Below are positions 1 through 64,000 of a DNA stretch of 64,000 nt, piece after piece. This DNA comes from Spirochaetota bacterium (lineage in GTDB: Bacteria > Spirochaetota > JAAYUW01 > JAOAHJ01). The position numbers were made by a program, and so were the translations under genes. The first letter of the stretch is position 1. Every line of letters starts with the position of its first letter. The notes under the pieces were generated by a model. The model saw only the letters and a list, made by a program, of their open reading frames with translations. It was not told where the DNA came from and made no database searches. Where the stretch lies: the NCBI GenBank assembly GCA_026415295.1, contig JAOAHJ010000003.1, forward strand, positions 1 through 64,000, read 5' to 3'.

Positions 1-1352
1 TATAAAGTTTTTCTACCTATACCAAGCATTCTTGCAACTTTTGCTTTGTTTTTAATTTTGCTCAATGTAAATTCAATATATTTTTTTTCAAGTTCTTCTA
101 AAGGTGTACCTATTTTAACCTGTAAATATTTTTCTTTAGAACCAATTTCATCTGAAGTAACAAAATCTGGTATAGTTTTAACTTCACTTTTAATATAAGA
201 AGGAATGTCATCTATATCAAGAATATCGTCTCTACTCATAACTATCATATTCTCTATTGTATTTTCAAGTTCACGAACATTTCCTGGCCAACTATATGAA
301 ACAAGTATATTTAGAGCTGATGGAGAAATAGAAGAAATATTTTTACTATTTTCTTTTGAAAATTTATCTATAAAATGTTTTATAAGCAAAGGAATATCAT
401 CTTTTCTTTCTCTAAGTGGTGGTAAAGTTATTTTTATTACATTTAACCTCCAGTATAAATCATCTCTAAATTTGCCAGCCTTTACTAATTCCTGTAAATC
501 TTTATTTGTAGCTGCTATAATTCTAACATCAACTTTAATAGGTTTTTCACCCCCAACTCTTTCAAATTCTTTATGTTGAAGTATTCTTAATAATTTAATT
601 TGTATTGATGGAGATATTTCCCCAATTTCATCCAAAAATATGGTTCCTTTATCTGCAAGTTCAAACCTTCCAGGTTTTGTTCTTATAGCCCCTGTAAAAG
701 CTCCTTTTTCATGACCAAATAACTCTGATTCAAGCAATGTTTCTGTTAATGCAGAGCAGTTTACTTTTATAAGTTCCCCTTGTCTTCCAGATTTTTCATG
801 AATAGCTTCTGCAATTAATTCTTTTCCAGTACCTGTTTCTCCATAGATTAAAACAGTAGCCTTTGTAGGAGCAATTTGCGATACTGTTTCAAAAATATCA
901 AGCATTTTTTTGGATCTTCCAATTATTTTGTCCGAAAACGCTGTTTTTAGAAAGGATGTTTTTAGTAATTCATAATCTTTTTTAAATTTTGCAAAATCAA
1001 TAGCTTTTTTTATAACGACAACAATTTTATCAATATTTTCAAAAGGTTTTATAAAAAAATCATAAACCCCTTCTTTCATAAGATTAATAGCATCTTCAAC
1101 AGTAGCTTTACCAGAAATTATAATTACAGGTATAGATGGATATTTTGATTTAATAATATTAAAAAGTTCTTTTCCATTTAACTCTGGCATAACAAGATCA
1201 GTAATAATGCATTCAACTATATCTTCATTTTCTTCAATATACTCTAAAGCTTTTGCTCCATTTTCAAAATCAACTACTTGAAGTCCATTAAGCTCAATAA
1301 GCCTTTTTAAAGCCATTCTAATATTTAACTCATCATCAATTAAGACAACCAT
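1..1352 (-). CDS. Sigma-54-dependent response regulator, NtrC/AtoC type (3' end cut by window edge)
   Basis: This DNA-binding response regulator would activate sigma-54 promoters after phosphorylation by a sensor kinase that is not in the window. About 450 codons are present. The receiver domain covers roughly residues 1-120, with the acidic pair D6/D7 and phospho-acceptor D52 in the context ITDLVMP. The AAA+ domain follows, with a Walker A (GETGTGKE) and the sigma-54 contact loop GAFTGA. The C-terminus is a Fis-type helix-turn-helix, read as [11 protein letters not shown] just before the edge, so only a few residues are missing. The start is the ATG at 1352, preceded by AAGGATAAAAA. The gene lies 252 bp downstream of the TPR gene on the same strand. 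Family assignment is firm; the regulon is unknown. Its presence implies that the organism has RpoN. Confidence 0.95.
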
Positions 1353-1604
1353 TTTTTATCCTTATAATTTGAATCTATATAAAATATAACACAAATGTAA
1401 AAAATTGAGACATAAAAATTAATATTATTTTATTAAATTTATTTACTTATTAAAAAAATTTAATTATAGATTTAAATAATAATGTAGGTTAAATATTTAT
1501 AAATGCATTTTATAATAAGATTATTAAATTATTAGTAACAATATTTAAATTTAATATAAGATATTTGTTAAAAATAAGAAAGTAAAAGTAAAAAAGATTA
1601 TTAA

Positions 1605-2963
1605 TTAAATATATGTTCCTTTTAATAAAGCTAATAAAGTTTGTTTATTAATAAGATTTATTTGTCTTGAATTAGCAAAATCAATAATATCTGGAGTAAA
1701 GTTACCAGGATAGATTATGTGCATTTTTGAGCAGTTATTTTTGATCATTTTGTCTCTCATTGATTGAACATCATCAAGAAGTATCTCAGTTTGAGAATCT
1801 CTTATAAATACAAAAAAATTATTTTCTTTTTTTGTTGTTATTAAAGCTTGTGTATTTTGAGGAATACCAACAACATATACGATTTTTCCAAAATCCATAA
1901 TTTCAAGAACTTTGAAATTCATAGTAGCTAATATTTTTGTTGCAATGTTTTTAAAATCTTCTGATTTAGCTATTATGTATTCTTTATATTTATCATCAAC
2001 TGATAGTTCTGAATAAATATTTAACTTTTTTTCAACATCTTTATAACTTTTATTAACAAGATAAAGTTCATTCCATAGCTTTAAAGCATTATCTATGTCT
2101 TTAATTGCTTCATAAGCTAAAGAAAGATCATATTTTGCTTCTAAAAGCAATTCATTTTCTTTTATATTTGTGATAGCTTTTAAATAAAATTTTATTGCAT
2201 TATTATAGTCTTTTGTTGCATGAAGAATTGATGCTATTTGATATAATGATTGGCCTTTAAACTTTGTTGAATAAACCCCCTTAGAAAAGTAGTCAATAGC
2301 AAGTTTTGTTTTGCCAAATTGTTGATAAATAAGACCTAGATAATAAGCAGCATCGTAAAAGTTATTTTGTAAATCAATACACCTTAAAAAGTGCCTTTCA
2401 GCATCTCTATAAAGCTTTGAGATATAATATATTCTTCCAATATTGTAATGAGCTATTGGATTTTTATCATCAAGTTGCAAAGCTTTTTTATAATAACTTG
2501 CTGCATTTCCAAAGCTTTTTTTTTCAAAAAATATTTCTCCAACTTGGGTTAAAAAATAGGGATCATTTGGAAATTTCTTTGAAAGAAATAGATATTCCCC
2601 AAGTGCTTCATCAAACTTTTGTAATTGAAAATAAAGATCAGCAAGTCTTGTATGTATATATAGTTGTTCTGATTCAGAAACAAAGCCAGCGTTTCTTAAT
2701 GCCATATTGTATTCAGCTATAGCAGCATTTATGTCACCTTTTTTATCAAAAGCAATTCCAAGATAATAGTGGGCTCTCCCATTGTTTTTTTCTTTTGAAA
2801 GTATCTTAAGTAGTTTTTCTATTGCTTCATCTAGTCTATTATTGTCTATCATTGTCTTTATAGAGTCCATTACAAGAACTTTTGATTTGAATACAAAAAA
2901 ATATGCAAATACAGAAAGAAAAATAATAATTATTATAAATGATGCTATAAAACCCATTTCCAT
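1605..2963 (-). CDS. Membrane-anchored TPR protein with Mrr-like C-terminal domain
   Basis: The 452-residue protein begins with one hydrophobic segment (about residues 5-27), which suggests membrane anchoring. Tetratricopeptide repeats follow from about residue 35 to 310 (patterns such as AHYYLGIAFDKKGDINAAIAEY and PIAHYNIGRIYYISKLYRDAERHF). The last 120 residues resemble the Mrr-type restriction endonuclease fold: a helix (FKNIATKILATMNFKV), a beta core, and a closing segment (FTPDIIDFANSRQINLINKQTLLALL). The PD-(D/E)xK catalytic signature expected in the core (here ALITTKKENNFFVFI) is not recognisable, so the domain may be non-catalytic. No Shine-Dalgarno sequence is seen before the ATG. 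The gene starts 37 bp after the oxidoreductase gene and may share its transcript. The exact role is unknown. Confidence 0.8.
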   Translation of the reverse strand: MEMGFIASFIIIIIFLSVFAYFFVFKSKVLVMDSIKTMIDNNRLDEAIEKLLKILSKEKNNGRAHYYLGIAFDKKGDINAAIAEYNMALRNAGFVSESEQLYIHTRLADLYFQLQKFDEALGEYLFLSKKFPNDPYFLTQVGEIFFEKKSFGNAASYYKKALQLDDKNPIAHYNIGRIYYISKLYRDAERHFLRCIDLQNNFYDAAYYLGLIYQQFGKTKLAIDYFSKGVYSTKFKGQSLYQIASILHATKDYNNAIKFYLKAITNIKENELLLEAKYDLSLAYEAIKDIDNALKLWNELYLVNKSYKDVEKKLNIYSELSVDDKYKEYIIAKSEDFKNIATKILATMNFKVLEIMDFGKIVYVVGIPQNTQALITTKKENNFFVFIRDSQTEILLDDVQSMRDKMIKNNCSKMHIIYPGNFTPDIIDFANSRQINLINKQTLLALLKGTYI

Positions 2964-3000
2964 AAAAAAAAACTTAAAAAATTTTGATAAACTAAAATAA

Positions 3001-4179
3001 TTACTTAAAAAACTCTTTTTTATTAAAACTTCTTGATAATCTTAAATCATATAAAACTTTTTTATCATCTTCACTTAGTTTATCGGTTAATTTTTTAACA
3101 ATAAGAATTGAAATTCCAGGTCCAAACATAAACCCCTGTCCACAAAGTCCACCTATTATTATATAGTTTTTCAAAGGTTCATCTATAATTGGTGAACCAT
3201 CAGGTGAGTTTGGGTAGTAGCCTCTCCATGTTCTTCTAATTCTTAAATTTGAAATTGAAGGTAAAATATTATTAAACCTTTGGGCTGATAGAAGCATAAA
3301 AGATTCTGTTGGAAGGTTAGATGTGCAATATATTGGAGGTTCAGGAGTTAAACAGAAAATAATTTGTCCTTCATTATTTTGATAAAAATAAAAATTCTTT
3401 GATTCTTTATATGGTCTTATATCAACAATCAGTGGATTAAACCACTTTTTTACAGGTTCAGTAATACCTGCTTCATGGCAATCTGCTAATATTGGTATTG
3501 GATCTAATATTTTTTCTTCAATTAAATTTTTATGAGGATCATTTATGTCTATCCCTGAACAATTTATAACTGTGTTACAATGAAAAGTTTCATTACTAAT
3601 TTTGACTCCAACAATTTCAATATCATTATTTTTATTTTTTTTATAAATGATATTATCAACTTTTTTATTAAACAAAAATTCTACACCATTTTCTTTTGCA
3701 AGCTTAAAATAGGCAAAATTAGATTTTAATGGAGAACAGTTTCCATCTTCAGGAGAGTAAATACCACCAAGCAAATTTATTTCATCAATATTAGGTACAA
3801 GTTCTTTAACAGAATCTTTTTCTATCCAATTGATATTAAGCCCTGCTTCTTTTTGTTTCATTAATAGTTCTAAAACATTTTTTCTATCATTTTCAGTATA
3901 AATAGGATAAAGGTAACCCCCTGAAAACCAATCTATATCTATGCCATATTTTTGGTGAAAATTTGAAAACTCTTCTATTGATTTAAGTCCTATTTTTATC
4001 TTTGCAAATTCTGAATGGGTAGCACGAACACCACCTATTGCTGCTCTGTTTTGTCCCCTTCCTGGTGAAACTTCCTTTTCTATTACTAATACTTTAAATT
4101 TTTCTTTTGAAAGATAAAAAGAAAGGGGAGTTCCGATTGAACCAGCACCAATAATAATAATATCGTAAATATTTTTCAT
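3001..4179 (-). CDS. FAD-dependent oxidoreductase, DAO family (sarcosine oxidase beta / HcnC-like)
   Basis: This 392-residue flavoprotein of the D-amino-acid oxidase (DAO) superfamily has an N-terminal dinucleotide-binding motif GAGSIG (about residues 12-17) and VIEKE at the end of the second strand. The C-terminal FAD-contacting segment reads GGLCGQGFMFGPGI. Members oxidise secondary or primary amines such as sarcosine, glycine, proline or dimethylglycine. It is 98 bp downstream of a multi-domain iron-sulfur/FAD subunit on the same strand, so the two probably form one heteromeric amine dehydrogenase complex that passes electrons to iron-sulfur clusters and not to oxygen. The start ATG follows an AGGT-type Shine-Dalgarno. 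The substrate cannot be told from sequence. Confidence 0.85.
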   Translation of the reverse strand: MKNIYDIIIIGAGSIGTPLSFYLSKEKFKVLVIEKEVSPGRGQNRAAIGGVRATHSEFAKIKIGLKSIEEFSNFHQKYGIDIDWFSGGYLYPIYTENDRKNVLELLMKQKEAGLNINWIEKDSVKELVPNIDEINLLGGIYSPEDGNCSPLKSNFAYFKLAKENGVEFLFNKKVDNIIYKKNKNNDIEIVGVKISNETFHCNTVINCSGIDINDPHKNLIEEKILDPIPILADCHEAGITEPVKKWFNPLIVDIRPYKESKNFYFYQNNEGQIIFCLTPEPPIYCTSNLPTESFMLLSAQRFNNILPSISNLRIRRTWRGYYPNSPDGSPIIDEPLKNYIIIGGLCGQGFMFGPGISILIVKKLTDKLSEDDKKVLYDLRLSRSFNKKEFFK

Positions 4180-4277
4180 AAAATTTTACCTGAATTTATT
4201 TTATAATATTTTATTTTAATATTTTAATTAAATTTTATTATTTTAATTAAAATTAAAAATATTTTTAAAAATAATTT

Positions 4278-6533
4278 TTATTTTTTATCAAAAATGTTTT
4301 TTTTAACTACTTCCCCTGCAAAATATTTAAGTGGAATTTCTACTGAAAATGGTCTTGGGGTATTATGAATTATATCATTTCGATTTATATTGTATTCTCT
4401 AAAAATTGAAAGTATAGTTGTGGAGCAAGATTTACCGCCACATGCACCCATTGAAAGCCTAGTTGCAGCTTTTATAAAATTTATATCAGATATTCCTAAC
4501 TCAATAAGAGCTCTAACCTCATTTTCTTTTACTCTTTCACAAATACAAATATTCCCTGAATTTTTGTTTTCACTAAATATTTTTGATATAATTTTATCAT
4601 TATTTTCTATCTCTTTAATTTGAATATCATCTTGTAGTTTGAGCCTAAAAGAGGCAGCTTTATTTGAATTTTCTTCTGATACCCATAAATTAATTATCCA
4701 TCTCTTATCATTTTTAAAGTATTTCATTGATTCAATTTGACCTTCCTCTAAAATGTTCCCTTCATAATCAGTGATTGGTAATTTTATTTTATTTAATATA
4801 TCTTGAGATTTAATTTTTATATTATTATTTGCTTCAACTTCATATTCGATAGAATTATCTAAAAATTCTGGAGTGAATTCAAATGGAAAAGAAACAATAA
4901 CCTTATTACCATTTTTTTTCTTTTTGTTTACAAGAGTTATTGCAAGACCCGGACATATTAAAACACACCTTAAACAACCAGTACAATTTTTTCTATATAT
5001 AGGAATATCATATATTGGGTCTCCTTGGATTTGTATGGCATTAACAGGGCAAACTGTTGTACATGGGTTACATGGGATCTGTTGAAAGCAGAAAATATTT
5101 GGAAATATTAACTCATTTCCTTCATAAAATATTGGACTAAAATTTTTTCCACCTGGTGATTTCAAAATATTTTCTTTTTTATGAAGATTTTCATCAATGG
5201 TTATGTTTATTCCATTATCAATTAGAAATTTATAAGCTGCAAGCTTGCCAGAAAACATAGCAGATGAAGCTTCTGCAATTTCATTTGCATCACCAGCTTT
5301 ATAAACTTTAATTCCAGAATCCTTAAATAAATTTTCATATTCATTGTTTTCCTTTAAACCAACTGCTATTAAAACAGTATCAACATCAAACTTTTTTATA
5401 TTTCTATAAGTTGGTTTAAAATTATTATCACATTCACTAATAATGATGTTCTCAACTTTTTCTTTTCCTTCTGCTAAAATTGGGACATGTTGTAAAAATA
5501 CTGGGATCCCATATCTTTTAATTTTATCAAGGTGTACTTTGTATCCTGATACTCTATTTAGCCCATCACATATTCCAGAAACTTTAATTCCTGCTTGTAG
5601 GGCATGGTAAGCTGCAATTAATCCAACATTTCCAGTTCCTACTATAAATATGTTTTTTGAGCATTTTACAAGATCTCTATTTAGAAGTGTCTGAAAAGCT
5701 CCAGCTCCAAAAATTCCAGGGAGATGGTTTCCCTTAAATGAAAGAAACTTTTCTCTTGCACCAGATGTTAAAAAAACAGATTTAGTTTTTAATAGAAAAT
5801 AATTTTCTCCATTAAATAATCCAACTGTTTTATCTTCAAAAACAGAAACAAAATAAGTATTTGTCATTATTTTGATATTTTTTGATCCTTCTATCTCTTT
5901 TTGTAAAATCTCTGCAATTTCTATTCCTCTTTTACCAGCATAACAATCTTCTTGTGAACCGAAGAATTTATGAGTTTGGAGTAAAAGTTTTCCCCCCAAT
6001 TTTTCTTTATCATCAACAAGAATGACTTTTATATCTGGGAATTCGGTTAATACTTTTGCAACAGAAAGACCTGCTGGACCCCCCCCTATTATTAAAACAT
6101 CAGAATCTATTTCATAAATTTGAGGGAAATAAGGATCTTTAGAAAAGTAAAGTTCAGGGATTTCCTCTATAGAATAAATTTTGTCCCCATCTTTAATGGG
6201 AGTCATACATCCTTTGACTATTTCTCCATTAACTAAAATCCTGCATTGTGAACACATTCCATTTGCACAAAAAAGTCCTTGTGGGGAGTTATCATGGTGG
6301 TTTTTCCCAATATTATAAATCCCATATGATGCTAAAGCTGAAGTTATCATCATTCCTTCAAGAGCAAAAAGCTTATTATTGTTGTAGAAGAATGATATTA
6401 CCTTTTTATTTTTATATGGTGGTAAAATAGGGTGATTATAAATTATATTATTTAATTTATAATTTGAATTTTGGTTTTCACTATCTTTATTGTTGTTTAT
6501 ATTGAAATATGGAGGGACAGATTCCTTTTGCAT
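4278..6533 (-). CDS. Multi-domain iron-sulfur/FAD oxidoreductase subunit (sarcosine oxidase alpha / HcnAB-like)
   Basis: The 751-residue protein has, in order: a short [2Fe-2S] ferredoxin domain (C89, C94, C97, C109), an FAD/NAD(P)-binding reductase domain (GGGPAG near 150-155; second nucleotide motif GTGNVG near 299-304), a ferredoxin-like insertion with C488-x2-C491-x3-C495 and C517-x2-C520-x2-C523-x3-C527, and a C-terminal BFD-like [2Fe-2S] domain (C663, C665, C698, C703). The order Fer2 / reductase / BFD matches fused HcnA-HcnB or sarcosine oxidase alpha subunits; the inserted 4Fe-4S region fits anaerobic electron transfer. It lies just upstream of the DAO-family gene and probably forms the electron-transfer subunit of one complex. 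The start follows AAGGATATCTTT. Domain calls are firm; the substrate is unknown. Confidence 0.88.
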   Translation of the reverse strand: MQKESVPPYFNINNNKDSENQNSNYKLNNIIYNHPILPPYKNKKVISFFYNNNKLFALEGMMITSALASYGIYNIGKNHHDNSPQGLFCANGMCSQCRILVNGEIVKGCMTPIKDGDKIYSIEEIPELYFSKDPYFPQIYEIDSDVLIIGGGPAGLSVAKVLTEFPDIKVILVDDKEKLGGKLLLQTHKFFGSQEDCYAGKRGIEIAEILQKEIEGSKNIKIMTNTYFVSVFEDKTVGLFNGENYFLLKTKSVFLTSGAREKFLSFKGNHLPGIFGAGAFQTLLNRDLVKCSKNIFIVGTGNVGLIAAYHALQAGIKVSGICDGLNRVSGYKVHLDKIKRYGIPVFLQHVPILAEGKEKVENIIISECDNNFKPTYRNIKKFDVDTVLIAVGLKENNEYENLFKDSGIKVYKAGDANEIAEASSAMFSGKLAAYKFLIDNGINITIDENLHKKENILKSPGGKNFSPIFYEGNELIFPNIFCFQQIPCNPCTTVCPVNAIQIQGDPIYDIPIYRKNCTGCLRCVLICPGLAITLVNKKKKNGNKVIVSFPFEFTPEFLDNSIEYEVEANNNIKIKSQDILNKIKLPITDYEGNILEEGQIESMKYFKNDKRWIINLWVSEENSNKAASFRLKLQDDIQIKEIENNDKIISKIFSENKNSGNICICERVKENEVRALIELGISDINFIKAATRLSMGACGGKSCSTTILSIFREYNINRNDIIHNTPRPFSVEIPLKYFAGEVVKKNIFDKK

Positions 6534-6564
6534 AAAGATATCCTTAAAATAATTTATTAGTTTA

Positions 6565-6620
6565 AATTTATAAGAATTTTATTGATTGTCAATTGACAAA
6601 AATTTAATAAATTTTATTTT
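6565..6620. promoter_or_regulatory. Divergent promoter pair with back-to-back -35 boxes
   Basis: The perfect 14-bp palindrome TTGTCAATTGACAA at 6586-6599 supplies a TTGACA -35 on each strand. On the plus strand TTGACA (6593-6598) is followed after 16 bp by TATTTT (6615-6620), suited to gltX. On the minus strand TTGACA (6592-6587) is followed after 16 bp by TAAATT (6570-6565), suited to the oxidoreductase operon. The boxes are seen directly; promoter function is inferred. Confidence 0.5.
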
Positions 6621-6677
6621 TTTTTTACTTATTAGATAAAAATAATTTGAGAATTTTCAAACATTTAAGGAGCTTTA

Positions 6678-8180
6678 ATGAGAATTAAAACAAGATTTGC
6701 ACCATCTCCAACTGGCTATCTTCATATAGGAGGGGCAAGAACTGCTCTATTTTCATATTTATATGCAAAACATTTTGGTGGGGATTTTTTTTTAAGAATA
6801 GAAGATACAGATAGAACAAGATATGTTGAAGATGCAGTTGATGATATTATAAGATCATTAAGGTGGCTTGGGTTAGATTTCGATGGGGAAATAGTTTATC
6901 AATCTAAAAGGCTTGAATTATACCAAAAAGCGGCTTCTAAATTATTAGAGGAAGGGAAAGCTTATAGATGTTTCTGTTCACAAGCAAGGCTTGAAAGAAT
7001 TAGAAATGTTAGGATGCAAAATAAACTTCCTTCTGGATACGATAGAAAGTGTAGAGATCTTTCTCAAGATGAAATAAATGAAAATATGAAAAATGGTGTT
7101 CCTTATGTAATAAGGTTAAAGGTACCTCTTGAAGGTAAAACAGTATGTAACGATATGATTAGAGGAGAAATTGAATTTGAAAATTCTGTTTTGGAAGATA
7201 TAGTTCTGCTTAAAAGTGATGGTTTTCCAACTTATCATTTAGCTCATGTTGTAGATGATCATGATATGGAGATAACTCATATAACAAGAGGGGAAGAATG
7301 GATTTCTTCTTTCCCTTTGCATGTAATTTTATTTAATTATATGGGTTATGAATTACCCCAATATGCTCATTTACCAGTTATTTTATCAGCAGATGGTGGA
7401 AAACTTTCAAAAAGACATGGAGCAACATCAGTAAAAGAGTTTATTGAAGCTGGTTATATTCCTGAAGCTATGATAAATTTTTTAGCTTTACTTGGATGGT
7501 CATATGACGACAAACAAGAAGTTTTTTCAAAGGATGAACTTATAAAATATTTTGATCTTTCTAAAGTTTCAAAGTCTTCTGCTGTTTTTTCTTATGAAAA
7601 GTTAAATTGGTATAATGGTTACTATTTAAGAAATAAAAGTGATCAAGAATATTTTAAAATTTCTTTGCCTTTCTTTATAAAAGCAGGATATGTTAAAAGT
7701 ATTGATAGAAATATTAAAATAGATTTATCTGAAAAAAATAATTTTGAAAATATGATAACAAAAGAAGAAAAAGATTATATAATGAAGATAATTCCAAATA
7801 TAAAAGAAAGAATAGAAATTCTTTCCCAAATAGAATCTTATTGTGACTTTTTTTACAAAGATCCAACTACATATAATATTGAGGATTTTATTGATAAAAA
7901 GAGAGATATAAATCAGAATATAATTATTTTGGAACATGTACTTGAGGCTTTAAGCTTTCTTGATGAAAAAAGTTATAATTTAACAGGACTTGAAAATTGT
8001 TTAAGAGAATTAGCAGAGAAATATAATATTAGGACAAAAGATCTTTTTATGCCAATAAGGATTGCTTTAACAGGGAGAAAATATTCCCCAGGTCTTTTCG
8101 AAACCATTGAAATTTTAGGTAAAGAGACAACATTAAGAAGAATTAATAATTCCATAAATTATTTAAAAAGTAAACTGTAA
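6678..8180 (+). CDS. gltX: Glutamyl-tRNA synthetase
   Basis: This cytosolic class I synthetase charges tRNA-Glu (and, in many bacteria, also tRNA-Gln for later amidation). The protein is 500 residues, normal for the family. The HIGH-type motif is HIGG (16-19) within PSPTGYLHIGGARTAL, and the KMSKS-type motif is KLSKR (242-246). C98, C100 and C125 lie where zinc-binding GluRS proteins carry their metal site. The start ATG follows AAGGAGCTTTA. ileS begins 30 bp downstream, so the two synthetases are probably cotranscribed. Confidence 0.97.
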   Translation: MRIKTRFAPSPTGYLHIGGARTALFSYLYAKHFGGDFFLRIEDTDRTRYVEDAVDDIIRSLRWLGLDFDGEIVYQSKRLELYQKAASKLLEEGKAYRCFCSQARLERIRNVRMQNKLPSGYDRKCRDLSQDEINENMKNGVPYVIRLKVPLEGKTVCNDMIRGEIEFENSVLEDIVLLKSDGFPTYHLAHVVDDHDMEITHITRGEEWISSFPLHVILFNYMGYELPQYAHLPVILSADGGKLSKRHGATSVKEFIEAGYIPEAMINFLALLGWSYDDKQEVFSKDELIKYFDLSKVSKSSAVFSYEKLNWYNGYYLRNKSDQEYFKISLPFFIKAGYVKSIDRNIKIDLSEKNNFENMITKEEKDYIMKIIPNIKERIEILSQIESYCDFFYKDPTTYNIEDFIDKKRDINQNIIILEHVLEALSFLDEKSYNLTGLENCLRELAEKYNIRTKDLFMPIRIALTGRKYSPGLFETIEILGKETTLRRINNSINYLKSKL

Positions 8181-8210
8181 TTTTTATTAAAAAATATTTT
8201 GGAGGAAATG

Positions 8211-11200
8211 ATGTTTGAAAATCTTGATTCTAAAGTTAGGTTTCCTGAAATTGAAGAAAAGATAATTAAATTTTGGGATAAAAATAAAATATTTGAAAAA
8301 TCTCTTGAAATAACTAAAGGTTCTCAAGAATTTGTTTTTTATGATGGACCTCCTTTTGCAACAGGACTCCCTCATTATGGTCATTTTGTTCCAGGGATAT
8401 TAAAAGATATAGTTCCAAGATTTAAAACAATGCAAGGGTATTATGTAGAAAGAAGATGGGGATGGGACTGTCATGGATTGCCTGTTGAATATGAAATGGA
8501 AAAGGAACTTGGACTAAAGACAAAGAAGGATATAATAAATTATGGAATAGATAATTTTAATGAGAAATGTAGATCTATAGTATTAAGATATACTGCTGAA
8601 TGGGAAAAAATAATTAAAAGAACTGGAAGGTGGGTAGATTTTGAAAATGCTTATAAAACTATGGATCTTTACTATATGGAATCAATATGGGCTGTATTTA
8701 AAAGCTTATGGGATAAAGGTTTAATTTATGAAGATCATATGATTCTTCCCTACTGTACAAGATGTGCAACTCCACTTTCTAATTTTGAGGTTAATCAAGG
8801 GTATCAGGATGTTAAGGATCCAGCTATTACTATAAAATTTAAATTAAAAGGATATGATAATAGATATATTTTAGCTTGGACGACAACTCCATGGACTTTA
8901 CCTTCTAATTTAGCTTTAGCAGTTGGAGCAGAGATTGATTATTTATTGATTAAGGATAATAATCAAGAAGAATATATTTTAGCAAAAGAAAGAGTATTTC
9001 ATTATTATAAAGATAATAATGAATATAAAGTTTTAAAGGAGTTAAAAGGTAAAGAATTAGAAGGTATCTCTTATGAACCTTTATTTCCATATTTTAAGGA
9101 CCTTGAAGGTAAATATGAAAATATTTTTAAAGTTGCTTTAGCTGATTTTGTTTCTACTGAAGATGGAACAGGTGTAGTTCATATTGCACCTGGTTTTGGA
9201 GAAGATGACAATATTTTAGGTAAAAAACTTGGTCTTCCATCAATATGCCCTGTTGATGAAAATGGAGAATTTACGGAAGAAGTATTTGATTATAAAGGAA
9301 AGCATGTAAAAGATGCTGATCCTTTTATAATAGATAGACTTAAAAATGAAGGAAAGCTTGTTAGAAGAGAAAAAATAGAACACTCCTATCCACACTGTTG
9401 GAGATGTGATTCGCCTCTTATATATAAAGCTGTTTCTACATGGTTTGTAAAGGTTGAAGGATTTAAGGATAAACTTATAAAAGCTAATGATAAAATAAAT
9501 TGGGTTCCAGATCATATTAAATATGGTAGATTTGGCAAATGGCTTGAAGGAGCTAGAGATTGGGCTATCTCAAGAAATAGGTTCTGGGGAACACCTTTAC
9601 CAATATGGAGATGTGAATCTTGTAAATATACTGAATGTATAGGGAGTGTCAAAGAGTTAGAAGAAAAATCAAAACAAAAGATTAATGATATTCATAAACA
9701 TTTTGTTGATAAAATAACTTACAAATGTCCTGTATGTGGCGGAGAAATGGTTAGAATAGAAGAAGTACTTGATTGTTGGTTTGAATCTGGAGCTATGCCA
9801 TATGCACAACAACATTGGCCTTTTGAAAATGTTGAGTTATTTAAAAATAATTTCCCAGCTGATTTTATTGCAGAAGGGCTTGATCAAACAAGAGGTTGGT
9901 TTTATACTTTAACGGTCCTTGCTGCAGCACTATTTGATTCTCCAGCATTTAAAAATTGTATAGTTAATGGACTAGTTCTGGCTGAGGATGGAAAAAAGAT
10001 GAGTAAGAGATTAAAAAATTATCCTGAACCAACCTATATTATGGATGAGTATGGAGCAGATGCTTTGAGACTTTATCTTGTTGATTCTGCAGTTATAAGA
10101 GCTGAAGAACTTAGATTTTCTGAAAATGGTGTTAAAGAAATTGTTAAGAATATTCTTATTCCATTATGGAATGTATATATTTTTTTAGCAACTTATGCTA
10201 AAATTGATAATTGGTATCCTGAAGAGAATTTTGAATCTATTGTAAGAACAAGAAAGTTTGAAAATGAACTTGATAGATGGATAATTTCCCTTTTACAAAG
10301 TTTAATTAAAGAGGTTACAGAAGCAATTGAAGAATATAAAATATATAAAGCTATTCCACCTATAGAAAAATTTTTAGATTATCTTACAAATTGGTATATA
10401 AGAAGGTCAAGAAGAAGATTTTGGAAATCTGAAAATGATATAGATAAAAATGATGCATATTTAACATTGTATTATGTTCTTATAACTTTTTCAAAAATTA
10501 TTGCACCTATAATTCCTTTTATTTCAGAAGAAATTTATCAGAATCTTAAACTTCCAAATATGATGGAATCGGTACATTTAAATAAATATCCAGTTTATTT
10601 TGAAGAACTTATTGATAAAGATCTTGAATATAAAATGGAGCTTGTTAAAAATGTAGTTTACCTTGGAAGAGCATTAAGAACTGCTAATAATATTAAGATA
10701 AGACAGCCACTTAGAAAACTTTTTGTAATTAACCCTGTTAAAAAGGAGCTTGAAATAATAAAGAAAATGGATGATTTGATAAAAGAAGAATTAAATATTA
10801 AAGAGATTGAATATGATGAAGATGAATCTAATATGGTAAATCTTTTTGCAAAGCCTAATTATAAAAAAGTTGGAAAAATTTTAGGATCACAAATTAAAAG
10901 ATTTGAAAATGCACTAAAAAATATATCAACAAATGATATTATTAAAATTCAAAAAGGAGAAATTATAGAAGTAAAAGATGGAGATTTTTCATATAAAACA
11001 TCTCTTGATGACATTACCATTTATAGAGAAGAGAAAAAAGAATTAAAAATAATAAATGAGGGCAATATAACAATTGGACTTGATCTTGAACTTACAGATG
11101 ATCTTATTAAAGAAGGATTTGCAAGAGAACTTGTAAATAAAATACAAAATATTAGAAAAGATATAAATTATAATGTAACTGATAGGATCGAAACTACAAT

Positions 11201-11375
11201 ATATTCAACAGAAGAACTTTTCATGAAAATTAAAGATTATCAAGATTATATTAAAAATGAAACTTTAACAAAAAATCTTTATTTGAAAGATTTAAATGAA
11301 CTAAAAGATAAACAAAACTATGAGAAATGGGATATCAATGGAATAGATGCTTATATTTTAACTAAGAAAACATAA
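8211..11375 (+). CDS. ileS: Isoleucyl-tRNA synthetase, archaeal/eukaryotic-type (type 2)
   Basis: The protein attaches isoleucine to tRNA-Ile and edits valine. It is about 1054 residues. The HIGH motif is HYGH (55-58) in PPFATGLPHYGHFVPGILKD, the KMSKS motif is KMSKR (about residue 596), and a CP1 editing domain lies between them. Zinc-type Cys pairs occur in CPVCGG and in the CWRCDSP segment. The sequence type (GWDCHGLPVEYEME, SYPHCWRCDSPLIY) is that of the longer, mupirocin-insensitive class found in eukaryotes, archaea and some bacteria including spirochaetes. A longer frame opens at TTG 8199, but that codon overlaps the GGAGG at 8201-8205; ATG 8211 has correct spacing and is chosen. Confidence 0.96.
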   Translation: MFENLDSKVRFPEIEEKIIKFWDKNKIFEKSLEITKGSQEFVFYDGPPFATGLPHYGHFVPGILKDIVPRFKTMQGYYVERRWGWDCHGLPVEYEMEKELGLKTKKDIINYGIDNFNEKCRSIVLRYTAEWEKIIKRTGRWVDFENAYKTMDLYYMESIWAVFKSLWDKGLIYEDHMILPYCTRCATPLSNFEVNQGYQDVKDPAITIKFKLKGYDNRYILAWTTTPWTLPSNLALAVGAEIDYLLIKDNNQEEYILAKERVFHYYKDNNEYKVLKELKGKELEGISYEPLFPYFKDLEGKYENIFKVALADFVSTEDGTGVVHIAPGFGEDDNILGKKLGLPSICPVDENGEFTEEVFDYKGKHVKDADPFIIDRLKNEGKLVRREKIEHSYPHCWRCDSPLIYKAVSTWFVKVEGFKDKLIKANDKINWVPDHIKYGRFGKWLEGARDWAISRNRFWGTPLPIWRCESCKYTECIGSVKELEEKSKQKINDIHKHFVDKITYKCPVCGGEMVRIEEVLDCWFESGAMPYAQQHWPFENVELFKNNFPADFIAEGLDQTRGWFYTLTVLAAALFDSPAFKNCIVNGLVLAEDGKKMSKRLKNYPEPTYIMDEYGADALRLYLVDSAVIRAEELRFSENGVKEIVKNILIPLWNVYIFLATYAKIDNWYPEENFESIVRTRKFENELDRWIISLLQSLIKEVTEAIEEYKIYKAIPPIEKFLDYLTNWYIRRSRRRFWKSENDIDKNDAYLTLYYVLITFSKIIAPIIPFISEEIYQNLKLPNMMESVHLNKYPVYFEELIDKDLEYKMELVKNVVYLGRALRTANNIKIRQPLRKLFVINPVKKELEIIKKMDDLIKEELNIKEIEYDEDESNMVNLFAKPNYKKVGKILGSQIKRFENALKNISTNDIIKIQKGEIIEVKDGDFSYKTSLDDITIYREEKKELKIINEGNITIGLDLELTDDLIKEGFARELVNKIQNIRKDINYNVTDRIETTIYSTEELFMKIKDYQDYIKNETLTKNLYLKDLNELKDKQNYEKWDINGIDAYILTKKT

Positions 11376-11390
11376 AAAATAAGAATTTAA

Positions 11391-12569
11391 GTGAAAAGTA
11401 TTTTTAAAGATATTGATTATTTATTCCAAAATAAATTTGAACAGATTTTAAAATCTAACTCAGAAACTCTTATAAAAAATTATAAATATATAAGAGAAGA
11501 ATGGAAAAATCCATTTGGATTGGATTACAATTATTTAAAAGAAGAAGCAAAGTTATTTTATGAAAGACTCAAAAACTGCGATATTTGTCCAAACGAATGC
11601 AAAGTTAATAGAATAGAAGGTGAAAAAGGTTTTTGTGGCCAAACAGCTGATTTAAAAATTTCATCATATAATCTTCATTTTGGAGAAGAGCCTTTTATTT
11701 CAGGTAAAAATGGCTCAGGAACAATATTTTTTACAGGATGTTCTCTCAAATGCATTTTTTGTCAAAATTATCCAATTTCTCAATTAAATAATGGTGTAAA
11801 TTATTCTATAGAAAAATTGCAAAATATATTTTTAAAACTTCAAAATGATCATGCACACAATATAAACCTAGTAACTCCAACTCATTTTGCTCCACATATT
11901 TACTTGGCTTTTTTGCTTTCAAAACTTGATGGATTTAATCTACCTGTTGCATATAATAATTCAGGTTATGAAAAAATAGAAATAATTGATATTATAAAAA
12001 ACTTTACCGATATTTTTATATATGATGTTAAATATGGAGATGATGAATTAGCTTATAAGTTTTCAGGGATAAAAAATTATACAAAATATAATTTTGAAGG
12101 TTTAAAATATTTAGTTAATATTTATGGTGATCAAAATATATATGGTTTTGATCAATTAGTAAGAAAAGATTGTTCATTGGAATGCAATAATTGTTATAAC
12201 CCTGTTCATGAAGTTATTGAAGCTACTTTTGAAAATAATGAAATTGAAACAGATAATTTAAATGAGACAATTGAAAAAAGTAGTTTTAAAGAAGGTAAAA
12301 TGAAGAAAATCAAAGTACTCAAGAGAGGTATAGTATTGAGACACCTTATTATTCCTGCTCATATTGAAAATAGTTTTAAGGTAATCGATTTTATTTCCAA
12401 TATATCTAAAAATTTAACTATAGGATTAATGAATCAATATTTCCCTGCTTATAAAGCTTCAATTTATAAAAAAGATTTTCTAGATAGAAGGTTAACTGAA
12501 AAAGAGTATGATAAAGTCATAAATTATGCTTTAAAAAAAGGATTAAAAAATATATTATTACAGATTTAA
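11391..12569 (+). CDS. Radical SAM protein, PflX/PflA-like, with an additional CxxxCxxC motif
   Basis: This 392-residue protein has the hallmarks of the PflX family of radical SAM proteins: a Cys-rich N-terminal segment (C63, C66, C70, C82: CDICPNEC...GFCGQ), then the SAM-cluster motif C117-x3-C121-x2-C124 (CSLKCIFCQN), and the C-terminal RGIVLRHLIIP and GLMNQYFPAY segments. A region at about 252-310 appears inserted compared with what I know of the family, and it carries a second C261-x3-C265-x2-C268 (CSLECNNCYNP). The start is GTG 11391, only 15 bp after ileS, with no strong Shine-Dalgarno, so it is probably translated from the ileS transcript. The activated or modified partner is not known. 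Confidence 0.85.
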   Translation: MKSIFKDIDYLFQNKFEQILKSNSETLIKNYKYIREEWKNPFGLDYNYLKEEAKLFYERLKNCDICPNECKVNRIEGEKGFCGQTADLKISSYNLHFGEEPFISGKNGSGTIFFTGCSLKCIFCQNYPISQLNNGVNYSIEKLQNIFLKLQNDHAHNINLVTPTHFAPHIYLAFLLSKLDGFNLPVAYNNSGYEKIEIIDIIKNFTDIFIYDVKYGDDELAYKFSGIKNYTKYNFEGLKYLVNIYGDQNIYGFDQLVRKDCSLECNNCYNPVHEVIEATFENNEIETDNLNETIEKSSFKEGKMKKIKVLKRGIVLRHLIIPAHIENSFKVIDFISNISKNLTIGLMNQYFPAYKASIYKKDFLDRRLTEKEYDKVINYALKKGLKNILLQI

Positions 12570-12800
12570 TTAATTTTTTTGCAAAAAGTATCAGAATTTT
12601 ATTTTTAAAAAAAATTAAATAATGGAAAAATTAATAAGAAGAAAATATAATTAAGTTAAATTTAATTTTGAAAAATTATATAAAAAATATTGAAAAATTA
12701 CTTTTTTAAATTATTTTAAATAAAGAATTTATAATATTTTACTATTAAATAAATTAATAATTAATTTTATAAATCAAAATTATTTTTAGTTGGAGAATAT

Positions 12801-13340
12801 ATGAATAAGTATAAATATAGTTTTATTTTGATTTTGATATTCTTATCAATTTTTTTGTTTTTAAGTATATATAGTAATCTTATTGCTCAGGAAACAACCC
12901 CTTATGAAACTATTGGAACTGTTGCTATTTATATTTTTGACCCTTACAACTCTATTCCATTAACTGCTGAAAGATATGCTATGGGAAATTTTCAGGATTA
13001 TTTATATTTAAATAAAATAAAATCATACTATTTAGGTAAAATGACACTTGAAGCAGCAATTGTTCTTGCAAAGGATAAAGGAGTTGATTATTTAATCCAA
13101 GTAAAAGGGAATCTATCGGAAATTATTAATTCTGTTGAAGGTTATGGAGCAACTTACTATGTCGAACTTGATGTTATTCAAGTAAAAGATAGAAAAGTTG
13201 TATTAAGTTCTTCGAATAAAGCATCTGTTGAAAGAACACTTTCAGAATCTATTGCTCAAGCATATTCATTTTCTACTGCTGTAAGAGGTTCTATAGATAA
13301 AATATTAAAAGATTTACTCAGTCTTTTTAAGAAACAATAA
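12801..13340 (+). CDS. Small secreted protein of unknown function
   Basis: The 179-residue protein has a typical signal peptide (lysine-rich start, hydrophobic residues about 8-28, likely cleavage near LIAQE). The mature part has no family I recognise; it looks like a compact alpha/beta domain with alternating strands (GTVAIYIFD, DYLIQVKG, YYVELDVIQVKDRKVVLSS). It follows GGAG with good spacing and stands alone between a 230-bp AT-rich spacer and a convergent fabG. Periplasmic or outer-membrane-associated location is inferred from the signal peptide only. Confidence 0.7.
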   Translation: MNKYKYSFILILIFLSIFLFLSIYSNLIAQETTPYETIGTVAIYIFDPYNSIPLTAERYAMGNFQDYLYLNKIKSYYLGKMTLEAAIVLAKDKGVDYLIQVKGNLSEIINSVEGYGATYYVELDVIQVKDRKVVLSSSNKASVERTLSESIAQAYSFSTAVRGSIDKILKDLLSLFKKQ

Positions 13341-13406
13341 TTAAAAATTATAATTTATTAAATTTATTCAATTAAAAAAATTTAAAAAATAAACTATCAA
13401 AATAAT

Positions 13407-14141
13407 TTAAAATACAAGCCCACCAGAAACTTCAATAACTTGTCCTGTAATATAAGAAGCTAAATCAGAAGCAAGAAATAGAAATAGGTTTGCAACATCT
13501 TCTGGTGTTCCAAGCCTCTGTAAAGGTATATTTTCTATAATTTTGTTTTTTATATCTTGTGGAAGATTTTCTGTCATATCTGTTGTAATATAGCCAGGAG
13601 CCACTGCATTGCATCTGATTCCTCTTTTCCCATACTCTTTTGCAACAGTTTTTGTAAATCCGATAAGGCCAGCTTTAGAAGAAACATAGTTTGCTTGTCC
13701 AGCATTTCCATATATCCCAACTACTGAAGTAGTATTTAAAATAACTCCATTCTTTTTTTTCATTAAAGATTGTAAGAAAGCTTGAGTTAATAAAAAGGCA
13801 CCTTTTAAGTTTGTATCCAATACACTATCCCATTGTTCTTCAGACATTCTTAATAATAAAGTATCTTTTGTAATACCTGCATTATTAATAAGTATGTCAA
13901 TTTCAGGAAATAGTTTTAAGATTTCATTTGATGTTTTTAAAATATCATCTTTTTTAGAAACATCACATACAAAAGTGAAAAGATTTTGTGAATTTGCCTC
14001 TTCTTTAAGTTTGTTTAATTTTTCAATATTTCTTGCTATTGCACAAACTTTTGCTCCTTCTTTCAAAAATAATAATGTAGTAGCCTTTCCTATTCCACTA
14101 TTTGCTCCACTAATAACTGCAATTTTGTCTTTTAATAACAT
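13407..14141 (-). CDS. fabG: 3-oxoacyl-[acyl-carrier-protein] reductase
   Basis: This short-chain dehydrogenase of 244 residues performs the NADPH-dependent reduction of 3-oxoacyl-ACP in fatty acid elongation. The cofactor motif is GANSGIG (12-18), NNAG lies at 86-89, and the catalytic set is N111, S139, Y152 and K156 (YVSSK). The C-terminus ITGQVIEVSGGLVF is typical for FabG. The start ATG follows GGAGG with a 7-nt spacer. No other fatty acid genes are adjacent. A different SDR substrate cannot be excluded, but the sequence is close to canonical FabG. Confidence 0.9.
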   Translation of the reverse strand: MLLKDKIAVISGANSGIGKATTLLFLKEGAKVCAIARNIEKLNKLKEEANSQNLFTFVCDVSKKDDILKTSNEILKLFPEIDILINNAGITKDTLLLRMSEEQWDSVLDTNLKGAFLLTQAFLQSLMKKKNGVILNTTSVVGIYGNAGQANYVSSKAGLIGFTKTVAKEYGKRGIRCNAVAPGYITTDMTENLPQDIKNKIIENIPLQRLGTPEDVANLFLFLASDLASYITGQVIEVSGGLVF

Positions 14142-14373
14142 ATTTGCTCCTCCATGTTTTAATATAATTAATAAATTTTATATGATTATTAAAAAAAAAT
14201 ATTTTATTTGGCTGAATATTCAATATAAATAAATGTTAAACAAATTTAAACTAAAAAAATTAATTTGCAAACCTATTTTTTTATTTTTAAATATTAAAGA
14301 AAACAAAAATAGAATTTATTAATAAATTAAAATTATTAGATAAATTTTATTAGTTATTAAGATATATTATAAT

Positions 14374-15417
14374 TTAAGCAAGTTCAATCATTCTTTTTAT
14401 AGGAACAATTGCTTTTTCAATAAGAGATTCATCTATTATAATTTCATAGTTTTCAGTAATAATAGATTGTATAACTTTTTGTATAGTAATTTTTTTCATG
14501 TTAGGGCAGATAGCTTTTTTAGATAATGGAATAAATTCTTTCTCAGGATATAAAGCTTTTAATCTATGGATCATATCAATTTCAGTTCCAATAATAAATC
14601 TTTTATTTGGCAATTCCCCTGCTAATTTTATCATACCTGAAGTTCCAACAAGGTAGTCAGCAACTTCTTGTATAAAATAGGAACTTTCAGGATGAGCCAA
14701 TATTGGAGCATCAGGATAAAGGTCTCTTAATCTTTTTACATCTTCTTCAGTAAATTGTTGATGCACAGGACAGAAACCATTATGCAAAACAATATTTTTT
14801 CTTTCATCTATTGGAGTATTTTCAATTTCATATTCTTTTTTTAATGAGTTTCTTATAAATTCTCCAAGAAACATATCAGGAAGAAAAAAAATATTTTTAT
14901 TTTTAACTTTTTTAATTATTTTTAATGCATTTGATGAAGTTACTACTATATCACATAGAGCTTTGATTTCAATATTTGTATTTATATAACAGATGAATGT
15001 ATAATTTTTGTAATTTTCTTTATATTCTAATAATTTTTGTTTACTTATTGACGAAGCAAGAGGACAACCAGCTTTTGGTTCTGGAAAAATTATTTTTTTT
15101 TCAGGGGATATTATTTTGGCTGTTTCAGCCATAAATTTTACGCCACAAAAAATAATTTTATTAGAACTTATTTTATCAATAATTTTTGCAAGTTCAAAAG
15201 AATCTCCAACAAAATCAGCTATTTCTTGAATCTCTTTCCTTTGATAATTATGAGAAAGAATTACAATGTCTTTCTCTTTCTTTAATTTAAAAATTTCATT
15301 TTTATAATTATCTATTTCATTTTCTGTTAAATCTATGTCATTATCAGAGAATAAAGTATAATTTTGGTTTTTTAAATTGTTCTTTATGGTGTCTTGATTT
15401 GTTGAGTTTTTTTCCAT
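14374..15417 (-). CDS. nadA: Quinolinate synthase
   Basis: NadA condenses iminoaspartate with dihydroxyacetone phosphate to quinolinate in de novo NAD synthesis, using an oxygen-sensitive [4Fe-4S] cluster. The three cluster cysteines are seen in the expected contexts: C91 (IIFCGVKFMAE), C216 (GFCPVHQQF) and C304 (KAICPNMKKI). The protein is 347 residues, somewhat long because of a 35-40 residue polar N-terminal extension. The start ATG has AAAGGGGAAAAA just upstream. nadB and nadC are not in the window. A 20-bp palindrome lies in the divergent region upstream. Confidence 0.95.
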   Translation of the reverse strand: MEKNSTNQDTIKNNLKNQNYTLFSDNDIDLTENEIDNYKNEIFKLKKEKDIVILSHNYQRKEIQEIADFVGDSFELAKIIDKISSNKIIFCGVKFMAETAKIISPEKKIIFPEPKAGCPLASSISKQKLLEYKENYKNYTFICYINTNIEIKALCDIVVTSSNALKIIKKVKNKNIFFLPDMFLGEFIRNSLKKEYEIENTPIDERKNIVLHNGFCPVHQQFTEEDVKRLRDLYPDAPILAHPESSYFIQEVADYLVGTSGMIKLAGELPNKRFIIGTEIDMIHRLKALYPEKEFIPLSKKAICPNMKKITIQKVIQSIITENYEIIIDESLIEKAIVPIKRMIELA

Positions 15418-15479
15418 TTTTTCCCCTTTTATATTTTAAAATTAACTTCACTAATTTATAAAACAAATTTTTAATCGGA

Positions 15480-15513
15480 TTGAATTTATTTTTTATTTGA
15501 TTATAATCAAATA
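15480..15513. promoter_or_regulatory. Promoter of the beta-propeller lipoprotein gene with overlapping 20-bp palindrome
   Basis: TTGAAT (15480-15485) and TATAAT (15502-15507) are separated by 16 bp and face the lipoprotein gene at 15564. The perfect palindrome TATTTGATTATAATCAAATA (15494-15513) covers the -10 box. On the minus strand the same palindrome supplies TTGATT followed after 16 bp by TAAATT, a possible nadA promoter. It is a candidate operator in the nadA divergent region; the regulator is unknown. Confidence 0.5.
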
Positions 15514-15563
15514 TATAAAAATTTATCTAATTTAATTAAAATTTAAAGGGTAAATAGAAAAAT

Positions 15564-17324
15564 ATGAGTAAGATAAATTTTTTTATATATTTAATTTTTA
15601 TAATAAGTTTCTTATTAATTATTAATTCATGTCATATTCAATTCAAAATTAATAATAATTTAGATACAATATTTAATGATGTTTCTATAGAAGGAGACTA
15701 TTCTAGTCCTTTAACAATTTTTTCTATGACTTCTTCTTCTGATGGTATGTTTTTAGCTGGAATTTCTTATTCTGGATATATTTATATATCTAAAGACGGG
15801 GGAATAAATTGGAAAGAGATAACTTCTACTGGTACTGGGATTAAGGATTGGACTTCGATATGTTCATCATCAGATGGACAAAAGTTAGCAGCATGTGTTT
15901 CAAATGGCTATATATACACATCAACAGATGGAGGAGAAACTTGGACAGAGAGGACATCTGCTGGTAGTAGAAACTGGACATCAATATGTTCATCATTAGA
16001 CGGACAAAAGTTAGCAGCATGTGTTTCAAATGGCTATATATACGCATCAACAGATGGAGGAATAAATTGGACAGAGAGGATATCTGCTGGTAGTAGAAAC
16101 TGGGCATCAATATGTTCATCATCAGATGGACAAAAGTTAGCAGCATGTGTTTATGGAGCATATATATACACATCAACAGATGGAGGAGTAACTTGGATAG
16201 GGAGGACATCTGCTGGCAGTAGAAACTGGAAGTCAATAAAATGTTCATCTGGATTTGATAAAATATTTGCTTGTGCTTATGGTGATTATATTTTCAGATC
16301 ATTAGATGGTGGGACAACATGGTCAAGCTTAAATAATGCTGGAATTAAAAATTGGATATGTTTATGCATATCTTATGATGGAATAAAAGTAATATCAAGT
16401 TATAATTTTGGATATATAATGATTTCAAATAATACAGGAGATTCTTGGTCTGAATTAACTTCATCAGGAACAAGGGTATGGAAATCTATTTTTTGTTCAA
16501 TTGATGGAATGAGAGTAGCCGCTATTGTATTTAAAGGGTATATATATACATCAATAGATGGGGGATTTACATGGATAGAGAGAACTTCAGCGGGGAAAAG
16601 AGACTGGATTGCAATAACTGGATCTTCAGATGGGTTTAAATTTGCAGCATGTGTTTCAAATGGATATATATACACAACAACAGATGGAGGAGTAACTTGG
16701 ACCGAGAGGACATCTGCTGGTAGTAGAGACTGGGTATCAATATGTTCATCATCAGATGGACAAAAGTTAGCAGCATGTGTTTCAAATGGATATATATATA
16801 CATCAACAGAGGGAGGAGGAACTTGGATAGAGAGGACATCTTCTGGTATCAGAAATTGGACTTCAATAACAAGTAGTTCTGATGGCAATAAAATATTTGC
16901 TTGTTCTGAAGGTGGATATATTTATAGATCTAGTGATCAGGGGACAAGTTGGACAGAAATAAATTCTGCTGGTAATAGAGACTGGATATCAATATGTTCA
17001 TCATCAGATGGACAAAAGTTAGCAGCATGTGTTTCAAATGAATATATATATACATCAACAGATGGAGGAGGAACTTGGATAGAGAGGACATCTGCTGGTA
17101 TCAGAAATTGGACTTCAATAAAATCTTCTATTGATTGTAAAATTATAATTGCAAGTGAATATTTAGGATATATTTATATATCAAAAGATTATGGTTTTAC
17201 ATGGAATCCTTTATTAAAATCAGGTATTAAAAAATGGCTCTCTCTTGCTTGCAATCTGAATGGTTTAAAGATATTTGGAGCTTTAATTGCAAGAAATTTA
17301 AATATAATTCATATTATAAAATAA
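15564..17324 (+). CDS. Lipoprotein made of BNR/YCF48-like beta-propeller repeats
   Basis: The 586-residue protein starts with a lipoprotein signal (hydrophobic stretch, then IINSC with C23). The rest is about twelve repeats of roughly 41 residues with the core GYIYTSTDGGxTWxERTSAGxRxWxSIxSSSDGQKLAACVSN. The S-x-D-x-G-x-x-W element is the Asp-box/BNR signature found in sortilin-type and YCF48-type propellers. Such domains usually bind ligands or other proteins, and an envelope location is likely. Several units are almost identical at DNA level. The start ATG is preceded by an AAAGGG at about 15545. No binding partner can be named. Confidence 0.85.
   Translation: MSKINFFIYLIFIISFLLIINSCHIQFKINNNLDTIFNDVSIEGDYSSPLTIFSMTSSSDGMFLAGISYSGYIYISKDGGINWKEITSTGTGIKDWTSICSSSDGQKLAACVSNGYIYTSTDGGETWTERTSAGSRNWTSICSSLDGQKLAACVSNGYIYASTDGGINWTERISAGSRNWASICSSSDGQKLAACVYGAYIYTSTDGGVTWIGRTSAGSRNWKSIKCSSGFDKIFACAYGDYIFRSLDGGTTWSSLNNAGIKNWICLCISYDGIKVISSYNFGYIMISNNTGDSWSELTSSGTRVWKSIFCSIDGMRVAAIVFKGYIYTSIDGGFTWIERTSAGKRDWIAITGSSDGFKFAACVSNGYIYTTTDGGVTWTERTSAGSRDWVSICSSSDGQKLAACVSNGYIYTSTEGGGTWIERTSSGIRNWTSITSSSDGNKIFACSEGGYIYRSSDQGTSWTEINSAGNRDWISICSSSDGQKLAACVSNEYIYTSTDGGGTWIERTSAGIRNWTSIKSSIDCKIIIASEYLGYIYISKDYGFTWNPLLKSGIKKWLSLACNLNGLKIFGALIARNLNIIHIIK
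15735..17270 (+). repeat. In-frame tandem repeat array, 123-bp unit
   Basis: The lipoprotein gene carries about twelve tandem units of 123 bp (41 codons). The units beginning near 15845, 15968, 16091, 16727 and 16979 share long near-identical runs such as TCATCAGATGGACAAAAGTT, while units between 16215 and 16620 and at the ends are diverged. Near-identity in DNA and not only in protein suggests recent duplication or gene conversion. The repeats also create meaningless open frames on the opposite strand. Confidence 0.9.
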
Positions 17325-17400
17325 TTTTTTAACCAAGAATAAACTTTACAAAAATTAGCTAATTATATTGAAAATTTTTATAAAAAAATTAAATTAAATT

Positions 17401-17433
17401 AGGAGAATATAAAATAAAATAAGGAGAATATAA
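17401..17433 (+). promoter_or_regulatory. Duplicated Shine-Dalgarno element before the DUF1015 gene
   Basis: The 12-nt string AGGAGAATATAA occurs twice, at 17401-17412 and 17422-17433. The second copy is the functional ribosome-binding site (AGGAG, 7 nt before ATG 17433). The first has no start codon at suitable distance and may act as a standby site or be a simple duplication. Confidence 0.6.
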
Positions 17434-18671
17434 TGGCTATTTTTAAACCATTTAAAGGAATAAGGCCTGGTGCTAAAATTGTAGATAAACTTGCTTCTCC
17501 ACCATATGATGTAGTTGATAGAGATGAAGCAAAAAAATTTGCAGAAGGTAATCCATATTGTTTTTTTCATATTACAAGATCTGAAATAGATTTACCAGAT
17601 TCTATTGATGAGCATGATGATTCTGTATACAAGAAAGCTAAAGAAAATCTTGATGATTTTTTTAGAAAAGGATGGTTATTTCAAGATAAAAAAGATTATT
17701 ATTATATCTATTCCCAAGAGTGGAGAGGACATATTCAAACAGGTATTGTTGGAGTTGCTTCATGTGAAGAATATGAAAAAGGTATAGTTAGAAAACATGA
17801 ACTTACAAGAAAAGATAAAGAAGAAGATAGAACAAAACATATTCTTGCTACAAGACTTAATACTGGTCCTGTTTTTTTAACCTATCAAGGTGTTCCTGAG
17901 ATTTATGAAGAAGCTTCAAAATGGATAAAGACTCATGATTATGAATACAATATTACTGATGAAAATGAGGTAACACATACTATTTGGGTAGTTGATGATG
18001 AAAATGTAATTAAAAAATTTAGAAATTATTTTAATAAAGTTGATATACTTTTTATTGCTGATGGGCATCATAGATCTGCATCTGCTTATAATGTTTGGAA
18101 AAAACTTAAAAGTGAAGATAAGTCCTTTAATCTAGAAAAAGAATACAATTATTTTCTTGCTGTTTCTTTTCCTTCAGATCAATTAAAGATATTGCCTTAT
18201 AATAGGGTTGTAAAAGATTTAAATGGACATAACAAGGATAGTTTTTTTAAGGAAATATCTAAATATTTTGATTTACAAAAAACAGGTGAAAAGGAGCCTC
18301 AAAAATTGCATGATATTTGCATGTACATTGATAAAGAGTGGTATACTTTAACATTTAAAAGAGAATATATTGAAAATGATCCTATTAAAGAATTGGATGT
18401 TTCTATATTACAGGAGAAAGTCCTTGGCCCTACTCTTGGAATTAAAGATCCTAGAACAGATAATAGAATTAAATTTGTAGGTGGAATTAGAGGGGTTGGA
18501 GAGCTTGAGAAACTTGTTGATTCTGGCAAATTTGTAGTAGCTTTCTCTATGTATCCAACTTCAATTGATCAATTAATAGCTGTAGCTAAAAATAACCAGA
18601 TTATGCCACCTAAATCAACATGGTTTGAACCAAAATTAAGAGATGCTCTTGTTATCCACTCGATTGATTAA
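17433..18671 (+). CDS. DUF1015 family protein
   Basis: The 412-residue protein matches the DUF1015 family along its length: the N-terminal signature FKPFKGIRPGAKIVDKLASPPYDVVDRDEA and the central IADGHHRSASAYN are typical. The family is widespread in anaerobes, Thermotogae and spirochaetes, often near serine or amino acid metabolism genes, but the biochemical function is not established to my knowledge. The protein is cytosolic, with no signal peptide. A tandem copy of the Shine-Dalgarno region precedes the start. Confidence 0.88.
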   Translation: MAIFKPFKGIRPGAKIVDKLASPPYDVVDRDEAKKFAEGNPYCFFHITRSEIDLPDSIDEHDDSVYKKAKENLDDFFRKGWLFQDKKDYYYIYSQEWRGHIQTGIVGVASCEEYEKGIVRKHELTRKDKEEDRTKHILATRLNTGPVFLTYQGVPEIYEEASKWIKTHDYEYNITDENEVTHTIWVVDDENVIKKFRNYFNKVDILFIADGHHRSASAYNVWKKLKSEDKSFNLEKEYNYFLAVSFPSDQLKILPYNRVVKDLNGHNKDSFFKEISKYFDLQKTGEKEPQKLHDICMYIDKEWYTLTFKREYIENDPIKELDVSILQEKVLGPTLGIKDPRTDNRIKFVGGIRGVGELEKLVDSGKFVVAFSMYPTSIDQLIAVAKNNQIMPPKSTWFEPKLRDALVIHSID

Positions 18672-19063
18672 ATTTAGATTTTAATATCTTAAAAAGTTAA
18701 ATTTGTAAGAATAATAAAATAAAAAAATTAAAATTTAAAAAATAAAAAAATCAAATAAAAATTAAAAATAAAAAAAATAAATCAAGAAATTATATAATAT
18801 ATAGATTACATAATATTATATTTTTATTCAAAAAATTTTTAAATAATATAGAAACATTATTTTTAAGGGGGAGATTTTTCTCCTCCTTTATTTTTTAATA
18901 TAAATACAAAAAGTTTTAAAAATTATTAGATTTATTTTTATAAAATTAAGGATTAAAATAAAAACAGAAAATTATAATTGGAAAAAAAATAAAAATATAG
19001 TAGATTTTTTTAGATTAATTTATAATTATGTTTCAAATCTATTTTATTTAAAGGAAATGTAGT
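18672..19063. other. 392-bp AT-rich intergenic region
   Basis: No coding frame is supported here. The region is almost pure A/T, with poly-A-rich stretches, and its only distinct structure is the intrinsic terminator at 18865-18896. The distance of about 190 bp between the DUF1015 stop and the terminator leaves room for a long 3' UTR or a small RNA, but no conserved RNA fold is recognised. Confidence 0.6.
18865..18896 (+). terminator. Intrinsic terminator
   Basis: A 10-bp stem (AAGGGGGAGA at 18865-18874 with TCTCCTCCTT at 18879-18888, one G-T pair) closes a TTTT loop and is followed by TATTTTTT. It is the most G/C-rich element in the surrounding AT-rich spacer and faces the direction of the DUF1015 gene. 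Confidence 0.8.
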
Positions 19064-19261
19064 ATGAGAAAATTATATTTATCCGATACCGATAAGAAAA
19101 TTGGTGGAGTTTGTGGTGGTATTGCAGAATTTCTCCAAGTTGATTCAACTATAATAAGACTTATCTTTGCTTTTTCTATATGTTTTGGGGGTATTGGATT
19201 ACTTGCCTATCTTTTAGCTTGGTTAATAATACCACCAAAACCAAAAAATGATGATAATTAG
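19064..19261 (+). CDS. PspC domain membrane protein
   Basis: This 65-residue protein is a stand-alone PspC domain: KLYLSDTDKKIGGVCGGIAEFLQVDSTIIRL followed by one transmembrane helix (LIFAFSICFGGIGLLAYLLAWLIIP) and a short charged tail. Single-domain PspC proteins are common in bacteria and are linked to membrane-stress responses, but no pspA/pspB is adjacent. An AAGGAAATGTAGT Shine-Dalgarno region precedes the ATG. The family assignment is firm and its role here is unknown. Confidence 0.9.
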   Translation: MRKLYLSDTDKKIGGVCGGIAEFLQVDSTIIRLIFAFSICFGGIGLLAYLLAWLIIPPKPKNDDN

Positions 19262-19372
19262 TAAAATAATAATAAGTTAATCATGTAATAATTTAGTTCA
19301 AAATATAATTATATTTTTTATAATTAAATAAATTAATTTTATACAAAAAAAATAAGTAATTTTAATAAATAG

Positions 19373-20449
19373 ATGGAAGTTTTATATAATCTTTCTTCTC
19401 TTAGTAATATAAACGAAAAATTTGTTCTTACTATTGGGAACTTTGATGGAATACATAAAGGACATTTTTATATTTTAAAACTTTTAAAAGAAGTTTCATT
19501 AAAATTTAATTTGAAATCTGTTGTTTTTACTTTTTTGGCTAAACCTTCACTTATTAAAAGTTCAGGAATAAAAATTAAAAATATATTTCCTTTTGAGGAT
19601 AAAATAGAGATATTAAAATCATTTGGATTTGATTATATTATTATACAAGAATATGATGAAAAATTTTTTAAGATTGAAAAAGATGAGTTTCTTGATATTA
19701 TTTTTAGCAATAAAAATTTTTGTGGTTTTATTCTTGGAGAAAATTTTAAATTTGGAAGAGATAGAAAAGGAGATATTGATTTTATTTGTAAATATTTTAA
19801 GGATATAAATAAATTTAACAATAAATTTTGTATAATTAAAAAAATTGAAAACATATATTGTTCATTTAATGAAACAATTTTTGATTCAGTTTCTATAATA
19901 TTACCTAAAAAAAATTATTTGTTCCTTTTAATTGTTCCTTTGTATTTTGAAAATTCAATCTATATCTCTTCTACATATATTAGAGAGAAGATAGAAGAAG
20001 GAGATTTTACTATTAATAATTTTTTATATGTTCCCTTTTATATAAAAGGAATTGTTGAAGAGGGGAAGAAAGTTGGAAGGAGTATAGGGTTTCAAACTGC
20101 AAATATATATATTTATGATCAGATTTCCCCTAAGCCTGGAGTTTATTTTACAATTACAGAATTAAATAAGAATAGTATTAAAGAATTTTTTTATTCAATG
20201 ACTTATGTTGGGAAAGACCTGAAAATTGAGACTCATATTTTTAATTTTAATGGAATTATTTATGAGGAATATATAAAGGTTTATTTTATTGAAAGATTAA
20301 GAGATAATAAAAAAATAGAATCACTTGAAGAATTAAAGATGTTATTACAAAATGATAAAAAAAATATTTATGAAAATTACCCTATATTAAATATAAAACC
20401 TGAAGAATATTTAAATTTTAAAAGTTATAAAAAAATTGAAAATATTTAA
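19373..20449 (+). CDS. ribF: Bifunctional riboflavin kinase/FAD synthetase
   Basis: RibF makes FMN and then FAD from riboflavin. The N-terminal adenylyltransferase domain shows LTIGNFDGIHKGH (about residues 20-32) and the C-terminal kinase domain shows IKGIVEEGKKVGRSIGFQTANI and KPGVYFT (about 225-265). At 358 residues it is slightly longer than usual, with a charged C-terminal tail. No Shine-Dalgarno is visible before the ATG. A MoxR gene begins 23 bp downstream on the same strand. FAD made by this enzyme would serve the flavoproteins at 3.0-6.5 kb. Confidence 0.93.
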   Translation: MEVLYNLSSLSNINEKFVLTIGNFDGIHKGHFYILKLLKEVSLKFNLKSVVFTFLAKPSLIKSSGIKIKNIFPFEDKIEILKSFGFDYIIIQEYDEKFFKIEKDEFLDIIFSNKNFCGFILGENFKFGRDRKGDIDFICKYFKDINKFNNKFCIIKKIENIYCSFNETIFDSVSIILPKKNYLFLLIVPLYFENSIYISSTYIREKIEEGDFTINNFLYVPFYIKGIVEEGKKVGRSIGFQTANIYIYDQISPKPGVYFTITELNKNSIKEFFYSMTYVGKDLKIETHIFNFNGIIYEEYIKVYFIERLRDNKKIESLEELKMLLQNDKKNIYENYPILNIKPEEYLNFKSYKKIENI

Positions 20450-20472
20450 ATATAATATTAAAGGAAAAAGTT

Positions 20473-21381
20473 ATGGAAAGAGAAAAGATTTATGAAGAAA
20501 TAACTAAAATAAAGGAATCAATTAAAGAAAGAATAAAAATAAGAGATGAAATATTGAATCTTATTTTGATATGTTTTTTTACAGAATCTTCAGTTCTATT
20601 GGATGATGTTCCAGGAGTAGGAAAGACTACCTTTGCTAAAGTATTAGCTGCTTCATGTGACTTTGATGTTTCTTTTAAAAGAATACAATTTACAGCTGAT
20701 CTTTTACCTTATGATATTTTAGGTATAGAGATTTTTAATAAAGAAACAAATGAATTTGTATTCAAAAAAGGACCAATATTTTCAAATATAGTTCTTGCTG
20801 ATGAAATCAATAGAGGAAATCCTAAAGTACAATCAGCTCTTCTTGAAGCTATGGGTGAGAAACAAGTAACTATATTCGGTAAAAAATATGAACTTGATTT
20901 TCCTTTTTTTGTTATAGGCACACAAAATCCAATTGAAACAGAAGGGACTTTCCCTTTGCCTGAAGCAACTTTGGATAGGTTCACAATTTGTACTTCATTT
21001 GGGTATCCTCAAAAAGAAGATGAATTTCAAATTTTAAAAAATAATTTTATTAATTTTAATGAGGGAAGTATTAGAAAAACAATTTCAAAAGAATTTATTA
21101 AAATAGTAAAAGGTGAAATTGATAAAGTTTATGTTGATGATAATATTATAAACTTGATTCTTAAAATTGGTGAAATTTCACGAAATAAGAAATACTTTAA
21201 TTTTGGTTTTTCTCCTAGAGCATTATTGCATTTATTAAATGTTTCTAAAGGCTGGGCTTTTTTTGCCTTAAGGGACTATGTGATTGATGATGATATTAAA
21301 AATTGTGCTTATCCTGTATTTAATCATAGAATAAAGGAAGATAAAAAATTAATTTATAAAATTATTGAAGATATTCTATAA
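20473..21381 (+). CDS. MoxR family AAA+ ATPase
   Basis: The 302-residue ATPase shows Walker A (DVPGVGKTT), Walker B (VLADEINRGNP) and the MoxR signature ESTEGTFPLPEATLDRF-like segment (ETEGTFPLPEATLDRF). MoxR proteins act as chaperone-like ATPases and are almost always next to DUF58 proteins; here a DUF58 gene (21558) and a transglutaminase-like membrane protein (22648) follow. The start follows AAGGAAAAAGTT. The target of this module is not known in general, though roles in envelope stress and assembly of metal-containing complexes are reported for the family. Confidence 0.93.
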   Translation: MEREKIYEEITKIKESIKERIKIRDEILNLILICFFTESSVLLDDVPGVGKTTFAKVLAASCDFDVSFKRIQFTADLLPYDILGIEIFNKETNEFVFKKGPIFSNIVLADEINRGNPKVQSALLEAMGEKQVTIFGKKYELDFPFFVIGTQNPIETEGTFPLPEATLDRFTICTSFGYPQKEDEFQILKNNFINFNEGSIRKTISKEFIKIVKGEIDKVYVDDNIINLILKIGEISRNKKYFNFGFSPRALLHLLNVSKGWAFFALRDYVIDDDIKNCAYPVFNHRIKEDKKLIYKIIEDIL

Positions 21382-21420
21382 AAGTATAGTTTATCGCTTT
21401 TATTTTATATTTCAAAAGTA

Positions 21421-21441
21421 AATTAATTAATTAATTAATTT
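21421..21441. repeat. Short (TTAA)n simple repeat
   Basis: An AATT/TTAA tetranucleotide tract of about five units lies between the moxR and DUF58 genes. It is self-complementary. In such an AT-rich genome it may have no function. Confidence 0.5.
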
Positions 21442-21557
21442 GAATAAAAATAATATAATAGTTAATAAATGCAAATAAAATTAATATTAAAAAATAGAAG
21501 CTTTTAGTTTGTTTATATGTTTTAATATTTTATATTAAAAATAAGGATATAATATAA

Positions 21558-22676
21558 ATGTTTTTAATTTATTTATTTATTTTGATATTATCCTTTATTC
21601 TTAAAGAATTAAATGAAATATTTTCATTTATATACTATTTTTTTATTGTTTTTTTTGTTTTTACATTGTTTTATTATTTTTATGCACTTATTTTATTAAA
21701 AATTTATAAAAATAAAATTAAAGAAAAGTTAGCATTAAGTGATTGTTATATAAATTCAAATATATGCTTTAGTATAAATCTTAACTTTTTTTTCCTTTCA
21801 GATATTAAATTGTTTATAATAACAGATAAAGATGAGATTGTTATTAAATATAAAAATAATAAGTTTCAAACTTCATATTTTAAGTTTGGATTACATAAGG
21901 TAAAGAAGATTTATCTATTCATTTCAGATTTCCTTTTTGTTTTTTATATAAAATTGAATTTAAGTAAAAAGAATTTTTATAATTATTTTGTTCCCTCATA
22001 TTATTCAGAAAAAGAATCAATAGAAATAAAAGACAATGATTTTTATAAAAATATTAAAAAAGATTTTTCGTCAGATGATCTCATTAGGGATTATTTTTTT
22101 GGGGATGATCCAAGAAAGATTCTATGGAGATCATATTTTTTAACTGATGAATTAAAATATAGGGATAAATGGATTTCTCAAACTCAGAAAAAAATTTGTG
22201 TTGTTGCAATTCCAGAAGTTAATAATGAGCTTAACAAGCAGGATTTAAAAATATTAAATTATGTATATATAAAAATTTTATATTTTATTTACCTTTTACT
22301 AAAAAAAAATATTTTTATAAAATTTAATAATAATATATTTGAATTACAAACTTTTACTAATTTTCAAAAAGAATTATTTGATGGTAATTATCGAAATCCT
22401 GATTCTGGAGATATATGTTTTATTTTTGCTCAATATTTTAAGAATAGATTTAATAATGAATCTCTTTTAAATTTTTTAGAAAAGTATAACAATTTTGATC
22501 ATAAGATTTTTATTAAAACTTATGATATATTTGAGGTTTATGAAAGAAGTAAAGAAAATACAATAATTGATATTTTATATAAAAAAAATATTCCTTCTCT
22601 ATATTATTACTATAATAAGTCAAAGTATAAAGAAATAGAAAAACAGTATGAAAAGAATTTTAAAATTATTTTTTAG
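21558..22676 (+). CDS. DUF58 domain protein
   Basis: The 372-residue protein has two N-terminal hydrophobic segments (about residues 1-20 and 24-52), a beta-rich middle, and the DUF58 signature DDLIRDYFFGDDPRKILWRS (about 172-191), where the D-x-R-x-I-x-W pattern is diagnostic. DUF58 proteins often pair with MoxR ATPases and carry a VWA-like fold. An AAGGATATAATAA element precedes the start. Its end overlaps the next gene by 29 nt, which indicates translational coupling. Confidence 0.88.
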   Translation: MFLIYLFILILSFILKELNEIFSFIYYFFIVFFVFTLFYYFYALILLKIYKNKIKEKLALSDCYINSNICFSINLNFFFLSDIKLFIITDKDEIVIKYKNNKFQTSYFKFGLHKVKKIYLFISDFLFVFYIKLNLSKKNFYNYFVPSYYSEKESIEIKDNDFYKNIKKDFSSDDLIRDYFFGDDPRKILWRSYFLTDELKYRDKWISQTQKKICVVAIPEVNNELNKQDLKILNYVYIKILYFIYLLLKKNIFIKFNNNIFELQTFTNFQKELFDGNYRNPDSGDICFIFAQYFKNRFNNESLLNFLEKYNNFDHKIFIKTYDIFEVYERSKENTIIDILYKKNIPSLYYYYNKSKYKEIEKQYEKNFKIIF

Positions 22677-24834
22677 AAAAAATGAATTTTTTTATTTTTA
22701 TTTTTCTTTTTATTCTTTTTTAATAATTTTCTTTTTTTACGAAATACTTATAAATGATACATTAATATATTTTTCTATTCCAATTTTTATTTTTGTTTAT
22801 TTATTAGAATTAATTATAAAAAGAGAAATATTAAAGTTTAGAAAAAGAAATTTTAAGTATTTTGTATATTTTATATTTTTTTTAATATTTTTTTCAATTT
22901 TATATATTTTATCTTTTATATTTTTAATAAATAAAATTAAACTTAATGATTTTAGAAATGTTCTTTTTATAAGAGCTAATTATTTTATATTTTTCTTTTG
23001 TACAATAATAATTTTACTTTTCATAATTAGATATTTTCTTTTATTTATTAAAGATTATCAAATATTTTTCTTTATAACTATACTTTTTTTATCTTCTTTA
23101 ATATTTATTATAAAAGGGGATATTTTTAAAAATATACTTTACTCATCAATTTTATTTTTATTATATTTTCTCTTTTATTTGCTTGACTGGAATTATCCTT
23201 TTAATATAGATTTTAAGAAAGAAAAAATTGAAAGCTTAAAAAAAATTTCAAAATTATTTCTTTTATTAATTCTCATTATATTCTCAACATATTTTGCTTA
23301 TCAAAAAACTTTTTCGATTAGGTTAAATAAAAGTTCATCATTATTGAAAGAGGAAAATTTTAAATTTAATTTTAAAGACAGCTTAGATATATCGACTAAT
23401 TACTCTTTTCAAAATAAACTGCTTTTTATACTTAAAACTAATAATTTTAGACTTTTAAAAGCTAAAGTTTATTCAAGATATTCTTATGAAAAAGGCTTTT
23501 ACAATGATAAAAGAGAACTACTTTTCCCTGAAAAATTAAATGAATATTATTGGGAAAATTTAGATTATATTATCGGTAAAGAATTTAGGATTGATGATGA
23601 AATTACTGTTTTTAATATTAATCTTATTAAAGATATAGTTTTTGGCAAAAATGAACCATATAAAATAATTCCGGTTATAGCCAAAGACTCTATTTTTACA
23701 AATATATTTAAATCTAAATCTTTTATCCTTTCAGATAATCTTAACTTAGAATTTTCTTTTAATAAATTAAATAAACTTGATTATGAAAGATATACTGAAA
23801 TTGTTATAAATGATAATGAAATCAAAAATTTTATAGAAAATGAAGTTAAAAATAATAATATAACAAGAAAAGAGGACATAATTAAATATTTTTATAATCT
23901 TTTTAAAAAAAATTATACATATTCTCTTAGTTCTAAAGGTGAAGGCATTGAAATAATTAAGAATTTTTTACTATATGAAAAAAAAGGTTATTGTTCACAT
24001 TTTGCTTATGCTTATGCAATGATTTTAAGATATTTTGGAATTCCTTGTAGGGTAGTTGGGGGTTTTAAGTTCAACAAAAAAAATCTCCTATTTGATGATT
24101 ATTATAAAATATTTGATTTTAATGCTCATGCATGGGTTGAAATATGGACTGATAAATATGGATGGATTGATGTAGATCCAACATCAGATATTTTGTCTCA
24201 AGATGAAATTTTACCATTCTCACAAGATTTTAGAGAAAATGAGTATAAGTATCTTGAGAATGTTATTAAAATAATAGGCAATTTAAAGGAGGTAGATAAA
24301 AAATATAAGGAAGTTGAAGAAAATAATAAAAAAGAATCAAAAAGATTTGATTTTGAGAAATATCAGAAGGAATTAAAGAAAAAAATACCCTATATATTTT
24401 TATCATTAATTTTAATTTTAATCTTTATTTTTTTTACTAAGTATTTCTTTTTATATTTGTTTTTAAATAATAAAAGATATTCAAAAATTTTAGCTAAAAT
24501 TATTTTTAAGGATTTAAGAAAAATAATTAAAAAATTTATAAGAAAGAAAGTTTGCAACAGTGAAAATTATAATATTATAACTTTTGAAGATATAAAGAAT
24601 TTTTTGAGTGACAAAAATTTATTAAATATTAAACATGTAGGAAAAAATAAATATTTAATTAAAAGTAAAGAAGAACTAATTAAATTTAATAAAAAATTTA
24701 ATATTGAAATATTAAAAGAAAATTATTATTGCTTGTTTTATTCCAGAAATAAAATATATAAATTAAAATTTAAATCTTTTTTTATTTTTATTAAGATTTT
24801 TTATTACTTTTATTTTCAATATCTTTTATTTTAG
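22648..24834 (+). CDS. Membrane protein with transglutaminase-like domain (DUF3488-TGase-DUF4129 type)
   Basis: The 728-residue protein has about six transmembrane helices in the first 225 residues, then an extracytoplasmic transglutaminase-like domain with the catalytic triad in KKGYCSHFAYAYA (C449), NAHAWVEIW (H494) and YGWIDVDPT (D508-510). A further transmembrane helix lies near residues 575-600, before a cytosolic tail. This architecture regularly completes the MoxR-DUF58 module. It may act as a cysteine protease or cross-linking enzyme on envelope substrates. It overlaps the upstream gene by 29 nt and its 3' end overlaps a convergent gene by 44 nt. Confidence 0.9.
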   Translation: MKRILKLFFRKNEFFYFYFSFYSFLIIFFFYEILINDTLIYFSIPIFIFVYLLELIIKREILKFRKRNFKYFVYFIFFLIFFSILYILSFIFLINKIKLNDFRNVLFIRANYFIFFFCTIIILLFIIRYFLLFIKDYQIFFFITILFLSSLIFIIKGDIFKNILYSSILFLLYFLFYLLDWNYPFNIDFKKEKIESLKKISKLFLLLILIIFSTYFAYQKTFSIRLNKSSSLLKEENFKFNFKDSLDISTNYSFQNKLLFILKTNNFRLLKAKVYSRYSYEKGFYNDKRELLFPEKLNEYYWENLDYIIGKEFRIDDEITVFNINLIKDIVFGKNEPYKIIPVIAKDSIFTNIFKSKSFILSDNLNLEFSFNKLNKLDYERYTEIVINDNEIKNFIENEVKNNNITRKEDIIKYFYNLFKKNYTYSLSSKGEGIEIIKNFLLYEKKGYCSHFAYAYAMILRYFGIPCRVVGGFKFNKKNLLFDDYYKIFDFNAHAWVEIWTDKYGWIDVDPTSDILSQDEILPFSQDFRENEYKYLENVIKIIGNLKEVDKKYKEVEENNKKESKRFDFEKYQKELKKKIPYIFLSLILILIFIFFTKYFFLYLFLNNKRYSKILAKIIFKDLRKIIKKFIRKKVCNSENYNIITFEDIKNFLSDKNLLNIKHVGKNKYLIKSKEELIKFNKKFNIEILKENYYCLFYSRNKIYKLKFKSFFIFIKIFYYFYFQYLLF

Positions 24835-25234
24835 ATAAAAGAAAATTTGCAAGAAAAACTACATCTTTTTCGTCAGGATATTTTTCTATAACGATATTTA
24901 AATACTTTTTTGCTTCTTCATATTTTTTAGTTGCATAATATATAAACCCTATCTCATAATAAGCATAAGCACAATAATATGTCTCTTCAGGATATTTTTC
25001 TATAATAGTTAAATAGTATTTTATAGCTATATCATAATAACCATAATCATATGCTTGTTGTCCTTTAAGAAGGAGTTTTTCTGGAGAAAGTAGTTTTCCT
25101 TCCTTATCATTTATCTCATACTTTATAAGGGAATAACATGAAAAAATGGTAGAAAGTATAATTATAAAAATGATAAATAAAAATTTTTTTGAATTAATTT
25201 TTATTCTATTATTAAGAATTAATGGAAATCTCAT
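24791..25234 (-). CDS. TPR lipoprotein (outer membrane assembly lipoprotein-like)
   Basis: The 147-residue protein has a lipoprotein signal (IIFIIILSTIFSC, with C33) and two to three TPR-like helical pairs (AYDYGYYDIAIKYYLTIIEKYPEET, AYYEIGFIYYATKKYEEAKKYLNIVIEKYPDE). The repeat style resembles YfiO/BamD and YbgF, but it is shorter than BamD (about 240 residues), so a firm BamD call is not justified. The start follows AAGGAG with an 8-nt spacer. Its last 44 nt overlap the 3' end of the convergent transglutaminase gene. Confidence 0.75.
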   Translation of the reverse strand: MRFPLILNNRIKINSKKFLFIIFIIILSTIFSCYSLIKYEINDKEGKLLSPEKLLLKGQQAYDYGYYDIAIKYYLTIIEKYPEETYYCAYAYYEIGFIYYATKKYEEAKKYLNIVIEKYPDEKDVVFLANFLLSKIKDIENKSNKKS

Positions 25235-25347
25235 GATATTATCTCCTTATAAAAAAGATACCATAATAAATATAAAAATCAAATAATTAAAAGTAAACTT
25301 ATTAAATAAATTAATTAAGGAAATAAGATATAAATAAAATAAAAAAA

Positions 25348-25857
25348 TTAACTTTTTAATGATTCTAAAAGGTTTATAAGATTTTTAAATTCTCTAAGTT
25401 TTTCTTCGTAAATTTTGTCTCTATAATAATGATTTATATTAAAATTTTTTTTCCATATTGGTAAATCATCTATACATTTTTCTATTTCTTTAATTTGATC
25501 ATCTAAAAACTTATTTTTCTCTTCTTTTGTTAAATTATGTAAAAATAATATTTTAATTTCAAGGCCATATCTTACAATAGTATTTCTTGATAAAGGTTTT
25601 TTGAGCCATTCAATTAACTCTTTCTTACCATCATTTGTAATGTAATAAACAACTTTTGGTATTTTACCATCAATAATTTTTTCTTTTGAAAGATAGTTTC
25701 TTGAAGCAAGTCTTTCCAAAGCAGGATAAATAGATCCAGGGGAAGCAGAAAATCTTATAATATAAGAATTTTCAAATATCTTCTTTAAATCATATCCTGA
25801 AATAGGAAGAATTGATGTAAAACCTAAAATAATAAATTCTAATTCTGTAAGTTTAAT
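25348..25857 (-). CDS. PadR family transcriptional regulator, apparent ATT start codon
   Basis: The winged-helix regulator is 169 residues if begun at ATT (25857-25855). The N-terminus (K)LTELEFIILGFTSILPISGYDLKKIFENS...SPGSIYPALERL is the standard PadR DNA-binding domain, and the C-terminal half matches the PadR C-terminal dimerisation helices (AKEE-type helix LTKEEKNKFLDDQIKEIEKCIDDL). No ATG, GTG or TTG occurs in frame upstream before a stop. AAGGAGG ends 5 nt before the ATT, an ideal position. The first canonical codon (TTG 25719) would remove most of the recognition helix. It is preceded by a strong promoter at 26011-25984. The target genes are unknown. Confidence 0.85.
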   Translation of the reverse strand: MKLTELEFIILGFTSILPISGYDLKKIFENSYIIRFSASPGSIYPALERLASRNYLSKEKIIDGKIPKVVYYITNDGKKELIEWLKKPLSRNTIVRYGLEIKILFLHNLTKEEKNKFLDDQIKEIEKCIDDLPIWKKNFNINHYYRDKIYEEKLREFKNLINLLESLKS

Positions 25858-25983
25858 AAGTTCCTCCTTAATTATATTTATGATTTAATAAAGAAAATAA
25901 TTAAAAATTAAATAAAAAATTTATTAACTGAAAATTAACAATTAAATTTAAACAATTCCAAATTTAAATTTATTCTAAAAATT

Positions 25984-26011
25984 ATATTAATATTAAATTT
26001 GCTTTTGTCAA
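25984..26011 (-). promoter_or_regulatory. Promoter of the PadR gene
   Basis: On the minus strand TTGACA (26011-26006) is followed after 16 bp by TAATAT (25989-25984). The expected transcript would have a leader of about 120 nt before the proposed ATT start. The -35 lies in the small inverted repeat TTGTC-AATA-GACAA, a possible autoregulatory operator. Confidence 0.55.
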
Positions 26012-26091
26012 TAGACAAATTAATTGATTAAACTAAAAATTTGAATATATTAAGAAAAAAAATTATTAATATTTTGTTATTTTAAAATTAT

Positions 26092-26115
26092 ATTTTAACA
26101 AATTTTTGTTAAAAT
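26092..26115. repeat. 24-bp perfect palindrome upstream of the HAD phosphatase gene
   Basis: The half-site ATTTTAACAAA (26092-26102) is repeated exactly in inverted orientation (TTTGTTAAAAT, 26105-26115) around a TT centre, 35 bp before the ATG of the HAD gene. It could be an operator or an RNA hairpin. No regulator is identified. Confidence 0.6.
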
Positions 26116-26149
26116 TTAATTTATAAAAATAAATTTATATAAAAATATT

Positions 26150-27016
26150 ATGAAAATGTGGAAAAATAAAAAAGCCTGCAATTTATTAAAAAACATAAAA
26201 ATTTTTATATTTGATTTAGATGGCACATTGTATTTTAAGGGGAAAAAGTTTGATAAGGTAGATGAGCTTATTGAATTACTAAGAGCTAAAAATAAAATAT
26301 TGAGATTTGTTACTAATACTGATTCTAAATCTCCAACTGAACTTTTAAGAAAAATGAAAAATTATGGAATATATTGTGATGAGAGAGAAATAGTGTCACC
26401 TATTAATGTTTTTATAAGTTTTATTAAAAGTAACTTAGATAAAAAATTTTATGTTATGGTTAGTAATGATGTGGAAAATTATTTAAAAAATATATTTAGT
26501 TATGAGATTAATAACATTTATTTTTATAATGATTTTGAAATTGCAATGAATGAAAAAATAGACTTCGTTGCTATTGGCGATATATCAGATAGGATGAATT
26601 ATGATTATTTGAATAAAGGATTTTATTTTATTTATAATGGTGCTGAAATGCTAGCTTTTGCAAAGTTTTTTGTTTTTTTTGATAAAAATGGAGTTTGTTT
26701 AAATACTGGTGCTTTTGTTAAAATGTTTGAAGAAGTTTGCAAAAAAGAAGCTGTTCTGCTTGGTAAACCATCAAAATTGATCATTGAAGAAGCATGTAAA
26801 GGTTTAGAATTAAATAGTAAAGAAATAATTATTATAGGAGATGATCCTAATATTGATATTAAGTTAGCTAAAAATATTAGTGCTTATTCTGTTTTACTTA
26901 AACAGGGACATTTTATTGAACATAAGTATAATTTTAAAAAATTATTGAAAATAAAACCTACCTTTATTTTTGATAGTATTAAAGAATTTTATCTTTTTAT
27001 TAAGGAAAACATTTAA
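26150..27016 (+). CDS. HAD-IIA family phosphatase (NagD-like)
   Basis: The 288-residue hydrolase shows the HAD motif I FIFDLDGTLYFKGK (nucleophile Asp in DLDGT, about residues 21-25), motif II-like FVTNTDSKSP (HAD-IIA proteins have T-N-N-x-x), the LGKPSKLI segment with the motif III lysine, and motif IV IIIGDDPNIDIKLAKN. The cap insertion between motifs II and III is type C2A, as in NagD, AraL and 4-nitrophenylphosphatase-like proteins. It probably dephosphorylates a small cytosolic metabolite. There is no Shine-Dalgarno before the ATG; a second ATG is 6 nt downstream. Confidence 0.88.
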   Translation: MKMWKNKKACNLLKNIKIFIFDLDGTLYFKGKKFDKVDELIELLRAKNKILRFVTNTDSKSPTELLRKMKNYGIYCDEREIVSPINVFISFIKSNLDKKFYVMVSNDVENYLKNIFSYEINNIYFYNDFEIAMNEKIDFVAIGDISDRMNYDYLNKGFYFIYNGAEMLAFAKFFVFFDKNGVCLNTGAFVKMFEEVCKKEAVLLGKPSKLIIEEACKGLELNSKEIIIIGDDPNIDIKLAKNISAYSVLLKQGHFIEHKYNFKKLLKIKPTFIFDSIKEFYLFIKENI

Positions 27017-27086
27017 TTACAAAAAAATAGTGTAAATAAATAAATATTATTAAGCTATAAAATATTAAAATTAATAATCGATTAAA

Positions 27087-28796
27087 ATGACTAATTTGAA
27101 GAGATTTTTTATGGTAAATAAAGATTCTTTAATAAATAATATAAAAAAAGATTTTATTCCAAAGTTTTTTATAATTTTATTTAAAGAAGGTATTACTAAA
27201 GAACAACTTATTAAAGATATATTTGCAGGAATAATTACTGGTATAGTTGCTATACCTCTAGCTATTGCATTTGCTATTGCTTCTGGAGTAAGTCCTGAAA
27301 AAGGTCTTATTACTGCTTTTATTGCTGGATTTATTATCTCATTTTTAGGTGGAAGTAGAGTTCAGATTGGAGGACCAACTGGTGCATTTGTTGTTATAAT
27401 ATATGATATAATTCTAAAATATGAAATTAATGGTTTGATTTTTGCAACATTTTGTGCAGGAATTTTATTAATAATTTTTGGGTTAATAAAACTTGGGAAT
27501 TTATTAAGGTATTTTCCTTTTACTATTATAGTTGGGTTTACTACAGGTATAGCTGTTATTATTTTTGCATCACAAGTCAAAGATTTTTTAGGATTAAATA
27601 TAAATGAGATTCCTTCTGATTTTATTGATAAGTGGATTGTTTATTTTAATAACTTAAATACTATAAACTATAGGGCAGTTATAATTGGAACATTATCAAT
27701 TTTAATTGTTGTTTTAACCCCTAAAATTACAAAAATTATTCCTGGTTCTTTATTAGCAATAATAATTACTACTTTAATTGTTAAGTTTTTTAATCTACCA
27801 GTGGAAACTATTGGTACAAGATATGGGGATATAAAAGCTGGTTCATTTAGCTTACAATTTATTAAAATAGATTTTGGCAAAATAAAATATTTAATCAGCC
27901 CAATCATTTCAATATCATTACTTGGAGCAATAGAATCTTTGCTTTCTGCAACAGTAGCAGATGGTATGATTGGTGGGAAACATAAACCAAATATTGAACT
28001 TGTTGCACAAGGTATAGCAAATTGTTTTTCTGCAATATTTGGAGGTATTCCTGCAACAGGAGCTATTGCAAGAACTTCTACAAATGTAAAAAATGGAGGT
28101 AGGACACCTGTTGCTGGTATGACTCATGCAATATTGCTTTTGATTGTTTATTTATTTGCATTTAAGTATGTTAAGCTTATTCCTATGGCAACTCTTGCTG
28201 GTATATTGATATTTGTTGCTTATAATATGTCTGAGATTCACCTATTTTTTGATATGATGAAAATTAATAAAGCTGATACGATAGTTTTGTTAATAACTTT
28301 TTTCTTGACTGTAATTTTTGATCTTGTTATTGCAATTGAAGTTGGAATGATTTTTGCTTCATTTTTGTTTATTAAAAATGTTATTGATTCATCAAATATT
28401 AATATATCAAACATTATTGATATTAATAATGAGGATGAAGAAAAAATAATTGATTTAAGTAATAAATGGGCTTTAAAAAATACTATTATATATGAAATAA
28501 TAGGTCCTTTTTTCTTTGGCCAAGCACAGGAGTTTGTAGAATACCTTTCAAAAGGTGATAGGAATAAAAAATATTTGATATTAAATATGAAAAGAGTTCC
28601 TTTTATAGATGCAACTGGTCTCCATAGATTAAAAGACATGATAAATATAACATATAAAGAGAAAAGAATGATAATTTTGGTAGAAATGAATGACAATGTA
28701 AAAAGAGTTGTTTTAGAAAATATTGATAATGAAAAATTTTTATTTTTTGATACTTTGGAAAAAGCCATAGAGTTTGTTAATAAATTTAATATATAA
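27087..28796 (+). CDS. SulP family anion transporter with STAS domain
   Basis: The inner-membrane transporter of 569 residues has the SulP core of repeated hydrophobic segments from about residue 40 to 430, including the family signature GIITGIVAIPLAIAFAIASGVSPEKGLITA and GGSRVQIGGPTGAFVV. The C-terminal STAS domain (about 460-565) contains the MKRVPFIDATGLHRL strand-loop-helix. The family carries sulfate, bicarbonate and other anions; the substrate here is not predictable. The start may instead be ATG 27111, which has the better upstream GAAGAG. It follows the HAD gene by 70 bp on the same strand. Confidence 0.92.
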   Translation: MTNLKRFFMVNKDSLINNIKKDFIPKFFIILFKEGITKEQLIKDIFAGIITGIVAIPLAIAFAIASGVSPEKGLITAFIAGFIISFLGGSRVQIGGPTGAFVVIIYDIILKYEINGLIFATFCAGILLIIFGLIKLGNLLRYFPFTIIVGFTTGIAVIIFASQVKDFLGLNINEIPSDFIDKWIVYFNNLNTINYRAVIIGTLSILIVVLTPKITKIIPGSLLAIIITTLIVKFFNLPVETIGTRYGDIKAGSFSLQFIKIDFGKIKYLISPIISISLLGAIESLLSATVADGMIGGKHKPNIELVAQGIANCFSAIFGGIPATGAIARTSTNVKNGGRTPVAGMTHAILLLIVYLFAFKYVKLIPMATLAGILIFVAYNMSEIHLFFDMMKINKADTIVLLITFFLTVIFDLVIAIEVGMIFASFLFIKNVIDSSNINISNIIDINNEDEEKIIDLSNKWALKNTIIYEIIGPFFFGQAQEFVEYLSKGDRNKKYLILNMKRVPFIDATGLHRLKDMINITYKEKRMIILVEMNDNVKRVVLENIDNEKFLFFDTLEKAIEFVNKFNI

Positions 28797-28875
28797 TTAA
28801 AATATTATATATTTTATATTTGTTTATTTTTTAATAATAAATTTTCTATTTTTACTATTTTAGTGGAAGGTTTTT

Positions 28876-30099
28876 ATGGATGAAAAATTGAAAATTGAAG
28901 TTAAAAAACAACTTGAAGTTATTACCAGGAATACTGAAGAAATAGTGCCAGTTGAAGAACTTGAAAAGAAAATATTTAATTCTATTAAAAATAATAAACC
29001 ATTAAGAGTTAAAATTGGTATTGACCCAACAAGTCCTTATGTTCATATTGGACATATGGTTCCATATAGAAAGTTAAGAGAGTTTCAAGATTTAGGGCAT
29101 ATAGCAGTTTTAATCATTGGAGATTATACAGCAAGAATTGGAGATCCAACAGGTAGAAATTCTGAAAGGCCTCCTTTAACTCCAGAAGAAGTTAGAGAAA
29201 ATGCTAAAAGCTATACTGAACAAATATTTAAAGTTGTAAGAGAAGATAGAGCAGAGGTTCATTATCAATCTGAATGGTTTAATGATTTTGATCTTTACAA
29301 AGTCATTAGAACTGCTTCCTATTTTTCGGTTGCTCAAATGTTGACACACGAAACATTTAAAAAAAGGCTTGAAGAAGGTAATAGACTATCTCTCCATGAA
29401 ATACTTTATCCTATGCTTCAAGCTTATGATTCTGTTGCAATTAAAGCTGATGTTGAATTAGGTGGTACTGACCAAAAATTTAACATTTTATGTGGAAGAG
29501 ATTTAATGAGAGATATGAATATGGAACCACAAGTTGCTGTTTTGTTGCCATTACTTATGGGAACAAATGGAATTAAAATGAGTAAATCACTAGGTAATGT
29601 GATTCCTATTTTATCATCTCCTAAGGAAAAGTTTGGAAAAGTTATGTCTATTTCTGATGATTTGATTATAAATTATATGAAATATGCTTCAAATATGAGT
29701 TATGAAGAAATAGAATATTATGAAAACTTATTAAAAGAAGGGAAAATAAACCCAAGAGATGTTAAAATAAAGATTGCTAAAAGTTTAGTTGAGCTATATC
29801 ACACAAAAGAAGAAGCCGAAAGAGAAGAAGAAGAGTTTATAAGGGTTTTTTCTAAAAAAGAAGTACCTCAAGATATTAATATATATAAATTAAAAGAAGA
29901 GAAAAAATTAATTGAACTTCTAAAAGAATTGGATTTTGTTCCATCTTTAAGTGAAGCTAAAAGATTGATAACTCAAGGTGGTGTTACTATAGACGGAGAG
30001 AGAGTAAGTAGTTTTGATTATGTTTTGAAACTAAATAAAGGTGAAGAAAAAGTTATAAAAGCTGGCAAAAAGAATTTCATAAAGATAGTTAAAGATTAG
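28876..30099 (+). CDS. tyrS: Tyrosyl-tRNA synthetase
   Basis: This class I synthetase attaches tyrosine to tRNA-Tyr. The protein is 407 residues. The HIGH motif is present literally (H57-IG-H60 in YVHIGHMV), the KMSKS motif is seen in GIKMSKSLGN, and an S4 RNA-binding domain lies at the C-terminus (FVPSLSEAKRLITQGGVTIDGERV). The arrangement and length fit the TyrS form typical of Thermotogae and some other deep bacterial groups. GGAAGG precedes the ATG. It converges with the GHL15-like gene, leaving only 54 bp between them. Confidence 0.97.
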   Translation: MDEKLKIEVKKQLEVITRNTEEIVPVEELEKKIFNSIKNNKPLRVKIGIDPTSPYVHIGHMVPYRKLREFQDLGHIAVLIIGDYTARIGDPTGRNSERPPLTPEEVRENAKSYTEQIFKVVREDRAEVHYQSEWFNDFDLYKVIRTASYFSVAQMLTHETFKKRLEEGNRLSLHEILYPMLQAYDSVAIKADVELGGTDQKFNILCGRDLMRDMNMEPQVAVLLPLLMGTNGIKMSKSLGNVIPILSSPKEKFGKVMSISDDLIINYMKYASNMSYEEIEYYENLLKEGKINPRDVKIKIAKSLVELYHTKEEAEREEEEFIRVFSKKEVPQDINIYKLKEEKKLIELLKELDFVPSLSEAKRLITQGGVTIDGERVSSFDYVLKLNKGEEKVIKAGKKNFIKIVKD

Positions 30100-30153
30100 A
30101 TTTATAATTTAATTTTACAGTTTAATTTAATTAGTATTTTATAAAAATAATTC

Positions 30154-32616
30154 TTAATATTTTTTAAGTATTATTCCATCCAAAGGAAATAAACTTATAT
30201 AATCTACTATTGCTCCATCATTGTATCTTAGATCTGATTCAATTAAAAGAGCATCAACTATTATATATGTATTTAGAGAATCATTTTTAGATAACTGTAT
30301 AATAACATTATCATTTTTATCTAATTTTAGCTTGGTTAGTTTTACCCACTGATCTCCATACTTTGTTTGATCTATTGTCCCACTGACTAATAAATTATTG
30401 TTAACTATTATTTGCCATTTGACATTTTTACAATGTGAAAATAACTTATGAGATTTAATTGGCCACCATATATAAATTGTATAATTATCTTTTTCAGGAG
30501 CAATAAAAGAAAATTGTGCAGTTGCATTATTTTTTGAAGATATATAACAATTATCAGACCAATCATGAAAAAAAGGTCCAGAGACTTTCCATAAACCAGA
30601 ATCTATAGTTTTTAAAATCCATGTATTTAAAATTTTTAAGTTTTTATCAATATTATCAATTATTATTTGATATTTAGGAGCTTGATTTCCCATTAATTTT
30701 TTGAATTTTTTATTTAATTTAATATTTACTTCATAATTATTTGGATTTAATAAAACAATCCCATTTGAAAAATCTCTAGCCAATATTGAATCAGAAATTT
30801 CGAAAAGCTCAATATCATCGAAGTAATAAGTATTTTCTTTTTCCCCTAATAAAAATATAATTCTACAATCATTTATTATTGTTTTATTTTCAGGATTTTT
30901 TACTTTAAATTTAAAACTAAAAGATTTAATATTATTATCAAGTTCAAATGATTCATTTAAACCATAGTAGTTCCATGGTTCTTTATCCTGAATTGAAATA
31001 ACATTAATTGTTGCTTTACTTTTAGAAAAAGCTTTAAATCTTAATTCATATCTTTTACCTGGCATTAATTTTACTCTATGTCTTCCAAAATCAATTCTCC
31101 AGGAGTCAGCACCACCTTTTTTTACCTCTATTTTAGCATATGTGTTGTTACCAATTTTTTCATAAGATAACTTGGCTTTATAACCATTTGCTTCATCTAC
31201 CCAACTTCTAAATAAACCTAAATTATCAGTATTTTCAAAATTTCCTTCTGGAATAATATTATTATATGGAATATCTTTTATAGGAATTTCATAGAATTTA
31301 TTTTCTGGGAAACCAAGATCTGAATAATATTCATCGTAAAGCCAATTATTACCATGATATGTATCTCCAATCTCATAAGCATAATATCCATTTCCAAGAA
31401 GTGTAAAACATAAGCCAAATCTCATAAATTTATAATAGGATTGGGCAAATTTAAGAGTTGCTTCTGGCATATTTTTTTGTGGTTCATATCCGTACCCATA
31501 TGCAATCTCATCATTTGGAGAACCCTCGAACATAATTATTTGAGGTTCTTTAGCGATTGATTCCCATTTTTGATAATGAGAAATTAATTCTTCAAAATCC
31601 ATTTGATTTTCGAGGACATTTGCAATGTAAAATCCAAAACTTTTTCCATTAAAAACTTTATAAAATTCTTCAATAGAACCATCAATACTATGACCTGATA
31701 TAATAGCACCAGGGACTAGTTTCTTAAAATATAATATTTCATTAATTACTCCTTCCTTCCACTTTTTATCAAATTCATCGGGATCATCAGGTTTTCCATC
31801 TTCATTTGCATCTATTGAGAAAGAATTGTAATAGATATCTTCGTTTAGCCATGATTGAGTAGTCATTACATTGTCAAAAAATATACCATCATATAAAAGA
31901 TCTGAGTCTAAGATAAGATTGTATGCTAGTTCTGCTAAATATTTCCAAACTTTTTCTTTTGTTAAATTTAATCTATAGGAACCTGGCCACACCTCTACTC
32001 TCTTACCATCTGGTGAATGTAAATAAAAATCTTCAGGTAAATCAGCTTCCTCAATAGCATTTATAGAAGTTAAAATAATAGAGTCAGGAGAAAGTTTTTT
32101 TAATTTTAAAAGATCTTCTTTTTCATAATGTAAACCAAGCCATAATTTTATACCAGATTTTGCCATTTCTTCAATTGATTCAAAGTTCCATCCACCCCAT
32201 AAGTTACCAATTCTAGGGAAAGAGTGATTAAAATTTGTTGTACATCTGTAATTTAAAACTAAAAGTTCATTATTATCTTTTGTTCTTATATATATTTTAT
32301 TAATATAGGTAGGATCAGGATTTATTCCATTTATAGTAACTGTATGCAAAAAAGATGGTTGTTTTTCATTGAAAGGATTCATTTTTTCAAAAGGCAATAA
32401 CTCATTCACAGAATATGCACATACTGTTTTAATTTTAGTATTTATAGAAAAATGAAAGTTTTTAGTTTGTGGGGGTAATAGAGTTGAATTAGGAAAAGGT
32501 GAAAAAAATATAGATTCACTAGAATTACTTGATAAATTAGGAATTATAATTATTAATATAAAAGAGATAATAAATAATTTATAAGAATTCTTAATTAATT
32601 TATAAAAATTTTCCAT
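30154..32616 (-). CDS. Secreted GHL15-like putative glycoside hydrolase with carbohydrate-binding-type domains
   Basis: The 820-residue protein has a signal peptide or N-terminal anchor (about residues 12-32). Residues about 110-430 resemble hypothetical glycosyl hydrolase family 15: a TIM-barrel-type sequence with IKLWLGLHYE, the signature SYRLNLTKEKVWKYLAELAYN...YDGIFFDNVMTT and YKFMRFGLCFTLLGNGYYAYE. A CBM4_9-like jelly roll follows (about 455-620, NIIPEGNFEN ... YYFDDIELFE), and the last 140 residues resemble the golvesin/Xly-type domain (GLWKVSGPFFHDW...NYTIYIWWP...YIIVDALLIE). It probably acts on or binds extracellular polysaccharide. It begins 22 bp after kamE on the same strand, an odd partner. 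Catalytic activity is unproven for this family. Confidence 0.75.
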   Translation of the reverse strand: MENFYKLIKNSYKLFIISFILIIIIPNLSSNSSESIFFSPFPNSTLLPPQTKNFHFSINTKIKTVCAYSVNELLPFEKMNPFNEKQPSFLHTVTINGINPDPTYINKIYIRTKDNNELLVLNYRCTTNFNHSFPRIGNLWGGWNFESIEEMAKSGIKLWLGLHYEKEDLLKLKKLSPDSIILTSINAIEEADLPEDFYLHSPDGKRVEVWPGSYRLNLTKEKVWKYLAELAYNLILDSDLLYDGIFFDNVMTTQSWLNEDIYYNSFSIDANEDGKPDDPDEFDKKWKEGVINEILYFKKLVPGAIISGHSIDGSIEEFYKVFNGKSFGFYIANVLENQMDFEELISHYQKWESIAKEPQIIMFEGSPNDEIAYGYGYEPQKNMPEATLKFAQSYYKFMRFGLCFTLLGNGYYAYEIGDTYHGNNWLYDEYYSDLGFPENKFYEIPIKDIPYNNIIPEGNFENTDNLGLFRSWVDEANGYKAKLSYEKIGNNTYAKIEVKKGGADSWRIDFGRHRVKLMPGKRYELRFKAFSKSKATINVISIQDKEPWNYYGLNESFELDNNIKSFSFKFKVKNPENKTIINDCRIIFLLGEKENTYYFDDIELFEISDSILARDFSNGIVLLNPNNYEVNIKLNKKFKKLMGNQAPKYQIIIDNIDKNLKILNTWILKTIDSGLWKVSGPFFHDWSDNCYISSKNNATAQFSFIAPEKDNYTIYIWWPIKSHKLFSHCKNVKWQIIVNNNLLVSGTIDQTKYGDQWVKLTKLKLDKNDNVIIQLSKNDSLNTYIIVDALLIESDLRYNDGAIVDYISLFPLDGIILKKY

Positions 32617-32638
32617 AATTTTTTCAAAATAATTTATT

Positions 32639-33421
32639 TTATAAAATATTTAATTTTTTTGCTACTTGTTGTACAATAAAAGTAGCAACATCTTCGGGGA
32701 AAGTATGAGCACCAAACCCTGCATCATATCCTAGCTCAATTGCTAATTCATGTGTTATTCTTGGCCCACCAGCTATTAATATAATATCTTTTCTAATATT
32801 TTCAGCATTTAATAGTTCTACAAGTCTTGTTAAATTTTTAATATGAATATCTTTTTGTGTAACAATTTGAGAAACTAATATTGCATCAGCTTTTACTTCA
32901 TGGGCTTTTTTAATAAGATCTTCACATAAAACTTGAGCTCCCATATTGTAAACATCAAACCAATGGTAAGATTCAAGCCCTTTATGACCAGCTATTCCTT
33001 TCATATTAAGTATTGCATCGATGCCAACTGTGTGTGCATCAGATTCAATGCAAGCTCCGACGACAACTATTTTTCTTTTGATTTTATTTTCAATAAAGTT
33101 AATTATTTTTTCCTTTTCCCATGTCTGGTTTGTAGCTCTTGGAACGGAAATTTTAGTAAAATCAATAGTTTTATCAACTGAAGCATAAGCAACATAAAAA
33201 CTAAAATTATCACCCATAGCATCTGAATGTGTAATTAAAACATTTGTAAAACCTATAGATTCAAGAAGTTTTTTTGCAGCTTCATTTCCTTCAGGACTCT
33301 TAGGTACTGGAAGAGTAAATGAAAGTTGCATTTTGCCATCATCTAATGTATCACCATATGGTTTGATAGCTTTAAGATTTATTTTTTTTACTTTTCCTTC
33401 TAAATTATTATTAAATTCCAT
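32639..33421 (-). CDS. kamE: Lysine 5,6-aminomutase, beta subunit
   Basis: KamE is the cobalamin- and PLP-binding subunit of the adenosylcobalamin-dependent aminomutase that converts beta-lysine to 3,5-diaminohexanoate (or D-lysine to 2,5-diaminohexanoate) in lysine fermentation. At 260 residues it matches the family. The B12-binding signature D128-A-H130-T-V-G133 provides the cobalt-ligating histidine, and K141 (NMKGIAG), eleven residues on, corresponds to the PLP-binding lysine of characterised enzymes. The N-terminal dimerisation part (IKPYGDTLDDGKMQLSFTLPVP) is typical. It lies 29 bp after kamD, so both subunits come from one transcript. Confidence 0.96.
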   Translation of the reverse strand: MEFNNNLEGKVKKINLKAIKPYGDTLDDGKMQLSFTLPVPKSPEGNEAAKKLLESIGFTNVLITHSDAMGDNFSFYVAYASVDKTIDFTKISVPRATNQTWEKEKIINFIENKIKRKIVVVGACIESDAHTVGIDAILNMKGIAGHKGLESYHWFDVYNMGAQVLCEDLIKKAHEVKADAILVSQIVTQKDIHIKNLTRLVELLNAENIRKDIILIAGGPRITHELAIELGYDAGFGAHTFPEDVATFIVQQVAKKLNIL

Positions 33422-33450
33422 AATTAAACCCCTTTTATTTTGAATGATGT

Positions 33451-35049
33451 TTATTGATCAAGGTCTTTATATTTTTCTTTTAATTCTTTTGAAAAAATTT
33501 CTTCAAAGGGATTAAAATAATCTTTATCTTTAAGTAATACTCCATCAAAACCTTTGCCACCAGTTTTTGTTCTTTTAATGTCTGCAAACATGCCCTTTTC
33601 TATAGCATTCATAAGACCTATATCTGAAACTTCTTTAAGCATTTTATGTGTATTTTCTAATACTTCTTCTGCTCTTTTTTGAATAATTCCATCTTTTTTA
33701 TATTCTATTTCATCATAAAAGTTTTCCATAATATTGAATACAAGTTTAGCATTTTCTATTGATAAATGTCTATCCATCATAAAAGGAGTATGTATTGCTT
33801 CTGTTAGCATCCCTAAAAGATGTATAGTCTGACCACTCATTATAGAAACAGCATTAAAAAGAGCATCTTGAACATGACCTTTAAATATATTTCCTGTCAT
33901 GTATTTGGTTGGAGGCATATATTTTAAAGGATGATCAGGGAATATTTGTTTAATAAGTTGAGCTTGTGCAAGTTCATATAAAAACTGATTTGGGATGGAA
34001 GGATCTATTTCGAAAGCATGTCCAAGACCCATTAACTTTTTAGGCATTAAAGCTTTCATGGCAAATCTTTCATTTATAAACTGGGAAGCAACGACAGTAT
34101 GGGCCTTTTCAAAAGCATCAGATGTTGTTAAATAATTATCTTCACCAGTGTTTATAACAATGTCAGCATAAGAATTTATCATTCTTGAAAAATATTGATC
34201 TATAAAGGTTCTTTGCATGTTAATATCTCTAAAAAGTATACCATACATAGAATCATTTAACATAACATCTAATCTTTCAATAGCTCCTAAAGCAGCAATT
34301 TCTGGCATACAAAGCCCAGAACAATAATTTACAAGTCTTATATATTTTTTTATCTCAAATGAAACTTCATCAAGAGCTTTTCTCATAATCTTAAAATTTT
34401 CCTGAGTTGCATAAGTACCGCCAAATCCTTCAGTTGTAGCACCATGTGGTACATAATCAAGTAAAGATTGAGCAGTTGATCTAATAACAGCAATAATATC
34501 TGCTCCAGCTCTTGCAGCATTTTGGGCTTGAATAACATCTTCAAAAATATTTCCAGTTGCAACAATAAGATATAGATATGGTGGTTTTCCTTCCCCTAAT
34601 TTCTCAATAAGCTCATTTCTTTTATTTACATTGTTTTTTATTAATTGTGATTTTTCTTTAGCATATTCTATTGCTTTTTTATAAACTATTTCTTTTGGTA
34701 ATATTTGAAGTTCTTTTAAATTTATTTTTTCTTTTATTATTAGTTCACAAGCTTCTTTTAAATCTATATTTTTAAGAATCATTATATTAAATATAATATA
34801 GGTTGCTCCTTTTGAAAGTAAGTTTGAATTTTTAAGTTTTTCTACTATAACATTTACATAAGGCAATTCATTATTTTGATCAAACCACTCTACCCCAAAT
34901 AGTCTTAAAACTGCTCTTTCAACTGTAACTGTTGTCCTATCTTTTATAAATTCAAAAACTTCATCTACAATTTTTTTTGAAAATTCTCTGCATTCATCAA
35001 CAAGTTTATAATTTATATCTAATTTTTTAATGAGTTTATTTATTTTCAT
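33451..35049 (-). CDS. kamD: Lysine 5,6-aminomutase, alpha subunit
   Basis: KamD forms the TIM barrel of lysine 5,6-aminomutase together with KamE. The 532-residue protein shows characteristic segments such as LPYVNVIVEKL, GKPPYLYLIVATGNIFEDVIQAQNAARAGADIIAVIRSTAQSLLDYVPHGATTEGFGGTYATQENF and AIHTPFMMDRHLSIENA. A longer frame opens at 35106, but ATG 35049 has AAGGAA six nt upstream and begins the conserved protein (MKINKLIKKLDINY), so it is chosen. kamA, kdd and the CoA-transferase genes of the lysine pathway are not adjacent; kce is 16 kb away. Confidence 0.96.
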   Translation of the reverse strand: MKINKLIKKLDINYKLVDECREFSKKIVDEVFEFIKDRTTVTVERAVLRLFGVEWFDQNNELPYVNVIVEKLKNSNLLSKGATYIIFNIMILKNIDLKEACELIIKEKINLKELQILPKEIVYKKAIEYAKEKSQLIKNNVNKRNELIEKLGEGKPPYLYLIVATGNIFEDVIQAQNAARAGADIIAVIRSTAQSLLDYVPHGATTEGFGGTYATQENFKIMRKALDEVSFEIKKYIRLVNYCSGLCMPEIAALGAIERLDVMLNDSMYGILFRDINMQRTFIDQYFSRMINSYADIVINTGEDNYLTTSDAFEKAHTVVASQFINERFAMKALMPKKLMGLGHAFEIDPSIPNQFLYELAQAQLIKQIFPDHPLKYMPPTKYMTGNIFKGHVQDALFNAVSIMSGQTIHLLGMLTEAIHTPFMMDRHLSIENAKLVFNIMENFYDEIEYKKDGIIQKRAEEVLENTHKMLKEVSDIGLMNAIEKGMFADIKRTKTGGKGFDGVLLKDKDYFNPFEEIFSKELKEKYKDLDQ

Positions 35050-35308
35050 TTTATTTCCTTGTAAAGTGTATTTATGTAAAATTAATTTAAAAAAATAATT
35101 AATCAAGATTATTAAAAAAACAAAAAAATAAAACTATTTGTTTATATTAAATTTTAATGATAAAATTATATTGACAAAAGAAAATTTTAAATGATTATTA
35201 AATAAAGAATTTGTTAATTATTCTAATATATTTAGATTAAATAATATTTTAAGTAAAATTTGTAAATATTATTTTTAGATATTATTTAATAAATTATTAA
35301 TATAATTT

Positions 35309-36541
35309 ATGGAAGAAGAAAAAATTTTATTAAAAATATTATTTCTTTCTTTTGATGAAATTTTTAAAAAATCACCGAAACTCAAACTTACTATAAAATC
35401 AGTATTAATTGTTAAAAATGAAATACCAGTTGTTGAAAATATGTTTAAAATAAATATTAAAGGGAGTTTAAATGCTGATCTAATAGTCTTTTTTAATAGT
35501 AATTTAAAAAAAGCAATTGCAAATGAAATTTCTTCTCTGCTTCCTTATACTGAAAATATAAATGGTATCCTCGATGATTCTATTATAATTGAACTTTTAA
35601 ACCTTTTAGGTGCAAATATTATTAATTATTTAGGTAAAAGTAATATAAATCTTGATATATCAACACCAGAAGAAGTTAAAAATGTAAAGTATTTATATTA
35701 TCAGAAAGTACTATCCATTATTTTTAATACTCATTTTGGGGAAATGGTTGTTCATTTTGGTATAAATAGAATTTATGAATCAGAGGATATAAATTTTTTA
35801 TTAGTTGGGTTTGATAAAAATTTTACAAATGAATTTATAGTTAATTGGATTAAAAAAGGGATTACAGTTTTGTATAGCCAAAACCTTAAGGATGCTTCAA
35901 AAATAATAAGAAGTATTAAAATAAATTTGTGTATAATAGATTATAATTTAATTGAAAACCATATTGTAAAATGTCTTGAGATTCTTTCTGATAAAATTGA
36001 CTATTTTTTAAATTATATAATAGCTTGCACTAAAAATGATCTTATTAAGATAAAAAATATTAACTATTTTTCTCCTTATTCACAAATCTTAGGTGTTTTT
36101 TTAAAAAATCAGGATTTAAATGAAATTAACACTTATATAAACAAATTAATAGAAGATTGTGGAATAAGAATAAATGAAAAAAGAAGATATATAAGGGTTA
36201 AAATAAAGGATGATAGAAGATATTTTGTTTCATTTTATAAAGAAAATGTTTTAATAAAGGGTAGGATTCTTGATTTATCACTTGTTGGGGCAAAGATATC
36301 TTTTGATAATGAAAAAGATAGCTCTTTATTAAAATCTGGCGATATTATTAATAATGTAGAATTGTTTCTAAATTATAACCATTTGATTTTTGATTGTACA
36401 ATTATAAATGTTATAGGCAGGGAGTTTTCTATTTTATTTAATAATGTTACTCATAGAGAGGAAGAAGTTATAGCAAAAATAATATTTAATCTTTTACCCC
36501 ATTGTGAAAAATTTAAAGAAATTTGTGAAGATCAAAATTAA
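35309..36541 (+). CDS. CheX-like / receiver-like / PilZ three-domain protein (paralogue A)
   Basis: The 410-residue protein has three parts. Residues 1-155 resemble CheX/CheC phosphatases, with the active-site pattern S91-x3-E95-x2-N98 followed 21 residues later by P120; the position that is Asp in paralogue B is K124 here. Residues 160-283 look like a degenerate receiver domain: a putative acceptor D211 at the end of a strand (LCIID), but no acidic pair at its start. Residues 290-400 are a PilZ domain with R292-x3-R296 and D322-x-S324-x2-G327, the c-di-GMP-binding motif. It may link c-di-GMP with chemotaxis-type phosphorylation. No Shine-Dalgarno is visible. A close paralogue lies at 39999. 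Confidence 0.75.
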   Translation: MEEEKILLKILFLSFDEIFKKSPKLKLTIKSVLIVKNEIPVVENMFKINIKGSLNADLIVFFNSNLKKAIANEISSLLPYTENINGILDDSIIIELLNLLGANIINYLGKSNINLDISTPEEVKNVKYLYYQKVLSIIFNTHFGEMVVHFGINRIYESEDINFLLVGFDKNFTNEFIVNWIKKGITVLYSQNLKDASKIIRSIKINLCIIDYNLIENHIVKCLEILSDKIDYFLNYIIACTKNDLIKIKNINYFSPYSQILGVFLKNQDLNEINTYINKLIEDCGIRINEKRRYIRVKIKDDRRYFVSFYKENVLIKGRILDLSLVGAKISFDNEKDSSLLKSGDIINNVELFLNYNHLIFDCTIINVIGREFSILFNNVTHREEEVIAKIIFNLLPHCEKFKEICEDQN

Positions 36542-36596
36542 AAAATATAGATATTATTTTCAAAAATATATAATTTATATTTAACAGAGGATATTT

Positions 36597-37190
36597 ATGA
36601 AGGAGTTATCTCTTGTATTAATTAAGCCAGATGGGGTAGAATTATCTTTAACAGGAGAAATTTTATCACATCTTGATATGTTGGATATAATTTTAGTGGG
36701 TTCAAAGGTTGTTAAACCAAATATTGAGCTTTTAAAAAACCATTATTTTGAGCATAGAAATAAGCCTTTTTTCAATGATATTATTAATTATATGATGGGG
36801 AAGTATCATAATTTTAATTTTATTTATGCTTTTTGTTATTATGGTGAAGATGCTTGTACTAAGATAAGAGATCTTGCAGGAAAGACAAATCCAATGGATA
36901 AAGATGGAAGGAAAAAAATAACTACGATTAGACAAAAATATGGTAAAAATGTAATCGTTACTGATGATAATGGAAATGAAATAATTATAAAAGGGCACAC
37001 CCTTGTTAGGTTTGAAAATGTCATTCATGCATCATATTCTGATAAAGCAGAATATGAAGTAAAGTTATGGTTTAATCCCTCTGAAATAGTTGAAGATTAT
37101 AGATTATATGAATGGAAAAAGGAATCAGGTGAAAATCTAGTTTGGACCAAAGGCTATCTTGCTTTAAGAAAAGAAATTTTTGGTGAATAG
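36597..37190 (+). CDS. ndk: Nucleoside diphosphate kinase, long divergent form
   Basis: Ndk transfers the gamma phosphate between nucleoside triphosphates and diphosphates through a phosphohistidine. Residues seen: LVLIKPDGVE (K10), AGKTNPMDKDG, TIRQKYG and NVIHASYSDKAEYEVKLWF, with catalytic H144. At 197 residues it exceeds the usual 140-150: about 20 residues are inserted between TIRQKYG and NVIHAS, and the C-terminus is longer by about 25. The start follows GAGGATATTT. It lies between a PilZ gene and guaA, which fits nucleotide metabolism. Confidence 0.85.
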   Translation: MKELSLVLIKPDGVELSLTGEILSHLDMLDIILVGSKVVKPNIELLKNHYFEHRNKPFFNDIINYMMGKYHNFNFIYAFCYYGEDACTKIRDLAGKTNPMDKDGRKKITTIRQKYGKNVIVTDDNGNEIIIKGHTLVRFENVIHASYSDKAEYEVKLWFNPSEIVEDYRLYEWKKESGENLVWTKGYLALRKEIFGE

Positions 37191-37281
37191 TTGTTTATAA
37201 ATGCTGAAGGTTTCTTTTATATTTTTATATTGAAAAAAAATTATTTATTAATATTTTCAAAAAAAATATATAGGTTTAATA

Positions 37282-38808
37282 ATGATAGGAATACTTGATT
37301 TTGGTTCTCAATATACAATGTTAATTTGTAGAAGAATAAGAGAGCTTGGTTTTTATAGTGAAATATATCCTTTTAATAAGTGGGAAGAACTTATTTCTAA
37401 AAATCCAGCAGCAATAATTCTTTCTGGTTCACCTTATTCAGTATATAATAAGGATTCCCCGAAGTTAAATAGGGAATTTTTCAAGAAAACTGAAAACATC
37501 AATATTTTAGCAATATGTTACGGAATGCAACTTGTTACATATAATTTTGGTGGGGAAGTAACTAAAGCTCAAATTAAAGAGTATGGTAAAGCAAAAATAT
37601 TTATTTCAAATAAGGAGAAACTATTTAAGGATTTACCATCAAGTTTTAATGTTTGGATGAGTCATGGTGATTCTGTTGTAAAACCACCTGTAAATTCTGA
37701 AGTTTTAGCATATACAGATTCAACACCCTATGCTGCATTTAAATATAAAAATATTTATTGTGTGCAGTTTCATCCAGAGGTATACCATACAGAATATGGT
37801 CAGCAAATATTGTTGAATTTTTTAAAAGAGATTTCTTCTGTTAAAGTTGATTGGAATGAAGAGTTATTTGTTAAAAGAGAAATTCAAAAAATTAGGGAAG
37901 AAGTAGGAAATGAAAAAGTTATTTTAGCCCTTTCAGGAGGAGTTGATTCGACAGTAGTTGCATTTCTATTGAGAGAAGCAATAGGTGAAAAATTGATTCT
38001 CGTATATATTGATACTGGTTTGATGAGAAAAAATGAAACAAATGAAATTGTTGAATTCTTTTCCAAAATATTTGGAAATAGTTTTAAGACTATTTATGCT
38101 GAAAAATTATTCTTAAAATCTCTGAAAGGAGTTATAGATCCTGAAAAAAAGAGAAAGTTAATTGGAAAACTATTTATTGAGCTTTTTACAAAAGAAGCAA
38201 AAAAAATAGGTGGGATAAAGTACTTAGCTCAAGGTACTCTTTACCCAGATGTTATAGAATCTATTTCTTACAAAGGGCCATCTTCTACAATAAAAACACA
38301 CCACAATGTAGGTGGACTTCCTAAAAATATGAATTTTAAACTTGTAGAGCCTTTAAGAGAGCTATTTAAAGATGAAGTTAGAAAAGTTGGGAAATATTTA
38401 GGTATTCCAGATAAATTTTTAACAAGAAAACCTTTTCCTGGTCCTGGACTTGCAATTAGAATAATTGGTGAAGTTACAAAGGAGAGGCTTGAAATACTTA
38501 GGGAAGCTGATTTTATATTGAGAGATATAATTTCTAAATATGAAGATATAGATAAAAGTATCTGGCAACTTTTTGCAGTTTTATTGCCTATAAAAAGTGT
38601 TGGTGTTATGGGTGATGAAAGAACATATGAATATGTATGTGCTATTAGAGCAGTTTCATCTGTTGATGGAATGACAGCAGATTGGTTTAAAATTCCTCAT
38701 GATGTTTTAGATAATATTTCTTCTTCAATAGTAAATAAAGTGGCTGGAATAAATAGAGTTGTATATGATATAACCTCAAAACCTCCTGCAACAATAGAAT
38801 GGGAATAA
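37282..38808 (+). CDS. guaA: GMP synthase (glutamine-hydrolysing)
   Basis: GuaA amidates XMP to GMP. The 508-residue protein has an N-terminal class I glutamine amidotransferase domain with C79 (AICYGMQ) and the FHPEVYHTEYG segment, an ATP-pyrophosphatase domain with the P-loop LSGGVDSTV (about residue 213), and a C-terminal dimerisation domain ending in the canonical KPPATIEWE. An AGG-type Shine-Dalgarno precedes the ATG. The downstream aminotransferase gene starts 12 bp after the stop. Length and motifs are normal. Confidence 0.97.
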   Translation: MIGILDFGSQYTMLICRRIRELGFYSEIYPFNKWEELISKNPAAIILSGSPYSVYNKDSPKLNREFFKKTENINILAICYGMQLVTYNFGGEVTKAQIKEYGKAKIFISNKEKLFKDLPSSFNVWMSHGDSVVKPPVNSEVLAYTDSTPYAAFKYKNIYCVQFHPEVYHTEYGQQILLNFLKEISSVKVDWNEELFVKREIQKIREEVGNEKVILALSGGVDSTVVAFLLREAIGEKLILVYIDTGLMRKNETNEIVEFFSKIFGNSFKTIYAEKLFLKSLKGVIDPEKKRKLIGKLFIELFTKEAKKIGGIKYLAQGTLYPDVIESISYKGPSSTIKTHHNVGGLPKNMNFKLVEPLRELFKDEVRKVGKYLGIPDKFLTRKPFPGPGLAIRIIGEVTKERLEILREADFILRDIISKYEDIDKSIWQLFAVLLPIKSVGVMGDERTYEYVCAIRAVSSVDGMTADWFKIPHDVLDNISSSIVNKVAGINRVVYDITSKPPATIEWE

Positions 38809-38820
38809 TAAAAATTTTTT

Positions 38821-39927
38821 ATGAAAGAGATTTTTTTTAAATTTAAAAAAAAACATTTTAATTTTTTACCAGGACCAGTTAAAATTTCTAAATTTTCAAA
38901 AAAATGTTTTAATTTTCCTATCATATCTCAAAGAAATCCTGATTTTGAATTTATTTATTTCGATTTAATTGAGAATTTAAAACTTATAATAGATAACCCA
39001 AATGGAGAAATATTTGTTATTTATGGATCAGGAACTCTTGCAATGGAAGCATCTATAGATAATTTTATAGACTGTAATTCAAATCCACTTGTATTGAGTT
39101 GTGGTAAATTTGGGGATAGATTTTCTGAAATATTAGAATTAAAAAATATTAAACATGACAAATTATCTTTCTTTGCTAATAGAAGAGTTGATTACCAATT
39201 AGTTAAAGCTAAAATTGAAGAGAATATTAAAAAAGGTAAGCCATATACACATCTTTTATTTCAAGCTACAGAAACATCAACAGGTATAGGAGTTGACCTT
39301 TATAAAATAAAGGAACTCAAAGAAATGTATAATCTCTTTTTAATATGTGATGGTATTTCTCATATACTTTCCAATTATTTTTCACAAAATTTTTTTAATA
39401 TTGATGTTTTATTATTTTCTTCTCAAAAAGGTTTATCTTCTTTACCAGGTATAAGTTTTATTTCTTTATTAAAAGGAGTTTTAGAAAAGATTGTTGAGAA
39501 TAAAAGTTACTATATAAATCTTAAGAATTATAAAAAAAAACTTATTCCTTTTACTCCTCCTATCATTAATGTCTATAATTTATGGTTGAACTCAATCATT
39601 ATAAGAAAAAGAGGAGTCCCAGATATTGTTGAAAATAATATATTTTTAAGAAATAAATTTTCAAAATTTATAAAAGAAGAAATAGGATTGGTTGAATATC
39701 CATATGAACCATCAAACTCAATTTTAGTTTGTGAAATGAATAATTCAACTAGTTTTGTTGAGAGACTTTATAATAAATACAATATAAGTGTTGCTAATGG
39801 TCAGGGTGAATTGAAAAATAAAGTATTTAGGGTTGCATTTATGGGTATTGAAAATAAAGAAAAAGATTTTAATTTTTTAATCAAAGTTATCAGAAAAGAA
39901 CTGAAAGGCAAACCTATAATTTTATAA
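38821..39927 (+). CDS. Class V aminotransferase (phosphoserine aminotransferase-like)
   Basis: The 368-residue PLP enzyme belongs to aminotransferase class V. It shows FLPGPVKIS, SQRNPDFEFIY, IYGSGTLAMEA (phosphate-binding turn), ATETSTGIG, ICDGISH (the Asp that contacts the pyridine nitrogen) and SSQKGLSSLPG, where the lysine would form the Schiff base. The length and SQR/HR-type N-terminus fit the SerC/AGXT group; the exact substrate (phosphohydroxypyruvate, glyoxylate or other) is unclear. It starts 12 bp after guaA without a visible Shine-Dalgarno. A second, different class V enzyme starts at 63418. Confidence 0.82.
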   Translation: MKEIFFKFKKKHFNFLPGPVKISKFSKKCFNFPIISQRNPDFEFIYFDLIENLKLIIDNPNGEIFVIYGSGTLAMEASIDNFIDCNSNPLVLSCGKFGDRFSEILELKNIKHDKLSFFANRRVDYQLVKAKIEENIKKGKPYTHLLFQATETSTGIGVDLYKIKELKEMYNLFLICDGISHILSNYFSQNFFNIDVLLFSSQKGLSSLPGISFISLLKGVLEKIVENKSYYINLKNYKKKLIPFTPPIINVYNLWLNSIIIRKRGVPDIVENNIFLRNKFSKFIKEEIGLVEYPYEPSNSILVCEMNNSTSFVERLYNKYNISVANGQGELKNKVFRVAFMGIENKEKDFNFLIKVIRKELKGKPIIL

Positions 39928-39998
39928 AGATAAATTTTTATTGAATTTAAAATTATATAAAATATAATTTTAATAAAATGAAGATATAGAAAAATATT

Positions 39999-41219
39999 AT
40001 GATTGATGGTAAAAGTATCAATATTTTAACTTTAGGTGTTTTAGCTACTGTTAAATCATTTTCAAATTTAGATTTAAAAAAAAGTTCAGTTTATTTATTA
40101 AAAGAAGAAATTCCTGTCAACTCTTTTGGAATTAGGATTAGTGTTAGTGGTGATTTAAATGGTGATATTATTACATTTTTTGAAGATGGAGTTAAAAATA
40201 AACTAGAAGAGGATTTTTCGAAAGGTTTACATAAGGAAAATATAGATAAAAATTCAGATGATCATTTAAAACTTTCAAATTCTATTTTAACAGAACTCAG
40301 TAATACAATGGCAGGTAGAATATCTGCATATTTTTCCCAGATGAATATTAATATAAAAATAGGAATACCACAACTAATAGATCCAAAGGATCATAAGGAG
40401 CTTAATTATGAAAATATTGCAGTTATAGATTTTAAAAGCAATGAAGGACTATTTAGAATTGCTCTTGGTTTAAAAGAGATTAAATATGAAAGAAATCTTA
40501 CTTTTGTTCTATATGGTCTTAAAACACAAACAGTAGAGTATATTACAACGAATTTTATTCCAAGAGGTTTCGAAGTTATATCAACAGATGATTTAAAGTT
40601 GTTATCATATTATGTAAAGAATAAAAGAATAGACTTTTTTCTTGTGGATTTTTATTCTATAGAAAATAATCCAGTTGCTTTTTTTAATTCTTTAACTTCA
40701 GGAATTGATTATAATTTGAAATTTATTCTTGGAGTAACAAAAGTAGATGTTATAAAATTAAAAAACATTAAATTAACAGGGGATAATTATACTGTGATAG
40801 GAATTTATCCAAAATCCAAATCAGATGATGATATAATAAAAACTGTTGACCTAATTTTACAAAAAGTTGGATTAAGACCTGATGATAGAAGAAGGTTTAT
40901 AAGAGTTAATATAAATGAGCAATCAAGGTTTTTTGTTGCTTTTAAAGAAGGTGAAAAACTTATAAAAGCTAAAATAATAGATTTATCTTTAGGTGGTGTT
41001 AAATGTATAATAGATGTTGAAGATGATTTAAAATTTATATGGGTAGGAAAAACTTTAAGATCGGTTGATGTATTTTTAAAATATAATAGAGTTATAGTTG
41101 ATTGTACAGTCGTTAATAAAGAAAATAATAGTTTTTCATTAGCTTTTAACAACCTGAATAATAATGATAAAGAGACAATTTCTTTAGTTATTTTCAAAAT
41201 TTTGTCATCATCTACATAA
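39999..41219 (+). CDS. CheX-like / receiver-like / PilZ three-domain protein (paralogue B)
   Basis: The 406-residue protein shares its whole layout with the protein at 35309. The CheX-like part (1-165) keeps the full pattern S95-x3-E99-x2-N102, 21 residues, then P124-x3-D128. The receiver-like part (167-290) has D217 at a strand end (FFLVDF) but lacks the N-terminal acidic pair. The PilZ domain (about 296-402) carries R298-x3-R302 and D328-x-S330-x2-G333, so c-di-GMP binding is likely. The pair flanks ndk, guaA and an aminotransferase gene. Roles in motility or adhesion control are inference from the domains only. Confidence 0.76.
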   Translation: MIDGKSINILTLGVLATVKSFSNLDLKKSSVYLLKEEIPVNSFGIRISVSGDLNGDIITFFEDGVKNKLEEDFSKGLHKENIDKNSDDHLKLSNSILTELSNTMAGRISAYFSQMNINIKIGIPQLIDPKDHKELNYENIAVIDFKSNEGLFRIALGLKEIKYERNLTFVLYGLKTQTVEYITTNFIPRGFEVISTDDLKLLSYYVKNKRIDFFLVDFYSIENNPVAFFNSLTSGIDYNLKFILGVTKVDVIKLKNIKLTGDNYTVIGIYPKSKSDDDIIKTVDLILQKVGLRPDDRRRFIRVNINEQSRFFVAFKEGEKLIKAKIIDLSLGGVKCIIDVEDDLKFIWVGKTLRSVDVFLKYNRVIVDCTVVNKENNSFSLAFNNLNNNDKETISLVIFKILSSST

Positions 41220-41226
41220 TAATAAA

Positions 41227-42912
41227 CTATTTTTTATTTAAAAAAATTGTTTTTTTTATTGTATTCTTTTTTTCATTTTTAATAGTTGTTATAGATTTTA
41301 TAATATAGGATATTAATAATAATAAAACAAATATTAATATTAAATTTATTTTATTAAATTCTTTGTTATTTAAATTAATGTTTTCAAAAATAAATCTAAA
41401 TCTACTTACTATAAGATGTTGAATATAAAAAAGTGAATTTAATAATGAATTTATTGGGAAAATATAAATATTAAATATAGAAATAATAATTAAAATTGTA
41501 GTTAAATAAAAATTTATTGTAAATAATAAAATAATAATTGGATTAATTAACCACGAAAAAACATTCATTCTATTAAAATAATATAGTATCAAAGGACTTT
41601 GAAAAAATAATATTGTTATTGAAAGAATAAATGGTTTTAAAAAACTTAAAATCTTATTAATAAAATTTTCAATATAAATATTTAATTTATTTTCTTCATT
41701 TTTATTTTTCTGCAATAAAATTAATAAAATATTCTTTGTTTTTATTAAGGAATCTTCGATTAGAGGGTATAAAATAAAAATAGCATAAATAGATGTTATT
41801 GATAAGATGAAAGAAAGTGAAAAAGCTTCTTTTTTGATAAATAAAAAACTTAAAAAAAAGAGGAATGGAAGAAATTTTAAAGGATTTAAATTTTTATTTT
41901 TTAAGTAGATAAATGAAATTAAAAAAAACATTAAATAGGCTCTAATTAATGAATAATAAATAAAATCAGTTAAAATCAGATAAATAAAGCTTACAATTAA
42001 AGAAAAGATAATTATTTTACTTCTAGTTAAATTAAAAATTATACATAATAATATTATAAAACTAATAACAATTCCTAAATGTAGACCTGAAAGTGCTAAA
42101 ATATGTGATGTTCCAGTTAAAGTATAGTTATTATAAAGATTTTTATTTAAAAATATCTTTGAACCGGTTATAGATGCAAAAAAGAAAGATAGATTTATTT
42201 TTTTAAGAATAAATTTAGCTTTTTTTAAAATAAAATTTCTAAACTTTGAGTAAGTTGATTTTGTATTTAAATTATAATAACTAAAAATTTTAAAATTTTC
42301 TATTTTATAAATATTAATAATTATAAGATCACTTAAATAAATATATCCAAAATTTGTATTTTGGTTTATTTTAATTATTTTATTTTCTGGAAATTTTATA
42401 ATTAGATAATAGTTTTTATCGAGTAAATTGGAAGAATTTGCAAATATTTTAATCTGTACTCTATAATTATATTTTTTAAAATTATTTTTAGAACCTTCTC
42501 CTATAATGATTCCTTTATATTCTGGTTGGTTAAAAATTCCGGAGGATGGTGTAGTAATTTTAATTAAATAAGTTTTATTTTTTTCAAATAAAAAATGTGT
42601 GATCTTAATAAACTTATCTTTAGAAGTATCTAAAAGTAATATTATAAAAGATAAAAATAGAAAAAATATTAAAAAAAGTATGAAATTTAATATATTTTTA
42701 GTCTTTTTTTTTAATAATCTTAATTTTAAAAATAAAAATTTTGATTTGTTAAAGATTTTTATATGAAAAGCGGTCAAATAAAATAAACTAGTAAAAATAA
42801 TAATTACTAATATTGCAATTAAAAGATAGTTTAAACTAATACAATTTAAAATTATTATATAGGATAAAAAGGGAATAAAAATTAGGGATAAGTAAAAGAG
42901 CATCTCGATCAT
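41227..42912 (-). CDS. ComEC/Rec2 family membrane protein without metallo-beta-lactamase domain
   Basis: The 561-residue protein is very hydrophobic. After three N-terminal helices and a soluble beta-rich region (about 100-210), the Competence domain carries the family signature GTSHILALSGLHLGIVISF (about residue 270) and many transmembrane helices up to residue 545. ComEC forms the inner-membrane channel for DNA uptake. The C-terminal metallo-beta-lactamase-like domain of full-length ComEC (about 750 residues) is absent here; the protein ends in a lysine-rich tail. It may be a short ComEC form. It converges with the PilZ gene, with 7 bp between stops. No clear Shine-Dalgarno is seen. Confidence 0.85.
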   Translation of the reverse strand: MIEMLFYLSLIFIPFLSYIIILNCISLNYLLIAILVIIIFTSLFYLTAFHIKIFNKSKFLFLKLRLLKKKTKNILNFILFLIFFLFLSFIILLLDTSKDKFIKITHFLFEKNKTYLIKITTPSSGIFNQPEYKGIIIGEGSKNNFKKYNYRVQIKIFANSSNLLDKNYYLIIKFPENKIIKINQNTNFGYIYLSDLIIINIYKIENFKIFSYYNLNTKSTYSKFRNFILKKAKFILKKINLSFFFASITGSKIFLNKNLYNNYTLTGTSHILALSGLHLGIVISFIILLCIIFNLTRSKIIIFSLIVSFIYLILTDFIYYSLIRAYLMFFLISFIYLKNKNLNPLKFLPFLFFLSFLFIKKEAFSLSFILSITSIYAIFILYPLIEDSLIKTKNILLILLQKNKNEENKLNIYIENFINKILSFLKPFILSITILFFQSPLILYYFNRMNVFSWLINPIIILLFTINFYLTTILIIISIFNIYIFPINSLLNSLFYIQHLIVSRFRFIFENINLNNKEFNKINLILIFVLLLLISYIIKSITTIKNEKKNTIKKTIFLNKK

Positions 42913-43023
42913 AAAAATTTATTAAAATATTTTCTTGGTAAATTTATTTTAATAAATTTTATTAGTTTAATATTAATAAGATCTATTATAATTGGTTCAT
43001 ATAAAGTTTAAATAATTAATTTA

Positions 43024-44142
43024 TTATGAATTAAATTCATCATTTAACCTCTTTATTTCGTTTAATGCTTCTTCTGCAAAATATTCAGGATTTGTCTTTT
43101 TTTCTAAATAAGCAAAAATCACTGATCTTGAAACATTAATTATTGCCCCAACATATTTGTCTTTAAAAACCTTTTTAATATCTGAAATTTTTCCGCCTTG
43201 TTTTCCTATTCCTGGAATAAGAAAAAAAATATCAGGATATTTTAATCTTAGTTCTTGTAAAACTTCAGGATATGTAGCTCCTACAACAATACCTGCTCTA
43301 TAAAAGTTGTATTTTGAATTTAATAAATAACTTTTATTAGAAAATATATTTGTTTCAATATTTTCTTTATTTAATTTTTCTATTAGTTCATTTTCAGTTT
43401 CTTTTATTATTTTAATTACATGCTTAAATAATTCTTGTCCATCTATTATTTTGTCTTGTATTTGGCTAGATGAAGGATTAGATGTTTTAGCTAGAACAAA
43501 AACTCCCTTATTAAATTTATAACAATTTTCTATGAAAGGTAAAAGTCCATCTTTCCCTAGGTAAGGATTAATGGTTATAAAGTTTGAGTCAAAATTTTCA
43601 ACAATATAATTCTTAATTTTTAAATTATTTGATAAAAAACCATCAGAATATGCTTTGGCAGTAGAATCTATATCATTTCTTTTTATATCAGAAATAACAA
43701 ATAAATTGTTTTGCTTAGCATAGTCTATAGTTTTTTTAAAAATATATAAACCATAAGGTCCAATTAGTTCATAAAATGCAATTTGTATTTTAACTGCAGG
43801 TACATAGTTTTTGATTTTATCAATTAATATTTTGTTGAATTTTAATATGGAATTTCCAATCAAAATATTGTTAAAACCAAAAGTGTTTGAAAGTATATAG
43901 TATTCTTGATTCTGTGAAGTTAAAGAGTTTTGTCTTGCTAAAAATAGCTCTGATTTAGTTTCTTCTAATAAAAAATCAGGTATATTATGAGGATTTGTAT
44001 CGAGTCCTACACAAAAAGGAGATTTTTTTTCAATTATTTTATCTATAAGTAGATCATAAATGTTAGGATCATTTTGGTTTTTTTTTGATATATTTATATT
44101 GTCATCATCTTTATTAAACTCTTCCATTATAATTTTTCTCAT
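43024..44142 (-). CDS. pyrF: Orotidine 5'-phosphate decarboxylase, type 2
   Basis: PyrF removes CO2 from OMP to form UMP, the last step of pyrimidine synthesis. The sequence is of the longer type 2 family: FCVGLDTNPHNIP at the N-terminus and the active-site segment VISDIKRNDIDSTAKAYSDGFL. It also has INPYLGKDGLLPF, VLAKTSNPSS and FLIPGIGKQGG. At 372 residues it is longer than the usual 270-310 because of an N-terminal extension and insertions near residues 75-90 and 260-280. The start ATG follows AAGGATTATTT. Confidence 0.92.
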   Translation of the reverse strand: MRKIIMEEFNKDDDNINISKKNQNDPNIYDLLIDKIIEKKSPFCVGLDTNPHNIPDFLLEETKSELFLARQNSLTSQNQEYYILSNTFGFNNILIGNSILKFNKILIDKIKNYVPAVKIQIAFYELIGPYGLYIFKKTIDYAKQNNLFVISDIKRNDIDSTAKAYSDGFLSNNLKIKNYIVENFDSNFITINPYLGKDGLLPFIENCYKFNKGVFVLAKTSNPSSSQIQDKIIDGQELFKHVIKIIKETENELIEKLNKENIETNIFSNKSYLLNSKYNFYRAGIVVGATYPEVLQELRLKYPDIFFLIPGIGKQGGKISDIKKVFKDKYVGAIINVSRSVIFAYLEKKTNPEYFAEEALNEIKRLNDEFNS

Positions 44143-44318
44143 AAATAATCCTTAAATATATTTAATATTTTAATTTAGAATTATTATTATATATTTTATT
44201 TTAATATCAATAAAAAATTTTATTTTTAAAATTATTAATTTTATATAATACTTTTGAAATAAGTTAAAATGATATTTAGTATAATTATAGAAAAGGAGTT
44301 TAGATTTAAGGAGTTTTT

Positions 44319-44975
44319 ATGGTTGATTTATTGTATATTAAAAATGTATTAAAAGACATCATAGATGATGAACTGTTAAATGATAAAATATTTGATAATT
44401 ATATTTGTTATATTGATAAAAAAGTTAAGGAGTTTGGATATCTAAATGTAGATAGTTTTAATTTTAATAAAGATTTTATAGAAAAAATTGTTTACAATGG
44501 TAATAAAAAAAGTAAAAATAATAAAAAAATTTTAAAGATATTGTTCAAAATTAATAAATTGTATGAATTTTTATTACTTTATAATGAAATTTCAGAACCT
44601 AAAAAAGACTACATTTTAAGTCCTGAAGATTATTTTAATTATATAAAAGGAAAGTTTTCGAGTTATAGAGAAGAAGTTATAATAACTCATTTAAATCAAA
44701 AAAATAAAGTAATAAGTAATTCTTTAATTTCTGTAGGAAACGAAAAATTAGCTTATGTATCTATTAAAGAAATAATTTTAGAAAGTGTAAAATATAAAAC
44801 CCCATCATTAATAGTTTCTCATAATCATCCTTCAGGTGATTTTAATCCTTCAGTAGAGGATATAAATTTTACTAAAAAATTAAAAGAAATTCTTGATTGT
44901 ATAGGGATAAATTTATTAGATCATATAATTTTAGGTGATAATTTCTTTTCAATGAGAAGAGAAGGATATATTTAA
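44319..44975 (+). CDS. radC: RadC/JAB domain protein
   Basis: The 218-residue protein ends in a JAB/MPN metallopeptidase-like domain with the characteristic LIVSHNHPSGDFNPSVEDINFTKKL and DHIILGDNFFSMRREGYI. Together with an N-terminal helix-rich part it matches RadC. The family is widespread, was named for a DNA repair phenotype that has since been questioned, and its biochemical role is unsettled. AAGGAGTTTTT precedes the start. The stop is 8 bp from the convergent tRNA-Leu gene. Confidence 0.88.
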   Translation: MVDLLYIKNVLKDIIDDELLNDKIFDNYICYIDKKVKEFGYLNVDSFNFNKDFIEKIVYNGNKKSKNNKKILKILFKINKLYEFLLLYNEISEPKKDYILSPEDYFNYIKGKFSSYREEVIITHLNQKNKVISNSLISVGNEKLAYVSIKEIILESVKYKTPSLIVSHNHPSGDFNPSVEDINFTKKLKEILDCIGINLLDHIILGDNFFSMRREGYI

Positions 44976-44983
44976 AAAAAGAG

Positions 44984-45068
44984 TGCCGAAGATCGGACTC
45001 GAACCGATACGGTACAGAGTACCGAGGGATTTTAAGTCCCTTGCGTCTACCAATTCCGCCACTTCGGC
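44984..45068 (-). tRNA. tRNA-Leu (anticodon UAA)
   Basis: The 85-nt tRNA has the acceptor stem GCCGAAG/CTTCGGC, discriminator A, a TTCGAGTCC T-arm, a long variable arm, and the anticodon loop CTTAAAA (TAA). CCA is not encoded. A run of seven T follows on the minus strand. The promoter lies immediately upstream. Confidence 0.96.
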
Positions 45069-45076
45069 ACAATTAA

Positions 45077-45104
45077 AAATTAAAATATAAAATTAAAATG
45101 TCAA
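45077..45104 (-). promoter_or_regulatory. Promoter of tRNA-Leu
   Basis: TTGACA (45104-45099) and TAATTT (45082-45077) are separated by 16 bp on the minus strand. The predicted start is only a few bases before the mature tRNA 5' end. Confidence 0.5.
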
Positions 45105-45137
45105 GTGAAAAAGTTAAAACATATTCTAATTATAAAA

Positions 45138-45210
45138 AGGCGACGATCGGATTCGAACCGATGGATAGCGATTTTGCAGACCGCCCCCTTAACCACTTGG
45201 GTACGTCGCC
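45138..45210 (-). tRNA. tRNA-Cys (anticodon GCA)
   Basis: The 73-nt tRNA has the acceptor stem GGCGACG/CGTCGCC, discriminator U as usual for tRNA-Cys, T-arm GGTTCGAATCC, and anticodon loop CTGCAAA (GCA). CCA is not encoded. Confidence 0.96.
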
Positions 45211-45222
45211 TTTTATTAATTA

Positions 45223-45250
45223 AAAATAACAAATAAAAGTGTATTGTCAA
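45223..45250 (-). promoter_or_regulatory. Promoter of tRNA-Cys
   Basis: TTGACA (45250-45245) and TATTTT (45228-45223) are separated by 16 bp on the minus strand, between the cNMP-binding gene and tRNA-Cys. The -35 box lies just after the stop codon of the cNMP gene. Confidence 0.5.
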
Positions 45251-45259
45251 GTTTGTTTA

Positions 45260-45703
45260 TTATTTAAGTTTGAGTTCAAGTAGTTGTTCATTTGTTTCTC
45301 TAAATCTTTCAACAATAACTGGCAATATATCTAAAGCTATTTCAGGATGTTCTTCAAGTAAAGCCTTAAATTCCCAATGTGTCATAGCCAAAGTAGTACA
45401 ATCTTCTATAGCTATTACAGATGCTGTTCTGGGTTTATCATCTAAGACTGATAATTCACCAAAAAATTCACCTTCTCCATGAACCGCAATATCTAATTCT
45501 CTTCCATCAGCAAGTTTTTTAACTATCTTAACTTTACCTGATTTTATAATAAAAAGTCCAATTCCACTATCCCCTTGTTTTACAATAATGTCTCCTTTTT
45601 TATAATTTCTTTCTTTTAATAAATTAGATACAATCTTAATATTTTTGTCTTTAAGATGTTTAAAGAGAGGAACATTTGATAATAATTTTATGTTTTCACT
45701 CAT
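45260..45703 (-). CDS. Stand-alone cyclic-nucleotide-binding domain protein
   Basis: The 147-residue protein is a single Crp-type cNMP-binding domain: IVKQGDSGIGLFIIKSGKVKI and the phosphate-binding cassette GEGEFFGELSVLDDKPRTASV, with E and R in the positions that contact cyclic nucleotide phosphate and ribose in cAMP receptors. There is no helix-turn-helix after it, so it is not a complete Crp/Fnr regulator; it must act through a partner. The start follows GGAG. A consensus promoter precedes it, and tRNA-Cys and tRNA-Leu follow on the same strand. Confidence 0.88.
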   Translation of the reverse strand: MSENIKLLSNVPLFKHLKDKNIKIVSNLLKERNYKKGDIIVKQGDSGIGLFIIKSGKVKIVKKLADGRELDIAVHGEGEFFGELSVLDDKPRTASVIAIEDCTTLAMTHWEFKALLEEHPEIALDILPVIVERFRETNEQLLELKLK

Positions 45704-45741
45704 GACATCTCCTTCATTTAATTAAATTAACTTCATATAAA

Positions 45742-45769
45742 ATATTATAATAAATAGACAAATTGTCAA
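45742..45769 (-). promoter_or_regulatory. Promoter of the cNMP-binding protein gene
   Basis: TTGACA (45769-45764) and TAATAT (45747-45742) are separated by 16 bp on the minus strand, 39 bp before the start codon. Confidence 0.6.
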
Positions 45770-45849
45770 ATACAATGAATAAAAATTTGAAATATTATTT
45801 ACTTAATAAATAGAGATAAGAAATGAAATTTAATAAAATTATATTATTT

Positions 45850-45881
45850 AAAATAAAAACACCCCGTTTAGACGGGGTGTT
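45850..45881 (-). terminator. Intrinsic terminator of the RRM protein gene
   Basis: A perfect 10-bp stem (AACACCCCGT/ACGGGGTGTT, 45858-45881) with a 4-nt loop is followed on the minus strand by TTTATTT. It lies 37 bp after the RRM stop codon. Confidence 0.9.
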
Positions 45882-45917
45882 CGAGACAGGATGCTTTATT
45901 ATTTTTTTAATTATAGA

Positions 45918-46235
45918 CTATCTTCTTGGTCTATCAAAATTTCCGGATCTTCTAAAATTATTTCTTGATCTTCTTGGGCCTCTTTCTTCTTTTGGTTTTG
46001 CAACATTAACTTTAATGTTTCTTCCATCAACTTCAATGTTGTTCAAAGCTTGAGCAGCATTGTTAGCTTCTTCGCTACTTTCAAATTCAACAAAACCAAA
46101 ACCTTTTGATTTTCCGGAAACTCTGTCTCTTACAATTCTTGAACTTGTAACCTTTCCATATGAACTAAATAATGAGGTTAACTTTTCTTCATCATAAGTA
46201 TATGGAAGGTTCCCTACATACAATGTGTTATTCAT
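45918..46235 (-). CDS. RNA-binding protein with one RRM domain
   Basis: The 105-residue protein has one RNA recognition motif with RNP2 LYVGNL (residues 5-10) and RNP1 KGFGFVEF (about 45-52), followed by an arginine-rich tail (RGPRRSRNNFRRSGNFDRPRR). Such small bacterial RRM proteins (Rbp type) bind RNA and often respond to cold in cyanobacteria and other groups. AGGAG precedes the start. It has its own promoter and a strong terminator, so it is monocistronic and probably well expressed. Confidence 0.95.
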   Translation of the reverse strand: MNNTLYVGNLPYTYDEEKLTSLFSSYGKVTSSRIVRDRVSGKSKGFGFVEFESSEEANNAAQALNNIEVDGRNIKVNVAKPKEERGPRRSRNNFRRSGNFDRPRR

Positions 46236-46266
46236 ACTTAATACTCCTAAAAAAATATACCTAAAA

Positions 46267-46294
46267 AATATAATTTTATAAAAATTAATGTCAA
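46267..46294 (-). promoter_or_regulatory. Promoter of the RRM protein gene
   Basis: TTGACA (46294-46289) and TATATT (46272-46267) are separated by 16 bp on the minus strand. The leader would be about 25 nt. Confidence 0.6.
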
Positions 46295-46498
46295 GTAAAA
46301 TAAATAAAAAAAATAAATATTTATTAAAAACTACCTGAAATTTAAATTAGTTTTAATAATTTAAAAATACTAAGAAATAAAAGTAAATAAATCATAATAA
46401 CTAAAAAATAGTAATTGCAAATAAAATATTTTAATTTATATTTTTATGTTAAAAATTAATATTAAATAAAATATCTATTTTCTATAAAAAATAATGGA

Positions 46499-47305
46499 TT
46501 AAATTAAATTATAATTTTTTAATTTATTTAATAAATTTTCAAATTCTAAAAAATCTAATTGTTGTTTTCTATCAGAAAGGGCATTCTTTGGATATGGGTG
46601 TATTTCGACTATAAAACCATTAAATCCAGCAAATAAGGATGCTATAATAATTTTATCGATGCCTTTTCTTTTACCTAATATATGAGATGGGTCAACTATA
46701 ACAGGAATATTTGAAAATTCTCTTATTGCAATTATTGAAGTTATATCAAAACTATTTCTTACAGAATTCTCAAAAGTTCTAATTCCTCTTTCACATAAAA
46801 TAATCTTGTCACCTCCTTCTTTTAAATAAAATTCTGCAGAAAGAAGCCATTCTTTAATCGTTGAGGCAAAACCTCTTTTAAGAATTAGTGGTTTATTATG
46901 TTTCCCAAGCATTGCTATTAGTTCTCTATGGTACATAAACCTAGTTCCTATTTGGAATACATCAGTTAAGTTAGTTAATTTTTCGACTTGTATCTCTGAA
47001 TATACTTCGGATACAATTTTTATTTGAGGAAAATTTAATTTTATATCTTTTATTATTTCTATTCCACTATCTTTTAAACCATCAAAGTCGTAAGGCGAAG
47101 TTCTAACTTTGTAAGGAAAAACTCTTATAAAATGTATTCCATTCTTTAATAAAAAATCTATAGTTTTAAATATTTGCTCTCTATTTTCTAAAGAGCATGG
47201 TCCAGCTATGATTATATTTTTTTTATTGTTTAAAAAATATTTATATGTATCTATAAAATTAAGTTTTCTTATAAGATATTTTTTCCCAATTACTTCTTCT
47301 TTCAT
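46499..47305 (-). CDS. aroF: 3-deoxy-7-phosphoheptulonate synthase (DAHP synthase, type I-beta, core only)
   Basis: The enzyme joins phosphoenolpyruvate and erythrose 4-phosphate in the first step of aromatic synthesis. The 268-residue protein shows IIAGPCSLE, the KVRTSPYDFDGLKDSG substrate segment, LILKRGFAST, LCERGIRTFE and VIVDPSHILGKR and ends with NALSDRKQQLDF, as in the type I-beta group related to KDO8P synthase. Neither an N-terminal ferredoxin-like/ACT regulatory domain nor a chorismate mutase domain is present, so feedback control by aromatic amino acids is not expected through those domains. No Shine-Dalgarno is visible. The aroE-aroK fusion at 56577 belongs to the same pathway. 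Confidence 0.88.
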   Translation of the reverse strand: MKEEVIGKKYLIRKLNFIDTYKYFLNNKKNIIIAGPCSLENREQIFKTIDFLLKNGIHFIRVFPYKVRTSPYDFDGLKDSGIEIIKDIKLNFPQIKIVSEVYSEIQVEKLTNLTDVFQIGTRFMYHRELIAMLGKHNKPLILKRGFASTIKEWLLSAEFYLKEGGDKIILCERGIRTFENSVRNSFDITSIIAIREFSNIPVIVDPSHILGKRKGIDKIIIASLFAGFNGFIVEIHPYPKNALSDRKQQLDFLEFENLLNKLKNYNLI

Positions 47306-47454
47306 ATTAATAAAATTAAATTTATTTTCTAAAAAATAAAGAAAATTATTTAAAAAATGAGAATTAAAAATTAAATGGCATTAAAATATATTTGAAAAAA
47401 ATTATATTTAATTTAATTTGTAATAGATTAAGAAAACTTAATTAAGAGATGTTT

Positions 47455-48810
47455 ATGATTAAAAAAATTAAATTTATTTATGATAAGGATTTATTTAATA
47501 AAATAGTTAAGTTATCTTTACCAATAATGGTAACTAATTTTATACAAACATTATATAATTTGACTGATACATACTTTTTAGGGAAAGTTGGTGTTAATGA
47601 ATTAACAGCACCTGCTATTTCTATGAATATTTTATTTTTTTTTATAGTTTTTGGTAATAGTTTTTCCTTATCCGCAGTTACATTGATATCTCAAGCTAAA
47701 GGACAAAAAGATTATAATAAGGTAAACTTTTATTTAGGACAATCAATTATAATAATTATGAGTTTATCGTTTATTATTATGTTAATTGGAATCATATCGT
47801 TGGAAGGCATTTTAAAACTTTTATATGTTCCAAAAGAATCTTTCCAATTTACTTATATTTATATGTTTATTATGTTGCTAAGCTTTCCATTTATGTTTTT
47901 TGTATTTATTTATAATGCTGCTGTTAATGCTGTTGGTGATACAGTTGCCTCATTATGGATTCAGATAATAACTGTAATTATAAATGTGATTTTGGACCCG
48001 ATATTAATATTTGGAATGTTTGGACTTAAAAAAATGGGAGTTATGGGAGCCGCAATCGCAACTCTTTTTGCAAGAGCAATTGCAGCCTTTTATTGTTTAT
48101 TTATTTTACTAAAAGGGAAATATGAGTTAAAGATAAATAAAAAATACATTTATTATGATATTAATTGTATAAAAACTTTTTTTGAAATTGGAATGCCTTC
48201 TGCTATCGGCCAAGGTTTATCTTCTCTTGGTTTTAATGTATTACAGGGTGTTGTAAATTATTTTGGGACACCAACAATTGCAGCATTTGGAATAGGAAAC
48301 AGGATAATATCTATATTTAATATGCCTGCTCAAGGTATATCAAGGGCTTTAACAACTTTAGTAGGACAATCTATTGGGGAAAATAATTTAAACAAAGCTA
48401 AGAAATCTATAAAATACTCAATTATATTCTCTTTATTATTTTTGGTTCCTACAATGACTCTAACATTTTTTTTTGGAGAATATTTTATTAAGTTTTTTGT
48501 TAATAACAAAGAAACTATGGAGCTAGGGCATATTATGTTTAAGATAATATCTCCTTCAGTTGTCTTTTTTGGTCTTTTTACAACGATTAATGGGGCTTTC
48601 CATGGAACTGGTAAAACTAGACCTGTAATGTTTCTTAATATTTTAAGATTATGGGGTTTAAGAGTTCCCTTAGCTTATATTTTAGCATTAAATTTTAAGA
48701 TGGGGCCATTAGGCATATGGATATCTATGTTTATTTCGAATATGGTAACTTCTTTAATAGGTTTTTATTTGCTTAAAATTAAAGATTGGAAAAAAGTGAT
48801 TAAAGCTTAA
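47455..48810 (+). CDS. MATE family efflux transporter
   Basis: The inner-membrane protein of about 451 residues has twelve hydrophobic segments in two MatE repeats. The first starts LPIMVTNFIQTLYNLTDTYFLGKVG and the second starts GMPSAIGQGLSSLGFNVLQGVVNYFG. MATE proteins export organic cations, drugs or metabolites using sodium or protons. ATG 47455 is preferred over ATG 47449 because AAGAG lies 6 nt upstream of it, although the motif is weak. The substrate is unknown. Confidence 0.92.
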   Translation: MIKKIKFIYDKDLFNKIVKLSLPIMVTNFIQTLYNLTDTYFLGKVGVNELTAPAISMNILFFFIVFGNSFSLSAVTLISQAKGQKDYNKVNFYLGQSIIIIMSLSFIIMLIGIISLEGILKLLYVPKESFQFTYIYMFIMLLSFPFMFFVFIYNAAVNAVGDTVASLWIQIITVIINVILDPILIFGMFGLKKMGVMGAAIATLFARAIAAFYCLFILLKGKYELKINKKYIYYDINCIKTFFEIGMPSAIGQGLSSLGFNVLQGVVNYFGTPTIAAFGIGNRIISIFNMPAQGISRALTTLVGQSIGENNLNKAKKSIKYSIIFSLLFLVPTMTLTFFFGEYFIKFFVNNKETMELGHIMFKIISPSVVFFGLFTTINGAFHGTGKTRPVMFLNILRLWGLRVPLAYILALNFKMGPLGIWISMFISNMVTSLIGFYLLKIKDWKKVIKA

Positions 48811-49145
48811 TTTTTTATTTCAATTATATTTTTAAAACTTAAATTTATTTAACTAAAATAGAATTTAAAGTAAAAATTAAGATAAAAATTAAAATATTGA
48901 AATCAAGATCCTTAAATTTAATAAATAGAGATTAATATTTAATTTATAAATACTCATAAAGTTAACTCAATTTAACAAAAAATTATAAATTTCTAACCAA
49001 ATTTAGAAACTAATTTAATTAAGTTTACAAATAAAATATTTATATATATTGTTGAGACAACCAAATATTGTTAATTAATAAACAATATTTAGATAATATT
49101 ATTATATCTTTTGTTTTTATTAGCAAATGTTATAAAATTTTTATG

Positions 49146-49173
49146 TTGACATTTAAAATAATAAATTTATATT
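49146..49173 (+). promoter_or_regulatory. Promoter of the clostripain-family gene
   Basis: TTGACA (49146-49151) and TATATT (49168-49173) are separated by 16 bp. The transcript should begin around 49180, just before a hairpin. Confidence 0.65.
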
Positions 49174-49182
49174 TCTTAATAA

Positions 49183-49208
49183 GAAAAGATATTTAATAAT
49201 ATCTTTTC
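49183..49208 (+). promoter_or_regulatory. 5' leader hairpin
   Basis: GAAAAGATATT (49183-49193) pairs perfectly with AATATCTTTTC (49198-49208) around TAAT. It sits at the very 5' end of the predicted transcript, 17 nt before the Shine-Dalgarno, where such structures can protect mRNA from decay. It could also be a DNA operator. Confidence 0.6.
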
Positions 49209-49235
49209 ACTTTAATATTATTTTAAGGAGTTTTT

Positions 49236-51176
49236 ATGAAGAAGCTCATTTTTGTTGTATTTGTTTTTATATCATTTTTATTTATTTTCTCATGTCAATC
49301 TCCTATTGAGAAGATTAGAGAAAAAGAAGAAATTTTTGTTCCTTACAAAAATTTTGTTCCTGAAGTATCAAGAGCAGCTGCAAAGGACTTATATGAAGAA
49401 GATGATACTCAAACTACAGCAAAAACTATTTCAGATAATCAAGAACAATCTCATAATTTTTATGATGATGCTACTGATTGGATAAAATTTAATGCAACTG
49501 CAGGTAAAGTGTATTCTATAGAAACATTTGTATATGGATATGCAGATACAGTTGTATATCTATATGATGGTTCTACTTTGTTAAAATCAAATGATGATAA
49601 ATCATCTTCTGATAGGGGATCATTAATTTCAAGCTGGACTGCTCCATCTACAAAAACATATTATATTAAAGTATACTCTTATAATGGTAAGACTGGTGAT
49701 AATAGAGACTATGTTATAAAATTAACAGTTGCTGGTGGTTCAACTGGTGGTGATCAATATGAAGAAGATGATTCTTCTTCAACTGCAAAACTTTTGCCTT
49801 ATAATACAGAACAGACTCATAATTTTGTTGATGATGCTAATGACTGGATGTATATAAATGCTAAAAAAGATTATATATATTCTGTTGAAACTTTCAAAGT
49901 TGGCACAAATTGTGATACAATTTTATATATTTACAATTCATCTTTACAACAGGTAGCTTATAATGATGATAAATCTTCATCTGATTACTCTTCTTATGTA
50001 AATTTTACAGCTACTTATGATGGTATTTACTATATCAAAGTTTATAATTATAATGGGAGAACAGGAACAGGTTATGACTATAAAATAAAAGCAACAGAAA
50101 CTGCTCCATCTAATCCAACAACTTCAAAATGGACTATTCTTGTATATCTTGATGCTGATAACAATCTTTCAAGTTTTGGAACTAAAGATATGGATGAAAT
50201 GAAAGCTGTAAATCCTTTAACTGATGTTAATATTATAGTTTTATGGGATAACTCATCTTCAATTCATGGATATTATAAAGTTGCAAATGGTTCTTATACT
50301 TTATTAAAAGATGTTGGTGAAGTTAATATGGGTGATCCTCAAACTGCTAAATCATTTATAGATTATGCTGTAGCAAATTATCCTGCTGAAAAATATTTTT
50401 GGATTTATTGGAACCATGGGGGTGCTGTAGATAGAAAACCAACAAAAGGTGTTTGTTGGGATGATACAAATAATGGGGATCATTTAACAGAAGTAGAACA
50501 AAAAGATATAATGCAATATTTGTATAATAAGATTGGCAAAAAAATTGATATAGTAGGATTTGATGCATGTTTAATGGCTACAGCTGAAATAGTTTATCAA
50601 TATAGAAATTTTACAAATTATATGGTTTTTTCTGAACAAACAGAACCTGGAGATGGTTGGGATTACTCCTGGTTAAATCAATTAAAAACTAATCCAAATT
50701 CAACTCCTTTAGAAGTGGCAGCAGCTGTATTTAATAAATATAAAGCTTGGTATAGTAGTCAATCAGATGTAACTTTTTCTGTTGTTGATATGAGTTATGC
50801 AACTGAACTTGGAAACAAAATTCATGATTTCGCAAATGCAGCAAGAAATTCTGGTTCTACATACTCGACATATTTTAACAATGCTGCTAATTTTAATAAT
50901 TTTACAGGTTATACTAAAGATTTATACAAATATTTATCAAATGTTTATAATAATACATCTATACCACAAACAATTAGAGATAAAGCTTATTCTGTTATGC
51001 AAGTTATAACAACTATGGTTAAATATGAATGGCATGGATCTACATGGAATAATATTGCATATGGCCTTTCTATTACATTAAAATCTCCAACTTCTATATA
51101 TAACCAGTTAGATTTGTGTGTAAATACAGATTGGGATGAATTTTGTTCTTATGCAGGTTTTCCAAACAGTTATTAA
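49236..51176 (+). CDS. Clostripain-family (C11) cysteine peptidase lipoprotein with two PPC domains
   Basis: The 646-residue protein begins with a lipoprotein signal (FLFIFSC, C20). Two pre-peptidase C-terminal (PPC) domains follow (about 50-165 and 174-287), each with DLYEEDDTQTTAK/DQYEEDDSSSTAK, a DDxxDW segment and YYIKVYxYNGxTG. The peptidase domain (about 298-640) has the clan CD pair H394 (WNHGG) and C445 (GFDACLM), as in clostripain, which cleaves after arginine; specificity here is not known. It is probably an envelope-anchored protease supplying peptides or amino acids. The AAGGAG site, consensus promoter, leader hairpin and strong terminator suggest a highly expressed single gene. 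Confidence 0.92.
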   Translation: MKKLIFVVFVFISFLFIFSCQSPIEKIREKEEIFVPYKNFVPEVSRAAAKDLYEEDDTQTTAKTISDNQEQSHNFYDDATDWIKFNATAGKVYSIETFVYGYADTVVYLYDGSTLLKSNDDKSSSDRGSLISSWTAPSTKTYYIKVYSYNGKTGDNRDYVIKLTVAGGSTGGDQYEEDDSSSTAKLLPYNTEQTHNFVDDANDWMYINAKKDYIYSVETFKVGTNCDTILYIYNSSLQQVAYNDDKSSSDYSSYVNFTATYDGIYYIKVYNYNGRTGTGYDYKIKATETAPSNPTTSKWTILVYLDADNNLSSFGTKDMDEMKAVNPLTDVNIIVLWDNSSSIHGYYKVANGSYTLLKDVGEVNMGDPQTAKSFIDYAVANYPAEKYFWIYWNHGGAVDRKPTKGVCWDDTNNGDHLTEVEQKDIMQYLYNKIGKKIDIVGFDACLMATAEIVYQYRNFTNYMVFSEQTEPGDGWDYSWLNQLKTNPNSTPLEVAAAVFNKYKAWYSSQSDVTFSVVDMSYATELGNKIHDFANAARNSGSTYSTYFNNAANFNNFTGYTKDLYKYLSNVYNNTSIPQTIRDKAYSVMQVITTMVKYEWHGSTWNNIAYGLSITLKSPTSIYNQLDLCVNTDWDEFCSYAGFPNSY

Positions 51177-51487
51177 GATTTTATTTATTAGTAAATTTTA
51201 TTAATAGTTTAAATTTTAATAAAGAAGATTTATAAGTTGAAACTAATATTTTATTGGTAGAATTTAGAATAGGGAACTATTTTTATTAATAAATAGTTCC
51301 CTATTTTTATTCTCTTTTCTATTGAAAATTGGAAAAAATAGATTATTCTAAATAAAAGTTTTAAAATATTTTTAATTAATTGTTAAATTATAATTTGTGA
51401 TAATTGAATTAATTTAATTAAATAAAAAAATTTATATTTTTTTAATGATTTTTTTGATGTATTTATTAGTAAAGGAGAGTTATATTT
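51177..51487. other. 311-bp intergenic region
   Basis: The spacer between the clostripain-family gene and kce holds the terminator at 51268-51310 and otherwise AT-rich sequence in which I see no gene or clear promoter. Confidence 0.6.
51268..51310 (+). terminator. Intrinsic terminator of the clostripain-family gene
   Basis: A perfect 15-bp stem (AATAGGGAACTATTT at 51268-51282 with its complement at 51291-51305) and an 8-nt loop are followed by TTTATT. It is about 90 bp after the stop codon. Confidence 0.85.
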
Positions 51488-52312
51488 ATGGAAAAATTAA
51501 TTATTACTGCAGCAATTTGTGGAGCAGAGGTTACGAGAGAGCAATCACCATATATTCCTATTACTGCAGAAGAGCTTGCTAATGAAGCTAAAAGATGTGT
51601 TGATGCAGGAGCATCAATTATTCATTTACATGTAAGGAAAGATGATGGAACTCCAACTCAAGATATAGAGGTTTTTAGAAAGGCTATTAATGCTATTAAA
51701 GAAAAATGCAAAGGCAATTTGCCTATAATTCAACCTTCAACAGGTGGTGCAGTAGGTATGACATGGGAAGAAAGAATTCAACCTGTGAACCTTAATCCTG
51801 AAATGGCTACGTTAGATTGTGGAACTACAAATTTTGGTAATGATATTTTTGTAAATGATCTTCCTTTAATGAGGAAGTTTGCATCATTTATGAAAGAGAA
51901 AAATGTTATGCCTGAACTTGAATGTTTTGAGATAGGTCATATATATAATGCTTTAATTTTAAATAAAGAGGGTTTATTGCCAGAGCATTTACATTTTGAT
52001 TTTGTTCTAGGTGTGCCAGGTGCTTCTCCAGCTTCAATTGATGTTTTACTAACAATGATAAATCAAATTCCTAAAGATGCTACATGGACAGTTGCTGCTG
52101 TTGGTAGATATCAACTTCCATTTTCTATATATGCCATTTTATTGGGGGGAAATGTGAGAGTTGGTATGGAGGATAATATTTACTATTCGAAAGGAATTCT
52201 TGCAAAAAGTAATGCTGAATTTGTAGAAAGAGTTATTAGATTAGCTAAAGAAATTGGTAGAGAAATAGCTACTCCTGAAGAAGCAAGAAGGATTTTAAAA
52301 ATAAAAAATTAA
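51488..52312 (+). CDS. kce: 3-keto-5-aminohexanoate cleavage enzyme
   Basis: Kce (a BKACE enzyme) converts 3-keto-5-aminohexanoate and acetyl-CoA to 3-aminobutyryl-CoA and acetoacetate in lysine fermentation. The 274-residue protein matches the family end to end. The metal-binding H46-L-H48 (IIHLHVR) is present, as are QPSTGGAVGMTWEER, PELECFEIGH and GGNVRVGMEDNIYYSKG, where E228 is the likely third ligand. AAGGAG lies ahead of the ATG with a long spacer. The BKACE family acts on several beta-keto acids, but the presence of kamD and kamE in the same window supports the lysine role. Confidence 0.92.
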   Translation: MEKLIITAAICGAEVTREQSPYIPITAEELANEAKRCVDAGASIIHLHVRKDDGTPTQDIEVFRKAINAIKEKCKGNLPIIQPSTGGAVGMTWEERIQPVNLNPEMATLDCGTTNFGNDIFVNDLPLMRKFASFMKEKNVMPELECFEIGHIYNALILNKEGLLPEHLHFDFVLGVPGASPASIDVLLTMINQIPKDATWTVAAVGRYQLPFSIYAILLGGNVRVGMEDNIYYSKGILAKSNAEFVERVIRLAKEIGREIATPEEARRILKIKN

Positions 52313-52391
52313 TTTGAAATATTATTTTTTAATAATTTTAATAAATTGATTTAAAGTTTATTAATTAATACTAAATTCAAAAGGGGTTATT

Positions 52392-53327
52392 ATGATACAT
52401 AGAATTAATCCAACTATTTTTAGTTTTTATTTGTTTAATAGAACGTTTGAAATAAGATGGTATGGACTTATGTATGTAATAGGTTTTATATTAGCTTTTT
52501 TATGGTTAAACTACTGGTTTAAGAAAGATTATTTTAAGAATAAACTTAATATTCCTGCTGATTTCCATTATGATTTGATTTTAATATCTGCTCTTGGAGT
52601 TATAATTGGAGGAAGACTTGGATATGTTTTTATTTATAATTTTTCTTATTACATAAAAGAACCAGTTAATATATTTAAAATTTGGGAAGGAGGAATGTCA
52701 TTTCATGGAGCTTTAATTGTTACTGTAATTTTTTTATATCTTTATTTAAAATTAAATAAATATGATGTTTTTAGAATAGCTGATAAAAGCATAGTTATTG
52801 TTCCTATAGGTTTATTTTTTGGAAGAATTGGTAATTTTATAAATGGTGAACTTTATGGAAGACCATCGCTTGTTCCCTGGGCTATAATCTTTCCAGCAGG
52901 TGGTAATATTTTAAGACATCCATCTCAGATATATGAAGCAATATGTGAGGGTTTAATTTTATTTTTGATTTTATTTTTTCTTGAAAAACGACAAAACAAG
53001 TATTATATTTTAGAATATAAACAAGAAAAAGCTGGAAAACTTGAAGAGAAAGAAAAAGAAGAACTAAATAAGTTAAAAAATGGCTTTTTACCAAAAAAAG
53101 GATTTATTTTCTGGGCTTTTATAACTTTATATGGTTTATTTAGAATTTTTCTTGAATTTTTTAGACAACCAGATAGTAACATTGGTAAGAATGGTTTTAT
53201 ATTGGGTGATTTTACAATGGGGCAACTTCTTTCTTTACCAATGTTTTTAATTGGATTAGTTATGCTTTATTTAATTCAGAAAGATAAAATTATTTATAAA
53301 GATGTTTATCATGAAATAAAAAAGTAG
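52392..53327 (+). CDS. lgt: Phosphatidylglycerol:prolipoprotein diacylglyceryl transferase
   Basis: Lgt attaches diacylglycerol to the lipobox cysteine of prolipoproteins in the inner membrane. The 311-residue protein has about seven transmembrane helices and the signature GRIGNFINGELYGRPS, plus HPSQIYEA and the N-terminal IRWYGLMYVIGF. It has an inserted charged stretch of about 25 residues (residues about 208-235). AAAGGGG precedes the start. It would process the lipoproteins at 15564, 24791 and 49236. Confidence 0.95.
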   Translation: MIHRINPTIFSFYLFNRTFEIRWYGLMYVIGFILAFLWLNYWFKKDYFKNKLNIPADFHYDLILISALGVIIGGRLGYVFIYNFSYYIKEPVNIFKIWEGGMSFHGALIVTVIFLYLYLKLNKYDVFRIADKSIVIVPIGLFFGRIGNFINGELYGRPSLVPWAIIFPAGGNILRHPSQIYEAICEGLILFLILFFLEKRQNKYYILEYKQEKAGKLEEKEKEELNKLKNGFLPKKGFIFWAFITLYGLFRIFLEFFRQPDSNIGKNGFILGDFTMGQLLSLPMFLIGLVMLYLIQKDKIIYKDVYHEIKK

Positions 53328-53358
53328 TAATTTAGTGATAACTAAAATTGAGGTATTT

Positions 53359-54039
53359 ATGAGAAAAAAAAGTGTAAGATTTTCAAAATATATTTTAATA
53401 TTTTTTGTTATAAATTTTGTACTTTTTAGCTTAATTTTTACAGAAAATCTATATTGTGAAGAGCATTTTGGCTTTACTATTTTTTCTGCTTTTATGAAAA
53501 TAGGAAGAGTTGATTCTGCACTTGTAGGTATTGAAAGTTCACCATTCCTTTTTAACTCAATTTTAATAAGAGCATCTTTTTATTTAAATATTTTTAGTTT
53601 TTATGTTTATAAAACACCTTATAGTAGTCCACCTTATATTACATTTGATACAACAAATAGTTATTATAAATTTATGAATTTTCTTAGTTATTCTTTTGAT
53701 ATAGTTTATAAAAAAAAGATTCATGATTTGATTAATATTTATATCACAACTGGAGTTATTTTTGCATCATTATCACTAGACAAGTATTATGATAAAGCTA
53801 TTAATTATCAAGTTTTTGATTATGGACCTCTCTTTTCTATTGGGCAAGAGCTTTTTTTTAGTCCTGTTTCTGGTTTATGCGTTTTTTTTGAGTCTGGTTT
53901 TTTTATATTGAAAAATATAAAATTTTATTTAGCAAATTTTTTTAACTATCCAACTGACTTAGGTTGGTCTGTATTAAATAATGAGTATAGTTTTTATAAT
54001 GGGATATTCTTAAAAGCTGGAATAAAATATGTATTTTAA
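53359..54039 (+). CDS. Secreted or outer-membrane protein of unknown function
   Basis: The 226-residue protein has a signal peptide (residues about 8-33, likely cleavage near LYCEE). The mature part is rich in aromatic residues and alternating strands (FGFTIFSAFMKIG, FNSILIRASFYLNIFSFYVY, NIYITTGVIFASLSL, FFLKAGIKYVF) and ends in Phe, which suggests a small beta-barrel outer-membrane protein. I recognise no family. ATG 53359, with GAGGT just upstream, is preferred over GTG 53335. It follows lgt by 31 bp and may be cotranscribed with it. Confidence 0.65.
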   Translation: MRKKSVRFSKYILIFFVINFVLFSLIFTENLYCEEHFGFTIFSAFMKIGRVDSALVGIESSPFLFNSILIRASFYLNIFSFYVYKTPYSSPPYITFDTTNSYYKFMNFLSYSFDIVYKKKIHDLINIYITTGVIFASLSLDKYYDKAINYQVFDYGPLFSIGQELFFSPVSGLCVFFESGFFILKNIKFYLANFFNYPTDLGWSVLNNEYSFYNGIFLKAGIKYVF

Positions 54040-54154
54040 CTTTTTTTAAAATTTATTAATTTTATTGATACTTTTTATTAAAATAATAAAAAAATTGTTT
54101 AAAAAACTTAATTGAAAAATAGAGTAAAGATAAATAAAAAAAATAGGTATTTTA

Positions 54155-55000
54155 ATGAGATATATTGGAGCTCATGTTAGGACTGATGGTGGAGTTTTTA
54201 ATGCACCATTGAATGCAAAAAGAATTGGTGCAAATGCTTTTTCATTTTTTACTAAAAATCAAAGAAGATGGTTTTCAAATCAATATAGTGAGCATGAAAT
54301 CTTAAAATTCAAAGAAAATTTGTCTTCAGTTAATATTAATATAGAACATGTTGTTGCTCATGATAGTTACCTTATAAATATTGGAAGTCCTTCTGTTGAA
54401 ATTAGAGAAAAATCTATTAAATCTTTATTAGATGAATCAAAGAGAGTTGAATTGCTTGGCTTAAAGTATTTAAACTTTCATCCTGGGAGCCATCTTAATC
54501 AAATATCTGAAAAAGATTGCATTAAACTTATAGCAGAAGGTATAAATTTCATTCTTGATGAGACAGAATTAGTAATTCTATTATTAGAAACTACCGCTGG
54601 TCAGGGTTCTAATATAGGTTATAAATTTGAACATTTAAGAGATATAATCGATCTTGTAAAATATAAAGATCGTGTTGGTGTATGTATTGATACTTGTCAT
54701 ATATTTTGTGCTGGTTATGAAATTAGAGATAAAGACTCTTATAAAAAAACTTTTGAAGAATTTAATAAAATTATTGGTTTGTCTAAGTTAAAGTGTATTC
54801 ATATTAATGATTCAAAAAATGATTTAGGTAGTAGAAAGGACAGGCATGATAATCTTGGTAAAGGCTACTTGGGATGGGATACATTTAGATTTTTTATTTT
54901 AGATAGTAAACTTTCATATGTTCCTTTTATTCTTGAAACTATTGAAGAAAGTTTATGGGAAGAGGAAATAAAAGTTTTAAGAAGCTTTGAAAAAGATTAA
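54155..55000 (+). CDS. nfo: Endonuclease IV (apurinic/apyrimidinic endonuclease)
   Basis: The enzyme cleaves DNA 5' of abasic sites in base excision repair. The 281-residue TIM-barrel protein has the family segments YIGAHVRTDGGVFNA, HDSYLINIGSP, LNFHPGSH, LLLETTAGQGSNIGYKFEHL, VGVCIDTCHIFCAGY and HINDSKNDLGSRKDRHDNLGKG, which together supply the zinc-binding His, Glu and Asp residues. An AGGT-type Shine-Dalgarno precedes the ATG. Normal length and motifs. Confidence 0.95.
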   Translation: MRYIGAHVRTDGGVFNAPLNAKRIGANAFSFFTKNQRRWFSNQYSEHEILKFKENLSSVNINIEHVVAHDSYLINIGSPSVEIREKSIKSLLDESKRVELLGLKYLNFHPGSHLNQISEKDCIKLIAEGINFILDETELVILLLETTAGQGSNIGYKFEHLRDIIDLVKYKDRVGVCIDTCHIFCAGYEIRDKDSYKKTFEEFNKIIGLSKLKCIHINDSKNDLGSRKDRHDNLGKGYLGWDTFRFFILDSKLSYVPFILETIEESLWEEEIKVLRSFEKD

Positions 55001-55043
55001 AAATGGTTCATATCTTTAAAGAAAATATAACTTGCTATTTTAA

Positions 55044-55071
55044 TTGACAAAATTGGTTAATTAATTAATAT
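55044..55071 (+). promoter_or_regulatory. Promoter of ackA
   Basis: TTGACA (55044-55049) and TAATAT (55066-55071) are separated by 16 bp, 22 bp before the ackA start codon and just upstream of its GGAG ribosome-binding site. Confidence 0.6.
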
Positions 55072-55093
55072 TTAGCAAAAATTAGGAGTTTTT

Positions 55094-56305
55094 ATGAAAA
55101 TTCTGGTATTAAATTGTGGTTCTTCTTCTGTAAAATATCAATTAATTAATATGGTAAATGAAGAAGTTATCGCATCAGGACTTGTTGAGAGAATTGGTGG
55201 TGAAGAATCGATATTTTCTTATAAACCTGGTAACAAAGATAAAATAAAGTATGTAAAAGAAGGTATGGATCATGCTAAAGCTATGAATGAAATAATATCT
55301 ATGCTGACTTCTAAAGAAAATGGAGTAATTAGTTCAATCAAAGAGATTGATGCAGTTGGACATAGAGTTGTTCATGGAGGTGAATATTTTATAAAATCTG
55401 TGATAATTAATGATGAGGTTATAAAAAAAATTGAAGAATGTATAGAACTTGCACCTCTTCATAATCCTGCTAACTTAAAAGGAATAAAAATAATGATGGA
55501 TCTTTTACCAGGTGTTAAAAATGTTGCGGTTTTTGATACTGCTTTTCATCAAACTATGCCAGATTATGCTTATATTTATCCTTTACCTTATAGGTTTTAT
55601 AAAGATTTTAAAATTAGAAGATATGGTTTTCATGGAACTTCTCATAGATATGTATCAATAAAAGCAGCAGAATATTTAAATAAAAAAATAGATAAATGTA
55701 ATTTAATAACATGTCATTTGGGTAACGGTGCTTCAATCACTGCAATTAAAAATGGAGTATCAGTGGATACATCAATGGGCTTTACTCCTCTTGAAGGTTT
55801 AATGATGGGAACAAGAACAGGAGATATTGATCCTGCTATAGTATTGTTTTTAATTGATAAATTTGGGATGACGACAACTCAGGTAAATAATATTTTGAAT
55901 AAAGAATCAGGTTTACTTGGAATATCCGGAATTTCAAATGATATGAGACTAATAATAGAAGAAAGAGATAAAAATAAAAATAAATTAGCAGCACTTTCAC
56001 TTGATATATATGTTTATAAAGTTAAAAAATATATTGGTGCATATATTGCAGCTTTAGGAGAAGTCGATGCTTTAATATTTACTGCTGGTGTTGGAGAAAA
56101 TGATTCAGAAATTAGAGAAAGAGTATGTGAAAATATGGAAAATTTTGGAATAAAGCTAGATTTAAAGAAAAATGTTGAGCTGAATAGAAAAGAAGGAATT
56201 ATCTCAACTTCAGATTCTAAAGTTAAGGTTATTATAATCCCAACTAATGAAGAATTGATGATTGCCAAAGATACATATGAACTTATCAAAGAAAAAGGTA
56301 AATAA
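55094..56305 (+). CDS. ackA: Acetate kinase
   Basis: AckA forms ATP from acetyl phosphate and ADP, the final energy-yielding step of acetate fermentation. The 403-residue protein has VLNCGSSSVKYQL, AVGHRVVHGGE, VFDTAFHQTMP (catalytic Asp), RYGFHGTSHRYVS, HLGNGASI, DTSMGFTPLEGLMMGTRTGDIDP and FTAGVGEND. The pta gene is not adjacent. It has its own promoter, an AGGAG site and a downstream hairpin. It fits with lysine or amino-acid fermentation suggested by kamDE and kce. Confidence 0.97.
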   Translation: MKILVLNCGSSSVKYQLINMVNEEVIASGLVERIGGEESIFSYKPGNKDKIKYVKEGMDHAKAMNEIISMLTSKENGVISSIKEIDAVGHRVVHGGEYFIKSVIINDEVIKKIEECIELAPLHNPANLKGIKIMMDLLPGVKNVAVFDTAFHQTMPDYAYIYPLPYRFYKDFKIRRYGFHGTSHRYVSIKAAEYLNKKIDKCNLITCHLGNGASITAIKNGVSVDTSMGFTPLEGLMMGTRTGDIDPAIVLFLIDKFGMTTTQVNNILNKESGLLGISGISNDMRLIIEERDKNKNKLAALSLDIYVYKVKKYIGAYIAALGEVDALIFTAGVGENDSEIRERVCENMENFGIKLDLKKNVELNRKEGIISTSDSKVKVIIIPTNEELMIAKDTYELIKEKGK

Positions 56306-56307
56306 AA

Positions 56308-56334
56308 AAAGGGGGGAACATTATATCCCCCTTT
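56308..56334. terminator. Terminator between ackA and tRNA-Ser
   Basis: AAAGGGGG (56308-56315) pairs with CCCCCTTT (56327-56334) around an 11-nt loop. The T-run is strong on the minus strand (seven T), serving the convergent tRNA-Ser, and weaker on the plus strand after ackA. It is probably bidirectional. Confidence 0.8.
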
Positions 56335-56376
56335 ATTATTATTTCATTATTATTAATAATAATTGATTAATAAAAT

Positions 56377-56468
56377 CGGAGAGAGAGGGATTCGAACCCT
56401 CGGTAGAGCTTTATCAGCCCTACAACTCCTTAGCAGGGAGCCCGATTCGACCACTCTCGCATCTCTCC
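56377..56468 (-). tRNA. tRNA-Ser (anticodon GCU)
   Basis: The 92-nt tRNA has the acceptor stem GGAGAGA/TCTCTCC, discriminator G as usual for serine, a long variable arm, T-arm GGTTCGAATCC and anticodon loop CTGCTAA (GCT). CCA is not encoded. Confidence 0.95.
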
Positions 56469-56477
56469 ATTTCCTTT

Positions 56478-56505
56478 AATATAAATTATATATTTAAAAA
56501 ATCAA
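56478..56505 (-). promoter_or_regulatory. Promoter of tRNA-Ser
   Basis: TTGATT (56505-56500) and TATATT (56483-56478) are separated by 16 bp on the minus strand, immediately before tRNA-Ser. Confidence 0.45.
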
Positions 56506-56576
56506 TACAAATATATTGAAAAACTATATTTAAATATTTTAAAAATCAAATAATTAAATTTTAATTATTTTTAATT

Positions 56577-58259
56577 ATGGAGTTAAAAAAAAACAATATA
56601 TTGTGTTTTAATTATGCCATTTTTGGTTATCCTGTTTCCCATAGTTTAAGTCCTGTTTTAATGAAATATTTTTGTGATTTATTTAATAAAAACAGAAAAA
56701 AATTTAATTTTAACTGGAATATATTATTTAATTGTTTCAGAATTAATGATATTAATCTATTTAATAGTAGCTTTATAAATGATATTAGTCTTGATTTTTG
56801 TAATTTTACAACACCTTATAAATTAAAGGATAACTATTATGAAGTAGGTTTTGAAAATAATTTAGAAACAAATGATAAAATATTGATGACATGTTTTGAT
56901 AATTATAATACTTTTTCAAATTTAATTAATAAGAAAATAAATACTGACTATTTAGGAATATATTATTCTATAAAAGAAATATTAGAAACTGAAAAGAGAG
57001 TTAATAATAAAACAAAGGGTATTTTTGATTATATAATTATCATAGGAAAAGGACATACTGCTTTTTCAGCAATTAAAGCTTTAAATATTGTCGGAGTTAA
57101 AGAAATTAATATTTTTTATAAAAACAAAGATGATAATAGATTAAATTTAATAAAAAATTCTTTTCACAAATTAAAATTAAATTTTTTATCTATAAATGAA
57201 ATTTCAAACTATATTAATTCTGAGATATCAATTAATGAATGTAATATTTTGTTTATTAATACTTCAGATCAAGATATTATTGATTTATATCACTTAGAAT
57301 TAGTAATTTATAATTTACTTGATAAAAATAAAAAAATTAATTTATATATAGTTGATCTAAGTTATAGTAAAACCCCTCTTTATAAATGGGTTAATTATTT
57401 CAAGAAATCTAATATTAAATATATTTCTCCAATTTCCATTTTTTTCTATCAAGGTTTTTTTTCATATCTTTTTTTTATTAATTCTTTTTTTATCTCTGAA
57501 CATGGTTTGGAAATTGGAAAAAAATTTATTAAAAACTTTAATATATTTTTTCTTCTTAATAGGGAAGAAATAAAAAATAAATTTTTAATAAACTTAAAGA
57601 GGTTTATTAGAAAAGAATATAAAAGAAATATTTCTTTTATTGGATTTTCTTATTCTGGTAAAAGTGAAATTTTAAAAAAATTTAAGGATTTAAAAAATAA
57701 AAATGAAAAAGATTTAATTTTTATTAATTCTTTATATGATCTAGATAAATTTATTGAAGATAATTTAAATATAACAGTTTATAAGTTATTTGAAAAAGGA
57801 GGAGAAAAAAATTTTAGAAATTTAGAATATCAGTTTTTAAAAAGACTTTTAAAAATAATTAGTACAAAACATAAAAATAAAATGTTAAATTTAATTAGTA
57901 TGGGAGGGGGAGTTTTAGAGAATGAAAAAACATCGAAAATTCTAAAGTATAGATTTTATAATATGTATATATATATTAAGGATTTTGATACTATTTATAA
58001 AAGGTTTTTATTTGATAAATACAAAGAAAGACCACTATTTAAGCAAAATTATAATAAGATAAAGGAATTATTTTATAAAAGAAAAAAAATTTATCTAGAA
58101 TTTGCTAATTTATTAATTAATGGAAATGATTTAGAGTTTAATAATGAATTATTGCATGTAGGTGAAAATGAGATTGAAAAGAGGATATCTAATCTTTACG
58201 AAATGGTAAAAAGTGAAGCTATAAATTTATATAATTTTTTAATTAATTTTAATATTTAA
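56577..58259 (+). CDS. Bifunctional shikimate dehydrogenase / shikimate kinase fusion
   Basis: The 560-residue protein joins two shikimate-pathway enzymes. Residues 1-310 are AroE-like: shikimate-binding SHSLSP (21-26), catalytic K82 (TTPYK), D124 (INTDYLG), a nucleotide-binding segment IIIIGKGHTAFSAIKAL (153-169) and a C-terminal FYQG (Q292). Residues 350-545 are AroK-like: P-loop GFSYSGKS (356-363), DLDKFIE (388-394), FEKGGEKNFRNLEYQFLKRL (405-424), GGG (443-445) and ERPLF. Both active-site sets are present, so both activities are likely, converting 3-dehydroshikimate to shikimate 3-phosphate. The two halves are in one uninterrupted frame. There is no Shine-Dalgarno. It is in the divergent region from tRNA-Ser. 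Confidence 0.85.
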   Translation: MELKKNNILCFNYAIFGYPVSHSLSPVLMKYFCDLFNKNRKKFNFNWNILFNCFRINDINLFNSSFINDISLDFCNFTTPYKLKDNYYEVGFENNLETNDKILMTCFDNYNTFSNLINKKINTDYLGIYYSIKEILETEKRVNNKTKGIFDYIIIIGKGHTAFSAIKALNIVGVKEINIFYKNKDDNRLNLIKNSFHKLKLNFLSINEISNYINSEISINECNILFINTSDQDIIDLYHLELVIYNLLDKNKKINLYIVDLSYSKTPLYKWVNYFKKSNIKYISPISIFFYQGFFSYLFFINSFFISEHGLEIGKKFIKNFNIFFLLNREEIKNKFLINLKRFIRKEYKRNISFIGFSYSGKSEILKKFKDLKNKNEKDLIFINSLYDLDKFIEDNLNITVYKLFEKGGEKNFRNLEYQFLKRLLKIISTKHKNKMLNLISMGGGVLENEKTSKILKYRFYNMYIYIKDFDTIYKRFLFDKYKERPLFKQNYNKIKELFYKRKKIYLEFANLLINGNDLEFNNELLHVGENEIEKRISNLYEMVKSEAINLYNFLINFNI

Positions 58260-58391
58260 ATTAAAATTTAATTAAATTAATATGATTTTTTAAAAGATTA
58301 TAATTAGAATAAAAAAAGTATAAAAAATATTTTATTTTGCTGAAATTTAAGTTATTTAAATTTTAATTATTTATTATTTTTATAAATTTTT

Positions 58392-59378
58392 TTAAACTCT
58401 ATATGCACTCCCAAGTACATTAATATTTTTTTGTTTATACATTTTTATAAGTTCATCCCTTGCTGGTTGTAAATATTTTCTTGGATCAAAATTTGAAGGA
58501 TCTTTAGCTAAAGCTTCCCTAATTTTAGCAGTCATTACAAGTCTGCCATCTGAATCTATATTAATTTTGCAAACAGCAGATTTAGCAGCTTCCCTTAATT
58601 GTTCTTCGGGAATACCGACAGCTCCTTCCATTTTGCCTCCATATTTATTTATCATCTCAACATAATCTTGAAGTACTGAAGAAGCACCATGTAAAACAAT
58701 AGGAAATCCAGGAATCCTTTTTTCTATTTCATGTAAAATATCAAATCTAAGAGGTGGTGGATTCTCACCTGGTTTGAGTTTAAATTTGTATGCTCCATGA
58801 GAAGTTCCTATTGCAATTGCAAGTGAATCAACTTTTGTTTTAGTAACAAAGTCTTCAACTTGATTAGGATCAGTATATATATGCTTATCGGAAGAAACAT
58901 GTTCTTCCATACCAGCTAAAATTCCGAGTTCTCCTTCAACTGTAACATCAAACTGATGAGCATATTCAACTACCTTTTTAGTCAGAGCTACATTTTCCTC
59001 GTAAGGCAGATGAGATCCATCTATCATAACTGAAGAAAATCCATGTTCGATGCAACTTTTACATAGTTCAAATGAATCACCATGATCTAAATGTAAAACT
59101 ATTGGTATTGGTTTTAAATTTAAGCTTTTTGCAAGCTCTTTCATCATTTCAATAGCACCCTGTGCCATATATCTTAGCATTGTCTGGTTTGCGTATTGTC
59201 TTGCTCCTTTTGAAACTTGTAGAATGACTGGGGATTGAGTTTCTGTACAGGCAGTTATAATAGCTTGCAATTGTTCCATATTATTAAAATTGTATGCGGG
59301 TATTGCATAACCACCTTCAATTGCTTTTTTAAATAATTCTTTAGAGTTAACAAATCCAAGGTCTTTATAATTTACCAT
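58392..59378 (-). CDS. fba: Fructose-bisphosphate aldolase, class II
   Basis: This zinc-dependent glycolytic enzyme cleaves fructose 1,6-bisphosphate. The 328-residue protein has AIPAYNFNNMEQ, the HLDHGDSFE segment (D98 catalytic, H99 zinc ligand), VMIDGSHLPYEENV, VEGELGILAGMEE, AIGTSHGAYKF and IVLHGASSV. Length and motifs match the class IIB type of many anaerobes. AAAGGAG precedes the start and a promoter lies at 59459-59431. Confidence 0.96.
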   Translation of the reverse strand: MVNYKDLGFVNSKELFKKAIEGGYAIPAYNFNNMEQLQAIITACTETQSPVILQVSKGARQYANQTMLRYMAQGAIEMMKELAKSLNLKPIPIVLHLDHGDSFELCKSCIEHGFSSVMIDGSHLPYEENVALTKKVVEYAHQFDVTVEGELGILAGMEEHVSSDKHIYTDPNQVEDFVTKTKVDSLAIAIGTSHGAYKFKLKPGENPPPLRFDILHEIEKRIPGFPIVLHGASSVLQDYVEMINKYGGKMEGAVGIPEEQLREAAKSAVCKINIDSDGRLVMTAKIREALAKDPSNFDPRKYLQPARDELIKMYKQKNINVLGSAYRV

Positions 59379-59430
59379 AAAATCTCCTTTTATTTTTTTT
59401 ATTTATTATTTTATTTTGAATATTAAAATT

Positions 59431-59459
59431 ATATTATTAAGTAAGAAAATTATATTCAA
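59431..59459 (-). promoter_or_regulatory. Promoter of fba
   Basis: TTGAAT (59459-59454) and TAATAT (59436-59431) are separated by 17 bp on the minus strand, about 55 bp before the fba start codon. Confidence 0.45.
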
Positions 59460-59660
59460 TAAATTTTTTTACCTATAAAAATTTTAATATAAAAAATTAA
59501 AATTTAAAGTTAATTTGGATTTAGAAAAGAAAAAGATTTTATAAAGTATGGGAAATATTTATAAATAATTTAAAAATATTTTTATAATAAAAACTTATTT
59601 TGAATATTTGAATTAAAATGTAAAAGTGTTATTTTAAAAAAAATTATTGGAGGAATAGTT

Positions 59661-60827
59661 CTGGAAACTATACTTATTCGATATTCTGAACTTGCCTTAA
59701 AAAAGGGGAATAGAAGTTATTTTGAATCAGTTTTAATTAATAATATAAAAAATAAATTGAAGAATATTATAGTTATTAAAGAATTTGGAAGACTTTATAT
59801 TCAGAAAGAGAGCTTTAGTGAAAATGAAATTAAAAATTTAAGTGAAATACCTGGTATTAAGTCGTTTTCTAAAATATATTTTTGTAATAAAAATATTGAT
59901 GATATTACCGATTTTTGGATCAAGAAAATAGAAGAGAATAATCTTATAAAAGATGGAACAAGTTTTTATTTTAGTACTAAAAGAATTGATAAAAGTTTTA
60001 GTTTGCATTCAGATGAAATTTCAAGATTTATTGCAAAAAGAGTTTTAGAATTTTTTAAAGATAAATATAAAAATATAGAAGCAAGATATAAAAATGTTGA
60101 TATTACATTTTATACTGAAATTAGAAAAGATTTTACATTTATTTATTGGGAAAAGATAGAAGCTGTTGGAGGTTTACCTTTAAGTACTACAGGTAAAGGG
60201 CTTGCTCTACTTTCAGGAGGAATTGATTCCCCAGTTGCTTCTTATCTTATGATGAAAAGAGGTATGAAGATTGATTTTATTCATTTTGAATCACCTCCGT
60301 ATACAACAGAAAAATCAAGAGAGAAAGTATTAAATTTAGCAAGAGAACTAAAAAAATTTGAAAATAGAGCTAAAATATTTATTGTTCCTTTTACTAAAAT
60401 TCAGGTTGCAATAAGAAAAAATTGTAATATTGAATTCTTAACTATTTTAATGAGAAGAGCTATGTTTGAGATTTCAGAAAAAATAGCAACAAAATTTAAT
60501 TATGATGTCCTCATTACGGGAGAATCACTTGGACAGGTTGCTTCACAAACTGTTAATTCTATAAAAGTCATAGAAGACATAATAAAAATTCCAGTATTTA
60601 GACCTTTGATTGGTCTTGATAAAGAAGAAATAATAGAATATTCAAAAAAAATAAATACTTTTAATATTTCTATTTTACCTTATGAGGATTGTTGCACTAT
60701 ATTTGTCCCAAAGCACCCTAAAATTAATCCTTTATTGGAAGAAGTAATGGATGAAGAGAAAAAATATAAAGATGAAAAACTTTTTGAAGAAGTATTAAAC
60801 AATATTGAGATAATTGAAATTAGATAA
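59661..60827 (+). CDS. thiI: tRNA 4-thiouridine synthase ThiI, apparent CTG start codon
   Basis: ThiI adenylates U8 of tRNA for sulfur transfer. Starting at CTG 59661 the protein is 388 residues, as usual for the rhodanese-less type, and begins (M)ETILIRYSELALKKGNRSYFE, which is the conserved ThiI N-terminus. A THUMP domain follows (about 60-165), then the PP-loop LLSGGIDSPVASYLM. No ATG, GTG or TTG lies in frame upstream, while GGAGG ends 7 nt before the CTG. The first canonical codon, TTG 59757, lacks a Shine-Dalgarno and would cut off 32 conserved residues. The C-terminal rhodanese domain of the E. coli enzyme is absent; the DCC Cys pair near the C-terminus is retained. Confidence 0.9.
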   Translation: METILIRYSELALKKGNRSYFESVLINNIKNKLKNIIVIKEFGRLYIQKESFSENEIKNLSEIPGIKSFSKIYFCNKNIDDITDFWIKKIEENNLIKDGTSFYFSTKRIDKSFSLHSDEISRFIAKRVLEFFKDKYKNIEARYKNVDITFYTEIRKDFTFIYWEKIEAVGGLPLSTTGKGLALLSGGIDSPVASYLMMKRGMKIDFIHFESPPYTTEKSREKVLNLARELKKFENRAKIFIVPFTKIQVAIRKNCNIEFLTILMRRAMFEISEKIATKFNYDVLITGESLGQVASQTVNSIKVIEDIIKIPVFRPLIGLDKEEIIEYSKKINTFNISILPYEDCCTIFVPKHPKINPLLEEVMDEEKKYKDEKLFEEVLNNIEIIEIR

Positions 60828-61014
60828 GAGATAAAAGTTCAATTTATATAAAGAGTTGTATTTATTAAGTAAAAATTTATAATTATAGTTGAATTATTGT
60901 AAAATTTATTAATTTTTTTAATTTTTTATTTTTTTTAATTATACTTATAAAACAATTAAATTTTATTAATATTTTATAATTTTTAATATATGAATTATTT
61001 TGATACTTAAAATT

Positions 61015-62013
61015 ATGAAAAAAAGGTTTATAGATTTAATAAAACATATAAAAATAAACTCATATGAAGTTATAATTCAACTGCATAATTTCCCTGATCC
61101 TGATTCTATTGCCTCTGGAATAATGTTGAAAAAAATATTTGATAATTATAATATTAATTCAATTATTTGTTATTTTGGTTCAAATCAAAAAAGAATTATT
61201 AATAAATTTCTTTTTCAAATAAATAATGTGCCTATTTGTGAATTAAAAGATAAAAATGAGATAAAACAAAAAATATTAGAAAATCCTAAAAGTGTTGTTT
61301 TTTGTGTTGATGGAAATCCTATTAATTCAAATTTTATTAGGTTACCATTTAAATATTTGGGCTACATTGATCATCATAAAAGTATAAATTTAAAAGAAAA
61401 AAATAGCAAAAAAGAAAATATTAAAATATTAAAAAAATATATTTTTTCATATTCTAATATAGGTGCAACTTCCACAATTTTGTTTGATTTAAGTCGAAAA
61501 CTGAAAATTAAGCTATCAAAGAATATACTACTATTGGCTGCTTTGGGTATATATACAGATACATTTGGCTTGAGAAGGAATGTTAGCAATAAAGATCTTA
61601 ATATATTTTTTAATATATATAAAAAATTGGATAAAGATAAATTTCTTTATTTTTCTGAAAATTCTTTTGAAATAAATGATATAAAATATCTTAAAGAAGC
61701 ATTTGAAAATTTAGTTATTAAAGATAATGTTGCAAAAACTTATGTGTCTTCATTAGAAGATCCCAATCTTTTAGGTATAATTGGTGATCTTTTTATAAGA
61801 ATAGTTGAAGTAAAAATTATTATAATATTTGGTTACTCAGAAAAAAATATATTTTTTTCGACAAGATCAAAATATAAGGAAGCTGATTGTTTTACATTTA
61901 TTAGAGATAATTTTGGTTCTCTTGTATCTTTTGGAGGACATTCAGAAATGGCTGCTGGGGTTTTTAAAGATTATAAATCCAAAAAATATATAGAAAATTT
62001 TATTAATATGTAA
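61015..62013 (+). CDS. DHH family phosphoesterase (NrnA/RecJ-like)
   Basis: The 332-residue protein resembles bifunctional oligoribonuclease/pAp phosphatase-type proteins. Metal-binding motifs are HNFPDPDSIASG (motif I), FCVDGNP (motif II), YIDHHKS (DHH) and a later D in AALGIYTDTFGL. The C-terminal DHHA1 domain shows VSFGGHSEMAAGVF. Members degrade nanoRNA, pAp or cyclic dinucleotide products; the choice among these is not possible here, though linear pGpG from c-di-GMP would be of interest given the PilZ proteins. TTG 61000 is in frame upstream, but ATG 61015 seems the better start; neither has a clear Shine-Dalgarno. Confidence 0.85.
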   Translation: MKKRFIDLIKHIKINSYEVIIQLHNFPDPDSIASGIMLKKIFDNYNINSIICYFGSNQKRIINKFLFQINNVPICELKDKNEIKQKILENPKSVVFCVDGNPINSNFIRLPFKYLGYIDHHKSINLKEKNSKKENIKILKKYIFSYSNIGATSTILFDLSRKLKIKLSKNILLLAALGIYTDTFGLRRNVSNKDLNIFFNIYKKLDKDKFLYFSENSFEINDIKYLKEAFENLVIKDNVAKTYVSSLEDPNLLGIIGDLFIRIVEVKIIIIFGYSEKNIFFSTRSKYKEADCFTFIRDNFGSLVSFGGHSEMAAGVFKDYKSKKYIENFINM

Positions 62014-62107
62014 ATAATTATTCTACTTAAAATTTAATTTAAAATTTGTATTAAGTTTTTATTGAAATAGAATTTTGAAAATGTAAATTTAAAAAAAAGG
62101 ATCCTTT

Positions 62108-63196
62108 ATGGCTGGTAGAGGAAAAATTCAAATATTTTCTGGAAGAGCTTGTAAAGATTATTCAAATAAAGTTTTGAAATATTTAAAAGAAATAAATGAA
62201 TATACTCAAAAGTTTGTAGATCTTGCAGGTGAAACAAAAGTTAAACAATTTTCAGATGGGGAAATGGAAGTAGAAATAATGAATTCAGTTAGAAGGAAAG
62301 ATGTTTATATTATTCAAAATAATGCTCTAAGAAATGAAGTTTCCCTTTCAGTTCATGAAAATAAAAGTGAGCTTTATCATATGATAGATGCATTAAAAAG
62401 AGCAAGAGCAGAAACTATTACAGTTATAGAACCATATATATCTTGTGCAAGGAGTGATAGAGCAACAGGGCGAAGTTCTGTTGGTTTGTGGATTCATTTC
62501 AATACTATGATAAATCTTGGTGCTTCACATATCATAACTTTTCAACTTCATTCAGCTAAGTCTACTGCAATAGTAGATCCAAATAAATGTTACATAGACA
62601 ATATTCCTATTATATCTTTGCTTGAAAAACATATTTTAAAAAATTATATTAAAACTAAGGAATTTTTTGAAAAAGAGGTAGCTAAAAATTGGACAATATG
62701 TTCTGTAGATGCTGGAGGAGAGAGCATTGCAAGGGAGGTTGCTGCTACATTTAACTGTCAATTAATTATTGGATACAAAAAAAGAAATTATAATTCTGTT
62801 AATCAAGTTGAAAAAGTTTCAATTCTGACTGATCAGAATTTGGAAGGAAAAACTGTCTGGGTTATTGATGATATGATTGATACAGGTGGATCCGTTTTTG
62901 AGCTTGTAAAAGCTATTAAAAATTATGGAGTTAAAACTATTAATATTGCTGTTGTACATCCAGTATTTTCAGGCAAAGGTGTAGAAAGATTAAAAATGTT
63001 ACATGATGATGGTTTTTTAGATAAACTTATTGTTTGTGATACTTTAGCTATTGATGAAAATTTAAAAAAAGAGCTTTCATTTATCGATGTAGTAGAAACT
63101 TCACCTTTACTTGCTAATATAATTTATAAAACAAATATTGGTGAATCTTTAAATGAATATTTTATTCCTATAAATCCTTATGATTTTATTGAATAG
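62108..63196 (+). CDS. prs: Ribose-phosphate pyrophosphokinase
   Basis: The enzyme makes PRPP for nucleotide, histidine and NAD synthesis. The 362-residue protein is longer than the usual 310-320. It shows IQIFSGRACKDYSNKV, KQFSDGEMEVEI, VYIIQNN (instead of the usual IQS), the ARSDRATGRSSVG flexible-loop region, ICSVDAGGESIAREVA and the PRPP-binding loop WVIDDMIDTGGSV. Extra residues lie around 88-98 and 178-195. The divergence is notable but the catalytic segments are recognisable. AAGGATCCTTT precedes the ATG. It serves pyrF, guaA and nadA pathways in the window. Confidence 0.9.
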   Translation: MAGRGKIQIFSGRACKDYSNKVLKYLKEINEYTQKFVDLAGETKVKQFSDGEMEVEIMNSVRRKDVYIIQNNALRNEVSLSVHENKSELYHMIDALKRARAETITVIEPYISCARSDRATGRSSVGLWIHFNTMINLGASHIITFQLHSAKSTAIVDPNKCYIDNIPIISLLEKHILKNYIKTKEFFEKEVAKNWTICSVDAGGESIAREVAATFNCQLIIGYKKRNYNSVNQVEKVSILTDQNLEGKTVWVIDDMIDTGGSVFELVKAIKNYGVKTINIAVVHPVFSGKGVERLKMLHDDGFLDKLIVCDTLAIDENLKKELSFIDVVETSPLLANIIYKTNIGESLNEYFIPINPYDFIE

Positions 63197-63417
63197 TTAA
63201 GAGTTGAATTTTTTTAGTTATGCTTTTTGTCTTTTTTATTGTAAAATAAAATTACAAATATTTAATTTATAATTTTTAATATTTAGTATAAAATATATTT
63301 TAAAAACTTTTAATAAATATTATTAAGTATAAACATAAATTTCCTAATTTTATTTAAATTAAGTTGAAAAATTTAGAGTATAAATTATATTTAAATAAAT
63401 AAAATTAGGAGAAGACT

Positions 63418-64000
63418 ATGCATAAAAAATTATTTATTCCTGGCCCAGTAGAAGTTGCTGATGATGTTTTGAAAGCAATGTCTACACCTATGATAAGTCA
63501 CAGAGGTTCAGAATATAGTGAATTGCAAAAATCATGTGCTGAAATGATTAAAAAAGTTTTTTATACAAATAATGAAATTATTTTTTCAACATCTTCTGGT
63601 ACAGGGCTTATGGAATCAGCAATTAGGTCTTGTACAAAAAAAAGAGCAATTGTATTTTCAGTTGGAGCTTTTGGTAACAGATGGTATGAAATTGCTGAGA
63701 GAAATAATGTCCCTGCTGATAAATACGAGGTAGAGTGGGGGAATGCTATAACACCTGAGATAGTTGAAAAATATTTATCAACTGGGAAATATGATTTAAT
63801 GACAATTACTCATAACGAAACCTCAACTGGTATTATGAATCCTTGTTATGAACTTGCTGAAGTTTGGAAAAAATATCCAGATGTAATTGTATGTATGGAT
63901 ACTGTTTCTTCTATGGGTGGTGTCAAAATAGAAGTTGATAAATTGGGGGTTGATTATTGTATTACTTCTTCTCAAAAAGCTTTAGGATTGCCTCCTGGAA
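63418..64000 (+). CDS. Class V aminotransferase, alanine-glyoxylate/serine-pyruvate type (3' end cut by window edge)
   Basis: About 194 codons are present. The protein begins MHKKLFIPGPVEVADDVLKAMSTPMISHRGSEY, typical for the AGXT/SerC-like group, and continues with FSTSSGTGLMESAI, SVGAFGNRW, THNETSTGIMNP, VCMDTVSSMGG (Asp to the PLP nitrogen) and SSQKALGLPPG with the PLP lysine just before the edge. AGGAG precedes ATG 63418 by 6 nt. It differs from the class V enzyme at 38821. The substrate pair (alanine, serine or phosphoserine with glyoxylate, pyruvate or hydroxypyruvate) cannot be decided. Confidence 0.9.
   Translation, partial: MHKKLFIPGPVEVADDVLKAMSTPMISHRGSEYSELQKSCAEMIKKVFYTNNEIIFSTSSGTGLMESAIRSCTKKRAIVFSVGAFGNRWYEIAERNNVPADKYEVEWGNAITPEIVEKYLSTGKYDLMTITHNETSTGIMNPCYELAEVWKKYPDVIVCMDTVSSMGGVKIEVDKLGVDYCITSSQKALGLPPG

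Follow-up and report, generated by a model that had tools for sequence, protein, structure and literature searches.

The 64,000-nucleotide stretch of Spirochaetota DNA analysed here (the window) carries on its minus strand a gene for a PadR-type transcriptional regulator with an apparent ATT start codon, together with a conserved upstream block and a gene for a BamD-like lipoprotein (Table 1). The start region of the PadR gene reads AATTAAGGAGGAACTTATTAAACTTACAGAATTAGAA, the second codon, directly after ATT, is AAA, and the stop codon lies at 25348-25350. Upstream of the ATT the frame is open for nine codons, up to a stop at 25887-25885, and none of the nine is ATG, GTG or TTG; within 80 nt upstream, no frame of the source genome contains any of these codons. 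The first canonical codon of the frame is TTG at 25719, which corresponds to residue 47 within the winged helix, lacks a Shine-Dalgarno sequence and is the only start that a gene finder restricted to ATG, GTG and TTG gives for this gene. An earlier first-pass annotation, made from the letters of the window, had placed the start at this ATT, 5 nt behind AAGGAGG, with TTG 25719 as the first canonical codon, and it was right on each of these points and on the coordinates.

Table 1 Features at the PadR locus, in positions of the window
Feature	Positions	Strand	Basis
PadR-type transcriptional regulator, 169 aa	25351..25857	minus	Pfam PF03551, PDB profiles, fold match, orthologues in 4/4 genomes of the order
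ATT start codon, PadR gene	25855..25857	minus	sequence; ATT/ATT/ATC in three orthologues
Shine-Dalgarno sequence AAGGAGG	25863..25869	minus	5 nt (AACTT) 5' of ATT; GGAGG at 5 nt in 4/4 orthologues
TATTGACAAA block with probable -35 TTGACA	26004..26013	minus	upstream comparison of four PadR genes
BamD-like TPR lipoprotein	24791..25234	minus	Pfam TPR; TIGR03302 below cut-off; synteny

The identification of the product as a PadR protein, also proposed in the first-pass annotation, is borne out by domain, profile and fold matches. Pfam PadR (PF03551) aligns with residues 18-81 at E 1e-10, scoring 41.7 bits where the cut-off is 27, the best PDB profile matches are BC1756 (3.7e-17) and B. subtilis PadR (4.3e-17), and the fold comparison matches solved PadR structures. 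The matches to B. subtilis PadR and Rv1176c cover almost the entire length of the protein. The AlphaFold model (mean pLDDT 84) places the helices and the wing in PadR order, and its C-terminal helices at 111-130 and 141-168 are of the long type found in B. subtilis PadR. Because the Pfam match spans residues 18-81 and helix 1 of the model starts at residue 5, a start at TTG 25719 would delete helices 1 and 2 and half of helix 3. This gene gives the only PadR match in the genome, and it most likely encodes a functional PadR regulator, which is part of the explanation that we favor.

Conservation of the start region within the order

The order was sampled by four genomes from two families, the source genome (G000) and three relatives (G001, G002 and G003), and each has one full-length orthologue of the PadR gene, the three relatives sharing 57-60% protein identity with G000 PadR. 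Comparison of these orthologues, as the first-pass annotation had suggested, reveals ATT, ATT and ATC in the relatives at the residue where G000 has ATT: the start regions read AAGGAGG-AACTT-ATT-AAA in G000, GGGAGG-TGTCT-ATT-AAA in G001, GGGAGG-ATATT-ATT-AAA in G002 and TGGAGG-CGTTT-ATC-AAA in G003. Thus ATY, the 5-nt spacer after GGAGG and the AAA second codon are common to all four, the third base of the start being T or C and never G, while synonymous third bases in the codons adjoining the start differ among the orthologues. In the survey of G000 described below, 5 nt is the modal spacing for canonical starts led by a Shine-Dalgarno sequence. The Shine-Dalgarno match count is 7 in G000, which is exceptional, versus 5-6 in the other three orthologues. 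A search for the pattern AGGAGG-N4-6-ATH gave no excess over a reversed control, and therefore a Shine-Dalgarno sequence and a codon by themselves are no evidence of a start, whereas their conservation is.

In-frame canonical codons occur near the Shine-Dalgarno sequence in two of the four genomes, a GTG at codon -2 (-6) in G001 and a TTG at codon -4 (-12) in G003; both lie within or overlap the Shine-Dalgarno sequence, and a canonical start is formally possible there. G000 and G002 have the non-canonical start behind a Shine-Dalgarno sequence with no in-frame canonical alternative. G001 and G002 (loci L003 and L005) also share a five-codon mini-ORF, absent in G000 and G003, that begins with an ATG at -13, runs over the Shine-Dalgarno sequence and ends in a TAA at +2 overlapping the PadR ATTAA.

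Outside the order, a canonical codon was found near the expected start in all 33 homologous loci inspected, a count that includes a few repeats of one gene. Across 393 genomes from the phylum, the gap between the four orthologues (>300 bits) and the rest (<80 bits) contains no full-length relative, and a contig scan for further orthologues returned distant PadR genes alone.

In the upstream regions of the four genes, TATTGACAAA is the sole shared sequence of at least nine bases. In G000 its TTGACA hexamer starts at position -154 relative to the PadR start codon, in the other three genomes between -72 and -70, and the block is likely a -35 element. No operator palindrome is common to the four upstream regions, and no hairpin is common to the four start regions. 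In each of the four genomes the PadR gene is followed on its own strand by the lipoprotein gene, which in G000 has an ATG start behind AAGGAG; the distance between the two is 16 to about 360 nt, and in G002 the locus is divided between two contig ends. A transaldolase gene then follows in the three relatives. This arrangement suggests that the PadR and lipoprotein genes are co-transcribed.

Start codons elsewhere in the genomes

The first-pass annotation had also proposed a survey for genes whose N-termini precede any canonical start. Such a survey, covering 739 kb and 606 ORFs (35% of G000) and about 20% of G001, returned for G000 a handful of ORFs with a Shine-Dalgarno-led codon well ahead of any canonical start. 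This scarcity and the recurrence of ATY at the 5-nt spacing in three orthologues indicate that the PadR start exceeds what chance would give. Among 125 reciprocal-best pairs from the sampled parts of G000 and G001, the PadR gene and infC alone have a non-canonical start in both genomes; six other flagged pairs, judged by eye, reflect chance alignment into upstream sequence or thiI. Assigned by Shine-Dalgarno sequence and N-terminus, infC starts with ATA in G000, ATC in G001, ATC in G002 and ATA in G003, and we therefore conclude that these genomes employ starts of the IF3-sensitive class. The infC gene of G000 lies in L095 (contig G000:C38, minus strand, about 1610-1900), with AAGGGG 6 nt ahead of the apparent ATA. 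The initiator tRNA has a normal GGGCTCATAACCC anticodon arm with a GGG/CCC anticodon stem in each of the four genomes.

Several other unusual starts were observed. In the window, thiI (59661-60827, plus strand) has an apparent CTG start at 59661 with GGAGG 7 nt upstream; this is very probably what the first-pass annotation had counted as a second non-canonical start, and it looks real and lineage-specific, the three relatives having ATG. Elsewhere in G000, an ATA after AAGGA opens the conserved N-terminus of cbiB (adenosylcobinamide-phosphate synthase; L151:4185-5135, minus strand) 29 codons before the first canonical start, and a 133-aa orphan (L083:7119-7520, plus strand), with no relative in the other genomes of the order, has an apparent CTG start after AAGGAG. 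In G001, an ORF at L183:9225 (plus strand), for which no NCBIfam match was found, has AGGAGG followed after 5 nt by ATA, 11 codons before its first canonical start.

Odd starts do occur sporadically, with thiI, cbiB and the CTG orphan among about 600 ORFs. As an explanation of the PadR start, the relaxed start-codon choice hinted at in the first-pass annotation finds no support, because the thiI CTG is not conserved; in addition, the pair test leaves infC and PadR, and the initiator tRNA is normal.

Weighing the origin of the ATT start

Our analysis favors a model in which a weak AUU/AUC start, 5 nt behind a Shine-Dalgarno sequence, is kept by selection, decoded by the usual initiator tRNA and disfavored by IF3, with the effect of keeping the PadR protein scarce; we consider this model probable. 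Against it, one might argue that the AUY is the true start but no more than a relic that is tolerated: where a genome is very AT-rich and somewhat loose in its choice of starts, weak ones could drift in at genes that need little product, with no IF3-linked regulation. The odd starts of thiI, cbiB and the orphan in G000 and the ATA candidate at L183 in G001 could suggest as much. We regard this as unlikely. Since ATY is preserved in every orthologue while neighboring synonymous bases have changed, a merely tolerated weak start is the less likely reading, and the PadR start is most likely kept by selection; moreover, thiI starts with ATG in the relatives, the CTG orphan is without a counterpart elsewhere in the order, and infC alone among the 125 pairs behaves like PadR.

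It is considerably less probable still that the true start lies upstream, at a canonical codon in the Shine-Dalgarno sequence, through a frameshift or by way of a leader ORF ending at AUUAA, with the isoleucine codon internal. The GTG at -6 in G001, the TTG at -12 in G003 and the mini-ORF from -13 to +2 in G001 and G002 provide candidates for such a start, but none is common to all four genomes, the 80 nt upstream in G000 provide none in any frame, and starts of this kind would overlap GGAGG and be left with no Shine-Dalgarno sequence of their own; upstream and frameshifted starts were rejected on these grounds. To an assembly error concealing an ATG, or an N-terminally broken pseudogene starting at TTG 25719, we assign next to no probability, even though that TTG is all that a restricted finder offers. 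Both are excluded because three orthologues keep the ATY start at the 5-nt spacing; the four assemblies, which are separate, give the same answer, the intact ORF shows conservation from end to end, and the TTG lacks a Shine-Dalgarno sequence and would remove part of the winged helix. An ATG at 25857 or a pseudogene, which the first-pass annotation had named as fatal to its own reading, is accordingly contradicted by the orthologues.

In the favored model, translation of PadR would begin at AUU, or AUC in one relative, with a good Shine-Dalgarno sequence 5 nt upstream, and we infer from the sequence that the AUU is used in the cell. The ordinary initiator tRNA would decode this codon, and rejection of AUU/AUC by IF3 would limit PadR to a small fraction of the level expected from AUG, more being made when IF3 is scarce compared with ribosomes. 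PadR would be kept scarce relative to its ATG-started lipoprotein partner, and its level would thereby be coupled to translation-initiation capacity. Dependence on IF3, suggested by analogy, and a low protein level are the parts of an infC-like idea in the first-pass annotation that stay conjectural, while ATY in all four orthologues and the ATA/ATC starts of infC in the same genomes speak for it.

The infC gene, which encodes IF3, starts with AUU, AUC or AUA and is autoregulated in an IF3-dependent manner. Similarly to infC, PadR has a near-cognate start of the same class that is kept among relatives; unlike infC, it is a transcription regulator, and no feedback via IF3 itself is implied. The first-pass annotation was too narrow in treating ATT initiation as a feature mainly of infC, as unusual starts are documented for pcnB (AUU), sigR (GTC), ccpN (AUA) and cvfC1 (AUU). 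In S. aureus grown in poor medium, the conserved AUA of ccpN and AUU of cvfC1, each with a strong Shine-Dalgarno sequence, support about 10% of the expression obtained with AUG; in rich medium the value for ccpN rises to about 30% (PMC13009471). These Staphylococcus/Bacillus genes, a repressor and the first gene of an operon, resemble PadR in their conserved non-canonical start and strong Shine-Dalgarno sequence (PMC13009471) and differ in family and lineage, and in that levels were measured for them while PadR is known as a sequence. In Streptomyces sigR-rsrA, repression of the sigR GTC start by IF3 keeps SigR below RsrA, the product of the co-transcribed gene, which likewise places a weakly started regulator ahead of a normally started partner (PMC5472188); here the codon is GTC rather than AUY, the partners are a sigma/antisigma pair, and the IF3 effect is shown for sigR and suggested for PadR. 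E. coli pcnB shares the AUU start, described as limiting expression (Binns and Masters 2002, as cited in PMC13009471), although its product is a poly(A) polymerase and not a transcription regulator. In open-access text, we found no earlier report of a non-AUG start on a PadR gene.

Finders that allow ATG, GTG and TTG alone would cut the DNA-binding domain from this PadR protein or miss the gene, and the ortholog-pair start test could be applied to whole genomes for further cases. We speculate, quite tentatively, that PadR may be wired to IF3 availability throughout the order, so that the level of this one-component regulator, and with it that of its operon with the BamD-like envelope lipoprotein, reports initiation capacity via the conserved AUU/AUC. 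Few conserved near-cognate starts have been documented (infC, pcnB, sigR, ccpN and cvfC1), and PadR adds a regulator from an unrelated lineage, strengthening the idea that codons rejected by IF3 are repeatedly used to keep regulators scarce.
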